Part shown: positions 1 through 43,930 of the stretch, piece after piece
Layout: the number at the start of each line of letters is the position of its first letter
How positions within the stretch are numbered: the stretch's first letter is position 1
Virus record (IMG/VR): IMGVR_UViG_3300025674_000089
Coordinates: 1-43,930 of that record
Direction: 5' to 3' (one strand)
DNA from: a virus
DNA length: 43,930 bases
Made by a program: the position numbers and the translations under genes
The notes under the pieces: model-generated
Told to the model about the DNA's origin: nothing
Databases searched by the model: none
The model's input: only the letters and a program-made list of their open reading frames with translations

Positions 1-2
1 CC

Positions 3-1547
3 GAGTCTCCTCAGTCTGAGTGGTCTGAAGAGGCAACTGAGACCCAGGAAGATCGTCAACAATCCACCCCTGGTGGTGCAACCAGCGGTCCCATTAAAGA
101 AGATAACCTAGGTGGTCACGATGAGATTGAAGAAGGTCACACCGATAAGAGTTTTGAGGAGTCTCTGAAGCACAATCAGGATCAAAACGGTTGGAATTCC
201 CCCTCCTACTACGATATTCCTAAGATCAATACCAATAGTGTGATCGTGCCCTGGCGTCAGGTCTGGGAAACTGCTGATACTTTCTGGAGTCTGCCCCAAT
301 ATACTGATCCTGGGCATGAAGTTTACGTCGGTATCTCTTTTGATGAGTGTGATTCCACATATCGCCAATTCAAGAAGTCTTGCCAGCAAGAAGTAAACTA
401 TCTTGTCAAGGAGTTTGAGTGTAAGAAGTCTGCTGCTGCATATGCTCGTGCATCAACTTCCAAGACTGGTGTGCTCGATACCCAGAAACTACACAACTAC
501 AAGTTTAGTGATGACATCTTCCGTCGCATTACCATTACCCCCGATGGTAAGAATCACGGTCTGATCTTCCTACTTGACTGGTCTGGATCTATGAGTAATG
601 TTATTCATGATACTGTCAAGCAACTGTTGACCCTGTGCTTCTTCTGTAAGAAAGTTGGTATTCCCTTCAGTGTTTATGCCTTTGGTAACTTCTTCTGGGA
701 TAAGAATCAAGATACTTCCGAGCACCCTCATCATGCCAACCCAGGACCCAATCAATTCAGCATCCCTGAAAACTTCAAACTGGCAGAATTCCTCAGCAGT
801 GACTGCAACAAGTCCATGTTTGAGTATCAGTGCCTGCGTCTTTTCAGGATTGCTTATCACTACTCCCGCCTGGATAATCGTTACTATCACTATGTCCCAC
901 CTATCCCCCCTGACTTCTCCCTGGGTGGCACTCCTCTGAATGAAGGTTTGATTTGTCTTCGCACTATCATCCCTGAGTTTCAGGAAAAGTATGGTCTGCA
1001 GAAGGTCCACTCTGTTATCCTGACTGATGGTGAGTCTGCTGGTATCGGTGCCCTGCGTCGCTCTAAGTATTCTAAGGATGGTGTTATGGATCCCAATCTG
1101 TATCGCACTGCTTGTGCCCATGGTGCCACGATCCGTGATAAATCTATTGGATACGTTGGCACTCCTGTAGCCAATACTGCATACGATTTGACTCCTAAAC
1201 TTCTTGAGTATCTTGACCATGCTATGCCCAGTGTAAATATCATTGGCATTCGTATTGCTTCTAATCGTGACGCTATGAATACCATCCGTTATCGTCTTGG
1301 CGATGGTTATCGCCAATCTACGGATCGTCTGATCACGGAGTTTCGTAAAACTAAGTCACTTAATGTTAAGGCAATGGGTTATACCAGTTTTTATCTGATT
1401 CAATCTGATAGTCTGAGTGCTGACACAGAGTTTGAGGTGACAGAAGATGCTACCAAAGCACAGATTCGTGCTGCCTTTAAGAAGTCCCTGAAGGGCAAGG
1501 CAACCAACAAGAAAATTCTCTCCTCCTTTATCTCCCATATCGCATGA
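3..1547 (+). CDS. VWA-domain (CobT-like) protein, 5' end outside window
   Basis: The frame is open from base 3, so the gene begins upstream of the window. A GTG at 240 is only an internal candidate. The first 80 visible residues are acidic and low in complexity (many E, D, Q, S), as in the linker that precedes the VWA domain of CobT. The VWA domain carries a complete MIDAS site: DWSGS near base 580, a Thr in GGTPLNEG near 925, and TDGES near 1024. It is followed, after one small gene, by a CobS/MoxR-like AAA+ ATPase. MoxR-VWA pairs act as metal-chelatase or protein-remodelling machines. In cobaltochelatase CobT is the MIDAS partner of CobS. Cobalt insertion is not shown here because no CobN is visible. 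The fold call is firm, the substrate unknown. Confidence 0.8.
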   Translation, partial: ESPQSEWSEEATETQEDRQQSTPGGATSGPIKEDNLGGHDEIEEGHTDKSFEESLKHNQDQNGWNSPSYYDIPKINTNSVIVPWRQVWETADTFWSLPQYTDPGHEVYVGISFDECDSTYRQFKKSCQQEVNYLVKEFECKKSAAAYARASTSKTGVLDTQKLHNYKFSDDIFRRITITPDGKNHGLIFLLDWSGSMSNVIHDTVKQLLTLCFFCKKVGIPFSVYAFGNFFWDKNQDTSEHPHHANPGPNQFSIPENFKLAEFLSSDCNKSMFEYQCLRLFRIAYHYSRLDNRYYHYVPPIPPDFSLGGTPLNEGLICLRTIIPEFQEKYGLQKVHSVILTDGESAGIGALRRSKYSKDGVMDPNLYRTACAHGATIRDKSIGYVGTPVANTAYDLTPKLLEYLDHAMPSVNIIGIRIASNRDAMNTIRYRLGDGYRQSTDRLITEFRKTKSLNVKAMGYTSFYLIQSDSLSADTEFEVTEDATKAQIRAAFKKSLKGKATNKKILSSFISHIA

Positions 1548-2092
1548 ATATCTTCGCTGTTGACGACGACGCCTACCTGGCAGCGACCATGCTGCCAGAC
1601 AAGCATATAGTTAAGATGCCACTGGAGTGCTGTCAGATGCTAAGCATCGTCTACTCCAAGTGGTATCACAACATAGGCAATGTTTACAAGGCAGACGGCA
1701 CTCCATACGCAACAGAGAAGGGTGCATTCAGGAATCATCCATGCACCAAATGGGTAGCAGAGTCACGCCATAATGTTCACTGGTTGCTCCAACATGGGAT
1801 TGGTTTGTGTGAAGAATATACATACAGATATGGTAAGAAACATGCCTGTGAGGACTCTATTCGCGTGGCATCAATCATTGCACCTAACGGATGTCCAGAG
1901 GATCACACCCCATTTGCTAGGGCAATGCCTGAAGAATTGAAAGAAGATAAGTTTATTGACACTATCACGGCATATCAGCGTTACGTTGCCAGCAAACCTT
2001 GGGTTTATGACAATTATCTCAGGCGACCAGAGCGCCGACCAGATTGGGTAGTGTCCACTGCCTCTCCCCTTCTCGTCGATATTCTTGTATGA
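1544..2092 (+). CDS. Conserved phage protein of unknown function (DKHxVKM motif)
   Basis: A 182-aa soluble protein whose ATG overlaps the preceding stop (ATGA), so it is translationally coupled to the VWA gene. The N-terminus has the pattern MNIFAVDDDAYLAA followed by PDKHIVKMPLECCQ. I recognise this as a widespread but uncharacterised phage family in which a (C/P)DKH..KM..E motif is the hallmark. Several His, Cys and Asp residues could bind metal or act in catalysis, but I see no established active site. It lies between the VWA and AAA+ genes, so it may work with them, though this could be simple gene packing. I do not assign a function. Confidence 0.75.
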   Translation: MNIFAVDDDAYLAATMLPDKHIVKMPLECCQMLSIVYSKWYHNIGNVYKADGTPYATEKGAFRNHPCTKWVAESRHNVHWLLQHGIGLCEEYTYRYGKKHACEDSIRVASIIAPNGCPEDHTPFARAMPEELKEDKFIDTITAYQRYVASKPWVYDNYLRRPERRPDWVVSTASPLLVDILV

Positions 2093-2099
2093 TTACAAG
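2084..2099 (+). other. Small inverted repeat at a stop codon
   Basis: CTTGTA and TACAAG form a 6-bp perfect stem around the loop TGAT, spanning the TGA of the preceding gene. It has no T-run and sits 20 bases before the CobS-like start. It could stabilise or separate the two messages, or be chance. Confidence 0.3.
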
Positions 2100-2118
2100 G
2101 TAATCGAGAGACACACCA

Positions 2119-3228
2119 ATGCCTGCCAAGTCCGACCTGACCACCAATGAAGTTGTTGATTTTCTGACTCGCAACTTCGGTGAAGATGTGAAGACTGCCC
2201 ACCTCCTTCGTGCTGCAGATCACTTCGATGTTTCCTACCCCACCATCAGCAAGCGTCTAGACTCCTTCAAGTCTGGTCGTGGTAAGTGGTGTCTGACTGT
2301 CCAAGAGTCCCTTGAGCAGTCCTTCAAAGCACCTTCTGCTGCACCTGCTAACGTTACCGATCGGGAATATACCAACTTGATTCCATCCAAAGATAGCAAT
2401 TTCGTCCCGTTCGGGAATTTCCGTGACCTGAAGAAGATCATCGGTAGCAAAATCTACTACCCTATCTTCATCACTGGTCTGTCTGGTAACGGTAAGACCT
2501 TTGGTGTTGAGCAAGCATGTGCCCAACTAAATAGGGAGTTGATTCGCGTCAATATCACCATTGAAACTGACGAGGATGATCTTATTGGTGGTTTCCGTCT
2601 TGTTGATGGCAACACTGTTTGGCACAACGGACCAGTCGTCGATGCTCTGGAAAGGGGAGCTGTGCTTCTTCTAGATGAGATCGACCTGGCATCTAACAAA
2701 ATCCTGTGTCTGCAGTCTGTCCTTGAGGGTAAGGGTGTCTTTCTTAAGAAGGTCGGACGCTATGTCAAACCTGCTCCTGGTTTTACTGTAGTTGCTACTG
2801 CAAACACCAAGGGTAAGGGTAGTGACGATGGTCGTTTCATTGGCACCAACGTGCTCAATGAGGCATTCCTTGAGCGTTTCCCTCTGACCTTCGAGCAAGA
2901 GTATCCCACCCCCTCTATTGAGACTAAGATGCTCAACAACTACTGCAAGGGTCTCAATGCTTGTGATGACAAGTTTATTGCTAACCTTGTTATGTGGGCA
3001 GATATGATCCGCAAGACCTTCAATGAGGGTGGTGTTGATGAGATCATTTCAACCCGTCGTCTTGTCCACATCATTCAGGCATATGCAATCTTTGGTGACC
3101 GTGCCAAGGCAATCAGTGTCTGCCTGAATCGTTTCGATGACGAAACCAAGCAATCTTTTTCCGAATTGTATGATAAGATTGATGGTGAAGTTTCTATGAC
3201 GGATGTTGACAACCTCCTTGCTTCCTAA
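2119..3228 (+). CDS. cobS: CobS/MoxR-like AAA+ ATPase
   Basis: A 369-aa protein with Walker A GLSGNGKT at residues 120-127, Walker B VLLLDEID near 182-189 and sensor-1 VVATANT downstream. This is the MoxR/CobS branch of AAA+ proteins. Residues 1-60 form a separate helical domain with a helix-turn-helix-like stretch (HFDVSYPTISKRL) that CobS proteins lack, so it may bind DNA or a partner. Cyanomyoviruses commonly carry a gene annotated cobS. CobS is the ATPase of aerobic cobaltochelatase in B12 synthesis. Here the partner in the neighbourhood is the VWA protein at 3-1547, which fits a CobS-CobT pair. A general MoxR-VWA remodelling role is an equally good reading. Confidence 0.8.
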   Translation: MPAKSDLTTNEVVDFLTRNFGEDVKTAHLLRAADHFDVSYPTISKRLDSFKSGRGKWCLTVQESLEQSFKAPSAAPANVTDREYTNLIPSKDSNFVPFGNFRDLKKIIGSKIYYPIFITGLSGNGKTFGVEQACAQLNRELIRVNITIETDEDDLIGGFRLVDGNTVWHNGPVVDALERGAVLLLDEIDLASNKILCLQSVLEGKGVFLKKVGRYVKPAPGFTVVATANTKGKGSDDGRFIGTNVLNEAFLERFPLTFEQEYPTPSIETKMLNNYCKGLNACDDKFIANLVMWADMIRKTFNEGGVDEIISTRRLVHIIQAYAIFGDRAKAISVCLNRFDDETKQSFSELYDKIDGEVSMTDVDNLLAS

Positions 3229-3232
3229 CATT

Positions 3233-3520
3233 ATGGCAAATAAGTACAATGAAACTGCAATTCTTGATGAGTTGCGCGAATACATTCTGAATACCTATCG
3301 TCAACACTACTCTTCTGGTGACGAAGGTATTCAGACCCTAGATCTTATCGCTGCAGTCGGTGACGGCGAAGCATTCTGTAGGAGTAACATCCTTAAGTAT
3401 GCTTCTCGATACGATAAGAAAGGCACCGCTAGACGTGACATCATGAAGGTGCTACACTATGCAGTGCTGTTGATGTATTTCAACGACCAAAACGCCCAAC
3501 GAGAAACCTACAATCAGTAA
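3233..3520 (+). CDS. DUF3310-like small protein
   Basis: I chose the ATG at 3233, five bases after the CobS-like stop. An in-frame ATG at 3203 lies inside the upstream gene. The 95-aa product ends with a helical region containing CRSNILKYASRYDKKGTARRD followed by a hydrophobic helix. This pattern (C-x-G/S-N-xx-KY-xx-RY-xxK) is typical of DUF3310 (SaV-like) proteins found in many phages, often near replication genes. Function unknown. It sits directly upstream of the sliding clamp. Confidence 0.65.
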   Translation: MANKYNETAILDELREYILNTYRQHYSSGDEGIQTLDLIAAVGDGEAFCRSNILKYASRYDKKGTARRDIMKVLHYAVLLMYFNDQNAQRETYNQ

Positions 3521-3522
3521 TT

Positions 3523-4251
3523 ATGTCCCAACCAATCCGACTTTCCAAAAAGACGATTAGTGTGCTCAAGAGTTTCTCTGAGATCAACCGCTCGATCTTC
3601 ATTGAGAAGGAGCAGAAGACTCTGGCAACGATGTCTCTCAACAAGAATATCCTTGCATTTTCTTCTTGTGCTGAAGAGTTTCCTCAGGACCTCCCGATCT
3701 ATGACCTGGGTCTCTTTGTTAAGACCTGTATGATGTTTGATCAACCTGAGATTCTCTTCACTGGTAGTAACAAGGTCATGATCATTGATCAGACTACCCG
3801 TGGCAAGGCAACCTATGTCCTGAGTGATCCTGAGATCATCAGTGGTCGCCCTCCCTCTCAGTATGACCCCAATCTGCCTGAGAAGGTTATCAACTTTGAG
3901 TTGAAGGGTCAGCACCTCAAGCAACTTCGTGATGCAGCACAAAACTTCAGTGTCACTGATTTCTGTGTTTACTCTTACGAAGGTAACGTGAGTGTCTGTG
4001 TCCGTGATAAGAAGACCGAGAGCAGTCACGTCTTCGCTGTCCCCATCGATAAGGTGATGTGGGAGAAAGAATACTGGAATGATGTCCCTCTGCATGAGCG
4101 TAACTTCTGTTACTGTCTGAAGATGGAAAACCTCAAGATTCTTGATGGGTCATACCATGTCTGCATCTCTGACAGTGGAGTCATCAACTTTGTCTCCCTG
4201 GTAGAGTCTTCCCTTAACTACTTCATTGCCCTCGAACCTAATAACGACTGA
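3523..4251 (+). CDS. 45: DNA polymerase sliding clamp (gp45-like)
   Basis: At 242 aa it is close to T4 gp45 (228 aa). The sequence has the two-domain, beta-rich character of the clamp: the N-terminal MSQPIRLSKKTISVLKSF, a central linker rich in Pro/Asp, and a C-terminus ending near YFIALEP as in T4-type clamps. gp45 forms the trimeric ring that holds gp43 polymerase on DNA. In T4 it also activates late transcription by contacting gp33 and gp55, which is relevant to the late promoters in this window. The next gene, gp44, starts with a 1-base overlap at 4251, the usual clamp/clamp-loader operon. Confidence 0.93.
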   Translation: MSQPIRLSKKTISVLKSFSEINRSIFIEKEQKTLATMSLNKNILAFSSCAEEFPQDLPIYDLGLFVKTCMMFDQPEILFTGSNKVMIIDQTTRGKATYVLSDPEIISGRPPSQYDPNLPEKVINFELKGQHLKQLRDAAQNFSVTDFCVYSYEGNVSVCVRDKKTESSHVFAVPIDKVMWEKEYWNDVPLHERNFCYCLKMENLKILDGSYHVCISDSGVINFVSLVESSLNYFIALEPNND

Positions 4252-5195
4252 TGCCTAAAAAACTGTTTCTCTGGGTTGAAAAGTTTCGTCCAAAAACAGT
4301 TGATGATTGCATCCTCTCAGACGTGACTAAAGCAGTATTCCAAGGATATGTGGAGCAGGGTGAGATTCCCAATCTCCTCCTCCCTGGGTCTGCTGGTATT
4401 GGCAAGACTACTATTGCCAAAGCATTATGTGAAGAGATTGGTTTGGACTACATCGTGGTGAATGGATCCGATGAGGGTCGTCACCTCGATACTGTCCGCA
4501 CCAAGATTAAGTCGTTTGCTTCTTCTCAATCTCTGGTTGGTGGTAACCACAAAGTTATCATCATTGATGAGGCAGACAATACCACTCCAGATGTCCAACT
4601 CATTCTCCGAGCTGTCATCGAAGAGTTTCAAAACAATTGTCGCTTCATCTTCACCTGCAACTACCTCAACAAGATCATCGACCCTCTGAAGTCTCGATGC
4701 TCTGTGGTTGACCTGTCCGTCAAAGGTAAACAACGTCAACTTCTTGCCACTAAATTTCTCAACCGTGTCTGTAGCATTCTTGATGGAGAGAGTGTTGAGT
4801 ATGACAAATCTGTCGTCGCTGAAGTCATTGGTAAATACTTTCCAGACTTCCGTCGCACTCTGAATGAGTTGCAAGCGTATGCTTCTACTGGTCAAATTGA
4901 TGTGGGAATCCTCGGTAAAGAGGTCTCACAAAGCATGGACGCCCTGGTCTCTTATCTAAAGGACCGTGAGTTTACTAAGATGCGTAAGTGGGTTGTTGCC
5001 AACCTTGACAACGACTATAAGGTCGTCTTCCGACAGTTGTATGATAAACTGTATGAGTATCTAAAACCTGCTTCCATCCCTGAGGCAGTGCTTATCATCG
5101 GTGAGTATCAGTATAAAGCAGCATTCGTTGCTGACTTAGAGATCAACACCGTTGCCTTCCTAACTGAAATTATGATGAGGTGTGAATTCAAATGA
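4251..5195 (+). CDS. 44: Clamp loader large subunit (gp44-like AAA+ ATPase)
   Basis: 314 aa, against 319 in T4. It starts with the RFC-type WVEKFRPKTVDD box. Walker A is GSAGIGKT at residues 46-53, Walker B is VIIIDEAD, sensor 1 is FIFTCNY, and the SRC arginine-finger motif follows in PLKSRCS. gp44 with gp62 opens and loads the gp45 ring. Here gp44 and gp62 are separated by about 2.2 kb of accessory genes (5192-7449). The stop overlaps the ATG of the following small gene (ATGA). Confidence 0.95.
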   Translation: MPKKLFLWVEKFRPKTVDDCILSDVTKAVFQGYVEQGEIPNLLLPGSAGIGKTTIAKALCEEIGLDYIVVNGSDEGRHLDTVRTKIKSFASSQSLVGGNHKVIIIDEADNTTPDVQLILRAVIEEFQNNCRFIFTCNYLNKIIDPLKSRCSVVDLSVKGKQRQLLATKFLNRVCSILDGESVEYDKSVVAEVIGKYFPDFRRTLNELQAYASTGQIDVGILGKEVSQSMDALVSYLKDREFTKMRKWVVANLDNDYKVVFRQLYDKLYEYLKPASIPEAVLIIGEYQYKAAFVADLEINTVAFLTEIMMRCEFK

Positions 5196-5392
5196 GTAAG
5201 AAACATCAAATCAAATCCAGAATGTATTATTACTTCTGGTCCGTATGCACAGTCACAGTCCTCCTTGGTCAACTCTATGTTGGTGCTGGATATAGGGTGA
5301 TGGCTGAGTCTGTAAATAGACTGACCTTCTCCCTGGTTGGTGAGTTGGAAAAAATTGGAGATACTGGTATCGATGAAGCATCATTATATTGA
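5192..5392 (+). CDS. Small single-pass membrane protein
   Basis: 66 aa, starting in ATGA overlap with gp44. It has a short basic N-terminus (MSKKHQIKSRMYYYF) and one hydrophobic segment of about 20 residues (SVCTVTVLLGQLYVGAGY), followed by a polar tail. The topology suggests an inner-membrane peptide with N-terminus inside. Its end overlaps the next gene by 20 bases. It is the first gene of the accessory block between gp44 and gp62. I do not recognise a family. Confidence 0.6.
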   Translation: MSKKHQIKSRMYYYFWSVCTVTVLLGQLYVGAGYRVMAESVNRLTFSLVGELEKIGDTGIDEASLY

Positions 5393-5996
5393 AAAACTGT
5401 GGTTTCCCGTCCGAGTTTGGGAGTTTGCTTCTGGTGAGCATCTCCTGAATCGGACGCTTCATGATGTACAGATCACTGAATTTAGGTCGTATAACACTGA
5501 GGGAGGTGTTGGCACAAGTTTTCCACACCTAGAGCAATGGCCTCAGTGGAAACCTCTCAAGACATGGTTTGAGGAGTGTGCCAACGAGTTGGTCACCAGT
5601 AATAGGTGGGTCTGTGAGCGCCTCTCAGTGACCTCTATGTGGGCGAATAGGAGCGATGCCAAGACAGGACACCACCACACCCCCCACAGGCACCCTATGT
5701 CCTATCTGAGCGGCATCTACTACGTCCAAGGGAGTGCTCCCACCATGTTTGTGGACCCCCTAGCACAGAGAGAGTGGGCACAACTACACTTAGATGGTGG
5801 ACCCTTGGAGGAGACCAGACTGACATACTCACCACCCCCAGGGACCCTACTTCTGTTTCCCAGTTATCTGGTCCATGGATCCATCCCTAACGATAGGAAT
5901 GAAGATAGATATACTATTGCTGTCAATTTCTTCCCAACAGGTAAGATAAACCTGGGAGCATGGGATGAGCCAATGCTTACTCTGGATATAAAATGA
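5373..5996 (+). CDS. 2OG-Fe(II) oxygenase-like protein 1
   Basis: I chose the ATG at 5373 (207 aa, MKHHYIEKLWF), since the in-frame upstream start lies inside the previous gene. The double-stranded beta-helix signature is visible: HRHPMSYLSGIYYV (metal His near 105-107), an Asp in FVDP near 128, a distal LLLFPSYLVHGS with the third metal ligand, and an Arg in RYTIAVNFF to bind 2-oxoglutarate. This is the putative 2OG-Fe(II) oxygenase family common in cyanophages (2OG-FeII_Oxy_5 type). The substrate is not known. The next gene is a paralogue joined by ATGA overlap. Confidence 0.75.
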   Translation: MKHHYIEKLWFPVRVWEFASGEHLLNRTLHDVQITEFRSYNTEGGVGTSFPHLEQWPQWKPLKTWFEECANELVTSNRWVCERLSVTSMWANRSDAKTGHHHTPHRHPMSYLSGIYYVQGSAPTMFVDPLAQREWAQLHLDGGPLEETRLTYSPPPGTLLLFPSYLVHGSIPNDRNEDRYTIAVNFFPTGKINLGAWDEPMLTLDIK

Positions 5997-6610
5997 AAGT
6001 CAATCAACTGTTTCCTGTAATTGTCCCCGAGTTTAACTATGAAGGCGATCTTGAAAAAATCCTTGAATATACTGACACTGTGGACAAAGCACAGTTTAAT
6101 TTTCCAGAAGGTGTCGAAACTACGAAAGGGGATTTACATAAGCATGAGCAGTATTCGGACCTCGTAACTTGGTTTGACCAGTGTCTAGAAGAATATAGGG
6201 TGACGATGGGTCTGATGTGTGATAAACTATCCATTAGTTTGATGTGGGCAAATCATGCACCCAGACAATCTGGCGTGGGTCACCCCCGCCACCGTCATCC
6301 TATGTCTTTCCTTTCTGGTGTTTTTTATCTTACTGAAGGAGTAGCGACAGTATTTCACGATCCCATTTACCCCAGGACAATGGACTGTATGGAAGTCCTT
6401 TCTAACAACCTCGTTGAGAGGGGTGGTCCTATCGAAAAGATTTCAGCAGACCCAGGTAAGTTGATTCTGTTTCCATCTTGGTTGGTGCATGAATCGGATC
6501 GCCATTTCTTTGATTATGACAGGTGGACTATTAGTTTTAATGCTCTACCTACTGGGAAAGTAAACCCAGGACCCTTTGACTATCCTATGGCAAACCTAAA
6601 AGTGTTATGA
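5993..6610 (+). CDS. 2OG-Fe(II) oxygenase-like protein 2 (paralogue of 5373)
   Basis: 205 aa, with the same architecture as its upstream neighbour. Shared motifs are CDKLSISLMWANHA (compare CERLSVTSMWANRS), RHRHPMSFLSGVFYL, FHDPIYP, LILFPSWLVHES and RWTISFNALPTGKVNPG. All putative metal and co-substrate residues are kept, so both copies look active. The pair probably arose by tandem duplication, but divergence is high, so either the duplication is old or the two were recruited separately. It is coupled to neighbours by ATGA overlaps on both sides. Possible roles are hydroxylation of a virion protein, a nucleobase or a host factor; none is proven. Confidence 0.75.
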   Translation: MKVNQLFPVIVPEFNYEGDLEKILEYTDTVDKAQFNFPEGVETTKGDLHKHEQYSDLVTWFDQCLEEYRVTMGLMCDKLSISLMWANHAPRQSGVGHPRHRHPMSFLSGVFYLTEGVATVFHDPIYPRTMDCMEVLSNNLVERGGPIEKISADPGKLILFPSWLVHESDRHFFDYDRWTISFNALPTGKVNPGPFDYPMANLKVL

Positions 6611-7449
6611 GATACATTAAGACCCCTCTTCGCTACCCTGGTGGCAAGTCTAGAGCAGCAGAAAAACTCATGGGAAGTTTTCCTACGAAGATTGAAGAGT
6701 TTCGTGAACCATTTTTAGGTGGTGGATCTGTTGCTTTACGTTTCAGTCAGCAATATCCAGACACTCCTGTTTGGGTGAATGACAAATACAGTTACCTTTA
6801 TAATTTTTGGGTCACCCTTCGTGATCAGGGGTATAACTTATCTGAAGCTTTGATTGATGAGAAAAATGCTGCAAATGATGAGTCTAAGTCTAGAGAGCTT
6901 TTTGATGGAGCAAAGGAAGAAATATCCACCGCTAGTCCTTTTCGTCAAGCTGTGCTTTTTTGGATTCTTAATAAGTGTAGTTATAGCGGACTGACTGAAA
7001 ACTCTGCCTTCTCAAAGACTGCATCAGTCCAAAACTTCACTGTCAGGGGAGCACAGAATCTGAAGCAGGTGTCTGCTGTCATTAAGAATTGGACGATTAC
7101 CTGTAAGGACTACACTGAGGTGCTCACTCCTCCTGGGGAAAACGTGTTTGTCTTCCTAGACCCTCCCTATAAGATCAAGAGTTATCTTTATGGCACCAAC
7201 GCTGAGTTGCATAAAGGATTTGATCACAAGTATTTTGCAGATGCATGTATTGCTTGCCCACATAACTGGATGGTGACGTATAATATTGACGATGAGATCT
7301 CCGAGTGGTTTAAGGATTACCACCAGGAGAATTTCCAACTCACTTATGGTATGCAACACCGAGGATCTAAGAATAGGACTCAGCAAGAGTTGCTTATCAA
7401 AAACTTCAACAACGTTACAACGTCACCTCTGGAGGTCCTCTTTGTCTGA
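6607..7449 (+). CDS. dam: D12-class N6-adenine DNA methyltransferase (Dam-like)
   Basis: 280 aa. Motif X/I region: TPLRYPGGKSRAAEK at the N-terminus and EPFLGGGSVALRF (AdoMet-binding FxGxG) near residues 34-46. The catalytic motif IV is DPPY at residues 185-188. The order and length fit D12/Dam methylases (Dam of E. coli is 278 aa). It likely methylates adenine in a short site in phage DNA, protecting it from host nucleases or marking it for replication. No partner restriction gene is beside it. It overlaps the 2OG gene upstream (ATGA) and the gp62 gene downstream by 8 bases. Confidence 0.88.
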   Translation: MRYIKTPLRYPGGKSRAAEKLMGSFPTKIEEFREPFLGGGSVALRFSQQYPDTPVWVNDKYSYLYNFWVTLRDQGYNLSEALIDEKNAANDESKSRELFDGAKEEISTASPFRQAVLFWILNKCSYSGLTENSAFSKTASVQNFTVRGAQNLKQVSAVIKNWTITCKDYTEVLTPPGENVFVFLDPPYKIKSYLYGTNAELHKGFDHKYFADACIACPHNWMVTYNIDDEISEWFKDYHQENFQLTYGMQHRGSKNRTQQELLIKNFNNVTTSPLEVLFV

Positions 7450-7831
7450 GCAATATAATCCATTCGACTACGTTAACTCGATCAATAACAAGACAGTTAA
7501 CTACACTAATGATGAGGGATATATGCGTCACTACCCTCCATACATGGTGAATCGTGCTATGTCATACCACATGGATACAGTGCTACACTCAAACGAAATG
7601 AATAGACTGCATCCTCTGGATAAGGACATGCAATATCACTTTTACCTATATAGTGTTAGAAAATCGAAACGGTTTTCCTCCTGGGGTAAAAAGGATACGC
7701 CAAAAGATCTTGATATTGTCAAGGAATATTATGGGTATTCAACTGAGAAAGCAAAGGAAGCCCTTCGTATTCTCTCTAAGGAGCAAATTAAAGTAATCAA
7801 AGCCAAGTTGGATACTGGAGGATTGAAATGA
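7442..7831 (+). CDS. 62: Clamp loader small subunit (gp62-like), TTG start
   Basis: I place the start at TTG 7442 because a strong GGAGGT lies at 7431-7436, at normal spacing, and the product then begins MSEQYNPFDYVNSIN, as expected for gp62. No ATG is available nearby. The 129-aa protein contains YPPYMVNRAMSYHMDTVL, matching the conserved (P)(F/Y)xxNRxLS region of gp62. T4 gp62 has 187 aa, so this is a short form. gp62 binds gp44 to form the clamp loader. It is coupled to regA by ATGA. Confidence 0.8.
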   Translation: MSEQYNPFDYVNSINNKTVNYTNDEGYMRHYPPYMVNRAMSYHMDTVLHSNEMNRLHPLDKDMQYHFYLYSVRKSKRFSSWGKKDTPKDLDIVKEYYGYSTEKAKEALRILSKEQIKVIKAKLDTGGLK

Positions 7832-8250
7832 GTGAAGAGATCACATGGTCTCCTAGCATGATGGTTGAAGTTATTCTTAAAGAACCAGATGACTTCCTGA
7901 AAGTGAGAGAGACACTGACACGCATCGGCGTGGCGTCCCGCAAAGAAAAGAAACTATACCAGTCTTGTCATATTCTTCACAAGAAGGGTAAGTATTACAT
8001 TGTCCACTTCAAGGAGTTGTTTGCTTTGGATGGCAAACCTTCTAACTTGACAGACAATGACCTTCAACGCAGGAATAGAATCGCTCGTCTCCTGTCTGAC
8101 TGGGGTCTCATTGAAGAGGTGACTCCTGCTGCTGACGAAGACCTTGCACCTCTTAATCAAATCAAAGTCCTTTCTTTTAAGGACAAGGGTGAATGGACTT
8201 TGGAATCGAAATACAACATTGGCAAAAAGAAACAGCCAGTTGAAGCTTGA
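7828..8250 (+). CDS. regA: RegA-like translational repressor
   Basis: 140 aa. The sequence MVEVILKEPDDFLKVRETLTRIG, then SCHILHKKGKYYIVHFKELFALDG, matches the RegA fold and its conserved HFKE(L/M)F(A)(L/M)DG segment. RegA binds the ribosome-binding regions of early phage mRNAs (in T4, those of gp44, gp45 and others) and represses them. It closes the clamp/clamp-loader operon as in T4. It is followed by a late promoter/hairpin unit at 8256-8284. Confidence 0.93.
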   Translation: MSEEITWSPSMMVEVILKEPDDFLKVRETLTRIGVASRKEKKLYQSCHILHKKGKYYIVHFKELFALDGKPSNLTDNDLQRRNRIARLLSDWGLIEEVTPAADEDLAPLNQIKVLSFKDKGEWTLESKYNIGKKKQPVEA

Positions 8251-8255
8251 TTTCA

Positions 8256-8284
8256 GATAAATAGATGAGCCTCGTCAGCTCATC
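8256..8284 (+). promoter_or_regulatory. Late promoter (GATAAATA) merged with hairpin
   Basis: GATAAATA at 8256-8263 fits the T4-like late -10 box (TATAAATA). Directly after it lies a perfect 7-bp hairpin, GATGAGC (8264-8270) and GCTCATC (8278-8284). By T4 geometry the transcription start would fall near 8269, inside the left arm. Thus the hairpin can form in readthrough RNA from regA but not in the late transcript. It heads the membrane-protein genes that start at 8287. Confidence 0.6.
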
Positions 8285-8286
8285 TA

Positions 8287-8760
8287 ATGTCGGAAGAAGT
8301 CAAAGAAACTCCTAAAGAGGAGGTCAAAGAGGTCGAAAAGAAGAAAGGACCTTTTGCTAAGCTCAAGGAAGCTGCTGGGGATAGCGAGGAACAGCTTGCC
8401 ATCCTTAGCACTTTCGTGCGTCTTGGTATCCTCGTCTGGTCTGGTGGCATCCTTACCCTTGCTTACATTAAGTTGCCGCCCGCACTTGGCATCCCAGAGC
8501 AGAAACTCGATCCCACTTTTATCGCGTCTGTTTTTACAGGGGTGCTCGCTACCTTTGGCGTCCAGACGGCAAAGAAGAATGGCGATGGTACATTCAAGGG
8601 CAGTGCTCCTGGCGGTGTCTCCAAGGCAGATCTTGAGAAACTCATCCAAGCTGCGGCGCAAACGGCTCCAGCGCAAACGATTCGTATTGAGCAAGCCCCG
8701 ATTCAGATTGCCACTGCACCTAAGAAGGACGGTGAGCCACCCGTAATGCCTACTATCTAA
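8287..8760 (+). CDS. Membrane protein with charged N-terminus, unknown
   Basis: 157 aa. Residues 1-40 are mostly Lys and Glu (soluble, likely helical). Two hydrophobic segments follow: FVRLGILVWSGGILTLAYI and an amphipathic ASVFTGVLATFGVQTA after a short Pro-rich turn. The C-terminus is polar with PAQTIRIEQAPIQIATAP. The two-helix hairpin topology recalls phage holin-like or virion membrane proteins but no family is recognised. It heads a run of envelope-directed genes driven by a late promoter. Confidence 0.6.
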   Translation: MSEEVKETPKEEVKEVEKKKGPFAKLKEAAGDSEEQLAILSTFVRLGILVWSGGILTLAYIKLPPALGIPEQKLDPTFIASVFTGVLATFGVQTAKKNGDGTFKGSAPGGVSKADLEKLIQAAAQTAPAQTIRIEQAPIQIATAPKKDGEPPVMPTI

Positions 8761-8765
8761 CTATC

Positions 8766-9035
8766 ATGCAAAAAGTAATTAACGTTATCGCTCTTCTGTC
8801 TGGTCTTACATCTGCTGCTCTCATTGGTGGTAGTGCATATGTGCTTCTTAATAAAGATGCTTTGATCGAGCAGGCAAAGACAGCAGCAACTAAAGCAGCG
8901 ACTGAGGCAGTTGCTGGCGCTCTCCCTGGTATGATTCAAGGTGCTATGCCTAAGATGCCAGAAGTAACTGGTGGTGCTATTCCCCAAGGTGGTGCGTCCC
9001 TTCCTAAGACGACAGGACCCGCTCTCCCCTTCTAA
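8766..9035 (+). CDS. Small N-terminally anchored protein, unknown
   Basis: 89 aa. One hydrophobic segment (INVIALLSGLTSAALIGGSAYVLL) is followed by an Ala-rich helix (KTAATKAATEAVAGALPG) and a Pro/Gly-rich tail with Met residues. It looks like an uncleaved signal anchor with the tail in the periplasm. It lies five bases after the previous gene and three before the next, so the three are co-transcribed. Family unknown. Confidence 0.6.
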   Translation: MQKVINVIALLSGLTSAALIGGSAYVLLNKDALIEQAKTAATKAATEAVAGALPGMIQGAMPKMPEVTGGAIPQGGASLPKTTGPALPF

Positions 9036-9038
9036 CCC

Positions 9039-9650
9039 ATGACTACTAAGAAGACTGAAACACCAACAGAAATACCAACTAAGAAAAGATCGCCAATAAA
9101 GATTGCTGGATTGGCATTACTTGGACTCTTCGGTGTTGCTCATATTGGTGTGCTAGGTCATCTTATGAATGTCACTAGGAGACCAGATTTTCCTGTCATC
9201 AATTTCCCTGGTGGTGACTACTCTTCATATGAGGTAGAAGCGACCAGGGATGGATATAAAATTAGGTATAAAGCAAACGATCCTCTTGTATTGGAATCTG
9301 AGAAATCCTTAGAATTGGATAGGGATAAGCGTGGATTCTTTGGACCCACTCAAGAAAGACGTAGGGAGTATCGTCTAGATCAATATACTATGGACGGTGC
9401 TAGAAACTTGGGGGGTGGGGATTCGGAGGGAAAGTCCCTTGCGAAAAGCGAACAGTGTATAAGGGCGGACGCTGGAGCTCGCTCTCAAGGTGCCCTGGCA
9501 GGGACTAGCATCGCTGCTGGTGCCATCGCCCCTGCGGTGGTGGGAATCCCCTATATAGGATGGTTGGCAGCAGGATGGATGACTCTACTTGGTCAACGAG
9601 TTGGATCTGATATTGGAAGTCAAGTTGGTAAAGTATTCAATGATTGTTAA
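9039..9650 (+). CDS. Membrane protein with glycine-zipper-like C-terminus
   Basis: 203 aa. A Thr/Lys-rich cytoplasmic start is followed by a transmembrane segment (IAGLALLGLFGVAHIGVLGHL), a polar middle of about 100 residues, and a C-terminal region rich in small residues (GALAGTSIAAGAIAPAVVG, then GQRVGSDIGSQVGKVF). This Gly-xxx-Gly pattern resembles glycine-zipper proteins that oligomerise in membranes. Two Cys are present (one C-terminal). No homologue recognised. Confidence 0.6.
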   Translation: MTTKKTETPTEIPTKKRSPIKIAGLALLGLFGVAHIGVLGHLMNVTRRPDFPVINFPGGDYSSYEVEATRDGYKIRYKANDPLVLESEKSLELDRDKRGFFGPTQERRREYRLDQYTMDGARNLGGGDSEGKSLAKSEQCIRADAGARSQGALAGTSIAAGAIAPAVVGIPYIGWLAAGWMTLLGQRVGSDIGSQVGKVFNDC

Positions 9651-9652
9651 TT

Positions 9653-9769
9653 ATGACTACATCAAGAAGAAAGTCCAGAGATGCTGAAGGCAAATTCTTT
9701 TTATATGTTTTCTTTTTCCATCTCTGGAGTGGAGTTGTAGAATTGTTTATTGACGATGGAGATCGATGA
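9653..9769 (+). CDS. 38-aa membrane micropeptide
   Basis: An ATG at 9653, three bases after the previous stop, opens a 38-codon frame: a basic N-terminus (MTTSRRKSRDAEGK), one hydrophobic stretch (FFLYVFFFHLWSGVVELF), and an acidic end (IDDGDR). The positive-inside charge pattern and the overlap with the next gene (14 bases) support a real small gene. Function unknown. Confidence 0.5.
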   Translation: MTTSRRKSRDAEGKFFLYVFFFHLWSGVVELFIDDGDR

Positions 9770-10514
9770 CATTAGGATAACTGGAAGACCTATTCCAGAA
9801 ATAAACATTATTGAAGCAAATATACCACCAGGATTTACTGGGTTGCCTGTCCCCATCACCACACAAATAGGATCTCCCATTGTAGATATTCCTGGGTGTG
9901 TGGAGACGAGAGAGACTGATGATCTCAAGCAGGTAGATCCTAGAGGTAACATGACCTTCTGTGATGGTCAGGTGCCATCGTATAATCCACCTAACTTTGA
10001 ACCCAATCAGACGCTACCTACTCAGCGTCCTGCTGTAGATACAAGGCAACCTAAAGCTCCCGCTGCTCCTGATCTACCGATACCTAAAACTCCCTCTGCT
10101 ACTGCTAAGGTGGATTGTCCTACAGCAGCACAGGCAGCAAAAGAACCTGTCGGCACATATATTGAGGGGTTTAGAAAGAAGGTCACTGACTATCAGTTAG
10201 TTGGCAACCAGTGTATTCAGATTACAGAGAATGTGCCTCTACCAGAGCAGATTGTTTCTGGTCTTCCTGCTGCTGGGACAGTTGTAACTACCTCAAGTAT
10301 TGCTGTAGTGGCAACAGCATCAGCACTTATGGCAAAACCGCTGGCAGATATCCTACTAAAGGTTATCAAACCAACGATTAAAAAAGTTATGAAAAAGATT
10401 GCTAAGATCAGGGGGAAGTCAGTTCCTGTACTGTCCACTGCCGAGCGTAGAAACGAGCAAAGAGACCGAAACCGTGCTATAATGGCATTGAGACGCACCC
10501 TCAAACCCAAATGA
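9756..10514 (+). CDS. Pro-rich protein with hydrophobic segment, probably virion or envelope
   Basis: The start is set at ATG 9756 (MEIDDIRITGRPIPEINI); a TTG two codons upstream is possible. About 252 aa. Residues 1-45 are beta-like with repeated Pro/Ile; the middle is Pro/Ala/Thr-rich; then comes a hydrophobic stretch (GTVVTTSSIAVVATASALMA) and a very basic C-terminus (KKVMKKIAKIRGK and many Arg). The order suggests a membrane-spanning or virion protein with a basic cytoplasmic or DNA-facing tail. It contains several Cys. No family recognised. ATGA overlap with the next gene. Confidence 0.6.
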   Translation: MEIDDIRITGRPIPEINIIEANIPPGFTGLPVPITTQIGSPIVDIPGCVETRETDDLKQVDPRGNMTFCDGQVPSYNPPNFEPNQTLPTQRPAVDTRQPKAPAAPDLPIPKTPSATAKVDCPTAAQAAKEPVGTYIEGFRKKVTDYQLVGNQCIQITENVPLPEQIVSGLPAAGTVVTTSSIAVVATASALMAKPLADILLKVIKPTIKKVMKKIAKIRGKSVPVLSTAERRNEQRDRNRAIMALRRTLKPK

Positions 10515-10990
10515 CCTACGAAGCAGAAGTACAATTTAAGTTTGATGCAACATTCACCCCCACCTATGGATCATCCTCCTGGACTTCAGATGATTTTATC
10601 CCTGAGGAACATTATCTCATCACTGCACCAGCAGCAGACCTTAACGCCAAACAGTATTTCAAACTTTTTGAAAAGTTTCTCCTCTGTGTAGGAATGGATC
10701 CTGTTTCTATTCGTAGCGGTGCTATGTCATTGGTATTCAATGACTATGTGCGTGAGGAAGATCAGCGTAAGGTATGTAATGAGTATGAATTGACTATGGA
10801 TGAAGACCTGGAGAAGAAATACCAGGAGTTTATGAAGCGTGATGCAGAATGGGCAAAGATAAGTAATCATTACAAAGAGAATGTTGTAAGTGAACCCAAG
10901 ATCAAAGGTGATCATATGCCACCGTGGGGTCATTCTGACATGGAAGCATTGAAGTATCAACAGCAAGAAGATCTTATTGGGCTTGATTGA
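10511..10990 (+). CDS. Conserved hypothetical soluble protein
   Basis: 159 aa, acidic, without signal or membrane segment. It starts in ATGA overlap with the previous gene and is the last + strand gene of the envelope module. Its 3' end overlaps, tail to tail, the minus-strand gene ending at 10974 by 17 bases. Trp/Pro-rich HMPPWGHSDMEAL near the end is distinctive. Function unknown. Confidence 0.55.
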   Translation: MTYEAEVQFKFDATFTPTYGSSSWTSDDFIPEEHYLITAPAADLNAKQYFKLFEKFLLCVGMDPVSIRSGAMSLVFNDYVREEDQRKVCNEYELTMDEDLEKKYQEFMKRDAEWAKISNHYKENVVSEPKIKGDHMPPWGHSDMEALKYQQQEDLIGLD

Positions 10991-11834
10991 TACCCAACGG
11001 TGGACCCAGATCCTCAGCATTCCTAGACACAGGAGCAGGGATAGAATGGACGTGTGGATGACTGTGCCCTGGCGGATTATTTACCACGACATCAGCACAT
11101 ACAGAATAATAGGGTGACTTGGGATGGAATTGAATTCCAGCCTTAATCAATTCACCACAATTCTTTAGTCTGGCAATCTCAAAATCTAATCTCTTATTAG
11201 CAGTTGTTTGCTTCATCAATTCGATGTTAGCAGCAGCTGCTTCTTTACATTGGTCTTGCAGTTTCTGATCAAGAGGACGAGACCATGTAGCAGAGAAACC
11301 AACGCCAATGTTATAGTTATCTTTCTGTCCTGTCCTAGTAGGCACAGTGTATAGAATGCCACCAGGATTATCTAAAGATCCATCTTCGTTTAGATCCCTC
11401 ATGTCATAGACAGGATCGTTATAGTATGGTTCGTATGGTCTTTGTGCTGAAGCACTACCAGTGACATAGGGTGTGAAGTTTAGCGTTGGTCCTTGACATT
11501 GAATTCCACCACCATATGTGTTGGTGATGTATGGACCTTGTAAGACTTGGATTGCTTGGTTAGTGACACTACCAGAGCTGTTAGCAACAGGGGCAGCAGT
11601 GGCGCTAACGCCACCAACAGTCTCCGCCAAACTTTGGGTCGGGAATAATCCAAGAAAGATTGCCCCTATTACTGGGTAAAGATTGAGGTTGTGTCTGTTA
11701 CGCTTGTAACTTCCGTTACTCTTTGAATAATTGTCTGATTGCTTAAACCAGGACCTTGATACGTTTCTGTGAATTGAAACGCTGCTCCTCCTGGTGCCTG
11801 TGTGAAGTTTGGTTTGGTTGTTATTCCTGTCCAT
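10974..11834 (-). CDS. Exported protein with Ca-loop-like motif; start uncertain
   Basis: The convincing part begins with a signal-peptide-like stretch (PVIGAIFLGLFPTQSLA, cut before ET) encoded near 11620-11680. The only ATG in frame is at 11834, which would give a 53-residue hydrophilic leader overlapping the upstream gene by 166 bases. A non-standard start (ATA at about 11674) or coupling to the upstream stop is possible. The mature part has GPYITNTYGGGIQ, a DLNEDGSLD loop resembling calcium-binding DxNxDG sites, a helical KRLDFEIARLKNC region, and four Cys. It is likely periplasmic or outer-membrane directed. Family unknown. Confidence 0.55.
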   Translation of the reverse strand: MDRNNNQTKLHTGTRRSSVSIHRNVSRSWFKQSDNYSKSNGSYKRNRHNLNLYPVIGAIFLGLFPTQSLAETVGGVSATAAPVANSSGSVTNQAIQVLQGPYITNTYGGGIQCQGPTLNFTPYVTGSASAQRPYEPYYNDPVYDMRDLNEDGSLDNPGGILYTVPTRTGQKDNYNIGVGFSATWSRPLDQKLQDQCKEAAAANIELMKQTTANKRLDFEIARLKNCGELIKAGIQFHPKSPYYSVCADVVVNNPPGHSHPHVHSIPAPVSRNAEDLGPPLGINQAQ

Positions 11835-12103
11835 GATGATGTCACGCCATCAATAGTTACATTAGTTGCACCTGTCCCTGGCGAAAGGGTGCCATTGACG
11901 GTGATTCCACTCCCAGATGCTGAATACTGATATCCAGTGTTGTAGTCCATCGAGTTGATGGTCTCTGTTATCTTTTGTGTTGTCTCTGTGTGGCTCGTCA
12001 TCGATCCCTGTGTGAAGTTGGGGACCACGGGGACAGCCTGTGCTGCCCCATGTAATGCCCCTAAGATCAAACCAAGACCGACCGCCTCTAATATTCTTGT
12101 CAT
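11669..12103 (-). CDS. Exported beta-rich protein (paralogue of 12117-12602)
   Basis: 144 aa with a signal peptide (MTRILEAVGLGLILGALHGAAQA, cut near AQA/VPV). The mature part is Thr/Ser/Gly-rich and beta-like. It shares AFQFTETYQGPGLSNQTII with AFSFSETFNQGDAIPSNTT of the gene upstream, and YSASGSG with YSVSGSN, so the two are paralogues. Second gene of the minus-strand operon, 13 bases after the first. A surface or adhesin-like role is possible but unproven. Confidence 0.65.
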   Translation of the reverse strand: MTRILEAVGLGLILGALHGAAQAVPVVPNFTQGSMTSHTETTQKITETINSMDYNTGYQYSASGSGITVNGTLSPGTGATNVTIDGVTSSWTGITTKPNFTQAPGGAAFQFTETYQGPGLSNQTIIQRVTEVTSVTDTTSIFTQ

Positions 12104-12116
12104 GACTATATATTAA

Positions 12117-12602
12117 CTATCGAATAGTGATCTCAGACACGAATTGACCTGTTGCCGAGGTGCCAGCACCACCAGCAGTCAATGACATAACCCCAGCAGA
12201 ATTGATAGTACCAGCGAGAGAACCAGCCACGCCACCAGCAGTGGTCGTGACACTTCCAAACGCGGGTAAGGATGGAGCCACACCGCTAGTAATGGTTGTG
12301 TTGCTTGGGATTGCGTCTCCTTGGTTGAAGGTTTCGCTGAAGGAAAAGGCACTCCCGTCAGTTGTTTGGGAGTATGTGCCAGAGTTCATGGTCGCCGCAG
12401 CAGTTGCCGAAACAGGAGCAGTGAGACCGCCAAGAGTAGCAGAGACATTAGAACCACTCACAGAATAGGATGATCCAAGTCTGGTTGCCTGGGAAGCAGC
12501 AGAATCAACAGTCAGTTGAACGCTAGTTGAGTGTTTAGTAATAAGATCGGCATGTGCAGGTGCCGCCATCAGAAGCATAATCAAAGGTAGAAATTTTTTC
12601 AT
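12117..12602 (-). CDS. Exported Ser/Thr-rich beta protein
   Basis: 161 aa with a textbook signal peptide (MKKFLPLIMLLMAAPAHA, cut before DLIT). The mature part is rich in Ser, Thr, Ala and Gly, poor in charge, and has repeated beta-like strands (VSATLGGLTAPVSATAAAT, GSVTTTAGGVAGSLAGTI). It is the first gene of the minus-strand operon and has a late-type promoter at 12627-12634. Low charge and a repeat-like sequence suggest a secreted or outer-surface protein. It has no recognised family. Confidence 0.65.
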   Translation of the reverse strand: MKKFLPLIMLLMAAPAHADLITKHSTSVQLTVDSAASQATRLGSSYSVSGSNVSATLGGLTAPVSATAAATMNSGTYSQTTDGSAFSFSETFNQGDAIPSNTTITSGVAPSLPAFGSVTTTAGGVAGSLAGTINSAGVMSLTAGGAGTSATGQFVSEITIR

Positions 12603-12626
12603 CTCTTTCCTTTGAGGGGTCTTGAC

Positions 12627-12634
12627 TATTTATC
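12627..12634 (-). promoter_or_regulatory. Late promoter for minus-strand exported operon
   Basis: On the minus strand the sequence reads GATAAATA, 25 bases before the start codon at 12602. It is divergent from the + strand TATAAATA at 12705. A GGAAAG ribosome-binding site sits just before the start. Confidence 0.6.
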
Positions 12635-12654
12635 AAATGCCACTGTTGATGGAT

Positions 12655-12675
12655 AACCGAATATTTTTTTCGGTT
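12655..12675. other. Inverted repeat between divergent promoters
   Basis: AACCGA (12655-12660) and TCGGTT (12670-12675) form a 6-bp stem with an A/T-rich loop containing a T-run. It lies upstream of both divergent late promoters, so no transcript from them would carry it. It could be a protein site or a weak separator. Confidence 0.35.
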
Positions 12676-12704
12676 TACAACATCTTATTTTTGATACAGT
12701 TGAC

Positions 12705-12736
12705 TATAAATAAGAGTGGTTGCCTTCGGGGACCAC
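12705..12736 (+). promoter_or_regulatory. Late promoter TATAAATA with start-proximal hairpin
   Basis: A perfect TATAAATA at 12705-12712 drives hsp20. GTGGT (12716-12720) and ACCAC (12732-12736) flank a C/G-rich loop, so a hairpin straddles the predicted start near 12718. A strong AAAGGAG ribosome-binding site follows at about 12756. Confidence 0.7.
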
Positions 12737-12769
12737 ACAATCAAACTCGCTTATAAAGGAGCATAACAA

Positions 12770-13231
12770 ATGACTGGACTTAGAAAGTTCACGGCAAAAG
12801 ATCTTAATGCCGTGGTAGATGCTGTAGAAAGATATAGCGTCGGACTAGATGATATTTTCTATAGACTACATTCCTATGGGGTGGGGTCAGTTAACGAAGC
12901 ATATCCCCCTTACAACCTCGTGAAAGAATCTGAGGTTAAGTGGAGGATCGAAATGGCACTTGCTGGCTGGTCGAAGGATGAGGTTGAAGTCTCTACGGAA
13001 TCTAACGTCCTCCTAGTCAGGTCTAAGGCGGCGAAGTCTAAAGGAGAAGAAGAGTATATGCATCGTGGCGTTGCAACTCGGACATTCGCCAGAGGATTCA
13101 ACTTGAGTGATGATGTTGAGGTTGGAGCAGTGACTTTTAATAATGGAATGCTTGTGGTAGAATTACGAAAGATTATTCCTGACCACCAGAAACTAAAGAT
13201 CTATGATATTGGGTCAGGAAATCAGGATTAA
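12770..13231 (+). CDS. hsp20: Small heat-shock protein (Hsp20/IbpA-like)
   Basis: 153 aa. The alpha-crystallin domain spans roughly residues 45-145: PPYNLVKESEVKWRIEMALAG, DEVEVSTESNVLLVRS, the YMHRGVATRTFARGFNL strand and the ending GMLVVELRKIIP. Family members are holdases that bind unfolding proteins. hsp20 is one of the common genes of T4-like cyanophages, usually thought to help virion assembly or to protect host thylakoid proteins. It has its own late promoter and ends at a terminator (13256-13285). Confidence 0.9.
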   Translation: MTGLRKFTAKDLNAVVDAVERYSVGLDDIFYRLHSYGVGSVNEAYPPYNLVKESEVKWRIEMALAGWSKDEVEVSTESNVLLVRSKAAKSKGEEEYMHRGVATRTFARGFNLSDDVEVGAVTFNNGMLVVELRKIIPDHQKLKIYDIGSGNQD

Positions 13232-13244
13232 CCAAACCTTAATT

Positions 13245-13251
13245 CTAAATA
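13245..13251 (+). promoter_or_regulatory. Putative late promoter CTAAATA
   Basis: CTAAATA lies just before the hsp20 terminator hairpin and 62 bases before the exported barrel gene. The predicted start (about 13257) falls at the left arm of that hairpin, the same nested design as at 8256 and 20938. Confidence 0.45.
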
Positions 13252-13255
13252 CACG

Positions 13256-13285
13256 GACCTCTGCTAAAATGTAGAGGTCTTTTTA
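13256..13285 (+). terminator. Rho-independent terminator after hsp20
   Basis: GACCTCT (13256-13262) pairs with AGAGGTC (13273-13279), extended inward by GC/GT pairs, and is followed by TTTTT. It is well formed. Confidence 0.8.
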
Positions 13286-13312
13286 GACAAGTAAAACTTA
13301 CAAAGTATTCTC

Positions 13313-13666
13313 ATGAAAATTGCATTCGCTCTTGCTGCCCTTCCTTTCATGGCAGCACCTGCCCTTGCTGGTCCCTATGTTATGACTAAATCTGAATTCA
13401 AGGGATCCGATCAAGATTACAAGGAAGCAGTCAACCAGGCTCGTCTTGGTTATGACTGGAAACTTGGTAAAGTCGCTCCCTATGTTGAATTGGGTGGTGG
13501 TGCTAAGACTCCTGATGGTGCTGATAGCACTGGTTTCGTTGCTGCTGAAGTTGGTGCTGGTATCAAACTGACCGACAAACTCTCCGCCAAGGCAAAGTTT
13601 GAGGCACTCAGTTTTGATGCCAAGACTGACTGGAAAGTGGAAGTCGGCACTAAGTATCGCTTCTGA
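13313..13666 (+). CDS. Exported small beta-barrel-like outer membrane protein
   Basis: 117 aa. A signal peptide (MKIAFALAALPFMAAPALA, cut before GPYV) leads into alternating polar/hydrophobic strands: ARLGYDWKLGKVAPYVELG, FVAAEVGAGIKLTDKLSAK, FEALSFDAKTDWKVEVG. The last residue is Phe (KYRF), the classic C-terminal signature recognised by the BAM machinery. About 98 mature residues allow only six to eight short strands, so it may be a minimal barrel or oligomeric. The role could be superinfection exclusion or host-surface change. A soluble periplasmic protein is the alternative. Confidence 0.65.
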   Translation: MKIAFALAALPFMAAPALAGPYVMTKSEFKGSDQDYKEAVNQARLGYDWKLGKVAPYVELGGGAKTPDGADSTGFVAAEVGAGIKLTDKLSAKAKFEALSFDAKTDWKVEVGTKYRF

Positions 13667-13857
13667 TGAAATACCTGAAGGTATTACTTCATCCAGTTAC
13701 TCAATTCAACCTGTTGGTTGTGGGGTTTCTGATTGCAATTCAGGGACTCCACCTCCACGCTCATTATAGTATGGATCTTGATGTTGAAAGTTACGTTCGT
13801 GGCTTCTGCAAAAAGAATCTTGAGAAGTGTGAGAGAATTATCTCTAACTTTGATTGA
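13666..13857 (+). CDS. Small membrane protein, unknown
   Basis: 63 aa, with a 1-base overlap (TGATG) with the barrel gene. One transmembrane segment (FNLLVVGFLIAIQGLHLHA) follows a short start, then a 30-residue tail with two Cys (FCKKNLEKC). The coupling suggests a functional link to the upstream exported protein. A terminator follows directly. Confidence 0.6.
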   Translation: MKYLKVLLHPVTQFNLLVVGFLIAIQGLHLHAHYSMDLDVESYVRGFCKKNLEKCERIISNFD

Positions 13858-13875
13858 TATATAGTATGCAACTGA

Positions 13876-13905
13876 AGAGACCACCGCCCAGCGGGGTCTC
13901 TTTTT
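13876..13905 (+). terminator. Rho-independent terminator
   Basis: AGAGACC-A-CCGC pairs with GCGG-GGTCTCT (11 bp with one bulged A, loop CCA), then TTTTTG. It ends the barrel/membrane-protein unit. Confidence 0.85.
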
Positions 13906-13919
13906 GTTTGGAGATAAAC

Positions 13920-14162
13920 ATGAACATGTATGTAAATCTGTGCCCACCATACACAGAGAAGAGTGAAACTCTGACGCTGGATATCCCACCTCATGAGATG
14001 GACATTCTTCTGCAGTATGTCCACGTCTTAGCAGATGAAAAAAACATCAGTGCTAGACGTGCCTTCTCGGATATGGTAAGGTACACCTTTGATCAACTTA
14101 TGGAAAAAGATTATGACCGTAAAAATCGCAAGAATGGCAAACGGCGAGGACGTAATCGCTGA
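13920..14162 (+). CDS. Small basic protein, unknown
   Basis: The start is set at ATG 13920, preceded by GGAG at about 13910 and lying after the terminator; an upstream in-frame ATG at 13854 would sit before the terminator. 80 aa. Residues 20-60 look helical (PPHEMDILLQYVHVLADEK), and the end is very basic (DRKNRKNGKRRGRNR), suggesting nucleic-acid binding. It overlaps the next gene by 50 bases. Function unknown. Confidence 0.6.
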   Translation: MNMYVNLCPPYTEKSETLTLDIPPHEMDILLQYVHVLADEKNISARRAFSDMVRYTFDQLMEKDYDRKNRKNGKRRGRNR

Positions 14163-14526
14163 CATTAAAGAAGTCAGGTCTGGTGAAGGTGACGATGCTC
14201 GCATTCTTGCGTATGAATTCGTCGAAGCATACTCAATTACTCTGGAGACAGATGAGCAAGACTTTCTCGTAGAGTCTCTTGATGAGGAGTTACCACCAGA
14301 AACCCCACAATTGAATAATATTAGGATGAGATTCTTTCCATACTTTCCTCTGACAGTTGGATCTAATTTCATTACACTGAATGCAGTTGTAAGTATTGCT
14401 GACCCTCATCTTGAAGTGCTCAAGCGTTACAACCAAGCAAGATATCAAACTACATCCGAGGCAAGAACTGATGCTACCCAAGTTGATTATTCTGAAGCAC
14501 CACCCTCAGACCTATTTATTGGCTGA
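14113..14526 (+). CDS. Conserved cyanophage protein, possible Sm-like barrel
   Basis: The start is set at ATG 14113 (137 aa). It begins MTVKIARMANGEDVIADIKEV, a pattern reminiscent of the Sm1 motif (short strand, NG turn, strand), followed by another strand pair. The C-terminal third is polar. It lies just upstream of the DNA polymerase gene. The Lsm/SH3-like reading is an inference from one motif only. Confidence 0.55.
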   Translation: MTVKIARMANGEDVIADIKEVRSGEGDDARILAYEFVEAYSITLETDEQDFLVESLDEELPPETPQLNNIRMRFFPYFPLTVGSNFITLNAVVSIADPHLEVLKRYNQARYQTTSEARTDATQVDYSEAPPSDLFIG

Positions 14527-14746
14527 TCTCTTGGAGCTTGATGAAGAGCCAGCACTTTGCTTGCAAGAGTGTTGCACCATCAATGATGATGGTGGTGTCC
14601 AACCCTATCCAAAGCACACCCATCAGAGAGATATCTTCTTGTCCACTGATGATGTCATGACTATTTTGGATCCGTCACCAGCGGTTGCCAAACAGTATCT
14701 GACTGTGTTAGAGTCTTTGAAGAAGTCAGCAGTGCCTAATGAGTGA
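14519..14746 (+). CDS. Small acidic protein, TTG start likely
   Basis: The only in-frame ATG (14396) is deep in the previous gene, so I favour TTG at 14519 (75 aa). The ribosome-binding site is weak, so translation may depend on coupling. The product is acidic and His/Cys-rich: LELDEEPALCLQECC, then PYPKHTHQRD. It overlaps gp43 by 8 bases. Function unknown. Confidence 0.45.
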   Translation: MADLLELDEEPALCLQECCTINDDGGVQPYPKHTHQRDIFLSTDDVMTILDPSPAVAKQYLTVLESLKKSAVPNE

Positions 14747-17273
14747 ATTCTATACGAGCGTCCATGTTCTAGGTGACAACGCCTTGGTGCGTGGTTACAA
14801 GAATGGGACGCCCGTTCAGTATAGGGAGAAGGCGTCTCCCTGTCTGTTTCTTGTGCCAGCAAATCAGTCAAAACCATCTAAGTATCGGACTCTCGACGGT
14901 CGTTATGCTCACCTGAAAGAGTTTGATGGCATTAAAGATGCCCGTGAATTCATTCAGCAGTATGCTGACGTGAATGGGATGGAGGTGCATGGATACGATC
15001 GCTTTGTCTTTCAGCATATCGGACAGAAATATCCTGATGAGGTAGATTACGACATGAATGTCATGCGTATCTACACGATCGATATTGAGGTTGCGTGTGA
15101 GAATGGATTCCCAGACGTTGCCTCATGTCAGGAGGAGATGCTTTGCATCACCATTAAGGATGTGAATACTAAAAAGATTATCACTTGGGGCACTAGGGAG
15201 TTTACCCCTCCCCCTGACGTTGAGTATCGTGTCTTCTGGACAGAGCATGAGATGCTCACAGACTTCCACTCTTGGTGGGCTACAAATACTCCTGACATCA
15301 TCACTGGTTGGAATAACAACTTCTATGACATGCCCTACATTTGCAGGCGCATCGAGAGGGTCCTGGGTGAGAAGTGGAAGAAGTCCCTCTCTCCCTGGAA
15401 TGTTGTCCGAGATCGAGAGGTTGAGGTGCAGGGTCGTAAGAATCTTGTGTATGAAATTCTAGGTGTGACCATCCTGGACTACCTAGATCTCTACAAGAAG
15501 TTTACTTACAGCGCCCAGGAGTCATACAGTCTCGATCACATCTCCAGTGTTGAGTTGGGTAATGCAAAACTGGACCACTCGGAGTATGAAAACTTCAAAG
15601 ACTTCTATACTTCTGACTGGCAAAGGTTTGTTGAATACAACATTCAGGACGTGAATCTGGTTGACCAGTTGGAAGACAAGATGAAACTCATTGAGTTGGC
15701 AGTCACTATGGCATACGATGCCAAGGTGAATATTGATGACGTGTTTTCGCAGGTAAAGATGTGGGACACTCTCATCTACAACTACTTGAGTCAGAGGGAT
15801 CTTGTTGTGCCCCCCAAGCAGACATCCAAGAAGGATGATAAGTATGCTGGAGCATATGTAAAGGAGCCTATTCCTGGATCATATGATTGGGTTGTGTCTT
15901 TTGACCTCAACTCACTGTATCCTCACCTCATCATGCAATACAACATCTCTCCAGAGACTCTGGTCGAAGAGAGATATACCAAGGGTGTCTCTGTTAATAA
16001 GATCCTTAGTGGAAACTTCAAAGCAGATAGTGATTACGCAGTCTGTGCAAACGGTGCTCAGTATCGCAAAGACATCCAAGGGTTTCTCCCCGAAATGATG
16101 CAAAAGATTTACGATGAAAGGACCATTTACAAGAAACGAATGCTTGCCGCTAAGCAAGATCTTGAGAATGCCAAGACACCTGCAGAGACCTTGGCACTTC
16201 AAAAGAGCATTAGCAAATTCAACAACATCCAGATGGCAAGGAAGATCCAACTCAACTCTGCCTATGGTGCCATTGGCAACCAATACTTCAGGTATTACAA
16301 CCTGGCAAACGCTGAGGCGATTACTCTCTCGGGTCAAGTCTCGATTCGTTGGATTGAAAACAAGATCAACGGATACTTAAACAAACTACTCAAAACTAAA
16401 GGTAAAGACTATGTTATTGCCAGTGATACTGACAGCATCTATCTCTGTCTTGATCTACTTGTCCGCTCTGTATTTGATGCACAAGATGTTTCTACAGAGA
16501 GGATTGTTAAATTCCTCGATGCTGCTTGTCAGAAGCAAATCGAACCATTCATCGAGCGATCCTACCAAGAGTTAGCAACGTATGTGAATGCATACGAAAA
16601 CAAGATGTTTATGAAGCGAGAAAACATCGCTAATCGTGGCATCTGGACAAGGAAGAAACGTTACATCCTTAACGTTTGGAATAGTGAGGGTGTCCAATAC
16701 CATGAGCCCAAACTTAAGATCATGGGCATCGAAGCAATTAAGTCTTCTACGCCCTCCTCATGTAGGACTGCCCTTCGAGAGGCACTCAAGATCATTATGA
16801 GTGGCACTCAGAAGGATTTACAGTCATTCGTTTCTAAGTTTGAGAAGGACTTTAAGACTCGTCCTTTGGATGAGATCTCATTCCCTCGTAGTTGCAACAA
16901 CATCGGTCAGTATCATGACCCTGTGCTTCTCTATGGACACCACTGTCCCATTCATGTTAGGGGTGCTCTTCTTTACAATCATCAGATCAAGAAGAAGAAA
17001 CTCGCTAATAAGTATCCTCTCATTCAAGAGGGCGAGAAGATTAAATACATCTTTCTCAAGACGCCTAATAAACTAGGTCGTGCGGGGAAGCATGAAGACT
17101 TCCAGAATGTGATCTCATTCTTCAGAGGTCTTCCACCTGAGTTTGGAGTTGATGAATACATTGACTATGACACTCAGTTTGAAAAAGCGTTTCTAGATCC
17201 GCTTAGTGCCATTCTCAAACAGATTGGTTGGACTGCCAGGAAACGTAACACGCTAGAATTTATGTTTAGATAG
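14739..17273 (+). CDS. 43: DNA polymerase, family B (gp43-like)
   Basis: 844 aa (T4 gp43 has 898). Proofreading exonuclease motifs: YTIDIEVA (Exo I, D and E), [10 protein letters not shown] (Exo II) and [10 protein letters not shown] (Exo III). Polymerase motifs: [14 protein letters not shown] (A), [12 protein letters not shown] (B) and SDTDSIYL (C). The C-terminus ends in a basic/aromatic tail typical of clamp-binding peptides (LEFMFR). It is the replicative polymerase working with gp45/44/62. The gene is intact, without intein or split. Confidence 0.97.
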
Positions 17274-17280
17274 GAGGTTT

Positions 17281-18300
17281 ATGACAAGTTTTTACACTGA
17301 CATCATTAAAGAGATCGGGAATGACTACGCTGCTCTTGCTAGTGACGGGGTTGCTGCTGGCGACATTGAATCTTTCGTTGATACTGGTAGTTATATACTT
17401 AATGCCCTACTTAGTGGTAGCATTTATGGAGGACTGCCTTCCAATAAGGTTACTGCCTTGGCAGGAGAGAGCAGCACGGGGAAGACTTTTTTTGCTCTTA
17501 GTATCGTTCGTAATTTCCTCGACATTGATCCTGAAGCTGGAGTCATTTATTTTGAATCTGAGTCCGCGATTTCTAGACAGATGATCGAGAATCGTGGTAT
17601 CGATTCCAAGAGGATGGTGATCGTCCCTGTTGCTACAATCGAAGAGTTTCGTCACCAGGCATGTAAGATTGCCGATAAATATCTAGAGCAGAAAGACGAG
17701 AATCGTAAACCTCTGATGTTTGTGTTGGATTCCTTGGGTATGTTGTCCACATCTAAGGAGATGGAAGATGTTTCTAACGATAAACAAGTTAGAGATATGA
17801 CTAAATCCCAAGTTACCAAAGGTGCATTCCGTGTGCTCACGTTGAAACTTGGCAAAGCAAACATCCCCATGGTAGTGACCAACCATACATATGATGTTAT
17901 CGGTGCCTATGTCCCCATGAAGGAGATGGGTGGTGGTAGTGGACTTAAGTATGCTGCATCTACTATCGTCTATCTTAGTAAGAAGAAGGAGAAGGATGGG
18001 ACCGAGGTTGTCGGTAACGTCATTAAGTGTAAGGCAGCAAAGTCACGTCTAACCAAGGAGAATTCTGAAGTTGAGACCCGTCTTTATTACGACCAGCGTG
18101 GACTGGATAAGTATTATGGACTACTAGAATTGGGTCAGAAATACGGAGTATTCGAGAAGGTTGGAAATCGTGTTAAGGTTGGTGAGTCTTCTGTCTATCC
18201 TTCTGCTGTTTACAAAGATCCCGAGAAATACTTCACCCCTGAAGTAATGCAAGCCCTAGATGAATGTGCCCAAAAGGAATTTGGTTATGGAGAATCTTAA
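17281..18300 (+). CDS. uvsX: UvsX RecA-like recombinase
   Basis: 339 aa, with an excellent AGGAGG ribosome-binding site. Walker A is GESSTGKT at residues 62-69; Walker B is [12 protein letters not shown]; the L2-like region follows with [16 protein letters not shown]. UvsX catalyses strand exchange for recombination-dependent replication and repair in T4-like phages. Its mediators UvsY and gp32 are not in the window. Its stop overlaps the next gene by 14 bases. Confidence 0.95.
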
Positions 18301-18859
18301 AGACTACATTAGAGTTTACGAAGGTGCGCTTGATGACAACCTTTGTCGTAACATCATCAAGCAGTTTGAGGACTCCACTGCTCACCATGAAAGGTGGGAG
18401 CGTGAGACCAGTCCTCAATTCACACAACTGAATGTGACAGCACTTGCTGAAGGTGGACATGATGGTAACTGGGGTATCATTCACAACCAGTTAATCACTG
18501 CCATCCAGCAAGTCTCTGACCTCTATGGTAGAGACCTCAACTGCACACAGTTTTGGCCAACGAAGAATGCTCTGGAGCAGATTCGCCTCAAGAAGTATTC
18601 TCATGAGACTGAGGATCGGTTTGATACCCACATCGATGTGGGTGATCACGATTCCTCAAGACGTTTCCTTGTCTTATTCTTTTACTTAAATGATGTGGAA
18701 GAGGGTGGTGAAACTGAGTTTCCCATGCTAGACTACCGAGTGAAACCGAAGCGCGGCAGCGTGCTTCTTTTCCCTCCGACATGGATGTATCCCCACGCTG
18801 GTCTTAAACCCATCAGCAACGACAAATACATTATCGGCACCTACCTCCACTATCAATAA
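18287..18859 (+). CDS. Prolyl-4-hydroxylase-like 2OG-Fe(II) oxygenase
   Basis: The start is ATG 18287 inside the end of uvsX; the product has 190 aa. Metal ligands are H115-x-D117 (DTHIDVGD) and H170 (WMYPHAG), with K180 to bind 2-oxoglutarate. The intervening [15 protein letters not shown] and [10 protein letters not shown] are the typical P4H core. Such genes are common in cyanophages. The substrate may be a protein proline or another side chain. Its position between uvsX and gp41 suggests early expression with replication genes. Confidence 0.88.
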
Positions 18860-18864
18860 CCCCT

Positions 18865-20259
18865 ATGCCTGGAATAGAAGAAATCGTAGTAAGCAAACTC
18901 ATCTTCGATGATACTTACTGTAGGAAGGTTATTCCTTTCATCAAAGATGAATACTTTGACCAGATTTCTCATCAGGTGATCTTCCGTGAAGTGAGATCGT
19001 TTATCGATGAATATGACACTCTCCCTGAGCCCAATGCTATTGCCCTTGAGGTTGAGAATAAGAGAGATCTGAGTGAGGAAATGGTGAAACAGGTCCTGGA
19101 AATTCTTCAGGGTCTGGATAAAACTGAATACAACGATGAATGGTTGTTGGATACGACTGAGAAGTGGTGCAAGGAAAGAGCAATCTACCTTGCACTCATG
19201 GAGTCTGTTAAGATTGCAGATGGTCAGGACGCTACTCGCAACCAGGATGCCATCCCTTCCATCATGCAGGAAGCACTTGCTGTTTGCTTTGATGATTCGG
19301 TTGGTCACGATTATCTAAATGATGCTGAAGCTCGTTATGATTTCTACCACCGAAAAGAAGAAAAGATCCCCTTCGACCTTGAATTCTTCAACAAGATTAC
19401 CAAGGGTGGGTTACCTAATAAGACTCTTAATATCGCTCTTGCTGGTACAGGTGTCGGTAAATCTCTGTTTATGTGTCACATGGCTTCTTCCTGCTTGCTC
19501 GGGGGACGCAACGTATTGTATATCACTCTTGAGATGGCAGAAGAGAAGATTGCTGAGCGTATTGACGCGAACCTCCTGGACATCAACATCCAACTCCTAT
19601 CCGATCCATTATTGACCAAGCAGAAATACACGAGCAAGATGGAGAAACTTGCTCAGAAGACTCAAGGTCAGTTAGTCATCAAAGAATATCCAACTGCATC
19701 TGCTCACGTCGGTCACTTCCGAGGTTTGTTGAATGAGTTGTCCTTGAAGAAGGGATTCCATCCAGACATTATCTTTGTCGATTATCTAAACATCTGTGCA
19801 TCTAATCGCTACAAAGGTAACATCGTTAACTCTTATACCTATGTCAAAGCAATCGCAGAAGAGCTCAGAGGTCTTGCAGGGGAATTCAAAGTCCCGATCA
19901 TGTCCGCTACGCAAACCACTCGCAGCGGTTACGGCAACAGTGACGTGGACATTACTGATACTAGCGAGTCTTTCGGTCTTCCTGCAACTGCTGACCTTAT
20001 GTTTGCGCTTATTTCAACTGAAGACCTAGAGTCCATGAATCAGATCATGGTTAAGCAACTCAAGAATCGCTACAACGATCCAACAGTCAACAAGAGATTT
20101 GTGATTGGGATTGACAGGGCGAAGATGAGACTGTATGATTGTGATCAGGCTGCTCAGATGGACATCCTTGATGCAAATCAAGAAGAGGAAACTGAAGTCA
20201 ACCGCTTTGCATTCTCCAAAACAGAAACCAAAAGTAAATTCTCTCAACTGAAAGTATAA
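18865..20259 (+). CDS. 41: Replicative DNA helicase (gp41, DnaB-like)
   Basis: 464 aa (T4 gp41 has 475). An N-terminal helical domain of about 150 residues is followed by a RecA-like helicase core with Walker A GTGVGKS at 194-200, H1a-type ITLEMAEEKIAERI, Walker B IIFVDYLNIC, and MSATQTTRSG with SFGLPATADLMFAL. It is the hexameric 5'-3' helicase that forms the primosome with gp61 (28791-29771). Confidence 0.95.
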   Translation: MPGIEEIVVSKLIFDDTYCRKVIPFIKDEYFDQISHQVIFREVRSFIDEYDTLPEPNAIALEVENKRDLSEEMVKQVLEILQGLDKTEYNDEWLLDTTEKWCKERAIYLALMESVKIADGQDATRNQDAIPSIMQEALAVCFDDSVGHDYLNDAEARYDFYHRKEEKIPFDLEFFNKITKGGLPNKTLNIALAGTGVGKSLFMCHMASSCLLGGRNVLYITLEMAEEKIAERIDANLLDINIQLLSDPLLTKQKYTSKMEKLAQKTQGQLVIKEYPTASAHVGHFRGLLNELSLKKGFHPDIIFVDYLNICASNRYKGNIVNSYTYVKAIAEELRGLAGEFKVPIMSATQTTRSGYGNSDVDITDTSESFGLPATADLMFALISTEDLESMNQIMVKQLKNRYNDPTVNKRFVIGIDRAKMRLYDCDQAAQMDILDANQEEETEVNRFAFSKTETKSKFSQLKV

Positions 20260-20261
20260 TT

Positions 20262-20936
20262 ATGAAAAATGTCAACAAGGGATTCTCTGCTGAAGAAGAT
20301 TTCGGTGGTGGAGACGACGCACAAAAAGCAGCAGAGGAGAGTTATAGTCGTGTCCAAGATGCCAAAGAAGACATGGAAGCTGCTGCCCAGCAAATGGCTG
20401 ACAGTGCTCCGAAGACTGCTGATGATGTCTACAATGACAATCGTTTCAACACTGCTTATCGCACCAAGCAGAAGATCAAAGATAAAAGGGCAGAGTCTTC
20501 GTCTGAGGGTGAAGAAATCAAAGGTGGTCCACTGAAGATCGACTTCGATAAGTATCAGGCATTTGTTGATAAGACCACCAGCGGTCCCAGCAAAGACTTC
20601 GATGCACTTATTCAACGTTATCGTGACCTGAAGAAGGCAGGATGTAACATTGAGCGTCTTGACACTGCTGCATCTGGTCTGGTTGCTGAGGCAGGTGAGT
20701 TTATGGAGATCGTTAAGAAGCTGAAGTTTCAGGGCAAACCCTGGGAAGCAGCAACTGAAGAGCATCTTATCCGAGAGTTGGGTGATGTGATGTGGTATGC
20801 CATGAATGCTGCCATTGCTCTGGGTGTGCGACTCGATGAAGTCATCTATATCAACGTGTTGAAACTTGCTGCTCGATATCCTGGTGAGAAATTCAGTGAA
20901 TATTACTCAGAGAATCGTAAGCAGGGTGATCTCTAA
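20262..20936 (+). CDS. mazG: MazG-like nucleotide pyrophosphohydrolase with N-terminal extension
   Basis: 224 aa. The MazG domain covers about residues 95-220: GLVAEAGEFMEIVKK (E143, E146, E149) and LIRELGDVMWY (E172, D175) are the metal-binding helices of all-alpha NTP pyrophosphatases. The first 90 residues are an extra acidic, low-complexity extension, unusual because cyanophage MazG proteins are normally about 130-150 aa. Phage MazG has been suggested to lower alarmone or to hydrolyse dNTPs; biochemical work favours dGTP/dCTP. A late promoter/terminator follows. Confidence 0.85.
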   Translation: MKNVNKGFSAEEDFGGGDDAQKAAEESYSRVQDAKEDMEAAAQQMADSAPKTADDVYNDNRFNTAYRTKQKIKDKRAESSSEGEEIKGGPLKIDFDKYQAFVDKTTSGPSKDFDALIQRYRDLKKAGCNIERLDTAASGLVAEAGEFMEIVKKLKFQGKPWEAATEEHLIRELGDVMWYAMNAAIALGVRLDEVIYINVLKLAARYPGEKFSEYYSENRKQGDL

Positions 20937-20937
20937 T

Positions 20938-20968
20938 CTAAATAGAGGGGTAGCACCCCTCTTTTTTT
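20938..20968 (+). terminator. Terminator nested with late promoter CTAAATA
   Basis: GAGGGGT (20945-20951), loop AGC and ACCCCTC (20955-20961) form a strong hairpin followed by seven T. CTAAATA lies at 20938-20944, so a late start at about 20950 would begin inside the left arm and escape termination. The next start codon is immediately after the T-run at 20969, so the only ribosome-binding material would be the hairpin bases. Confidence 0.85.
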
Positions 20969-22345
20969 ATGGCAGGAAGAAAACTAGAAGAAGTATGGGA
21001 CAGATACGTTTCTGTTTTTCGAGCTGGTGTGGAGACTGAAGTCAAGATCAACACTCCTTTGTGGTCTGACAATAAAGGATCTCGGAAGATAAAAACTATT
21101 CCTAAAAATTCAGTTGTCCATATCAAACCCGTAGATGCACCCATTCCAGTGACATTCCTGGAGGTTGTTTGGTGTGAAACATCTTGTGGAGATCCTCATG
21201 AGGGTTGGGTCCGCATCACAGCATTGAAGAAACCACAGACTCGCAGTGGTGGTCAATCATTCGAGATGAAACCTCAGAAATTTCCTGGGTTTCCATTGGA
21301 TAGATGGATACAATATCCTGCATATCTGGAAGCTCTTAAGACAGCAATCGAAGTTAGGGTTGAGTTGCCAACGGTGGTCAAGACTTTCTTAGTTGAGTTG
21401 GTTGAGTATTGCGATTCACATTCTGCTGGTGATAGGGCGGACTTGGTAACTGCATACAGAAACCTCACCGACTCTGCTTATGACGCAGTGATTAAGGATA
21501 TTCAGAAAGATTTTAGTGAGATGATGGCACCTATTTGTGTGCTTGAGCGTGGTGCGAGTCAGTTGCAACAACTTGGATTCACTAATCTAAACAAGGGTAA
21601 TGCTAGTGTCTTCATTCCCCAGGCAGGTAATGAGCCACTGATTGACTTCAAGCTGAAAGATGGTGCTAATAGAGAGTATCCTTTCTCGGTTAAGGTGCTG
21701 TCCAATACAACCAACGTGATCAAACCTCAAGACCTCGTTAACTTTATGGACGCCAATGTGAGGGATCCCTTCATGGTGGAATACGAAAAGAAAATTGAAG
21801 CCAAGGTTTTGAGGACACTGGGCAATAAAACTGATAGTGTGGCAGAGTCCACCTATAAGACAATTCGACTACTGGCACAGCAGTCCAACCTCACCAGCAG
21901 GTTTCCTGATAATATACTTCAAGCGATACCAGCAGACCCATCACCCACCACTATGACAGAGGCACACATGGAGCAATACTCTTCTGTGTGGACACAAATG
22001 GCAGCGACCTACTACCCACAATTCAACCAGCAGAGTCAGTTTACTGATACTAGCCTGGGTGGGTCAGGAAAGAGAAACGCAAAATACAATCAGGTCTCGC
22101 TGATTATGCAACTCGCCATCCAGAAGTTTTCCGACGATGGGATCCTTCAATACAGGGAGATCGTAGTAGATTACCTTATGAATAAGGTCACCTACTACAA
22201 ATTCAAACTGGGTGGAAATGGTATGCCAGAATTCAAGATGGAGAATAAGGCATACAATCAACTTAGACGCACAGACAGATTCAAACTGAGAGCAAAGTCT
22301 TACAAATCATCACCAGTAAACGATCGAGTAGGAATCCAACCGTAA
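20969..22345 (+). CDS. Conserved cyanophage protein, 458 aa, unknown
   Basis: The ATG follows the terminator T-run directly. The N-terminal 100 residues look beta-rich (SVVHIKPVDAPIPVTFLEVV, then CETSCGDPHEGWVRI, possibly an SH3-like fold). The middle is helical, with CDSHSAGDRADLV. Around residues 205-250, LIDFKLKDG then YPFSVKVLS faintly resembles the D...(D/E/S)xK core of PD-(D/E)XK or sLK-type nucleases. The rest is helical. It overlaps the next gene by 1 base and heads a late cassette of five genes. No firm function. Confidence 0.6.
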   Translation: MAGRKLEEVWDRYVSVFRAGVETEVKINTPLWSDNKGSRKIKTIPKNSVVHIKPVDAPIPVTFLEVVWCETSCGDPHEGWVRITALKKPQTRSGGQSFEMKPQKFPGFPLDRWIQYPAYLEALKTAIEVRVELPTVVKTFLVELVEYCDSHSAGDRADLVTAYRNLTDSAYDAVIKDIQKDFSEMMAPICVLERGASQLQQLGFTNLNKGNASVFIPQAGNEPLIDFKLKDGANREYPFSVKVLSNTTNVIKPQDLVNFMDANVRDPFMVEYEKKIEAKVLRTLGNKTDSVAESTYKTIRLLAQQSNLTSRFPDNILQAIPADPSPTTMTEAHMEQYSSVWTQMAATYYPQFNQQSQFTDTSLGGSGKRNAKYNQVSLIMQLAIQKFSDDGILQYREIVVDYLMNKVTYYKFKLGGNGMPEFKMENKAYNQLRRTDRFKLRAKSYKSSPVNDRVGIQP

Positions 22346-23541
22346 TGGCAAAGAATACACACCTTGAGCACCTTGAAGATGACATCATCAACAATGGATA
22401 TTCTGGTGCTGAGAATGCAATTCGATTTCTGAAGTCTCTCCGTGACATGCTGACCACTGGTAAGGGTGGTAGCAACGTCAAGGTGACGACGAAATGGGAC
22501 GGTGCTCCTGCTATTATCTGTGGCACTGACCCTGAGTTGGATCTATTCTTTGTGGGCACCAAGTCTGTCTTCGCCAAGAATGATCCTAAGGTATGCTATA
22601 GCGATGCTGACATTGATACCTTTTATGGAGATCACCCCATCAGGGATAAACTTAAGTTGTGCCTGAAGATGCTTAGCACTCTACCTATCAAGGGCGTCTT
22701 ACAGGGGGATCTACTATTCACTGGCACCCCTCCATTAACTACTATGGGTGGCAAGAGGTGCTACAAATTCAAACCAAATACCATCACATACTGCGTTGAG
22801 GCAGACACCAAGATGGGGAAGATTGTTTCCGATGCTGACCTGGGTATTGTGTTTCATACCTATTACACTGGAAGCAGTATCGAATCAATGTCCGCTGGGT
22901 TTGGGGTTGATGTCAGTAAGTTACAAGGTAACCCGAAGGTCGCTGTATTCTCTTCAACCTTTAGTAATGTGAATGGGAAAGCAAACCTATCCAGCACGGA
23001 GTTAAACAAGATCAATAACACCATTTCAGTTGCAGAAAGGAATCTTGCCACTGGTAAGGACTTTCTCAATACCATTGCTGCAGAGAAGGGCACTGTGTCC
23101 ACTCCTGCTATCTTCAAGATCTATTTTAATCAGGTCATTAAGTCTGGGAAGATTCCTAGCAGCAGCACTGGCATGGCAAAGGAATTCACTGAATTTGTTA
23201 TGTATCGATACAACGAAGAGATCAAGAAGAAGAAGACTCCCAAGTCCCAGAAGGATTGGACTGACAAGAAGGACCAATCACTTAAATACCTAAATACTAA
23301 TAAGACTAAAATGTATGCTGCACTTAGCGGATTCATGAATTTGATTCAAGCAAAGATACAGATCATAAATAAGTTGTCAAAAATTGAAGGCATTGGCACA
23401 TTCTTGGAAGACGAGAATGGTTACAAGGTTACAAGTCCAGAAGGATTTGTGGCTATACAAGATGGTGCAGCACTGAAACTTGTTGATAGACTTGAGTTTT
23501 CTAGGGCAAACTTCACGGTAGCAAAAGACTGGGGCAAATGA
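22345..23541 (+). CDS. KxDG-motif nucleotidyltransferase-like protein
   Basis: 398 aa. VTTKWDGAPAIICG places Lys50 in a KxDG motif I, the AMP-accepting site of DNA/RNA ligases and capping enzymes, in a beta-strand context. Further strand-like pieces follow in a sensible order: DLFFVGTKSVF, IKGVLQGDLLF (motif IV-like position) and CYKFKPNTITY (motif V-like K-x-K). The C-terminal half is helical and Lys-rich. I recognise it as an unnamed cyanophage family. The ligase-like assignment is inference. It is adjacent to and coupled with (ATGA) an HxGH adenylyltransferase-like gene. Confidence 0.6.
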   Translation: MAKNTHLEHLEDDIINNGYSGAENAIRFLKSLRDMLTTGKGGSNVKVTTKWDGAPAIICGTDPELDLFFVGTKSVFAKNDPKVCYSDADIDTFYGDHPIRDKLKLCLKMLSTLPIKGVLQGDLLFTGTPPLTTMGGKRCYKFKPNTITYCVEADTKMGKIVSDADLGIVFHTYYTGSSIESMSAGFGVDVSKLQGNPKVAVFSSTFSNVNGKANLSSTELNKINNTISVAERNLATGKDFLNTIAAEKGTVSTPAIFKIYFNQVIKSGKIPSSSTGMAKEFTEFVMYRYNEEIKKKKTPKSQKDWTDKKDQSLKYLNTNKTKMYAALSGFMNLIQAKIQIINKLSKIEGIGTFLEDENGYKVTSPEGFVAIQDGAALKLVDRLEFSRANFTVAKDWGK

Positions 23542-24647
23542 GATTTATCGAATTCATTAGAGAGGCAGCGCAATCTGCTACTAAGAAACCTTCCACCTCT
23601 TCTAAGGGTAGGGCTGGTAGCAAATCCAATCAACCTGAGGATACTCATGTCGCTATTACATTTGGTAGGTTTAATCCTCCTCACGCTGGTCATGGCAAGC
23701 TTCTCGATGCTGTTAAGGCACATGCTGGTGACAGCGGTAACTATCGCATCTATCCCTCCAGAAGCCAGGACCATAAGAAGAATCCGCTGACCGCTGATCA
23801 GAAGGTTGGGCACATGAGGAAACTCTTCCCCAATCATAAGAAAGCAATTCAAAACAGTGAAGCACATCGCAACATCTTTGACATTCTTCGTGACCTCCAT
23901 GACGAGGGTCACCAGCATGTGACTATGGTTGTGGGTGATGACCGTGTGAAAGAGTTTGAGAAACTCACCCAAAAATATAATGGTGTGCATTATGACTTCA
24001 AGTCAATTAACATTAAGTCTGCAGGTGCTCGTGCTGACGATTCTGATGATCCTATTGAAAATCTTAGTGCCAGTAAAATGCGAGCCCACGCGAGCGGGGG
24101 AGATCACGAATCCTTTCACGCAGGAATGCCTAAAGGAGTAAGTAGAAAGCATAGTCAGGCATTGATGCAGGATGTCCTCACAGGCATGACTCCTCCACCT
24201 AAGCCTGATAAAAAGTCCAAGAAGAAAGGAGAGTCTGTCCACGAATCTGTCTGGGAATATGCTCCCAAGTTGGACTTCTCTACCTTCCGTGATCACTACA
24301 TGCTTAATCATATCTTCAAAGTTGGTGCTATAGTAGAGCATGACGACAGTGGTATTCGTGGAGAGGTTGTCCATCGTGGACCCAACTACATCATCTTTAA
24401 GGATCAGTATATGGGCGAGCATCGTGCATGGTTGCAACACGTTACTGAAATTACTCAGGGTGGTGGTGTAGTCTCTGCTTGGGCAGAGCTCGACCGAGAC
24501 CAGTCTAATTTCTCTGCTGATGATGGCAGTGGAAATGAGTGGAAAGTTGGCACTGATAAATATAGAATTGCAGTCCAGAATATGACTCCTGGACAAGCAA
24601 CCAAGAAGTTTTCTGAGTTTCGTAAGAATCAAAAAACTATCAAATAA
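23538..24647 (+). CDS. HxGH nucleotidyltransferase (NMN adenylyltransferase-like), possible virion-packaged
   Basis: 369 aa. The Rossmann-type motif is AITFGRFNPPHAGH (HxGH at 49-52), and a (I/L)S-x-S/T-x-x-R-like motif is LSASKMR at 176-182, as in NadM/NadR and other adenylyl/cytidylyltransferases. The N-terminus MRFIEFIREAAQ resembles the T4 capsid-targeting sequence (MKTYQEFIAEA), with an I-x-E/A site for the prohead protease. The C-terminal 150 residues are an unrelated beta-rich region with WAELDRDQSNFSADDGSG. NAD synthesis from NMN is a plausible role. The late position before structural genes agrees with packaging. Confidence 0.7.
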   Translation: MRFIEFIREAAQSATKKPSTSSKGRAGSKSNQPEDTHVAITFGRFNPPHAGHGKLLDAVKAHAGDSGNYRIYPSRSQDHKKNPLTADQKVGHMRKLFPNHKKAIQNSEAHRNIFDILRDLHDEGHQHVTMVVGDDRVKEFEKLTQKYNGVHYDFKSINIKSAGARADDSDDPIENLSASKMRAHASGGDHESFHAGMPKGVSRKHSQALMQDVLTGMTPPPKPDKKSKKKGESVHESVWEYAPKLDFSTFRDHYMLNHIFKVGAIVEHDDSGIRGEVVHRGPNYIIFKDQYMGEHRAWLQHVTEITQGGGVVSAWAELDRDQSNFSADDGSGNEWKVGTDKYRIAVQNMTPGQATKKFSEFRKNQKTIK

Positions 24648-24653
24648 TAAATA
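24646..24653 (+). promoter_or_regulatory. Late promoter AATAAATA
   Basis: AATAAATA lies across the stop of the preceding gene and 24 bases before the ATG at 24677. A GAAGAAAG purine tract provides the ribosome-binding site. No hairpin is seen here. Confidence 0.5.
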
Positions 24654-24676
24654 GTTAAACTCCAACCAGAAGAAAG

Positions 24677-26290
24677 ATGACGTTAGAGATTAAAGTTGCT
24701 GCTTCTCTTATGAAGTACAACTTCTATGAGCAAAGCAGAATCCTGGATGCTATCGAGCATGGACTTGAGGGCGACCTGCCCACAGCACATTTGAGAGAAG
24801 GTGCTGCTAAGGTCATCGAAGTATTTGACAACCATGAGCCAGTGGTTGAGGGGTATGCTGGATTCCCTGTAGAGCGTGACCATGTTGCGAAGAAAAAGTC
24901 GCAGCATAGCAACGACAGAAATGTCGGTAGAGTTATCCGTTCTGGTGGTGAGTCCTATTTGATTACTGGTCGTAAGAGTGACGGTCGTTATCAGATCGTT
25001 AGTAAAGACGGTAAGAAAACTGCCAAGGCACCTGAAGACATTGGTCTCAATCTTCAGCGTGAAGACATGGTGGTTGGAGTTGACATCGAAGATCTTCATC
25101 AGATGATGGTGGAGGAGAAGATGGATGGAGTTGATGACAATGGTTTCACAAAATGCTGGAAGGGTTATGTGAAGCGTGGCACCAAAATGAAGGGTGGCAA
25201 GGAAGTCAACAACTGTGTCAAGGAAGCCACAGCGATGGCAAAGCGTGGTCATGATGAGACTGCAATCCGCAATAAGATTGCCAAGTCAACTGGTGGCGGT
25301 AAGTCTGCCGATAGAGCAACTGCACTTGCAGATAAACCCACCTTCGGTAATGACAAAGCTGCTAAGCAGAGATCTGATCTTGCTAGGAAGCAAAGAACTG
25401 ACTTCCGTAAGACCACTTCTTCCTCCTCTGGTCTTCATGGTTATGCTCACAAGTCTGATGACCCTAAGGTGAAGGCAAAGCAAGCAGCAAGAGGTGCTCA
25501 GCGTGGTGCTCTGACACCTAACGAGAAGAAGTCTCTGAATAGAGAAGAGTTTGACGCATTCATTGAGAGCGTCATCATGGATGAGGAGTTTGATACCCTC
25601 ACATTTGATGAGCTTCATGACATCTGTGTCGAAGCACTGTTGGAAATTGAAACTGAAGAGATGCTGACCGAGGCACTTGAGTGCATCGATCAACTGGATC
25701 TTCTGACTGAAGTTATGGATCGTGGCGAGATCCAACGTCGTCGTGACCAAGCCAAGGATAGACTTGCTACTGGTGCTGCCATGAAGAAAGCAGCCGAGAG
25801 GTCTTCCTCCAGCGATTCCCCCGCTGGTGGTCGCCGCGAAAAGTTTAAGGCAGCACTGAAGACCGCTGCTAGTGCCGTCCGTAAGGGCATCGTGGGTGGT
25901 GCTAAACTGGCAGGCAAGGCAGCAGGTCATGCTAAAAACCTCGCTAAGGACGCAGCAAGCGCCGCTAGCGATGGTTACAAGTCAACACAAAAATCAAAAC
26001 AAAGCAGCACAAGCAGCAGTGGATCTAGCACTGGTGGTAGCGACTCCGATTCCGATTCCGACTCCGATACATCGAGTAGCACCCCTGCTAGGAAACCCTC
26101 TGCTCCTGCTCAGAGATCAGGAGACTCCTCTAAGAAGGGTCCTGGTATCGCCAGTAAAATTAAGAAAGGAATCAAGAAAGTCGTTGGCGTTGGATCTCGT
26201 GCCGTCGCCAAAGCATCTGGTTATGTTGCCAAGCGTTTGGGCGAAGAGTCTAAATATGATTGGCGCAAGGAAATCATGGGGGATAAGTGA
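24677..26290 (+). CDS. Large basic low-complexity protein, histone-H1-like C-terminus, probable virion protein
   Basis: 537 aa. The N-terminal 150 residues are globular. Then comes a Cys motif, CWKGYVKRGTKMKGGKEV followed by NCVKE (about residues 160-182), which I recognise from several marine myovirus proteins. The middle is acidic (FDAFIESVIMDEEFDTL and LLEIETEEMLTEALE). From about residue 370 it turns into Ala/Lys/Ser repeats (AALKTAASAVRKGIVGGAK, KLAGKAAGHAKNLAKDAAS), resembling H1 tails, with a short Ser-Asp repeat at 26041-26068. It probably binds DNA in the capsid or core. Function inferred only. Confidence 0.65.
   Translation: MTLEIKVAASLMKYNFYEQSRILDAIEHGLEGDLPTAHLREGAAKVIEVFDNHEPVVEGYAGFPVERDHVAKKKSQHSNDRNVGRVIRSGGESYLITGRKSDGRYQIVSKDGKKTAKAPEDIGLNLQREDMVVGVDIEDLHQMMVEEKMDGVDDNGFTKCWKGYVKRGTKMKGGKEVNNCVKEATAMAKRGHDETAIRNKIAKSTGGGKSADRATALADKPTFGNDKAAKQRSDLARKQRTDFRKTTSSSSGLHGYAHKSDDPKVKAKQAARGAQRGALTPNEKKSLNREEFDAFIESVIMDEEFDTLTFDELHDICVEALLEIETEEMLTEALECIDQLDLLTEVMDRGEIQRRRDQAKDRLATGAAMKKAAERSSSSDSPAGGRREKFKAALKTAASAVRKGIVGGAKLAGKAAGHAKNLAKDAASAASDGYKSTQKSKQSSTSSSGSSTGGSDSDSDSDSDTSSSTPARKPSAPAQRSGDSSKKGPGIASKIKKGIKKVVGVGSRAVAKASGYVAKRLGEESKYDWRKEIMGDK
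26041..26068 (+). repeat. Ser-Asp codon repeat inside CDS
   Basis: Tandem TCCGAT/TCCGAC units (six-base period) encode alternating Ser-Asp residues within the low-complexity tail of the 24677 gene. Copy number could vary by slippage. Confidence 0.8.
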
Positions 26291-26667
26291 TGCAACACCC
26301 ATCTGAAAAGACGACGCTTAAAACCGTCAAAAAGAAAGGAGTCACTATCAACCCAAAAAAGGAAGATCTTATGAAAGAATCTATTAGAGCTAAGTTTGCT
26401 TCTGATCTTGAAAGTCTCAAGGAAGCTGCCAAGAAGAAAGCAAAGGAAAAGAAAGCTAAGCGTTGGTGGGATGACGACGGCGACGGCGTAGGTTATGAGA
26501 AAGGTGAAGTGTCTGGTAAGTTTAAGAAAGAAGAAGCTTCCCAGATCGACACCAGCGAAGCACAGAAGGTGATCACTGAGCGTCTCAGAAATAGAATGAT
26601 CCAAGCAACTCAAGACCACGATCGTCACATGGCTGGTCTGAGTGCCGAGGATTACAATTCTCTCTGA
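26287..26667 (+). CDS. Basic protein with EF-hand-like calcium loop
   Basis: 126 aa, overlapping the upstream stop. Lys-rich N-terminal half (ESLKEAAKKKAKEKKAKRW), then WWDDDGDGVGYEKGEVSGK, which contains the DxDxDG signature of EF-hand/dockerin calcium loops with the 12th position slightly off. This WWDDDGDG(I/V)GYEKGEV block recurs in other cyanophage proteins, in my recollection. The C-terminus is helical. It may be a virion or scaffold protein that senses Ca. Start at 26287 assumed; a later ATG at 26371 is possible. Confidence 0.6.
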   Translation: MMQHPSEKTTLKTVKKKGVTINPKKEDLMKESIRAKFASDLESLKEAAKKKAKEKKAKRWWDDDGDGVGYEKGEVSGKFKKEEASQIDTSEAQKVITERLRNRMIQATQDHDRHMAGLSAEDYNSL

Positions 26668-26696
26668 CATAAATAGCTGAGCCCAATTGGATTCAG
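26668..26696 (+). promoter_or_regulatory. Late promoter CATAAATA with imperfect hairpin
   Basis: CATAAATA at 26668-26675 overlaps the preceding stop. CTGAG (26677-26681) can pair with TTCAG (26692-26696) around an inner CC/GG pair. The hairpin lies at the expected start and no T-run follows. Confidence 0.5.
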
Positions 26697-26699
26697 ATT

Positions 26700-26903
26700 A
26701 TGGTCTCTTTTCTTCTTCCCCTTGCATATAAGGTGGTCGATGCCGCTGTTGCTAAGATCCCCGATGATGCAGAACTCGGTGAGAAACTCATCGAACTTTG
26801 CCTGCTGATTGTAGGCAAGGCAGTTAAACTGACTAAGACAACCGCAGACGACGAGCTCTTTGAGAAAGTCAAAGAGGCATTGATCGCCAGAGAAGAAGGT
26901 TGA
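26700..26903 (+). CDS. Small helical protein, unknown
   Basis: 67 aa: an N-terminal hydrophobic helix (VSFLLPLAYKVVDAAVA), then charged helices with DDAELGEKLIELCLLIVGKA. It may be membrane-associated. It is bounded by a late promoter upstream and a terminator downstream, so it forms a single-gene unit. No family recognised. Confidence 0.55.
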   Translation: MVSFLLPLAYKVVDAAVAKIPDDAELGEKLIELCLLIVGKAVKLTKTTADDELFEKVKEALIAREEG

Positions 26904-26910
26904 TGATATA

Positions 26911-26932
26911 GGGGGGCTGAATGCCCCCTTTG
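26911..26932 (+). terminator. Rho-independent terminator
   Basis: GGGGGC (26912-26917), loop TGAAT, GCCCCC (26923-26928), then TTTGT. It is followed immediately by the TATAAATA promoter at 26933. Confidence 0.8.
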
Positions 26933-26940
26933 TATAAATA
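26933..26940 (+). promoter_or_regulatory. Late promoter TATAAATA
   Basis: A perfect late box 37 bases before the ATG of the Ig-like protein gene at 26977, directly after a terminator. An AACTTGGAG ribosome-binding site follows. Confidence 0.75.
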
Positions 26941-26976
26941 AGATTAGGAACACCGACTAACTTGGAGTAAATAGCA

Positions 26977-27579
26977 ATGTCTCTATACGGGAGAACTGAC
27001 TCAAACGCAAATAAAACGAAGATTGAGGCACTTCGCACTGCAGTTGTTGCTGGCGAAACCATCGTTTTCGTTGACGATACCGAGGCTGCTCTCTCGGAAA
27101 ACAAAGAGCGTGGCATCAACGGTCCTGGTTGGTGGTCATACCGCACCTATACCGATGCATCTGGTAAGACCCGCCACAAGGCAGAGATGCTGGCATTCAT
27201 CGCTAACCCCGATGGCACCGAGACACAGGCTGACGACACCATCGCAGCAGACGTGGCATCGGCAATCACCATCGCAGCACAACCTGTCAACGTGACTGGT
27301 GCTGCAGATCCCTTCACTGGCACCTTCGGTGTTACTGCTTCTGCTGATGCAGGCACTGTGGTCTACCAGTGGCAGCGTAAGACTGCTACCTCTACCCGCT
27401 GGGTTAACATCGGTGCATCCACCGATGGTAGTGTCTACACCGACTTCACCACTGCTACTCTTACCATCACTGGCGCTGCTAAGGCAGACCTTGACGGTTA
27501 TGAGTATCGCGTGAAACTCACATCTACTGCAGGTGCTGAGGAAGTCATCTCTGACGCAGCGTCCCTTACATTTGCTTGA
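26977..27579 (+). CDS. Cyanophage virion protein with Ig-like domain
   Basis: 200 aa. The N-terminal half (MSLYGRTDSNANKTK, then GPGWWSYRTYTDASGKTRHKA) is a form I recognise from cyanomyovirus structural proteins. The C-terminal half from about residue 100 is a predicted Ig-like beta sandwich: FGVTASADAGTVVYQWQRK, the central W, LTITGAAKADLDGYEYRVK with the Y corner, and a final strand ending SDAASLTFA. It resembles decoration (Hoc-like) or tail Ig domains that bind host surface sugars. It has a perfect late promoter, consistent with high structural expression. Confidence 0.7.
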   Translation: MSLYGRTDSNANKTKIEALRTAVVAGETIVFVDDTEAALSENKERGINGPGWWSYRTYTDASGKTRHKAEMLAFIANPDGTETQADDTIAADVASAITIAAQPVNVTGAADPFTGTFGVTASADAGTVVYQWQRKTATSTRWVNIGASTDGSVYTDFTTATLTITGAAKADLDGYEYRVKLTSTAGAEEVISDAASLTFA

Positions 27580-27594
27580 TACATATAGTATCAA
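27576..27594. other. 7-bp hairpin after the Ig-like gene
   Basis: TTGATAC (27576-27582), loop ATATA and GTATCAA (27588-27594), overlapping the TGA stop. No T-run follows, so it may protect the 3' end of the mRNA rather than terminate. Confidence 0.4.
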
Positions 27595-27608
27595 CTCACT
27601 CATGATGT

Positions 27609-27980
27609 ATGCAATTTGAGAGTCTTTCGGAAAAGAATCATTTGCTCTTTGCGATAAAACACTACAGTAACCCTCAGTCGGTTACTGTAGATGATTTTAT
27701 GGAGGACATGAAGAAGTTTAAGTATTTGAAGAGGTTACTCAAACGATACTTAAAGTCGGGGACTCTCAGGACTAACCTAATTATCAATCACATTATTGTA
27801 TTGTTTAATGTTTTTGGTGATGCAACCATTCCGTTGCTCATGTATAAGCTTGAGAGGGAATACTGGTCTCTTCTGAAAACTTTCTTGATATATCTTGATA
27901 GGTATCCAGAATTGAATCAAGGCACTCTCAGGACGGTTGATATAGATATGGAAGTTTATGACATCCTTTCCAAGTTATGA
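27609..27980 (+). CDS. Conserved phage protein, helical, unknown
   Basis: 123 aa, mostly helical, with a central RTNLIINHIIVLFNVFGDATIPLLM motif and KLEREYWSLLKTFLIYLDR. I recall this pattern in many marine myoviruses as an unnamed family; it is short and leucine-rich but not clearly transmembrane. It overlaps the next gene by 4 bases. No function assigned. Confidence 0.6.
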   Translation: MQFESLSEKNHLLFAIKHYSNPQSVTVDDFMEDMKKFKYLKRLLKRYLKSGTLRTNLIINHIIVLFNVFGDATIPLLMYKLEREYWSLLKTFLIYLDRYPELNQGTLRTVDIDMEVYDILSKL

Positions 27981-28363
27981 ATGAAGATGCACCCACAATG
28001 AGCGTAGGGACTGGTGGATTCAGCGGTAGTGCTGCTGCCACAGGTCCAGTCGCAGGCTTCGATCCCCTTCTCGGCAAGAAAGTCAAGAAGAGGAAGTATA
28101 AGCCCAAGGGTCATGTCATTACTAACGTGGGAATCGGTGAGTCGTATGACAATAAAGAAGCAGGCGCTCTGCCTTTCCTGGTTAGTTATGATGGACAAGA
28201 ATTGTTTGTCCTGTATGGAAGATCTCCTTCCGAAGTTATGATTGAATTGAGGAAAATGTATCGCCCCGAGAGCCACAAGAAACTCAAAGTGACTCGTCTT
28301 TATCCTAACCAAGTCATAAAATTTTATTGGGATAAACGACAGAAAGCACTTGGAGCAGACTAA
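27977..28363 (+). CDS. Conserved hypothetical protein
   Basis: 128 aa. Gly/Ala-rich N-terminus (VGTGGFSGSAAATGPVAG), a basic patch (GKKVKKRKYKPKG), then a small alpha/beta domain ending FYWDKRQKALGAD. The basic patch could bind nucleic acid. It lies in an ATGA-linked run with 27609 and is followed by the coiled-coil protein at 28366. Unknown function. Confidence 0.55.
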   Translation: MNEDAPTMSVGTGGFSGSAAATGPVAGFDPLLGKKVKKRKYKPKGHVITNVGIGESYDNKEAGALPFLVSYDGQELFVLYGRSPSEVMIELRKMYRPESHKKLKVTRLYPNQVIKFYWDKRQKALGAD

Positions 28364-28365
28364 CC

Positions 28366-28794
28366 ATGGCATTCGGGTTGCAGAAACTTGCGGTCCTTGA
28401 ATCAAAACTCGATATTTATGAAGACCTATCAAAGGAGATGCTCGACAAACTAGAGCGAGCGGTAACTACTATCTCCGAGAATAGTAATAAGATTGCTATC
28501 GTCCTAGAGCGTCACGAGAATCGACTTGACGAGGGCGACAAAGCAAACCAAGCAATCATCAAGATGGTCACTGACCATCAGAAATATGATGAGAGGATGT
28601 TTAATAACTTTACAGAGAAGTTAGAGTCTCTAGAGAAGAAGGTAGACGATAATCAAAAGATGCTCTGGATGGTCACCATGAGTGCTGGTGCAGTCATCTT
28701 TGTATTACAGATGCTACCTCATCTGGGATTACGATTGACTCCTACTGGATCGTCTGCTACACTACCAGGAGTAGAGATCATTCGACCTGTATGA
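28366..28794 (+). CDS. Coiled-coil protein with C-terminal membrane segment
   Basis: 142 aa. Residues 10-100 have heptad-like Leu/Ile/Lys/Glu repeats (MLDKLERAVTTISENSNKI, EKLESLEKKVDDNQKM), then one transmembrane helix (LWMVTMSAGAVIFVLQMLP) and a short polar tail. The layout recalls XhlA/holin-accessory or spanin-like proteins, so a lysis role is possible; the alternative is a membrane tether. It overlaps the primase start by 4 bases. Confidence 0.6.
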   Translation: MAFGLQKLAVLESKLDIYEDLSKEMLDKLERAVTTISENSNKIAIVLERHENRLDEGDKANQAIIKMVTDHQKYDERMFNNFTEKLESLEKKVDDNQKMLWMVTMSAGAVIFVLQMLPHLGLRLTPTGSSATLPGVEIIRPV

Positions 28795-29771
28795 GTTTTG
28801 TCGATGCAAGATTTATCGAGAAGGCAGGCGTCCGACTTGATAGATTCAAGAACCAAGGGGGCACCTATAATTTCAGGTGCCCTTATTGTGGGGATAGTCA
28901 GAAGCAGAAGTCAAAGGCGCGAGGATATTTTTTCCCCAGAGATGGTGACTACTTCTTCAAGTGCCACAACTGTGGAATCTCTAAGGGTGTTGCTAAGTTT
29001 CTGAAGGATCAGAGTCCCGATCTCTACTCAGAATATCTTTTGGAGAGGTATCGAAAACCACTCAGACCTAAGGAGAAACCACTAGAGATAAAAGCACGAC
29101 CACACTTTGCTAAAAAGGTATCAGGTCTAACACCAATCAGTGAGCTAAATAGTGGACACCCTGCCCGAGAATTTCTAGAGAAGAGACAGATCCCTGAGGA
29201 TAAGTTTGCTTCTCTTTTTTACACCGATCGCTTCAAGCGTTGGGTAAATAGTCAGATACCAAACTACTTTGAGAATCTTCAGAATGACCGTCCACGAATC
29301 ATCATCCCTCTAATAGATGCTGATGGTAAGTGGTTTGGTGTCCAAGGGAGGTCCCTCGCACCGAAGTCTAACCTTCGGTATGTCACGATCTTATTTGACA
29401 AAAGTCAACCAAAGATCTATGGTATGGACAAAGTAGATCCTACACAAGAAGTTTATGTCACAGAAGGACCTCTCGACTCCACTTTCCTTGCCAACGCTAT
29501 TGCTATGTGTGGTAGCGATGTTGACCTCAGCGGTTATGATTATCGATTCGTATACGTCTTCGACAATGAACCGAGAAACCGAGAGATCGTTGCAAAGATT
29601 ACTAAAGCCGCCGAGCAAGGACATAAGGTAGTCATCTTCCCGAAGGAAGTGAAAGAGAAAGACCTAAATGATATGGTCTTGGCAGGTAGGGACGTTAGAT
29701 CCCTGATCAATAAAAATACCTATCAAGGTATGGAAGCAAAAGTTAAACTAACATTTTGGAAAAAGGTATGA
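28791..29771 (+). CDS. 61: DNA primase (gp61-like)
   Basis: 326 aa (T4 gp61 has 342). An N-terminal zinc ribbon has C30-x2-C33 (RCPYCGDS) and C58-x2-C61 (KCHNCG). The TOPRIM catalytic core is shown by VTEGPLDSTFLAN (Glu) and YVFDNEPRNRE (DxE-like). It makes RNA primers for lagging-strand synthesis with gp41. Its stop overlaps nrdA by ATGA. Confidence 0.92.
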   Translation: MSFVDARFIEKAGVRLDRFKNQGGTYNFRCPYCGDSQKQKSKARGYFFPRDGDYFFKCHNCGISKGVAKFLKDQSPDLYSEYLLERYRKPLRPKEKPLEIKARPHFAKKVSGLTPISELNSGHPAREFLEKRQIPEDKFASLFYTDRFKRWVNSQIPNYFENLQNDRPRIIIPLIDADGKWFGVQGRSLAPKSNLRYVTILFDKSQPKIYGMDKVDPTQEVYVTEGPLDSTFLANAIAMCGSDVDLSGYDYRFVYVFDNEPRNREIVAKITKAAEQGHKVVIFPKEVKEKDLNDMVLAGRDVRSLINKNTYQGMEAKVKLTFWKKV

Positions 29772-32077
29772 GTGAGATTAGCGTTGTCAAGAGAGATGGT
29801 CTTGTTGAGGGTCTAGACCTAGACAAGATTCATACTATGGTTGAGCACGCTTGCCGTGGGCTGAGTGGTGTATCTGAGTCTCAAGTGGAGATGAATGCTA
29901 ATCTCCAATTCTTTGATGGCATTAAGACAGAAGACATCCAAGAAATTCTTATCAGATCTGCTAATGATCTGATCACTCTGGAGTCACCTAACTATCAATA
30001 CGTTGCAGCACGTCTGCTTCTGTTTGGATTGAGGAAGCAGGTCTATGGGGACCATCCAGACAATGCTCCTAGTCTTTACACACATTTGATTCGATGCGTT
30101 GAGTGGGGTGTCTATGACGCACAACTCCTTAATGCATATACTGAAGAAGAATGGACACAGATTGATGCTTTCATCGATCATGATCGTGACTATCTCTTCA
30201 CTTATGCAGGTTTACGTCAGGTCACTGATAAATACCTCGTGCAGGATAGAAGCAGTGGTCGTCTTTATGAGACTCCACAGCAAATGTATATCATGATTGC
30301 TGCCACTCTATTCCAACAGTATCCTAAGGAGACCCGTCTCGATTATGTCAAACGATACTACGACGCAATCAGCAAGCACCTCCTCAACATTCCCACACCT
30401 ATCATGGGAGGAGTGCGAACTCCACTTCGACAATTTGCTAGCTGTGTTCTTGTTGATGTTGATGACACCCTCAATTCTATCTTTAGCTCTGATATGGCAA
30501 TTGGCCAATACGTTGCACAAAGGGCGGGAATCGGTATCAACGCAGGCAGAATCCGTGGCATCAACAGTAAGATCCGAGGTGGAGAAGTGGCGCACACAGG
30601 TGTTGTCCCTTTCCTTAAAAAGTTTGAAGCGACTGTCCGCTGCTGCACTCAAAATGGCATACGAGGCGGAAGCGCAACTGTCCACTTCCCCATCTGGCAC
30701 CAAGAAATAGAGGACATTATTGTCCTTAAGAATAATAAAGGGACTGAGGATAATCGTGTCCGTAAGCTTGACTACTCAATTCAAATTAGTAAACTGTTTT
30801 ACGAGCGGTTTATCAAGAATGAAAACGTCACCCTTTTCAGTCCTCATGACGTGCCTGGTCTATATGATGCTTTTGGCACTGATGCTTTCGACACTCTCTA
30901 TACCCAATACGAGGAAGACCAATCTATTCCCCGTAAGACAATCGGTGCCCAGGAATTGATCCTGGACATCCTTAAGGAGAGGGCAGAGACTGGTCGTCTC
31001 TATCTTATGAATATCGACCACTGCAACTCTCACTCTTCCTTCAAGGACAAGGTAAACATGTCCAACCTGTGTCAGGAGATTACTCTCCCCACAGATCCCA
31101 TCAACCATATCGATGACGCTGATGGTGAGATTGCCCTGTGCATTCTGTCTGCTATCAACATCGGTAAGTTGAAGAGGGTGGATGATCTGGAAAACCTCTG
31201 TGACCTCGCTGTGAGGGGTCTGGATGAGTTGATTGACTATCAGGACTACCCCGTCGCTGCAGCACGTCGTAGCACCTATGCAAGGCGCTCCTTGGGCATT
31301 GGATACATCGGTCTGGCACATTACCTAGCCAAACTTGGATTTAAGTATGATGATCCTGCTGCTCTTAGTGAGATCCATAGACTGACAGAGGCATTCCAAT
31401 ACTATCTGTTGCTTGCTTCTAACAACCTTGCTATCGAGAAGGGTCCTTGTGAGGCATTCCACCGCACCAAGTATGCCGATGGCATCCTGCCCATCGATAC
31501 ATACAAGAAGGATGTTGATGAATTAGTTGCACCGACATACAACTATGATTGGGATACTCTACGCTTCGCTATTCAAAAGTCAGGTCTACGAAACAGCACA
31601 CTGTCCGCACAGATGCCTTCAGAGAGCAGTTCCGTTGTGTCAAATGCAACCAATGGAATCGAACCACCCAGAGATTACTTGTCCATTAAGAAGTCAAAGA
31701 AGGGACCGCTCAAACAGATTGTCCCTCAGTTTAATACTCTCAAGAATAACTATACCCTTCTCTGGGATATGGCTTCTAATGAGGGTTATATTAAGATCGT
31801 CGCCGTGATGCAAAAGTTTTTTGACCAAGCAATCAGTGGCAACTGGTCTTACAACCCAGAGAATTATCCTAACAATGAAGTCCCGATGCAAATCATCGCA
31901 ACTGACTTCCTCAATACATACAAATATGGTTGGAAGACTTCCTACTATCAGAATACATACGATAATAAGAAAGACCCCGATGTTGAGGACAACATTAAAA
32001 GGGCTGTTGCGTTGGATGCTCTCATTGAGGACATCCTAAGCTCAGAAGAAGAAGCATGTGACGCTTGTAATGTCTAG
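29768..32077 (+). CDS. nrdA: Class Ia ribonucleotide reductase alpha subunit
   Basis: Start at ATG 29768 (769 aa), overlapping primase by 4 bases; an upstream TTG (29756) is less likely. An ATP-cone-like N-terminus (VVKRDGLVEGLDLDKIHTM) precedes the barrel. Active-site residues: C226 in FASCVLVD, NLCQEITLP (Asn/Cys/Glu triad), LCILSAINIGKL (second redox Cys), SYYQNTYDN (Tyr pair for radical transfer), and the C-terminal CDAC pair. All elements are present, so it should be active. It reduces host NDPs to make dNTPs. With nrdB at 32227 it forms the full enzyme. Confidence 0.96.
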   Translation: MSEISVVKRDGLVEGLDLDKIHTMVEHACRGLSGVSESQVEMNANLQFFDGIKTEDIQEILIRSANDLITLESPNYQYVAARLLLFGLRKQVYGDHPDNAPSLYTHLIRCVEWGVYDAQLLNAYTEEEWTQIDAFIDHDRDYLFTYAGLRQVTDKYLVQDRSSGRLYETPQQMYIMIAATLFQQYPKETRLDYVKRYYDAISKHLLNIPTPIMGGVRTPLRQFASCVLVDVDDTLNSIFSSDMAIGQYVAQRAGIGINAGRIRGINSKIRGGEVAHTGVVPFLKKFEATVRCCTQNGIRGGSATVHFPIWHQEIEDIIVLKNNKGTEDNRVRKLDYSIQISKLFYERFIKNENVTLFSPHDVPGLYDAFGTDAFDTLYTQYEEDQSIPRKTIGAQELILDILKERAETGRLYLMNIDHCNSHSSFKDKVNMSNLCQEITLPTDPINHIDDADGEIALCILSAINIGKLKRVDDLENLCDLAVRGLDELIDYQDYPVAAARRSTYARRSLGIGYIGLAHYLAKLGFKYDDPAALSEIHRLTEAFQYYLLLASNNLAIEKGPCEAFHRTKYADGILPIDTYKKDVDELVAPTYNYDWDTLRFAIQKSGLRNSTLSAQMPSESSSVVSNATNGIEPPRDYLSIKKSKKGPLKQIVPQFNTLKNNYTLLWDMASNEGYIKIVAVMQKFFDQAISGNWSYNPENYPNNEVPMQIIATDFLNTYKYGWKTSYYQNTYDNKKDPDVEDNIKRAVALDALIEDILSSEEEACDACNV

Positions 32078-32246
32078 GAAAGTTGAGATAGAATTGGGAC
32101 CAGATCTGCAGGAGGACTTCGAGTCCTTCCTTGCAGTCTGTGACTCCTTTGGAATCAAACCTAGAATCAATAGTTTTTTATATTATGTCAGCAATTTTGG
32201 AACCTACCAGTCAGAAAGGAGCAAGGATGGGGATCACGGTATTTAA
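32070..32246 (+). CDS. Small protein between nrdA and nrdB
   Basis: 58 aa from ATG 32070 (8-base overlap with nrdA). Content: MSRKVEIELGPDLQEDFE, then FLAVCDSFGIKPRINSFL. It is mainly acidic-helical and could be a small regulator of RNR, but this is guesswork. It overlaps the nrdB start by 20 bases, so coupling is likely. Confidence 0.55.
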   Translation: MSRKVEIELGPDLQEDFESFLAVCDSFGIKPRINSFLYYVSNFGTYQSERSKDGDHGI

Positions 32247-33363
32247 CGAGAAGAAGGTTGACACTAAGAAACAACCTATGTTTTTTGGAGCACCCCTCGG
32301 GATGCAGCGTTATGATGAGTATAAGTATCCTGACTTTGACAAACTCACACAAACACAACTTGGATACTTCTGGAGACCTGAGGAAGTCTCTCTGCAAAAA
32401 GATAGGGCAGACTACAAGACTCTAAACTCACAACAGAAACACATCTACACTGCTAATCTTAAGTATCAAATTCTCCTGGACTCTGTGCAGGGTCGTGGTC
32501 CTGGTATGGCATTCTCTCCCTACTGCTCCCTTCCTGAATTGGAAGGGTGTATGGGTGTATGGGAATTCATGGAGCAGATCCACTCCCGATCTTATACCCA
32601 CATCATTAAGAATGTGTATGCAGATCCTAGCGAAGTGTTTGACACCGTGCTAGATGACGATAAAATATTGGCAAGGGCAAGGTCTGTATGTAAAGCATAC
32701 AATGACTTCCTTCATGAAGCTAATGAGTGGGCTGCTGGTAACATGTGGCAGCACAACCTCGATGGCGTCCCTGCAGCACATGCTGCCCTTCGTGAAGTAA
32801 AACGTAAACTCTACCTCGCAGTCGCCAATGTCAACATTCTCGAAGGTATCCGATTCTATGTCTCATTTGCTTGCTCGTTTGCGTTTGGTGAACTCAAGCT
32901 TATGGAAGGATCCGCTAAAATTATCTCTCTCATCGCACGAGACGAAAGCCAGCATCTTGTCCTTACTCAAAAGATCCTCAAGAAGTGGGCGGAAGGGGAC
33001 GACCCCGTAATGCAAGAGATTGCTGAAGAAGAAAAAGAAACTGTCAAGCAGATGTTTATCTCTGCTGTGCAAGAGGAAAAAGACTGGGCAAATTATCTCT
33101 TCTCTAGAGGTAGTATGATCGGTCTCAACGAAAGACTCCTCTCCCATTACGTTGAATATATTGCTAACCGTCGCATGAAAGCGATCGGTATCAAACCTGT
33201 GTTTGATGTCCCCATGTCAACCAATCCTCTTCCTTGGACTGAGCATTGGTTGAATTCTAAGGGGCAGCAGAATGCACCACAGGAAACTGAAATTGAATCT
33301 TATGTCATTGGGGGTATTAAACAGGATGTCGAAGCAAAGTCATTCGCAGGATTTTCACTTTGA
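32227..33363 (+). CDS. nrdB: Class Ia ribonucleotide reductase beta subunit
   Basis: The start is ATG 32227 with an AAGGAG-type site upstream; the upstream in-frame ATG at 32131 lies in another frame's gene. 378 aa (T4 has 388). Diiron ligands and radical: E116-x2-H119-x3-Y123 (FMEQIHSRSY), and RDESQH near 240 (E and H ligands). The Tyr is kept, so this is a tyrosyl-radical R2. The C-terminus ends in FAGFSL, the tail that binds NrdA. Confidence 0.96.
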   Translation: MGITVFNEKKVDTKKQPMFFGAPLGMQRYDEYKYPDFDKLTQTQLGYFWRPEEVSLQKDRADYKTLNSQQKHIYTANLKYQILLDSVQGRGPGMAFSPYCSLPELEGCMGVWEFMEQIHSRSYTHIIKNVYADPSEVFDTVLDDDKILARARSVCKAYNDFLHEANEWAAGNMWQHNLDGVPAAHAALREVKRKLYLAVANVNILEGIRFYVSFACSFAFGELKLMEGSAKIISLIARDESQHLVLTQKILKKWAEGDDPVMQEIAEEEKETVKQMFISAVQEEKDWANYLFSRGSMIGLNERLLSHYVEYIANRRMKAIGIKPVFDVPMSTNPLPWTEHWLNSKGQQNAPQETEIESYVIGGIKQDVEAKSFAGFSL

Positions 33364-33772
33364 ATTTGAGACTCGGTGGGGAGGTGTCCCTACTGAGATT
33401 CAACAGTTTGAATGGTGGGCAGCAAAACAAAAGCCGCCCATCAAATTTATCTGTGAGCACTTCTTAATACCTTGGTATGCTAAGTGGTGGCTCGATTACA
33501 AGATGGAAAGGACCATGCGCCAAGTTGATCAGCAAGTAAAAGCGATGCACGAATACTGGGACGCAGAAGAAAGAGAAACAGGACCAAAGATTATAAGCAA
33601 ACCATCCGAAGTAGATGGACTCGACGAATTGTATCTATCGTATGACTCAGACCCCAAGACAAATTATCCCGACCCCTCTGAATGGTATCAAGGCCCACTT
33701 GAAGTTTTTGAAGGAGCTGAAGAGGGAGCTGCAACAGGACAAAATCTCCCCGATCCGTGGGAAGAGAAATAA
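33326..33772 (+). CDS. Unknown Trp-rich protein after nrdB
   Basis: 148 aa from ATG 33326, overlapping nrdB by 38 bases. Trp/aromatic-rich N-terminal part (FEWWAAKQKPPIKFICEHF, PWYAKWWLDYK), then a long charged helix and an acidic, Pro-rich tail ending WEEK. It looks soluble, perhaps membrane-peripheral. Unknown family. Confidence 0.5.
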   Translation: MSKQSHSQDFHFEFETRWGGVPTEIQQFEWWAAKQKPPIKFICEHFLIPWYAKWWLDYKMERTMRQVDQQVKAMHEYWDAEERETGPKIISKPSEVDGLDELYLSYDSDPKTNYPDPSEWYQGPLEVFEGAEEGAATGQNLPDPWEEK

Positions 33773-33842
33773 GAAACGGCACATGTCTCAAGGAGACTAT
33801 CTCAAAAATGTTACAAAAGATACAAAGAAATTTGCTAAATAG
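33699..33842 (+). CDS. Small basic protein, possible TTG start
   Basis: A frame that overlaps the end of the previous gene gives a very basic peptide: KFLKELKRELQQDKISPIRGK then MSQGDYLKNVTKDTKK. I set the start at TTG 33699 (47 aa); an ATG at 33783 would leave only 19 aa. Evidence is the length of the frame past the previous stop and its composition. Low certainty. Confidence 0.35.
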   Translation: MKFLKELKRELQQDKISPIRGKRNKKRHMSQGDYLKNVTKDTKKFAK

Positions 33843-33860
33843 TATGGTATAATAATCATA

Positions 33861-33917
33861 CGTTCATCCATTCGCTATTTGCGAATAGCGAATAGGACGC
33901 AAGTAAGTCGCGGAACG
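33861..33917 (+). ncRNA. Putative glutamine riboswitch (Downstream-peptide/glnA type)
   Basis: P1 is CGTTC (33861-33865) with GAACG (33913-33917). P2 is a perfect 10-bp stem, ATTCGCTATT (33870-33879) with AATAGCGAAT (33884-33893), loop TGCG. The conserved core CATCC...AGGACGCAAGTAAG and the GGAACG end fit my recollection of the cyanobacterial Downstream-peptide/glnA glutamine aptamers. It lies just upstream of a 59-aa gene whose GGAG site (33917-33920) abuts the P1 strand, so ligand binding could change translation. Confidence 0.72.
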
Positions 33918-33920
33918 GAG

Positions 33921-34132
33921 CGTTCATCCTATGTTATCATTGGCACTCATCTTTTTTAGTCATGTCCCACCTGGGGATTTCCTTAGGTGTGAAGACTATG
34001 AATGGTTAAAGCAAGGATTGGAAGAGACAACTCTTTTCACTCCCTTTGAGAAGTCTGATATTCTCATCCACTGGATGAATCATACAGACCCTCACTGCTT
34101 TGATAAGTAGGACGCACACGACTGAAGGAACG
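33921..34132 (+). other. Second aptamer-like half pair enclosing a peptide gene
   Basis: The same CGTTCATCC recurs at 33921-33929, and TAGGACGCA-N10-GGAACGG recurs at 34108-34133 with the same spacing as in the first aptamer (33893-33918). P1 (CGTTC/GAACG) and a P2-like stem (CCTA..TTATCA at 33928-33939 with TGATAA..TAGG at 34101-34111) could form, placing the whole 59-aa gene in the P2 loop. Confidence 0.5.
33931..34110 (+). CDS. 59-aa peptide gene under putative glutamine riboswitch
   Basis: 59 codons. Hydrophobic start (MLSLALIFFSHVPPGDF), then acidic/aromatic (CEDYEWLKQGLEE) and FTPFEKSDILIHWMN, with a Cys near the end. GGAG lies 10 bases before the ATG. Short peptides of 17-100 aa downstream of this RNA class are known, and in cyanobacteria glutamine aptamers control glutamine-synthetase inactivating factors. 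No similarity to those factors is claimed. It could modulate host nitrogen assimilation during infection. Confidence 0.65.
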   Translation: MLSLALIFFSHVPPGDFLRCEDYEWLKQGLEETTLFTPFEKSDILIHWMNHTDPHCFDK

Positions 34133-34169
34133 GGATCTTAAAACATCTCATTTCTTTAGGAGTAAACCG

Positions 34170-34316
34170 ATGAATCTTCTTAACCTTTACAGCAACAACA
34201 CTGCTTATCGTGGTATCTCATATGATCCTCACGCTAAGAAGGAAACCGAAGTCAAGACCTTTACTGAAACCTATCGTGGTAGCAAGTATCAGGTGACCAA
34301 GGAGGTTGCAAAATGA
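34170..34316 (+). CDS. DUF4278-like small protein
   Basis: 48 aa, preceded by a TTTAGGAG ribosome-binding site and by the second aptamer-like 3' half. It has TAYRGISYDPHAK and TYRGSKYQV, the Y-R-G-x-x-Y repeat typical of DUF4278, a small family common in cyanobacteria. It was likely taken from a host and is of unknown function. It overlaps the next gene by 4 bases. Confidence 0.6.
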   Translation: MNLLNLYSNNTAYRGISYDPHAKKETEVKTFTETYRGSKYQVTKEVAK

Positions 34317-34432
34317 AGAAAGTAGTTAAAACAAATTGGCTCTCTGTCATCAAGGCAAAGCAAGTCAAGGACTCTAAACTACATGCCGCTCAACTTTGTG
34401 CTGCAGGTCACTGCCCAGCAAAGGTGAAGTAA
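34313..34432 (+). CDS. 39-aa basic peptide
   Basis: ATGA overlap with the previous gene and TAATG overlap with the next. Sequence features: MKKVVKTNWLSVIKAKQVK and two Cys near the end (LCAAGHCPAKVK). The tight coupling on both sides supports a real gene. Function unknown. Confidence 0.5.
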   Translation: MKKVVKTNWLSVIKAKQVKDSKLHAAQLCAAGHCPAKVK

Positions 34433-34602
34433 TGGAAAACTACACATATCATTACGATGATATGGATGCAGATAACAGACCACCTGCCTGCTACCAACTA
34501 ACCTATAGGGGGTGCAGGTATTGGTCTTGTTATCGGATACACTTGCGAGAATGGTTTGAGGATATGTTATCCGTAGAACCCATCTTTAACAGGGGACGCT
34601 GA
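34432..34602 (+). CDS. Second DUF4278-like small protein
   Basis: 56 aa from ATG 34432. It contains YQLTYRGCRYWSCYRI, a (L)TYRGxxYW core like DUF4278, after an acidic Tyr/His-rich start. Its stop lies in the loop of the following terminator. With the 34170 gene this makes a small pair of related proteins in one cistron group. Confidence 0.5.
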   Translation: MENYTYHYDDMDADNRPPACYQLTYRGCRYWSCYRIHLREWFEDMLSVEPIFNRGR

Positions 34603-34622
34603 CATAGGCGTCCCTTTTTTTT
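34593..34622 (+). terminator. Rho-independent terminator
   Basis: GGGACGC (34593-34599) and GCGTCCC (34608-34614) form a 7-bp stem around an 8-base loop that holds the stop codon of the previous gene, followed by eight T. Very strong. Confidence 0.92.
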
Positions 34623-34627
34623 AGGCA

Positions 34628-34635
34628 TCTAAATA
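34628..34635 (+). promoter_or_regulatory. Putative late promoter TCTAAATA for talC
   Basis: TCTAAATA directly follows the terminator and lies 25 bases before the talC start at 34660; an AGAGGAG site is at 34650-34656. Confidence 0.5.
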
Positions 34636-34659
34636 ACTATGCCTTCACAAAGAGGAGTC

Positions 34660-35322
34660 ATGAAACTGTTTCTGGATAGTTCAGATATTGATCTGATACA
34701 TGATGCAGTAAACTCTGGTTTAATTGATGGCGTCACTACCAATCCTTCCCTTATGCTTAAGCAGGGTCAGGATCCAAAAGATGTTATCCTCCAGATATGT
34801 CAAATGTTTGGGTGGACAGCATCTGTCAGTGCAGAAGTCGTCGGGGATACCGTCGATGAAATGCTTGACATGGCAGATGATTATATCGAATTGCACCCTA
34901 GCGTAACAATCAAATTGCCAATGTCTCATGAGGGACTACTGGCATGTAAAGAGTTGGCGGATGATGGTATATCCACCAACGTCACCCTAGTATTCTCACC
35001 AGCACAAGCCATCCTTGCTGCCAAAGCAGGAGCAACATACGTCTCTCCCTTCGTTGGAAGAGTGGATGATAACTCTTTCGATGGACTTGGACTGATCCGA
35101 GAGATCTCAGACATATATAAGAAACACGATGTCAAGACTGAGATTCTCGCAGCGTCTATTAGAAATGTAAGGGACGTGGGTAAAGCATTTGCTGTAGGTG
35201 CAGACATTTGCACCATCCCACCCATCGTCTTTGAGGGTATGTATAGACACATGCTAACTGACAATGGTCTTGATAAATTCAATGCAGATTGGAAGCAACT
35301 TCAAGACAAATTGGCGGGGTAG
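34660..35322 (+). CDS. talC: Transaldolase, TalC type
   Basis: 220 aa from ATG 34660 (RBS AGAGGAG); an upstream ATG at 34639 has no site. MKLFLDSSDIDLI and DGVTTNPSL mark the (beta/alpha)8 barrel start, K85 in SVTIKLPMS is the Schiff-base Lys, and TLVFSPAQA and SPFVGRVDD follow. It interconverts sedoheptulose-7-P and fructose-6-P. Cyanophage TalC is thought to favour the pentose phosphate pathway, giving NADPH and ribose for dNTPs along with NrdA/NrdB. It is smaller than TalB-type enzymes, as expected for this subclass. Confidence 0.93.
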   Translation: MKLFLDSSDIDLIHDAVNSGLIDGVTTNPSLMLKQGQDPKDVILQICQMFGWTASVSAEVVGDTVDEMLDMADDYIELHPSVTIKLPMSHEGLLACKELADDGISTNVTLVFSPAQAILAAKAGATYVSPFVGRVDDNSFDGLGLIREISDIYKKHDVKTEILAASIRNVRDVGKAFAVGADICTIPPIVFEGMYRHMLTDNGLDKFNADWKQLQDKLAG

Positions 35323-35323
35323 T

Positions 35324-35488
35324 ATGAATTACGACAAGGTAAAACTCATTGCACATAACCTAAAACTCCTTGCACAGTCCTTAGAGGACGCTATAAAGGA
35401 GGATCCAGATGCATTCCGTGGTCCTTATGAGCCACGGACTCGCCTGGGTTACCAGTTGGACAGTGATGATGACGGTTATGCAGATTAA
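35324..35488 (+). CDS. Small acidic protein after talC
   Basis: 54 aa, starting 2 bases after the talC stop (ATG 35324). Helical N-terminal half (DKVKLIAHNLKLLAQSLED) and acidic tail (QLDSDDDGYAD). Looks soluble. Coupled to talC. Function unknown. Confidence 0.55.
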   Translation: MNYDKVKLIAHNLKLLAQSLEDAIKEDPDAFRGPYEPRTRLGYQLDSDDDGYAD

Positions 35489-35493
35489 ACAGT

Positions 35494-35826
35494 ATGAAAC
35501 CACAAAGCGCGAAAGGAAAGGGACGTAGATTCCAACAATGGGTTAGGGATATGCTCATCGAGCATAGAGATATCCATCCAGAGGACATCGAGTCTCGCTC
35601 AATGGGTGCTGGTGGGGAAGATCTTATCATGGCAAGAGATGCTAGGAAGAAATTCCCCTTCAGCATTGAGTGTAAGAATGTTGAGAGACTCAATGTCTAT
35701 GAGGCATATGATCAAGCGTGTGCCAATGCTGGTGACCACACTCCGATCCTTTTCATGAAGAAGAATAGGAAGAAACCACTTGTCGTAGTGGACGCCGAAT
35801 GGTTTATCAAGCACTTTGAGGCTTGA
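35494..35826 (+). CDS. PD-(D/E)XK nuclease (Holliday-junction-resolvase-like)
   Basis: 110 aa. Catalytic pattern: E in FQQWVRDMLIEH helix, D in AGGEDLIM, and E-x-K in PFSIECKNVE, the core of the PD-(D/E)XK fold. Strands follow with TPILFMKKNRKKPLVVV. The small size and the ECKN motif resemble archaeal-type Holliday junction resolvases and phage-encoded structure-specific nucleases. It may resolve replication intermediates or degrade host DNA. Confidence 0.75.
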   Translation: MKPQSAKGKGRRFQQWVRDMLIEHRDIHPEDIESRSMGAGGEDLIMARDARKKFPFSIECKNVERLNVYEAYDQACANAGDHTPILFMKKNRKKPLVVVDAEWFIKHFEA

Positions 35827-35852
35827 CGGCACCCCTCTTCCAGCTATATACT
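35823..35852 (+). promoter_or_regulatory. Sigma70-type promoter with stop-codon overlap and palindrome
   Basis: TTGACG (35823-35828, containing the TGA stop of the nuclease gene), 18-base spacer, TATACT (35847-35852). CCAGC (35840-35844) and GCTGG (35855-35859) form a palindrome around the -10, a possible operator. It drives 35881 onward. Confidence 0.6.
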
Positions 35853-35880
35853 TTGCTGGTAGTGGATGGGGGTCCCAATC

Positions 35881-36015
35881 ATGTTTGAAGAAACTGATTT
35901 CTTTACTGAGTCAATCGAGTATCTCGTGGACGTTGTTCATGAGTTAGCTTCGCAACGTCAGTATGCAGAGGCTGAGGTAATTGCTCAGCGTATTCGTGAG
36001 TTAGAGCAAGTATGA
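35881..36015 (+). CDS. 44-aa acidic helical peptide
   Basis: 44 aa: acidic and helical (FFTESIEYLVDVVHELA, then QRQYAEAEVIAQRIRELEQ). It overlaps the next start by 4 bases (ATGA) and lies just after a sigma70-type promoter. Probably real; role unknown. Confidence 0.55.
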   Translation: MFEETDFFTESIEYLVDVVHELASQRQYAEAEVIAQRIRELEQV

Positions 36016-36584
36016 TGGAGTTTCCTTTCCGAGTCCCAATATGCACATACGATATTGATGACTGGGAGAATGTTAAGAAAGAAATTCAACTTCCTGAATT
36101 AACAGATGCACATCTGGAGCAGGGAGTGGAGGTCCACACTGACTTTTTTGAGCATGATTATGCAGGGGTGTTACCACCCTATGCAGATCAACTCTTCAAA
36201 GTTGCTGCTGTGCCCATAAATAAGTTTAGGAAGAGTGGATGCCTTGGAAGGAGGCATCAAATGGAGATCTCAGCAATGTGGTTTGAGACGCAGGTAGAAT
36301 CGCAGAAGCATCGAGTCCACAATCATGGACAATATGGATGGTCTTGTATTCTCTACTACGACTTTGATCCCAATATTCACACTCCCACAACATTTTACGC
36401 ACCGTTTCATGATTTTCTAGATGGTAACATGATGTCCTATGTGCCACCTGCAAAGGAAGGTAGCATAGTATTCTTCCCCTCTTCACTTCACCATGAAGCA
36501 TTACCCAATCGATCTAATGTCAAACGGACAATCATTTCGTTTAACATTAAGGGACATGTTGACAAAACCAAAGCAGTGATATGA
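36012..36584 (+). CDS. 2OG-Fe(II) oxygenase-like protein 3
   Basis: 190 aa (MMEFPFRVP; a second ATG at 36015 is equally possible). Double-stranded beta-helix core: EISAMWFETQVESQKHRVH, then HNHGQYGWSCILYYDFDPN (metal His near 103-105), GSIVFFPSSLHHEALPN (third ligand His160/161), and KRTIISFNIKG (Arg172). Close in style to the 5373/5993 pair. First of four oxygenase-type genes in a row. Substrate unknown. Confidence 0.75.
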   Translation: MMEFPFRVPICTYDIDDWENVKKEIQLPELTDAHLEQGVEVHTDFFEHDYAGVLPPYADQLFKVAAVPINKFRKSGCLGRRHQMEISAMWFETQVESQKHRVHNHGQYGWSCILYYDFDPNIHTPTTFYAPFHDFLDGNMMSYVPPAKEGSIVFFPSSLHHEALPNRSNVKRTIISFNIKGHVDKTKAVI

Positions 36585-37228
36585 AATTCTTCTCTGGTGA
36601 TGACTTCAGAATCAACCCACACCTGAAGTATACTCCTTCGTATGACGTTGAAGTCGTCGATGGACAGACCATTGTGTATGTTGATAACGTTTACAAGAAT
36701 CCCAGTAGGGTTGTTGAATACCTCAACAACTGTCCTATTGTTTCTCACAAACCCCAAGACCCAACTAGGGGCAATGGACGGGACTTCTATGATGGACGGC
36801 AGTCGATCACCGAGGCGTATGATCCTGCTTGGTTTGATGTCCACAAAACAGTTGCTTCTCTTTTGGGAGTCAGAAATTTTCACTTCGATGGGGCTTGCAT
36901 GTTTAACATGACAATGTTAAACTCTTCTCCAAGAGGTCACTGGTTTCCCCACACGGACCCAGATAACATCAACTGCATTGTTTATCTCAACGAGGATAAC
37001 GACTATGGACCAGGCACTTCTTTCTATCGATCATTCAAGTATCATGGTAAGGGAGAGCATTATGATCCATGGGTAACTGCAGCAGATGAATCCCATTGTA
37101 TCCTGGACAGATACAACTGTGCCGTCTTCTTCCTGGGTAACATCTATCATTCAATGAGATTGGTAGGTGAAACCTTTGTAGGCAGACCACGATTCTCCGA
37201 AGTCCACTTCTTAAAACTGGGACAGTAG
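36581..37228 (+). CDS. 2OG-Fe(II) oxygenase-like (DUF6445-type) protein
   Basis: 215 aa. H124-T-D126 (WFPHTDPDNINCIVYL) and YGPGTSFYRS, with a distal His in FFLGNIYHSMRL near 194 and Arg in RPRFSEVHF, match the 2OG-oxygenase HxD...H pattern. I think of the DUF6445 family, which I cannot confirm here. ATGA overlap upstream. Its last 10 bases, including the TAG stop, are the first 10 bases of the tRNA gene. Confidence 0.7.
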   Translation: MKFFSGDDFRINPHLKYTPSYDVEVVDGQTIVYVDNVYKNPSRVVEYLNNCPIVSHKPQDPTRGNGRDFYDGRQSITEAYDPAWFDVHKTVASLLGVRNFHFDGACMFNMTMLNSSPRGHWFPHTDPDNINCIVYLNEDNDYGPGTSFYRSFKYHGKGEHYDPWVTAADESHCILDRYNCAVFFLGNIYHSMRLVGETFVGRPRFSEVHFLKLGQ

Positions 37229-37291
37229 CTCAGCGGATAGAGCAACTGCCTTCTAAGCAGTCGGTCGTAGGTTCGATCCCTACCTGTCTCG
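37219..37291 (+). tRNA. tRNA-Arg (anticodon TCT)
   Basis: A 73-base cloverleaf without encoded CCA. Acceptor stem: GGGACAG/CTGTCTC with one G-T pair. D stem: GCTC/GAGC. Anticodon stem: ACTGC/GCAGT with loop CTTCTAA, anticodon TCT (reads AGA). T stem: GTAGG/CCTAC with TTCGATC loop. It probably helps decode AGA codons, which are commoner in A/T-rich phage genes than in marine Synechococcus. The upstream CDS stops inside it. Confidence 0.95.
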
Positions 37292-37339
37292 CTTCCTGTT
37301 AACAGCAGGATCCCCAACAGAAGTCACGGAGAAGGGTTT

Positions 37340-37558
37340 ATGACTCTTAAGAATCGTTTTGCATCTTGCATGGATGTCTTGAAGTCCGCCGTAAATGGTG
37401 AGGTTGCTCTGGACACAGAGTATCCAGCACTATTTGCACAACTCTGTCGTTTTTATAGCGACATGAGTCCCAGACACGTCCATTTTTGGGGCGTTGACGT
37501 TGAAGAGGATTACCAAATCCTCATCGATAATATGACAACTGATTTGATGTATGGATGA
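37340..37558 (+). CDS. Small protein, unknown
   Basis: 72 aa from ATG 37340, about 50 bases after the tRNA. RBS-like GGAGAAGG upstream. Mixed alpha/beta composition, with CRFYSDMSPRHVHFWGVDV. It overlaps the next gene by 8 bases. Function unknown. Confidence 0.55.
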   Translation: MTLKNRFASCMDVLKSAVNGEVALDTEYPALFAQLCRFYSDMSPRHVHFWGVDVEEDYQILIDNMTTDLMYG

Positions 37559-38048
37559 CACAAAGTATATTGTATACAGAGATAGGTTTCCTATTCACAC
37601 CCAAGTGACTTGGGATGCCATTCTCATGTATGTGAATTCAACTTTGCAAGACCCGACTGGATCTTGTTATGTAATAAGTGACGGGGGTCCACCATCATAT
37701 ATGTCCAAGTGGCGGCGGGGGAGCCCATCTCCTCCGTCTTTTTCTATGGCAAGGAAAGAATTTGAAAACTTTGCTGGTCATGAATGTCAAAACATGGATG
37801 TATATGTTTCATACTTTGCACCTGCAGATACTTTCGGCAGGCATAGAGATGAAGAGGATGTCCTGATCATCGGAGTTAAAGGACGCACCTCCTATAGATT
37901 TGATACAAATCCCTGTGAGACATGTCTAGCAGACATTGTTACTATTGGACCAGGAGATGCACTATACATACCTAAGGGCGTCTTCCATGAGGCGTCTCCC
38001 AAATCCCCCCGAGCGATCATGTCGTATCGAATTGACAAACTACAATGA
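37551..38048 (+). CDS. Cupin/JmjC-like metal-binding protein
   Basis: 165 aa. The cupin-type core is DTFGRHRDEEDVLIIGVKG (H98-x-D100), then LADIVTIGPGDALYIP and GVFHEASPKS (H146), ending RAIMSYRI. The spacing fits a Fe(II)-binding HxD...H cupin, possibly a JmjC-like 2OG hydroxylase. The N-terminal 70 residues are separate. ATGA overlap with the next gene. Substrate unknown. Confidence 0.7.
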   Translation: MDDTKYIVYRDRFPIHTQVTWDAILMYVNSTLQDPTGSCYVISDGGPPSYMSKWRRGSPSPPSFSMARKEFENFAGHECQNMDVYVSYFAPADTFGRHRDEEDVLIIGVKGRTSYRFDTNPCETCLADIVTIGPGDALYIPKGVFHEASPKSPRAIMSYRIDKLQ

Positions 38049-38653
38049 TGGATGAAATCACCACATACAAAGGAAAGTTTTGCACCAAAGAGTCAGACTT
38101 TATTTGGGGTGACTTTATCTCAAATGAGGCAGTGGAAGAAATTGTTAATTTCTACAGACATCAGCAATTCCTACCTTATATTGATGGGCAACTGATGGAA
38201 GAGGGGGTTATTAAGACAAACAAAGAGTTTAAGGACTCTCGTGATTTGCATGTGCCCTTTCAGGTAGCAGTCATGCATTGTGAAAAGTATCTCTTAGAGT
38301 TGCAAGGAGTCCTTAACAAGTACATGGACCGCTTCCCTTTCTGTGAGTTATCTGACTTCAGAATCGTGGAGCCGATGAGCATTCAGTGGTACCCTAAGGG
38401 TGGTGGTTTCAAACTGTGGCATACTGAGAGGTCTAACTGTCTTCCCAGTAATGTCTACAGACACCTTGTCTTCATGACTTACTTAAATGATGTCCCCGAT
38501 GGTGGCACTGAATGGTTTCATCAGGATAAATATGTCCCTGCACAAAAGGGATACACTGTAATATGGCCATCTGATTGGACTCACTTCCATCGTGGAAGAG
38601 TTTCTAATACTTCAGATAAGATCATTATTACTGGCTGGTTTTCATTCGTATAG
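38045..38653 (+). CDS. Prolyl-4-hydroxylase-like 2OG oxygenase with HxE
   Basis: 202 aa. The core reads FKLWHTERS (H126-x-E128), RHLVFMTYLNDVPDGGTEW, QKGYTVIWPSDWTHFHRG (third His at 180 or 182) and SDKIIITGWFSF (K192). The usual HxD is replaced by HxE, so activity or metal use may differ, although HxE is known in some members. Fourth oxygenase-type gene of the run. Confidence 0.75.
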   Translation: MMDEITTYKGKFCTKESDFIWGDFISNEAVEEIVNFYRHQQFLPYIDGQLMEEGVIKTNKEFKDSRDLHVPFQVAVMHCEKYLLELQGVLNKYMDRFPFCELSDFRIVEPMSIQWYPKGGGFKLWHTERSNCLPSNVYRHLVFMTYLNDVPDGGTEWFHQDKYVPAQKGYTVIWPSDWTHFHRGRVSNTSDKIIITGWFSFV

Positions 38654-38663
38654 GAAGTAACTT

Positions 38664-38846
38664 ATGGACGACATTAAACGTGGCAAGCGTCGTGACGCAC
38701 TTAATCTCTTTTATGAGAGTGTGCTGAAGCCTGATCACGAGCTGCGACAACATGCCCACTGGCAAGAATGTTTCCATGAGTTGATGGAATGGCGAGATGA
38801 GATTTTGCAATATCTTGATATGCGTAGAAACCAAGACCACGCTTGA
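38664..38846 (+). CDS. Small helical protein
   Basis: 60 aa: charged helix-rich (IKRGKRRDALNLFYESVL, then HAHWQECFHELMEWRDEIL). RBS GGAAGTAA. The TGA stop sits within the -35 box of the next promoter. Function unknown. Confidence 0.5.
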   Translation: MDDIKRGKRRDALNLFYESVLKPDHELRQHAHWQECFHELMEWRDEILQYLDMRRNQDHA

Positions 38847-38871
38847 CTAGGTGCTTGACATACGGTAGGAT
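38843..38871 (+). promoter_or_regulatory. Sigma70-type promoter with stop-codon overlap
   Basis: TTGACT (38843-38848, containing the TGA of the previous gene), 17-base spacer, TAGGAT (38866-38871). The -10 is a weak match. It precedes the gene at 38895. Confidence 0.45.
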
Positions 38872-38894
38872 TGGTGGGCAACCGCATGAGGTCC

Positions 38895-39140
38895 ATGGCA
38901 AAACCAGTTGTCTTGCTTGAGCGTTTCCCTTACCGCTATGTGCAGGTGGGAATCCTTGAGATCAATGGCAAACCTGACTACCGTATTCAGAAAGTAGACT
39001 CTTACACTGGTCGGTATCGTGATATGTATCTGTGTGATAATGGAATGCAGATGGATACTGCGATGACCGACTTTGAATATACTAAGTGGTTGGACCCAGA
39101 CATGGTGCCCTGCTACGTCAAAGATGACCCTGAAGACTGA
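38895..39140 (+). CDS. Small conserved hypothetical protein
   Basis: About 81 aa from ATG 38895; ATGs at 38886 or 38871 are possible. Beta-rich: PVVLLERFPYRYVQVGILE, then RIQKVDSYTGRYRDMYL, acidic end. Follows a sigma70-like promoter. Unknown function. Confidence 0.5.
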   Translation: MAKPVVLLERFPYRYVQVGILEINGKPDYRIQKVDSYTGRYRDMYLCDNGMQMDTAMTDFEYTKWLDPDMVPCYVKDDPED

Positions 39141-39142
39141 TT

Positions 39143-39445
39143 ATGACTTACAACAACGAATACCACGATGCAGAGCGAGCAGTTAAAGCAGCTTTCATGT
39201 GGGCACTTGAGAATGAAGAAAATGAATCAACTCTTAGTGAGTTGTGGCGTCACTATCTTGGTATCAAAACGATTGCCAAGAGTCAGAAATTGGTTGAGTC
39301 CTTTGTAGACTTCAATCTTGACACCCCAGGTGACAGTCCATTCGATAACTATGGTGCTGCTGGACCAGTCGATTGGAATATCTATGGTGACGGTGCCTAT
39401 GTCCCTGGTGGCATGGGTCAGGATGTCATCACATTCAGCTCTTGA
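39143..39445 (+). CDS. Conserved hypothetical protein, Gly/Pro-rich tail
   Basis: 100 aa, starting 2 bases after the previous stop. Helical N-terminus (ERAVKAAFMWALENEENES), then a Gly/Asp/Pro-rich tail with DNYGAAGPVDWNIYGDG. Its TGA stop lies in the -35 box of the hli promoter. Function unknown. Confidence 0.5.
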   Translation: MTYNNEYHDAERAVKAAFMWALENEENESTLSELWRHYLGIKTIAKSQKLVESFVDFNLDTPGDSPFDNYGAAGPVDWNIYGDGAYVPGGMGQDVITFSS

Positions 39446-39470
39446 CTTTTGTAAAGATTTGCTATATATT
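39442..39470 (+). promoter_or_regulatory. Strong sigma70-type promoter for hli
   Basis: TTGACT (39442-39447) and TATATT (39465-39470) with a 17-base spacer, 24 bases before hli. The upstream stop TGA is part of the -35 box. A 10-bp perfect inverted repeat (39448-39457 and 39479-39488) embraces the -10 and the start, a likely operator or 5'-end hairpin. Confidence 0.8.
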
Positions 39471-39488
39471 GTAACAAGTCTTTACAAA
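39448..39488. repeat. 10-bp inverted repeat across the hli promoter
   Basis: TTTGTAAAGA (39448-39457) and TCTTTACAAA (39479-39488) are perfect reverse complements, 21 bases apart. The left half lies in the spacer and the right half overlaps the early transcript. Looks like a regulator site. Confidence 0.6.
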
Positions 39489-39493
39489 GAGTT

Positions 39494-39703
39494 ATGACTG
39501 TCACTACTAATGATCGTGGTCAACAAAACATGTGGGCAGTAGAGCCTGCCATGTATATGACCGACGAAGACCGTCTTAAGTATGGTCTCGAATCACACGC
39601 TGAGCGAGCCGAGAAGATGAATGGTCGCTGGGCAATGATGGGTTTCATCGCTGCCTTGATTTCCTATGCATCTACTGGTAAACTCTTCTTCGGAGTAATT
39701 TGA
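39494..39703 (+). CDS. hli: High-light-inducible protein (Hli)
   Basis: 69 aa. The C-terminal half has the chlorophyll-binding helix: HAERAEKMNGRWAMMGFIA (E, N, R ligand pattern) followed by the second part of the transmembrane helix and ASTGKLFFG. Hli proteins bind chlorophyll/carotenoid near photosystem II and dissipate energy; phage copies likely protect PSII during infection. It is driven by a sigma70-type promoter, thus likely expressed early. Confidence 0.95.
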   Translation: MTVTTNDRGQQNMWAVEPAMYMTDEDRLKYGLESHAERAEKMNGRWAMMGFIAALISYASTGKLFFGVI

Positions 39704-39705
39704 TT

Positions 39706-39792
39706 ATGGTCGAATTACTCTGGACAACGACAGCAGTTTCTTTCTTAGTGCTGTTGTCAATCTCTATTGAAAAAGTAATCGAAACCTATTAA
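39706..39792 (+). CDS. 28-aa transmembrane micropeptide
   Basis: ATG 39706, two bases after the hli stop, 28 codons, three bases before petF. MVELLWTTTAVSFLVLLSI is one membrane helix, ending EKVIETY. This layout resembles small photosystem/cytochrome b6f subunits, but I recognise no specific family. Its position inside the photosynthesis operon supports translation. Confidence 0.5.
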   Translation: MVELLWTTTAVSFLVLLSISIEKVIETY

Positions 39793-39795
39793 GTC

Positions 39796-40089
39796 ATGGC
39801 AACTTACAATGTTACTCTCCAATCTCCTGACGGTACCGAAACTACCATCGAGTGTGCGGACGATCAATACATTCTTGAGGCGGCGGAGGAGGCGGGCGTT
39901 GATCTCCCTTCTTCGTGCAAAGCGGGCGCTTGCTCAGCTTGTGCAGGAAAACTCCTCTCTGGTACAGTAGATAACGAGGAGCAATCGTTCCTAGATGATG
40001 ATCAACTCGCTGATAATTGGGTGCTCACTTGTGTTGCATATCCCACCAGCGACTGTGTGATTCTTACTGAGCAGGAAGAGAATCTGTGA
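39796..40089 (+). CDS. petF: Plant-type [2Fe-2S] ferredoxin
   Basis: 97 aa. Cys ligands C41-x4-C46-x2-C49...C79 ([19 protein letters not shown]) match photosynthetic ferredoxin. It accepts electrons from photosystem I; in cyanophages it may feed phage reductases such as bilin enzymes or RNR-related reductants. It lies between the 28-aa peptide and a GTGA-coupled unknown gene. Confidence 0.96.
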
Positions 40090-40367
40090 TTCAAAGTGAA
40101 GGCGGATGGTTGGGGCAACTTGGTGTTGCCCTCCAAGATTTAGATTGGAATGGTAACGATCTTGAAGTCAAGATTGCTGGCACCCTTAAGAATGACAAAT
40201 TCATTGTCATTAAACCTATTAAACCTGTAGTCAGCAGCGTTGCAGATCCAACATTGAAACAAAAGCATAATTATGATCAAGAATTTACTAGCGAGATTGA
40301 GGTGGGGTCGTCTGACTCAACCACAGAAGGACGAATTGAAAACTCTGACTCTTCTGCAGACGCTTAG
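40086..40367 (+). CDS. Unknown protein coupled to petF (GTG start)
   Basis: 93 aa from GTG 40086, which overlaps the petF stop (GTGA) and has AGGAAGAG upstream. N-terminal part: [17 protein letters not shown], then beta ([15 protein letters not shown]); the C-terminal 30 residues are Ser/Glu/Asp-rich. It could be a petF-associated factor. A weak hairpin GACGC-TTAG-GCGTC spans its stop (40359-40372). Confidence 0.5.
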
Positions 40368-40412
40368 GCGTCCACATCTCGCACCCAAACTCCACAAACA
40401 CTGGTAACTATC

Positions 40413-40520
40413 ATGAACGAAAGAGCAGAGCGTATTAACGGTTGGGCAGCAATGATTGGTATCATTGCCGCTATGGGTAGCTACGCTACCACAGGTCAGA
40501 TCATCCCTGGCATTTGGTGA
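40413..40520 (+). CDS. hli: Minimal 35-aa Hli protein
   Basis: 35 aa, almost only the chlorophyll-binding helix: ERAERINGWAAMIGIIAAM and TTGQIIPGIW. The E-x-x-R-x-N-G-x-A-A-M motif is intact; the N-terminal extension of the first Hli is absent. It likely works as a dimer, as Hli helices do. Confidence 0.85.
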   Translation: MNERAERINGWAAMIGIIAAMGSYATTGQIIPGIW

Positions 40521-40548
40521 TATATAAATTACAGAGACATTCTTAATT

Positions 40549-41088
40549 ATGAATACAATTCCTGAAGTAAACTTTGTCTTTGTCCGTCAGAAAGACTGCA
40601 AAGATAAAGACTGTCGTTTTGAAACAGTATCCTCCCTAGATCTATTTGGGACGGGTCGTCATGTGATCTTTGCTCTCCCTGGAGCATTCACACCTACATG
40701 CACACAATTCCAACTACCATCCTTTGAAGCATCCTATGATGCATTCATTGGTCAGGGCAAGTGTGATGGTGTCCATTGCATCTCCGTCAATGATGGATTT
40801 GTAATGAATGCATGGAAGCAGGAGTTGGGCATTGAGAAAGTAAACCTTGTGCCTGATGGTAACGGGATGTTTACTGGACTCATGAATATGTTGGTCACCA
40901 AGAATAATCTTGGTTTCGGTCTTCGCTCCTGGCGTTATGCAGCCGTCATTGAAGACGGTGTGATCATGAAGATCTTCGAGGAGCCTGGCAAGATCGATGA
41001 TTGTGAAGATGATCCTTATGAGATCTCATATCCTGAGAATGTCCTGATGTATCTGGACGAGCTCAACAATGCCCAAGTATCGGCTTGA
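40549..41088 (+). CDS. Peroxiredoxin (Prx5/AhpC-TSA-like)
   Basis: 179 aa. ALPGAFTPTCTQFQLP contains the peroxidatic Cys51; DGNGMFTGLMNMLV and RSWRYAAVIEDG fit the Prx5 group. It reduces peroxides, probably limiting oxidative damage when photosynthesis is kept on during infection. Two further Cys near residues 17-22 may serve in resolving. It overlaps the next small gene by 20 bases. Confidence 0.9.
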   Translation: MNTIPEVNFVFVRQKDCKDKDCRFETVSSLDLFGTGRHVIFALPGAFTPTCTQFQLPSFEASYDAFIGQGKCDGVHCISVNDGFVMNAWKQELGIEKVNLVPDGNGMFTGLMNMLVTKNNLGFGLRSWRYAAVIEDGVIMKIFEEPGKIDDCEDDPYEISYPENVLMYLDELNNAQVSA

Positions 41089-41248
41089 ATGTAGTTTCGA
41101 CAATGGGCGGTCATGGACCGCCCTTAATAATTATCGAAACTTATCAAAAGAAAAAGCAGACTTTTTAGTTAAACTTGGTGTCTTCTTTAATGAAACACAC
41201 AAGCAAATGACAACGCATCCTATGAGGGTAGTTGAAGAAAATGATTGA
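41069..41248 (+). CDS. 59-aa protein, unknown
   Basis: 59 aa: MPKYRLECSFDNGRSWTAL, then YRNLSKEKADFLVKLG. It overlaps the peroxiredoxin end and the next gene start. A very stable hairpin (41105-41123) lies within it, at odds with easy translation, but the sequence looks protein-like (DNGRSW turn). Moderate confidence. Confidence 0.5.
   Translation: MPKYRLECSFDNGRSWTALNNYRNLSKEKADFLVKLGVFFNETHKQMTTHPMRVVEEND
41105..41123 (+). other. 8-bp GC-rich hairpin after peroxiredoxin
   Basis: GGGCGGTC (41105-41112), loop ATG, GACCGCCC (41116-41123), then TTAATAATT. It is too T-poor for a classic terminator, but could attenuate transcription or protect the peroxiredoxin mRNA. Confidence 0.5.
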
Positions 41249-41543
41249 TGATTGGCGTTACAACGATGGCAACATGATGGCAAGGCAGTTTTGTCTTAAT
41301 GCCTTCATTCATAAGGGCATAGACTTAAATAAGGATGTCTATGAGTTTTGCCACAATTATGTGTCGGAAGGACGCTTCCAGAAGCACCTGGACTCTCTTC
41401 GTGAGGGGACTGCAGCGGTCAGTGCTGACTGGGAGAATGAAATGCAAAGCGATGTGCTTGCAGGGTGGGAAGAGTATCTGAAGACTGCTCCTGCTCCCTC
41501 CCATGTGCTTGTGCCAGATCCAGAAGCGTCACCTGTGGGTTGA
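41241..41543 (+). CDS. Conserved hypothetical protein upstream of psbA
   Basis: 100 aa (MIDDWRYNDGNMMARQF). Helical, with CLNAFIHKGIDLNKDVYEF and a Pro-rich end. It overlaps the previous gene by 8 bases and its TGA forms part of the TTGACG of the next promoter. Unknown. Confidence 0.5.
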   Translation: MIDDWRYNDGNMMARQFCLNAFIHKGIDLNKDVYEFCHNYVSEGRFQKHLDSLREGTAAVSADWENEMQSDVLAGWEEYLKTAPAPSHVLVPDPEASPVG

Positions 41544-41573
41544 CGAGATTCCAAATCTGGTTTAATATAAATA
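41540..41573 (+). promoter_or_regulatory. Dual early/late promoter of psbA
   Basis: TTGACG (41540-41545, containing the upstream TGA stop), 17-base spacer and TAATAT (41563-41568) fit a sigma70 promoter. Overlapping it is a perfect late TATAAATA (41566-41573). psbA may thus be transcribed both early and late. Confidence 0.65.
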
Positions 41574-41735
41574 GGTCAACGGGTTAAGAAACGTTAAGTT
41601 TTCCGATCTCTTGTAAACACCCCAAACCGAGACCTATAGGGTGTATAAAGCACGTCTCTCATATCCCGCCTGAGGGTGGCGGGAGCATAGTATCACCACC
41701 ATTTCCCTGATGGTCCTACTATCTGTTTAAGTTCA
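41574..41735 (+). promoter_or_regulatory. Structured psbA leader
   Basis: A 160-base leader without a gene. It has two GTTAAG motifs 10 bases apart (41583, 41593), an ACACCC/GGGTGT pair near 41617 and 41639, a hairpin CCCGCC/GGCGGG (41665-41670 with 41678-41683), and a bulged stem ATAGTA..ACCAT/ATGGT..TACTAT (41687-41722). No Shine-Dalgarno is visible before ATG 41736, so folding may control translation. Confidence 0.6.
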
Positions 41736-42815
41736 ATGACTGCAACTCTTTCAAGACAACGTTCTACTAACACCTGGGAGCAATTCTGCAACTGGGTTAC
41801 CTCTACCGACAACCGTCTTTATGTCGGTTGGTTTGGCGTCCTGATGATCCCTTGTCTGCTCGCTGCTACAACGTGTTTCATCATCGCCTTTATCGGTGCT
41901 CCCCCTGTGGACATCGACGGCATTCGGGAACCTGTTTCTGGGTCTCTCATGTATGGTAACAACATCATCTCTGGTGCTGTTATCCCTTCTTCCAACGCTA
42001 TTGGTCTGCACTTCTATCCCATCTGGGAAGCAGCATCGCTTGACGAATGGCTCTACAACGGTGGTCCTTTCCAACTCGTTGTTTTCCACTTTCTGATCGG
42101 TATCTATGCATACATGGGTCGTGAGTGGGAATTGTCCTACCGCCTGGGTATGCGCCCCTGGATCTGTGTTGCCTACTCCGCTCCTGTTGCTGCTGCATCT
42201 GCTGTCTTCCTTGTATATCCTTTCGGACAAGGTTCTTTCTCTGATGCAATGCCTCTCGGCATCTCTGGCACGTTTAACTACATGCTTGTTTTCCAAGCAG
42301 AGCACAACATCCTCATGCATCCTTTCCATATGCTCGGTGTTGCTGGGGTATTCGGTGGATCTCTTTTCTCTGCTATGCATGGAAGTCTGGTTACTTCTTC
42401 GCTGGTGCGTGAGACTACTGAAAACGAGTCACAGAATTATGGTTATAAGTTTGGTCAGGAAGAAGAGACGTATAACATCGTCGCTGCTCACGGTTACTTT
42501 GGTCGCCTGATCTTCCAGTATGCTTCCTTTAATAATTCTCGCTCTCTTCACTTCTTCCTTGCTGCTTGGCCAGTGGTCGGCATCTGGTTTACTGCTCTTG
42601 GTGTTAGCACTATGGCATTTAACCTGAATGGTTTCAACTTCAACCAGTCGATCATCGACAACCAAGGTCAAGTGATTAACACCTGGGCAGATGTCCTTAA
42701 CCGTGCTGGTCTGGGTATGGAAGTCATGCACGAGCGTAATGCTCACAACTTCCCTCTCGACCTTGCTGCTGCTGAGTCCACTCCTGTGGCACTCACCGCA
42801 CCTGCAATTGGTTGA
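41736..42815 (+). CDS. psbA: Photosystem II D1 protein
   Basis: 359 aa, full length. All key residues are at their standard numbers: Y161 (TyrZ), D170, E189, H190, H198 (P680), H215, S264, H272, H332, E333, H337, D342 and A344. A C-terminal extension of 15 residues beyond A344 would be cut by CtpA. Residue 130 is Glu (GREWELS), as in high-light D1 forms. The gene has no intron. It replaces damaged host D1 during infection. A dual promoter lies upstream and a strong terminator downstream. Confidence 0.99.
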
Positions 42816-42857
42816 TACTCGGAATCTTAATAACTGACGTTTATTAAGAAAACAACT

Positions 42858-42884
42858 AAGGGACCTTCGGGTCCCTTTCTTTTT
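42858..42884 (+). terminator. Terminator after psbA (TTCG loop)
   Basis: AAGGGACC-TTCG-GGTCCCTT is an 8-bp stem with the stable TTCG tetraloop, followed by TTCTTTTT. A clear rho-independent terminator between psbA and psbD. Confidence 0.93.
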
Positions 42885-42892
42885 CACTTAGA

Positions 42893-42910
42893 TGTTAAGT
42901 TTCTTAAACT
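42893..42910 (+). promoter_or_regulatory. Inverted GTTAAGTTTCTTAAAC element before psbD
   Basis: GTTAAG TTT CTTAAAC is a near-palindrome placed between the psbA terminator and psbD. It repeats the GTTAAG word found twice in the psbA leader, and may be a shared regulatory site. No clear -10/-35 pair is visible here. Confidence 0.35.
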
Positions 42911-43007
42911 AAAATGATAAACAAAGACGCATCATACAAAGAGCGTGAGTTGATCATGGATACTTGGCCTCAACTATTCTGGTTAAACGATTCAAAGGTA
43001 AACAACA

Positions 43008-43930
43008 ATGGTATCAAGCACACTACAAGCACCAACAAGGGGGTGGTTCGATGTCCTGGATGACTGGCTTAAACGCGACCGCTTTGTCTTTGTGGGCTGG
43101 TCTGGATTACTTCTTTTTCCCACTGCTTATCTCGCAATTGGTGGCTGGCTTACTGGCACGACGTTTGTTACAAGCTGGTACACTCACGGACTCGCAAGTA
43201 GTTATCTTGAGGGTGCTAATTTTCTTACAGCGGCAGTGTCAACTCCTGCTGACGCTATGGGTCATTCTCTTCTTCTACTTTGGGGTCCTGAGTCTCAGGG
43301 GGACATTATCAGGTGGTTCCAACTGGGGGGACTCTGGAATTTTGTGGCGCTCCACGGAGCCTTTGCTCTCATAGGTTTCATGCTCCGACAGTTTGAAATC
43401 TCCCGTCTCGTCGGTATCCGTCCCTACAATGCTATTGCTTTCTCTGGTCCTATTGCTGTCTTCGTTAGCGTTTTCCTTCTCTATCCCCTCGGTCAAAGCA
43501 GCTGGTTCTTTGCCCCCTCCTTCGGGGTCGCAGCCATCTTCCGATTCCTCCTCTTCCTGCAAGGTTTCCACAACTGGACACTGAATCCATTTCATATGAT
43601 GGGTGTAGCAGGTATCCTGGGTGGTGCATTGCTTTCTGCAATCCATGGTGTTACAGTAGAGAATACTTTGTATGAAGATGGTGAGCAAGCAAACACTTTC
43701 AAGGCATTTGATACGACTCAGGAAGAGGAAACTTATTCCATGGTCACTGCTAACCGATTCTGGTCTCAGATTTTTGGTATTGCTTTCAGCAATAAGCGTT
43801 GGTTGCACTTCTTTATGCTTTTCGTTCCTGTCATGGGACTTTGGACAAGTTCTATTGGTATCATCGGTCTCGCACTCAATCTTCGTGCTTATGACTTTGT
43901 GTCTCAGGAAGTTAGAGCAGCAGAGGATCC
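43008..43930 (+). CDS. psbD: Photosystem II D2 protein, 3' end outside window
   Basis: The frame is open to the window end (307 codons). Start ATG 43008 ([19 protein letters not shown]), with an in-frame stop just upstream at 42999. Typical D2 landmarks: [15 protein letters not shown], the TyrD region [12 protein letters not shown], the P680 His in [11 protein letters not shown], the QA/Fe His in [11 protein letters not shown] and NKRWLHFFM. It lacks one N-terminal residue relative to usual numbering. Paired with psbA, as in Synechococcus phages with psbD; it repairs the PSII core. Confidence 0.98.

What the first reader, a model, noticed from the sequence alone, without database searches (positions are those of the whole stretch)
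23538..24647. Adenylyltransferase with a capsid-targeting-like N-terminus
The N-terminus MRFIEFIREAAQ resembles the T4 capsid-targeting sequence that leads internal proteins into the prohead, with an I-x-E/A cut site for the gp21-type protease. Behind it is a complete HxGH adenylyltransferase domain. An NMN adenylyltransferase packed in the head and injected with DNA could rebuild NAD at once, which would counter NAD-depleting host defences.
Basis: partly seen in the sequence, partly recalled or inferred. Interest (0 to 1): 0.72.

Follow-up and report, generated by a model that had tools for sequence, protein, structure and literature searches.

The report
Phage enzyme with T4-style head-packaging tag
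Ocean viruses of cyanobacteria carry an enzyme of the NAD-making type that starts with the same short address tag phage T4 uses to load proteins into its head, so the enzyme probably enters the host together with the viral DNA; what it does there is still unknown.

Summary
ORF 23538-24647 (369 aa) begins MRFIEFIRE|AAQ and carries an intact HxGH/SxSxxR nucleotidylyltransferase domain. The leader is not chance: 1 of 1254 start positions in the window, and 2 of 4251 in relative P-TIM40 (one its ortholog), fit the pattern; in T4 it recovers ipII and ipIII. All 78 distinct full-length IMG/VR homologs keep it, and so do 12 of 17 named phage records, the five without being short stand-alone enzymes. 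The fixed positions are those reported to matter in T4 IPIII. Orthologs have been found in purified virions of S-SM1, S-SCSM1 and S-SZBM1. So a head-packaged, prohead-protease-trimmed, injected enzyme is well supported; the cut itself is inferred.

The NAD part is weaker. Sequence leans to NMN/NaMN adenylyltransferases, far below curated cut-offs, and the fold ties with PPAT. "Rebuilds NAD at once against NAD-depleting defences" is not supported: no nicotinamide/nicotinate phosphoribosyltransferase in 9 of 9 phage records, and in only 2 of 101 host-family genomes; SIR2_2 in 9 and TIR_2 in 5 of 101.

Virion presence and an NAD role are already in print; I found no paper naming the tag. New beside it: upstream DUF6267, ATGA-coupled, looks like an RNA ligase.

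The parts
23538..24647 (+). Long-form nucleotidylyltransferase ORF, 369 aa (T4-GC190 / PHROG 395 'cytidyltransferase' family)
   Evidence: ortholog of S-SM1 SSM1_190 (T4-LIKE GC: 190), P-TIM40 PTIM40_183, S-SZBM1 SSZBM1_140
23538..23564 (+). Capsid-targeting-like leader MRFIEFIRE (codons 1-9); inferred prohead-protease cut between 23564 and 23565 (E9|A10)
   Evidence: same spacing as T4 ipII/ipIII leaders read from NC_000866
23568..23645 (+). Variable low-complexity linker, residues 11-36, low model confidence
   Evidence: the 20 residues after the leader share 0.155 mean pairwise identity
23646..24188 (+). HIGH-superfamily nucleotidylyltransferase domain, residues 37-217
23664..23693 (+). GRFNPPHAGH (HxGH motif), residues 43-52
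   Evidence: F42, G43, R44, F45, N46, P47, P48, G51 and H52 invariant in 55 of 55 sequences of A3; H49 is H or T
24066..24083 (+). SASKMR (SxSxxR motif), residues 177-182
   Evidence: S177, S179 and R182 invariant in 55 of 55
24324..24449 (+). C-terminal small beta domain, residues 263-304
   Evidence: predicted strands and confidence; separate small ORF in ACG-2014e
22345..23541 (+). DUF6267, 398 aa; RNA-ligase-like (invariant KWDG); stop overlaps the next ATG (ATGA)
   Evidence: Pfam PF19782 2.2e-129; K50, D52 and G53 invariant in 41 of 41; VIA-align ranks 1-13 all RNA ligases, Z 8.2 to 6.8; -4 overlap in 42 of 70 loci
24677..26290 (+). Charged Ala/Ser/Lys-rich protein, 537 aa; S-SZBM1 counterpart SSZBM1_139 was found in virions
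20969..22345 (+). 458 aa ORF upstream of DUF6267, no family; S-SZBM1 counterpart SSZBM1_142 not in its list of 30 virion proteins
26287..26667 (+). 126 aa charged protein (PHROG 24377)

Best explanation
A head-internal cargo enzyme of T4-like cyanophages (Kyanoviridae). Step 1 (inferred, strong): the leader M-x(1-3)-[F/Y/L]-x-x-F-[I/L]-x-E-A binds the prohead core as a capsid-targeting sequence. Step 2 (inferred): the gp21-type protease cuts after E9, at the same kind of [L/I]-x-E|A site seen in the major capsid protein. Step 3 (shown by others for orthologs): the enzyme stays in the purified virion. Step 4 (inferred): it is ejected with the DNA. Step 5 (tentative): in the cell it adenylylates a mononucleotide, most likely NaMN or NMN, adding to NAD supply from the host's de novo pathway in early infection. 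The confidence given is for steps 1-4 together; step 5 alone about 0.45.
For: Leader: 78 of 78 distinct full-length IMG/VR homologs. Positions P-7, P-4, P-3, P-1 and P1 share 0.81 mean pairwise identity against 0.17 for the positions between them, 0.155 for the next 20 residues and 0.74 for the catalytic motif. All 12 long-form named proteins have it. T4 ipII and ipIII, read from NC_000866, fit the same pattern; a T4 review gives IPIII residues 4 and 7 for targeting, 8 and 10 for processing (PMC9026906), which are F4, F7, L8 and E10 in S-SM1. MCP sites: P-TIM40 VLTE|AA, S-SCSM1 FLAE|AP, T4 FLTE|AE. Virion detection of orthologs: S-SM1, S-SCSM1, S-SZBM1; a cytidylyltransferase in S-CREM2. NAD branch: of 55 homologs, 50 match TIGR00482, 44 NadR, 26 NadM, 8 PPAT; PDB profile hits are NadR, MJ0541, a NadR-family enzyme and an NMN/NaMN adenylyltransferase in 4 of 6 rows, E 0.23-0.81.
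Against: No cut N-terminus has been reported that I saw. In S-SZBM1 the protein has 2 peptides and emPAI 0.26 against 2.83 for the portal, about one copy per virion on that crude scale, which also puts the MCP at only 117. S-SCSM1's authors allow that it may have remained after CsCl purification. The gene lies among replication genes, not head genes. Five of 17 named records have a short version without leader. Curated NMNAT cut-offs are far off (26.9 of 112.45 bits) and VIA-align ranks PPAT and NadM within 1 Z.
Confidence: 0.8

Rival explanations
1. One reading: the injected NMNAT restores NAD against NAD-depleting host defences.
For: Fold and motifs fit; head packaging fits an early need; phage NAD restoration exists elsewhere (NARP1, PMC12774641; NadV/NadM, PMC9503650).
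Against: No NAPRTase-family enzyme in 9 of 9 phage records and 2 of 101 host-family genomes, so products of NAD cleavage could hardly be turned back into NMN; SIR2_2 in 9 and TIR_2 in 5 of 101 host-family genomes while the gene is called core (PMC3037559); few copies per virion. PMC9503650 says every NadM phage also has NadV; these do not.
Confidence: 0.08
2. Different substrate: the enzyme works with the co-translated RNA-ligase-like DUF6267 in nucleic-acid end repair or modification rather than NAD supply.
For: ATGA coupling (-4) in 42 of 70 loci; DUF6267 in 10 of 10 cyanophage records; its ligase-like fold and invariant KxDG; substrate not fixed by fold.
Against: DUF6267 is not listed in S-SZBM1 virions, its S-SCSM1 match (221406-222275) falls on SSCSM1_257, not marked virion, and it has no [LI]xE site. 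In P-SSM2 and S-SCSM1 it lies far from the enzyme gene.
Confidence: 0.25
3. Scaffold role: the domain is a core or DNA-binding internal protein and enzymatic activity is secondary.
For: T4 internal proteins are basic and core-bound; positively charged composition.
Against: Catalytic motifs invariant in 55 of 55 sequences, more conserved than the linker.
Confidence: 0.12
4. The leader is an ordinary amphipathic helix (for example for oligomerisation) and virion detection is carry-over.
For: Model shows helix 3-14; low emPAI; authors' caveat.
Against: Position-by-position match to T4 leaders including E and A around the cut, which a plain helix does not need; repeated detection in independent isolates.
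Confidence: 0.12

Closest known systems
T4 internal proteins IPII and IPIII (capsid-targeting sequence, gp21-processed)
   Same: Leader pattern, spacing and [LI]xE|A cut site; virion-internal in T4 (PMC9026906)
   Different: T4 cargo are small basic non-enzymatic proteins; here the cargo is a large nucleotidylyltransferase kept across a phage family; cleavage not shown
Cyanophage virion 'NMNAT/cytidylyltransferase' (S-SM1 T4-GC190, S-SCSM1 ORF91, S-SZBM1_140)
   Same: Same family and same virion association; the three carry the leader
   Different: Those papers, in the passages and Table 1 seen, do not mention the leader
NMN/NaMN adenylyltransferases (NadM, NadD, NadR)
   Same: HxGH and SxSxxR motifs; best-scoring specific models
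   Different: Far below curated cut-offs; fused leader, linker and C-terminal beta domain
Phosphopantetheine adenylyltransferase (CoaD)
   Same: Fold, VIA-align Z 13.4
   Different: TIGR01510 hits only 8 of 55 homologs and not the window protein at E up to 1
Phage NAD restoration (NARP1; NadV plus NadM)
   Same: Possible NAD chemistry by a phage enzyme
   Different: No NAPRTase-family partner in 9 of 9 records
T4 Alt
   Same: Head-packaged injected enzyme linked to NAD (PMC9026906)
   Different: Consumes NAD; its leader MELITELFDE is a different sequence

Membership tests
T4-type capsid-targeted internal head protein | N-terminal leader of about 10 residues with targeting residues at IPIII positions 4 and 7 | tested here: met
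   F3 and F6 in the window (one residue shorter lead), F4/F7 in S-SM1; 78 of 78 unique homologs
T4-type capsid-targeted internal head protein | [LI]-x-E prohead-protease site ending the leader | tested here: met
   I7-R8-E9|A10; E at P-1 in 78 of 78, A at P1 in 69 of 78
T4-type capsid-targeted internal head protein | Protein present in the virion | not testable with these tools
   Published mass spectrometry for orthologs only: S-SM1, S-SCSM1, S-SZBM1
T4-type capsid-targeted internal head protein | Leader removed in the mature particle | not testable with these tools
   No N-terminal or semi-tryptic data seen
T4-type capsid-targeted internal head protein | gp21-type protease in the same phage | tested here: inconclusive
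   Window is a 43,930-base fragment; relatives P-TIM40 and S-SCSM1 have an annotated one
NMN/NaMN adenylyltransferase (NadD/NadM/NadR equivalogs) | HxGH and SxSxxR catalytic motifs | tested here: met
NMN/NaMN adenylyltransferase (NadD/NadM/NadR equivalogs) | Score above the NCBIfam curated cut-off | tested here: not met
   26.9 of 112.45 bits for TIGR00482. Best NadD-like hits in 8 cyanobacterial genomes score 65.9-83.2, also below it
NMN/NaMN adenylyltransferase (NadD/NadM/NadR equivalogs) | Uses NMN or NaMN with ATP | not testable with these tools
   needs an enzyme assay
Phosphopantetheine adenylyltransferase | Match to the PPAT model TIGR01510 | tested here: not met
   Not listed for the window protein at E up to 1; 8 of 55 homologs at E up to 0.1
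Phage NAD-restoration pathway (NadV/NadM type) | Phage-encoded phosphoribosyltransferase making NMN | tested here: not met
   PF04095 in 0 of 9 relatives' records; the window's own phage is only a fragment
Covalent nucleotidyltransferase/ligase superfamily (DUF6267) | KxDG nucleotidylation motif | tested here: met
   K50-W51-D52-G53; K, D and G invariant in 6 of 6 and 41 of 41
Covalent nucleotidyltransferase/ligase superfamily (DUF6267) | Ligase adenylation-domain fold | tested here: inconclusive
   VIA-align ranks 1-13 are RNA ligases, Z 8.2 to 6.8, but Foldseek gave 0 matches at E up to 0.001 and no Pfam ligase model hit

The most novel reading that the evidence does not exclude
T4-like cyanophages use capsid-targeting leaders to deliver a core metabolic-type enzyme, not only anti-restriction proteins, as a standard part of infection; with the co-translated RNA-ligase-like DUF6267 made in the cell it forms a nucleotidyl-transfer system acting on incoming DNA or host RNA.
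Probability: 0.15. Interest if true: 0.8.

Novelty: new variant of a known kind. Interest (0 to 1): 0.52.

Why it matters
Cyanophage virion proteomes list this enzyme again and again without saying how it gets in. A T4-type targeting leader gives a mechanism testable by one N-terminal peptide, extends a signal known to me from T4 and its close relatives to an enzyme of very abundant marine phages, and offers a rule for finding other injected cargo from sequence. The DUF6267 reading gives a function to a gene present in all 10 cyanophage records searched and named in no paper of the library.

Tried and rejected
First leader pattern matched 74 of 113 homologs; it missed forms such as MRFRQFIIEA and MNFTQFLKEA because of its spacing and its K/R at position 2. 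The wider pattern used afterwards was written on seeing the family, so its hit rate within the family is descriptive; T4, S-SCSM1 and the non-family ORFs are the outside checks. One search had a regex error and was redone.

Bellamy looked leaderless, but its annotated start is 16 codons too late; the upstream in-frame ATG gives MKSLFQFLNEA.

A DUF6267-enzyme fusion, hinted at by PHROG 455 matching both proteins, was not found: no ORF with both motifs in 104 loci.

phmmer of the single protein against PDB sequences gave nothing. The PDB profile search with A3 gave only E 0.23-0.81. With A4 the PDB profile hits were unrelated proteins. PPAT against NMNAT cannot be decided by fold.

Late-promoter-like sites: TATAAATA 3 (0.91 expected) and CTAAATA 8 (4.4 expected) in the window were not used as evidence. 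Supplementary tables (S-SM1 Table S8) could not be read.

Papers: PMC3037559, PMC9026906, PMC9602691, PMC12774641, PMC9503650, PMC10665884 and PMC9391042 were seen as passages; PMC9146016 as passages plus its tables section; the rest as search listings. That nobody has described the leader in cyanophages rests only. S-CBWM1 is known to me only through citation in PMC9602691 and PMC10665884.

Full report
What it is. The window is a 43,930-base virus record of a T4-like cyanophage: its genes match Kyanoviridae such as P-TIM40, S-WAM1 and S-SZBM1 and include psbA (window 41736-42815). ORF 23538-24647 encodes 369 residues with a HIGH-superfamily nucleotidylyltransferase domain (Pfam CTP_transf_like, 9e-8; PHROG 395). 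tblastn finds relatives in 531 of 50,697 phage records, 354 with one place covering at least 80% of the query, nearly all cyanophages.

The leader. The protein starts MRFIEFIRE|AAQ. In 27 of 27 loci of the first IMG/VR scan the N-terminus fits M-[KR]-[FY]-x-x-F-[IL]-x-E-A. After a wider scan (80 loci kept of 590 relatives), 78 of 78 distinct full-length ORFs, from 102 of the 104 loci given, fit M.{1,3}[FLYI]..F[ILVMF].E: F at P-4 78 of 78, E at P-1 78 of 78, A at P1 69 of 78 and S 6 of 78. The 80 kept loci are the best matches to the window protein, so distant forms are under-represented. Fixed positions share 0.81 mean pairwise identity, the positions between them 0.17, the next 20 residues 0.155, the catalytic motif 0.74. 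Four of the five fixed positions are named by the pattern itself, but no complete homolog in that set failed the pattern.

Named records fetched: 12 of 17 carry it (P-TIM40, S-SM1, Syn9, P-SSM2, S-CRM01, S-SCSM1, S-SZBM1, S-N03, S-SSM6b, ACG-2014b, ACG-2014d, and Bellamy once its start is corrected). The five without (P-HM2, RaK2, ACG-2014e, S-CAM1, Callisto) are short forms in which the catalytic domain begins within about 20 residues of the start; the four annotated ones are 178-190 aa and S-CAM1 is unannotated. So the leader goes with the long form.

Chance and positive control. Over start positions of ORFs the pattern hits 1 of 1254 in the window, 2 of 4251 in P-TIM40, 2 of 3839 in S-SCSM1, 1 of 1234 in part of S-SM1, and 4 of 2702 in T4, where the hits are ipII, ipIII, 61.1 and one internal start. 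ipI was not hit. In 104 IMG/VR loci, 13,575 start positions gave 10 hits outside the family, mostly internal or antisense. A review of T4 head assembly says IPIII residues 4 and 7 govern targeting and 8 and 10 processing, with cleavage after L/I-X-E (PMC9026906). S-SM1's MKKFSAFLNEA puts F, F, L and E at exactly those positions; the window's leader is one residue shorter at the start with the same spacing. The likely major-capsid cut sites, VLTE|AA in P-TIM40 and FLAE|AP in S-SCSM1, resemble T4's FLTE|AE.

In the virion. S-SM1's T4-GC190 'putative citidylyltransferase' was detected by mass spectrometry (PMC3037559); the S-SM1 record tags SSM1_190 as GC 190. S-SCSM1 ORF91 is among 45 virion proteins, and its authors propose an NAD effect but allow that such proteins may have remained after purification (PMC9602691). 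S-SZBM1_140 and _139, counterparts of window 23538-24647 and 24677-26290, are 2 of 30 virion proteins, with 2 and 4 peptides (PMC9146016). S-CREM2 ORF154, a cytidylyltransferase, is another (PMC10665884). In S-SZBM1 the emPAI is 0.26 against 2.83 for the portal, so copy number looks low.

Which substrate. Of 55 homologs, 50 hit the NadD model, 44 NadR, 26 NadM and 8 PPAT at E up to 0.1, none near the curated cut-offs for the window protein. Predicted model: mean pLDDT 80, catalytic core mostly above 90. Foldseek's best rows mix NadD, PPAT and human NMNAT; VIA-align gives PPAT 13.4 and NadM 13.1, a tie. R44 of GRF is invariant in 55 of 55. The archaeal NMNAT MJ0541 has GRFQP aligned there, and R11 mutants of another archaeal NMNAT have been crystallised (titles); that R11 corresponds to R44 is recalled, not tested. 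I hold NMN/NaMN as the likeliest substrate, at about 0.45.

Counter-defence. If the enzyme rebuilt NAD after cleavage it would need NMN. The NAPRTase family (PF04095), taken here to cover both nicotinate and nicotinamide phosphoribosyltransferases, is absent from 9 of 9 phage records (control: found in 6 of 14 named genomes) and present in 2 of 101 genomes of the family of Synechococcus sp. RCC307. SIR2_2 occurs in 9 and TIR_2 in 5 of those 101; other NAD-depleting effectors were not searched. A gene that is core in cyanophages is thus hard to explain by defences present in a minority of this sample, and the phage could only draw on NaMN or NMN already being made.

Neighbours. DUF6267 (22345-23541) ends in the ATGA that starts the enzyme; the -4 overlap occurs in 42 of 70 loci, and the family is in 10 of 10 cyanophage records. 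K50, D52 and G53 are invariant in 41 of 41. The model's best structural matches are RNA ligases, ranks 1-13, Z 8.2 down to 6.8, though Foldseek alone gave nothing at E up to 0.001. The tool's own note warns that a best Z of 7 to 8 is common, so motif and fold together carry the claim. DUF6267 is not among the 30 virion proteins of S-SZBM1.

Verdict. Real, well conserved, and best read as a capsid-targeted, injected enzyme. The packaging signal is the new part; virion presence and an NAD role are in print, and the anti-defence role is not supported.

Noticed in passing
window 22345-23541: DUF6267 has an invariant KxDG motif and a predicted fold closest to RNA ligases; no paper in the library names the family.
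   Followed up: yes
window 27977-28363: This 128 aa ORF begins with a near copy of the mature major-capsid N-arm (APTMSVGTGGFSGSAAATGPVAGFDP; P-TIM40 gp23 has APTMSAGTAGFSGSSTATGPVAGFDP right after its likely cut site); S-SM1 SSM1_197 starts similarly.
   Followed up: partly
L085 5696-5902, L099 5701-5943, L081 4775-5188: Small lysine-rich ORFs near the enzyme gene start with the same T4-like leader, like T4 internal proteins.
   Followed up: partly
T4 61.1 (L124 18966-19130, -): T4 61.1 starts with a capsid-targeting-like leader; it lies between genes 41 and 61, the same interval that holds the enzyme gene in cyanophages.
   Followed up: no
window 20944-20969: A terminator-like hairpin with a T-run ends right at the start codon of ORF 20969-22345, which has no visible ribosome-binding site.
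   Followed up: no
L041 6544-6753 (SSCSM1_93): A virion protein ends in RTFKEFLEYIE, which resembles the leader placed at the C-terminus.
   Followed up: no
L084 394-3204: The enzyme is fused in one IMG/VR contig to a long C-terminal extension (936 aa in all).
   Followed up: no
L129 482-529 (Bellamy): Annotated start of the ortholog is 16 codons downstream of the leader-bearing ATG.
   Followed up: yes

Follow-up and report, generated by a model that had tools for sequence, protein, structure and literature searches.

A nested glutamine-I-type riboswitch candidate with genes in its hairpin loops in cyanophage leader RNAs

The leader RNA described here lies in a 43,930-nt stretch of viral DNA (positions 1 to 43,930 of IMG/VR record IMGVR_UViG_3300025674_000089, hereafter the window) and has a nested anatomy, in which an outer aptamer encloses a second, circularly permuted core, with complete genes located within the hairpin loop termed P2, within that termed P2′, within both, or within neither. 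We propose that the leader is probably a single nested glutamine-I-type riboswitch that acts as a translational switch over the embedded open reading frame (ORF) and a downstream DUF4278 gene. An earlier note had described glutamine-riboswitch-like RNAs at 33861–34132, arranged in tandem and one of them with a gene in its loop. The observation is real, its statements about the sequence all hold, and its likening of the RNA to glutamine riboswitches is supported; the strands are paired differently, and the functional unit is wider than first noted, extending to approximately 34149 and back to the promoter at 33848.

All of the elements are on the forward strand. The −10 box, TATAAT (33848–33853), predicts a transcript starting at approximately 33860, directly at the aptamer. 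Read from the sequence, the outer aptamer consists of P1, formed by CGTTC (A1, 33861–33865) and GAACG (B2, 34128–34132, within GGAACG at 34127–34132), together with P2, loop E, P3, and a long-range pair. P2 is hairpin a (33867–33897), which is compact in the window, a perfect 10-bp duplex of ATTCGCTATT and AATAGCGAAT with the palindrome TTCGCTATTTGCGAATAGCGAA at 33871–33892. It is followed by the linking strand CGC and the loop-E 5′ strand AAGUA (33898–33905, with AAGUA at 33901–33905), the sequence between hairpin a and the linker AGTCG reading CGCAAGTA from 5′ to 3′. The last base of this linking strand, C33900, corresponds to position 23 and is expected to pair with G34133 at position 60 (numbering from PMC6698751 and PMC5393176). 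The P3 5′ strand AGTCG (33906–33910) pairs with CGACT (34119–34123), the first part of a segment (34119–34127) that also holds the loop-E 3′ strand GAA (34124–34126) and G34127. The P3 arm ends in the second core, which is circularly permuted as judged by the order of its strands (GGAACG-G-nn-CGUUCA-hairpin-ACGC). Its first strand, GGAACG (B1, 33912–33917), was assigned by folding and RNAalifold, and its second, CGTTC (A2, 33921–33925), lies beyond the intervening GAG and pairs with 33913–33917. P2′ is hairpin b (33927–34112), closed by 33927–33932/34107–34112 and 33934–33939/34101–34106, and its loop is a 59-aa ORF (33931–34110, MLSLALIFF...CFDK, phrog_13397) with a hydrophobic N-terminus and two cysteines. 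The likely Shine-Dalgarno (SD) sequence of this ORF, GGAG (33917–33920), is shared between the end of B1 and 33918–33920. The inner linking strand CGC (34113–34115) completes the core, with C34115 expected to pair with G33918. Downstream of B2 are a small predicted hairpin, GGAT/ATCT (34133–34148), which uses G34133 and is a possible expression platform, and then AGGAG (34158–34162), by its sequence the SD of the 48-aa DUF4278 gene (34170–34316), the regulated gene. The earlier note had called the downstream gene DUF4278-like, and it does match PF14105 (26.0 bits, cut-off 25.3).

The repeated halves that led to the tandem reading are as described. Copy 1 reads CGTTC (33861–33865), core AGGACGCAAGTAAG, and GAACG (33913–33917); CGTTCATCC recurs at 33921–33929, its two occurrences in the 43.9-kb window both being in the leader; the matching half, TAGGACGCA-N10-GGAACGG, is at 34108–34133 with the N10 spacing of copy 1; and CCTA..TTATCA is complementary to TGATAA..TAGG around the complete 59-codon ORF.

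The leader region is matched by 370 phage records, and viral contigs, scanned with both ORF and DNA patterns, yielded at least 361 distinct complete leaders from cyanophages with the layout A-hairpin/ORF-B-A-hairpin/ORF-B, a sample and not a census. Since the same leader recurs in so many distinct arrays, it is not a product of chance. It should be noted that the array counts are of sequences, not evolutionary events, and that the search patterns fixed the helix strands (CGTTC/GAACG) and AAGUA, whose invariance is therefore partly by construction. Among the matches listed, short hairpins occupy both positions in 80 of 361 arrays, and a long insert is found in hairpin b in 198, in hairpin a in 35, and in both in 48. 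An ORF is present in 327 of the 329 long inserts listed (83 in hairpin a and 244 in hairpin b). These loop ORFs fall into six sequence families without detectable mutual similarity, and family 1, that of the window, is found in both loops. Hence the earlier view of two aptamers, one with a gene, was right in placing a gene in a loop and too narrow in its scope, as either loop, both, or neither may hold one. The downstream genes listed have the YRG signature of DUF4278-type proteins, Pfam having been applied to the window's gene only. Other features of the loops were noted. The palindrome TTCGCTATT-NNNN-AATAGCGAA (33871–33892 in the window, and also in L202, L213, L432, and others) occurs at most once per locus and was hairpin a or b of the aptamer in every case inspected, with the palindrome in a and the ORF in b in the window type and the reverse, as if swapped, in L202 and L213. 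In L605 (~2100–2330) an extra AGGAGG precedes the ORF inside the P2′ stem and the inner linking strand is CGCG. Hairpin b of L484, a compact array, contains a longer insert, rich in AT and repeating a TTAGGATTCTTAATA unit, and the loop thus tolerates non-coding inserts too. In phage S-RIM32 (KU594606.1, 2500–2860) the embedded ORF is unannotated, and in S-RIM8 it is annotated (SWSG_00109).

The loop ORFs and the stems that close them are both under selection, which upholds the claim of a gene within a hairpin loop. The ORFs are under purifying selection, with dN/dS of ~0.19 among 91 distinct members and 0.20 in a further set of 28, and they are therefore genes. The long P2 pairing that the earlier note had proposed was examined in relatives by exchanging the ends of ORFs between clusters, and the closing stem averages −10.2 kcal/mol with its own ends versus −5.75 with swapped ends (34 ORF clusters; 0 of 20,000 permutations), the same comparison with 64 clusters giving −10.75 versus −6.39 kcal/mol. 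Recoding the same proteins synonymously also gives less stable closing stems (mean z of the natural stems −1.49, with 54 of 64 clusters below the median and 23 below 5%). The coding and folding functions overlap closely at both ends of the ORF. The AUG is 3–5 nt past CGTTCA in 243 of 244 hairpin-b ORFs, and in 51 of 64 cluster representatives the stem takes in at least two of its bases. At the 3′ end, 217 of the 244 hairpin-b ORFs read on through the linking strand and P3 to a UGA stop adjoining loop E, and the stop codon of 30 of the 83 hairpin-a ORFs is within loop E itself, while the window ORF stops at a UAG inside the P2′ stem. All 327 loop ORFs, across the six families, encode exactly two cysteines and a hydrophobic N-terminus, the cysteine spacing being 34–40 residues in the examples printed, and from these sequence features they may form one class of small, exported two-cysteine proteins. 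AlphaFold2, with a 67-member alignment, predicts a helical hairpin for the 59-aa family (mean pLDDT 87.3, residues 1–10 low), with the invariant cysteines C20 and C56 near its ends. A usable relative of this protein was found neither by Foldseek against the PDB nor by a profile search against PDB sequences, and PHROG family 13397, to which it belongs, has no assigned function.

The central issue is which strands pair. Complementarity cannot decide between A1-B1 with A2-B2 and A1-B2 with B1-A2 because the four P1-type strands are identical, and four other lines of evidence decide. In glutamine aptamers the base that follows CG in the linking strand has as its partner the base just past the P1 3′ strand (C19:G41 in glutamine-II, PMC6698751; positions 23 and 60 in the crystallized glutamine-I sequence, PMC5393176). 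Across 383 arrays, the combination of position 23 with the base after B2 is C:G 282 times and G:C 101 times, with zero exceptions, and the base after B1 is always G. This change splits the arrays into two groups, the window belonging to the C:G group, and few evolutionary events may be behind it. The P3 linkers covary between the units (AGTCG/CGACT, AATCT/AGATT, AATCG/CGATT, AGTCA/TGACT, CAACG/CGTTG, and others), their duplexes averaging −4.25 kcal/mol versus −2.64 when swapped. Unguided, RNAalifold on 20 compact arrays gives A1-B2 and B1-A2. By a count of pairs in this alignment the nested form is 95.2% paired, with two-sided changes in 13 pairs, and the tandem form breaks both diagnostic pairs in 8 of the 20 sequences; the P2 pairs of the compact arrays also covary. 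Folded without constraint, 21 of 22 compact arrays and the 289 nt of the window itself take the nested form as their minimum-energy structure, which in the window includes A1/B2 and hairpin a. The constrained energy of the nested form is below that of the tandem form in 80 of 80 compact arrays. The CGTTC/GAACG helices never vary, a relaxed scan of the inner helix having found no compensatory changes within them, and so P1 and the inner helix give no covariation of their own. A plain circularly permuted B1-A2 aptamer lacking an outer partner was rejected, as the stems around the ORF match within A_i..B_i and A1-B2 is supported.

In the nested form the P3 arm is flanked at its outer end by AAGUA and by GAA (345 of 383 arrays) or AAA (38 of 383), whereas an array alignment has no AAGUA/GAA, and hence no loop E or equivalent turn, at its inner end. 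The inner copy has CGUUC, ACGC, GGAACG, and a C23:G60-type pair in permuted order. Since the search required the helix strands, the real test lies in the linking strand and the pair alone, and the pair (C34115:G33918 in the window) is C with G, invariantly, in 383 of 383 arrays. Thus, judged by its sequence, the inner copy keeps the glutamine-contacting strands, and its binding of glutamine is uncertain because loop E is absent. A stronger version of the mechanism, which we put forward tentatively and consider somewhat less probable than its opposite, is that the leader contains a pair of interlocked glutamine sites, related by a near two-fold symmetry, that share one P3 and bind cooperatively, translation of the ORF and folding being strictly alternative.

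The strand identity that hides the pairing also allows for a kinetic switch, in which tandem A1-B1 would form first during transcription and rearrange to the nested form once A2 and B2 appear. The four helix strands are interchangeable, the constrained energies of the two forms are only 3–4 kcal/mol apart, and in the C:G group, which includes the window, both states keep the 23:60 pair, so that a transient tandem state is possible there. Yet the conserved and covarying P3 and loop E form in the nested state only, the tandem state breaks 23:60 in the G:C group, and A1-B1 is no longer a short-range pairing when hairpin a holds an ORF, and we regard such a switch as unlikely.

Less likely still is the reading of the earlier note, in which A1-B1 and A2-B2 close two separate glutamine-type aptamers in tandem and the ORF lies in the hairpin of the second. 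The C:G group does have all of the contact bases in both tandem units, the compact first unit gives weak Rfam matches when taken alone, and single units of relatives reach 35 bits. In the G:C group, however, position 23 would face the G after B1 and be unpaired, the P3 linkers pair across the units and not inside them, and the nested energy is the lower one in every compact array. An aptamer closed by its own adjacent P1 is thus not what RNAalifold, covariation, the energies, or the nested Rfam matches described below indicate; all link A1 with B2 and B1 with A2, and the "compact aptamer" at 33861–33917 is not self-contained, the 3′ strand of its P1 being part of the inner permuted copy.

A role of the repeated halves at the DNA level, as sites of recombination or integration through which small genes are swapped, with the RNA fold incidental, is very improbable. 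Family-1 ORFs do occur in both loops, and between the window type and L202/L213 the ORF and the TTCGCTATT..AATAGCGAA palindrome trade loops, but the conservation matches the contact bases and loop E of the glutamine aptamer exactly, a DNA site would not require the base-pair covariation seen in P3 and 23:60, and the leader begins ~7 nt after a −10 box. Host glutamine-II RNAs precede short ORFs (PMC2864571), and the start and stop contexts here are short and constrained, but the notion that the ORFs are ordinary downstream peptides, that the second B half is a separate element before the DUF4278 gene, and that the stem is coincidental or imposed by coding, the least probable of all, conflicts with the swap and recoding tests, with the short hairpins that replace ORFs at the same place in the 80 compact-compact arrays and in either loop, and with the separate DUF4278 peptide that follows and differs from the embedded ORFs.

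The two Rfam families named in the earlier note both match the window, but below their cut-offs (RF01704, 17.1 bits versus 33; RF01739, 15.9 bits versus 35), as expected with ~200 nt inserted, and R1, our own covariance model for compact arrays, scores 27.6 bits and takes in only part of the window because the ORF exceeds the length of the model. RF01739 matches whole nested elements in L496 (48.5 bits, with a 56-nt insert in P3), L547 (41.0), and L625 (40.2). A second Rfam search of L496 returned two half-matches (33.4 and 28.5 bits) and did not repeat the nested 48.5-bit match, so Rfam alone would not settle the pairing. Single units are matched in L585 (second unit, 35.0 bits) and L187 (34.6), and the RF01704 cut-off of 33 is reached only in L625 (35.7 bits).

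The phage leader resembles glutamine-I (glnA RNA, RF01739) in its CGUUC/GAACG P1, P2 hairpin, linking strand CG(G/C), loop E AAGUA/GAA, P3, 23:60 pair, and downstream DUF4278 genes. It differs in that P3 ends in a permuted second core and not in a simple loop, that the P2 and/or P2′ loops hold complete genes, and that 23:60 is inverted to C:G in the window's group. With glutamine-II (Downstream-peptide RNA, RF01704; Yfr6) it shares the CGUUCA..CGC..GGAACGG strands, the C19:G41 pair (PMC6698751), and a nearby small peptide gene, the Yfr6 transcript having a short central ORF (PMC1242208). In contrast, at the 30 host loci read the peptide gene comes after a single closed aptamer, and the phage RNA, which scores only 17.1 bits in the window, is without the glutamine-II P2 hairpin. 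Specifically, in copy 1 only CGC/GCG is available for that hairpin and position 42, the partner in A33:G42, is A, and by reading copy 2 no complementary flank was found. There are two cores per leader, as in other tandem riboswitches and in the tandem glnA aptamers of Weinberg 2010 (PMC2864571), but the phage cores are interleaved through a shared P3 (A1-B2 around B1-A2) and not serial. Group I and II introns with ORFs in their peripheral loops, and RNAIII, are structured RNAs with a protein gene in a loop. Yfr6 itself has been likened to RNAIII (PMC1242208). These are ribozymes or riboregulators, whereas the phage structure is a metabolite-type aptamer with the start codon in an aptamer stem.

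The nested element appears to be phage-specific within the genomes searched. Among 400 genomes of the host family (that of G001, reached via a Prochlorococcus SAG contig), a strict pattern gave two matches, both on phage-like contigs, one having phage-like neighbors and the other being a Prochlorococcus single-cell contig, and model R1, applied to 61 of these genomes, matched only the same contig; a looser pattern scan of genome contigs returned nearly all chance matches. Of 41 host genomes, 28 had glutamine-II and 14 had glutamine-I, and the nested form was seen in none of the 45 host RF01704/RF01739 loci read. A host origin of the element was rejected on the basis of these two phage-like matches and the 45 host loci.

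The flanks of the leader provide a promoter and candidate expression platforms. In relatives the −10-like box most commonly ends 7–8 nt before CGTTC (177 of 310 located boxes). A consensus scan found no full sigma-70 promoter at the window leader, and no intrinsic terminator was found that could serve as the expression platform. In 305 distinct leaders the −10 box is within an inverted repeat ~30 nt upstream of A1 (33844–33858 in the window), whose arms vary among phages (GGTCTATAATAGACC, TGTGTTAGTATTAACACA, AAGATCTATAATGATCTT) with a mean longest arm of 5.6 nt versus 4.0 in shuffles; it is a candidate operator or a candidate transcribed hairpin. Downstream, in the G:C group, the sequence CUCUUUA, starting at base 60, can pair with UAAGGAG, which contains the SD of the DUF4278 gene, and base 60 has a downstream partner in 67 of 75 flanks. 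For the C:G group, shuffled sequence does about as well as the hairpin after B2, which shows no clear advantage over it. Separately, GUUCAUC of A1 (33862–33868) is complementary to the DUF4278 start region GAUGAAU (34169–34175), and this pairing is present in the minimum-energy fold once the start codon is included; by that prediction it is a possible OFF state for phages with the gene start ATGAAY. The window also contains a PhotoRC-II RNA (41605–41698, 77.2 bits) and a tRNA gene (37219–37291).

From this anatomy we infer the ligand, the polarity of the switch, and the functions of the proteins as follows. Glutamine would stabilize the nested fold, in which the embedded start codon would be held in the P2 or P2′ stem and its SD, within B1, in the inner helix, leaving the ORF silent. 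Position 23 would capture base 60 and free it from the hairpin before the DUF4278 gene (34133–34148 in the window, which would compete with the long-range pair through G34133), and DUF4278 would be translated (ON). Such a polarity would agree with host glutamine riboswitches of both types, in which glutamine turns expression on (PMC6316151). At low glutamine, or with a ribosome on the embedded gene, the aptamer would be melted, the two-cysteine protein made, and DUF4278 repressed. To translate the ORF, a ribosome would have to open P2′ and also, in most relatives, P3 and the inner linking strand, and thus folding of the aptamer and translation of the embedded gene should be alternatives. DUF4278 corresponds to the N-terminal part of IF17, the glutamine-synthetase inactivating factor (PMC6316151), and, judging from this domain identity, the phage product would act on glutamine synthetase during infection as host IF17/IF-like proteins do.

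The essence of the proposed mechanism is that a sensor and a gene occupy the same RNA. Riboswitch aptamers are normally non-coding and are located before the gene they control, while here the aptamer encloses a complete gene, an arrangement that recurs with different ORF families, and the stop codon and some of the C-terminal codons of the embedded genes are provided by the aptamer core. The open-access papers searched describe no glutamine riboswitch that is nested or contains a gene, and by that measure the pairing seen here, nested and circularly permuted, would be a new riboswitch architecture; it would also explain why family-model searches miss or split these elements. If the reading with two glutamine sites is true, the riboswitch would control a gene by enclosing it rather than by preceding it. 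Under the proposed mechanism, a nitrogen-status sensor of the host and a relative of its glutamine-synthetase inhibitors would be under phage control, which bears on how cyanophages handle host nitrogen.
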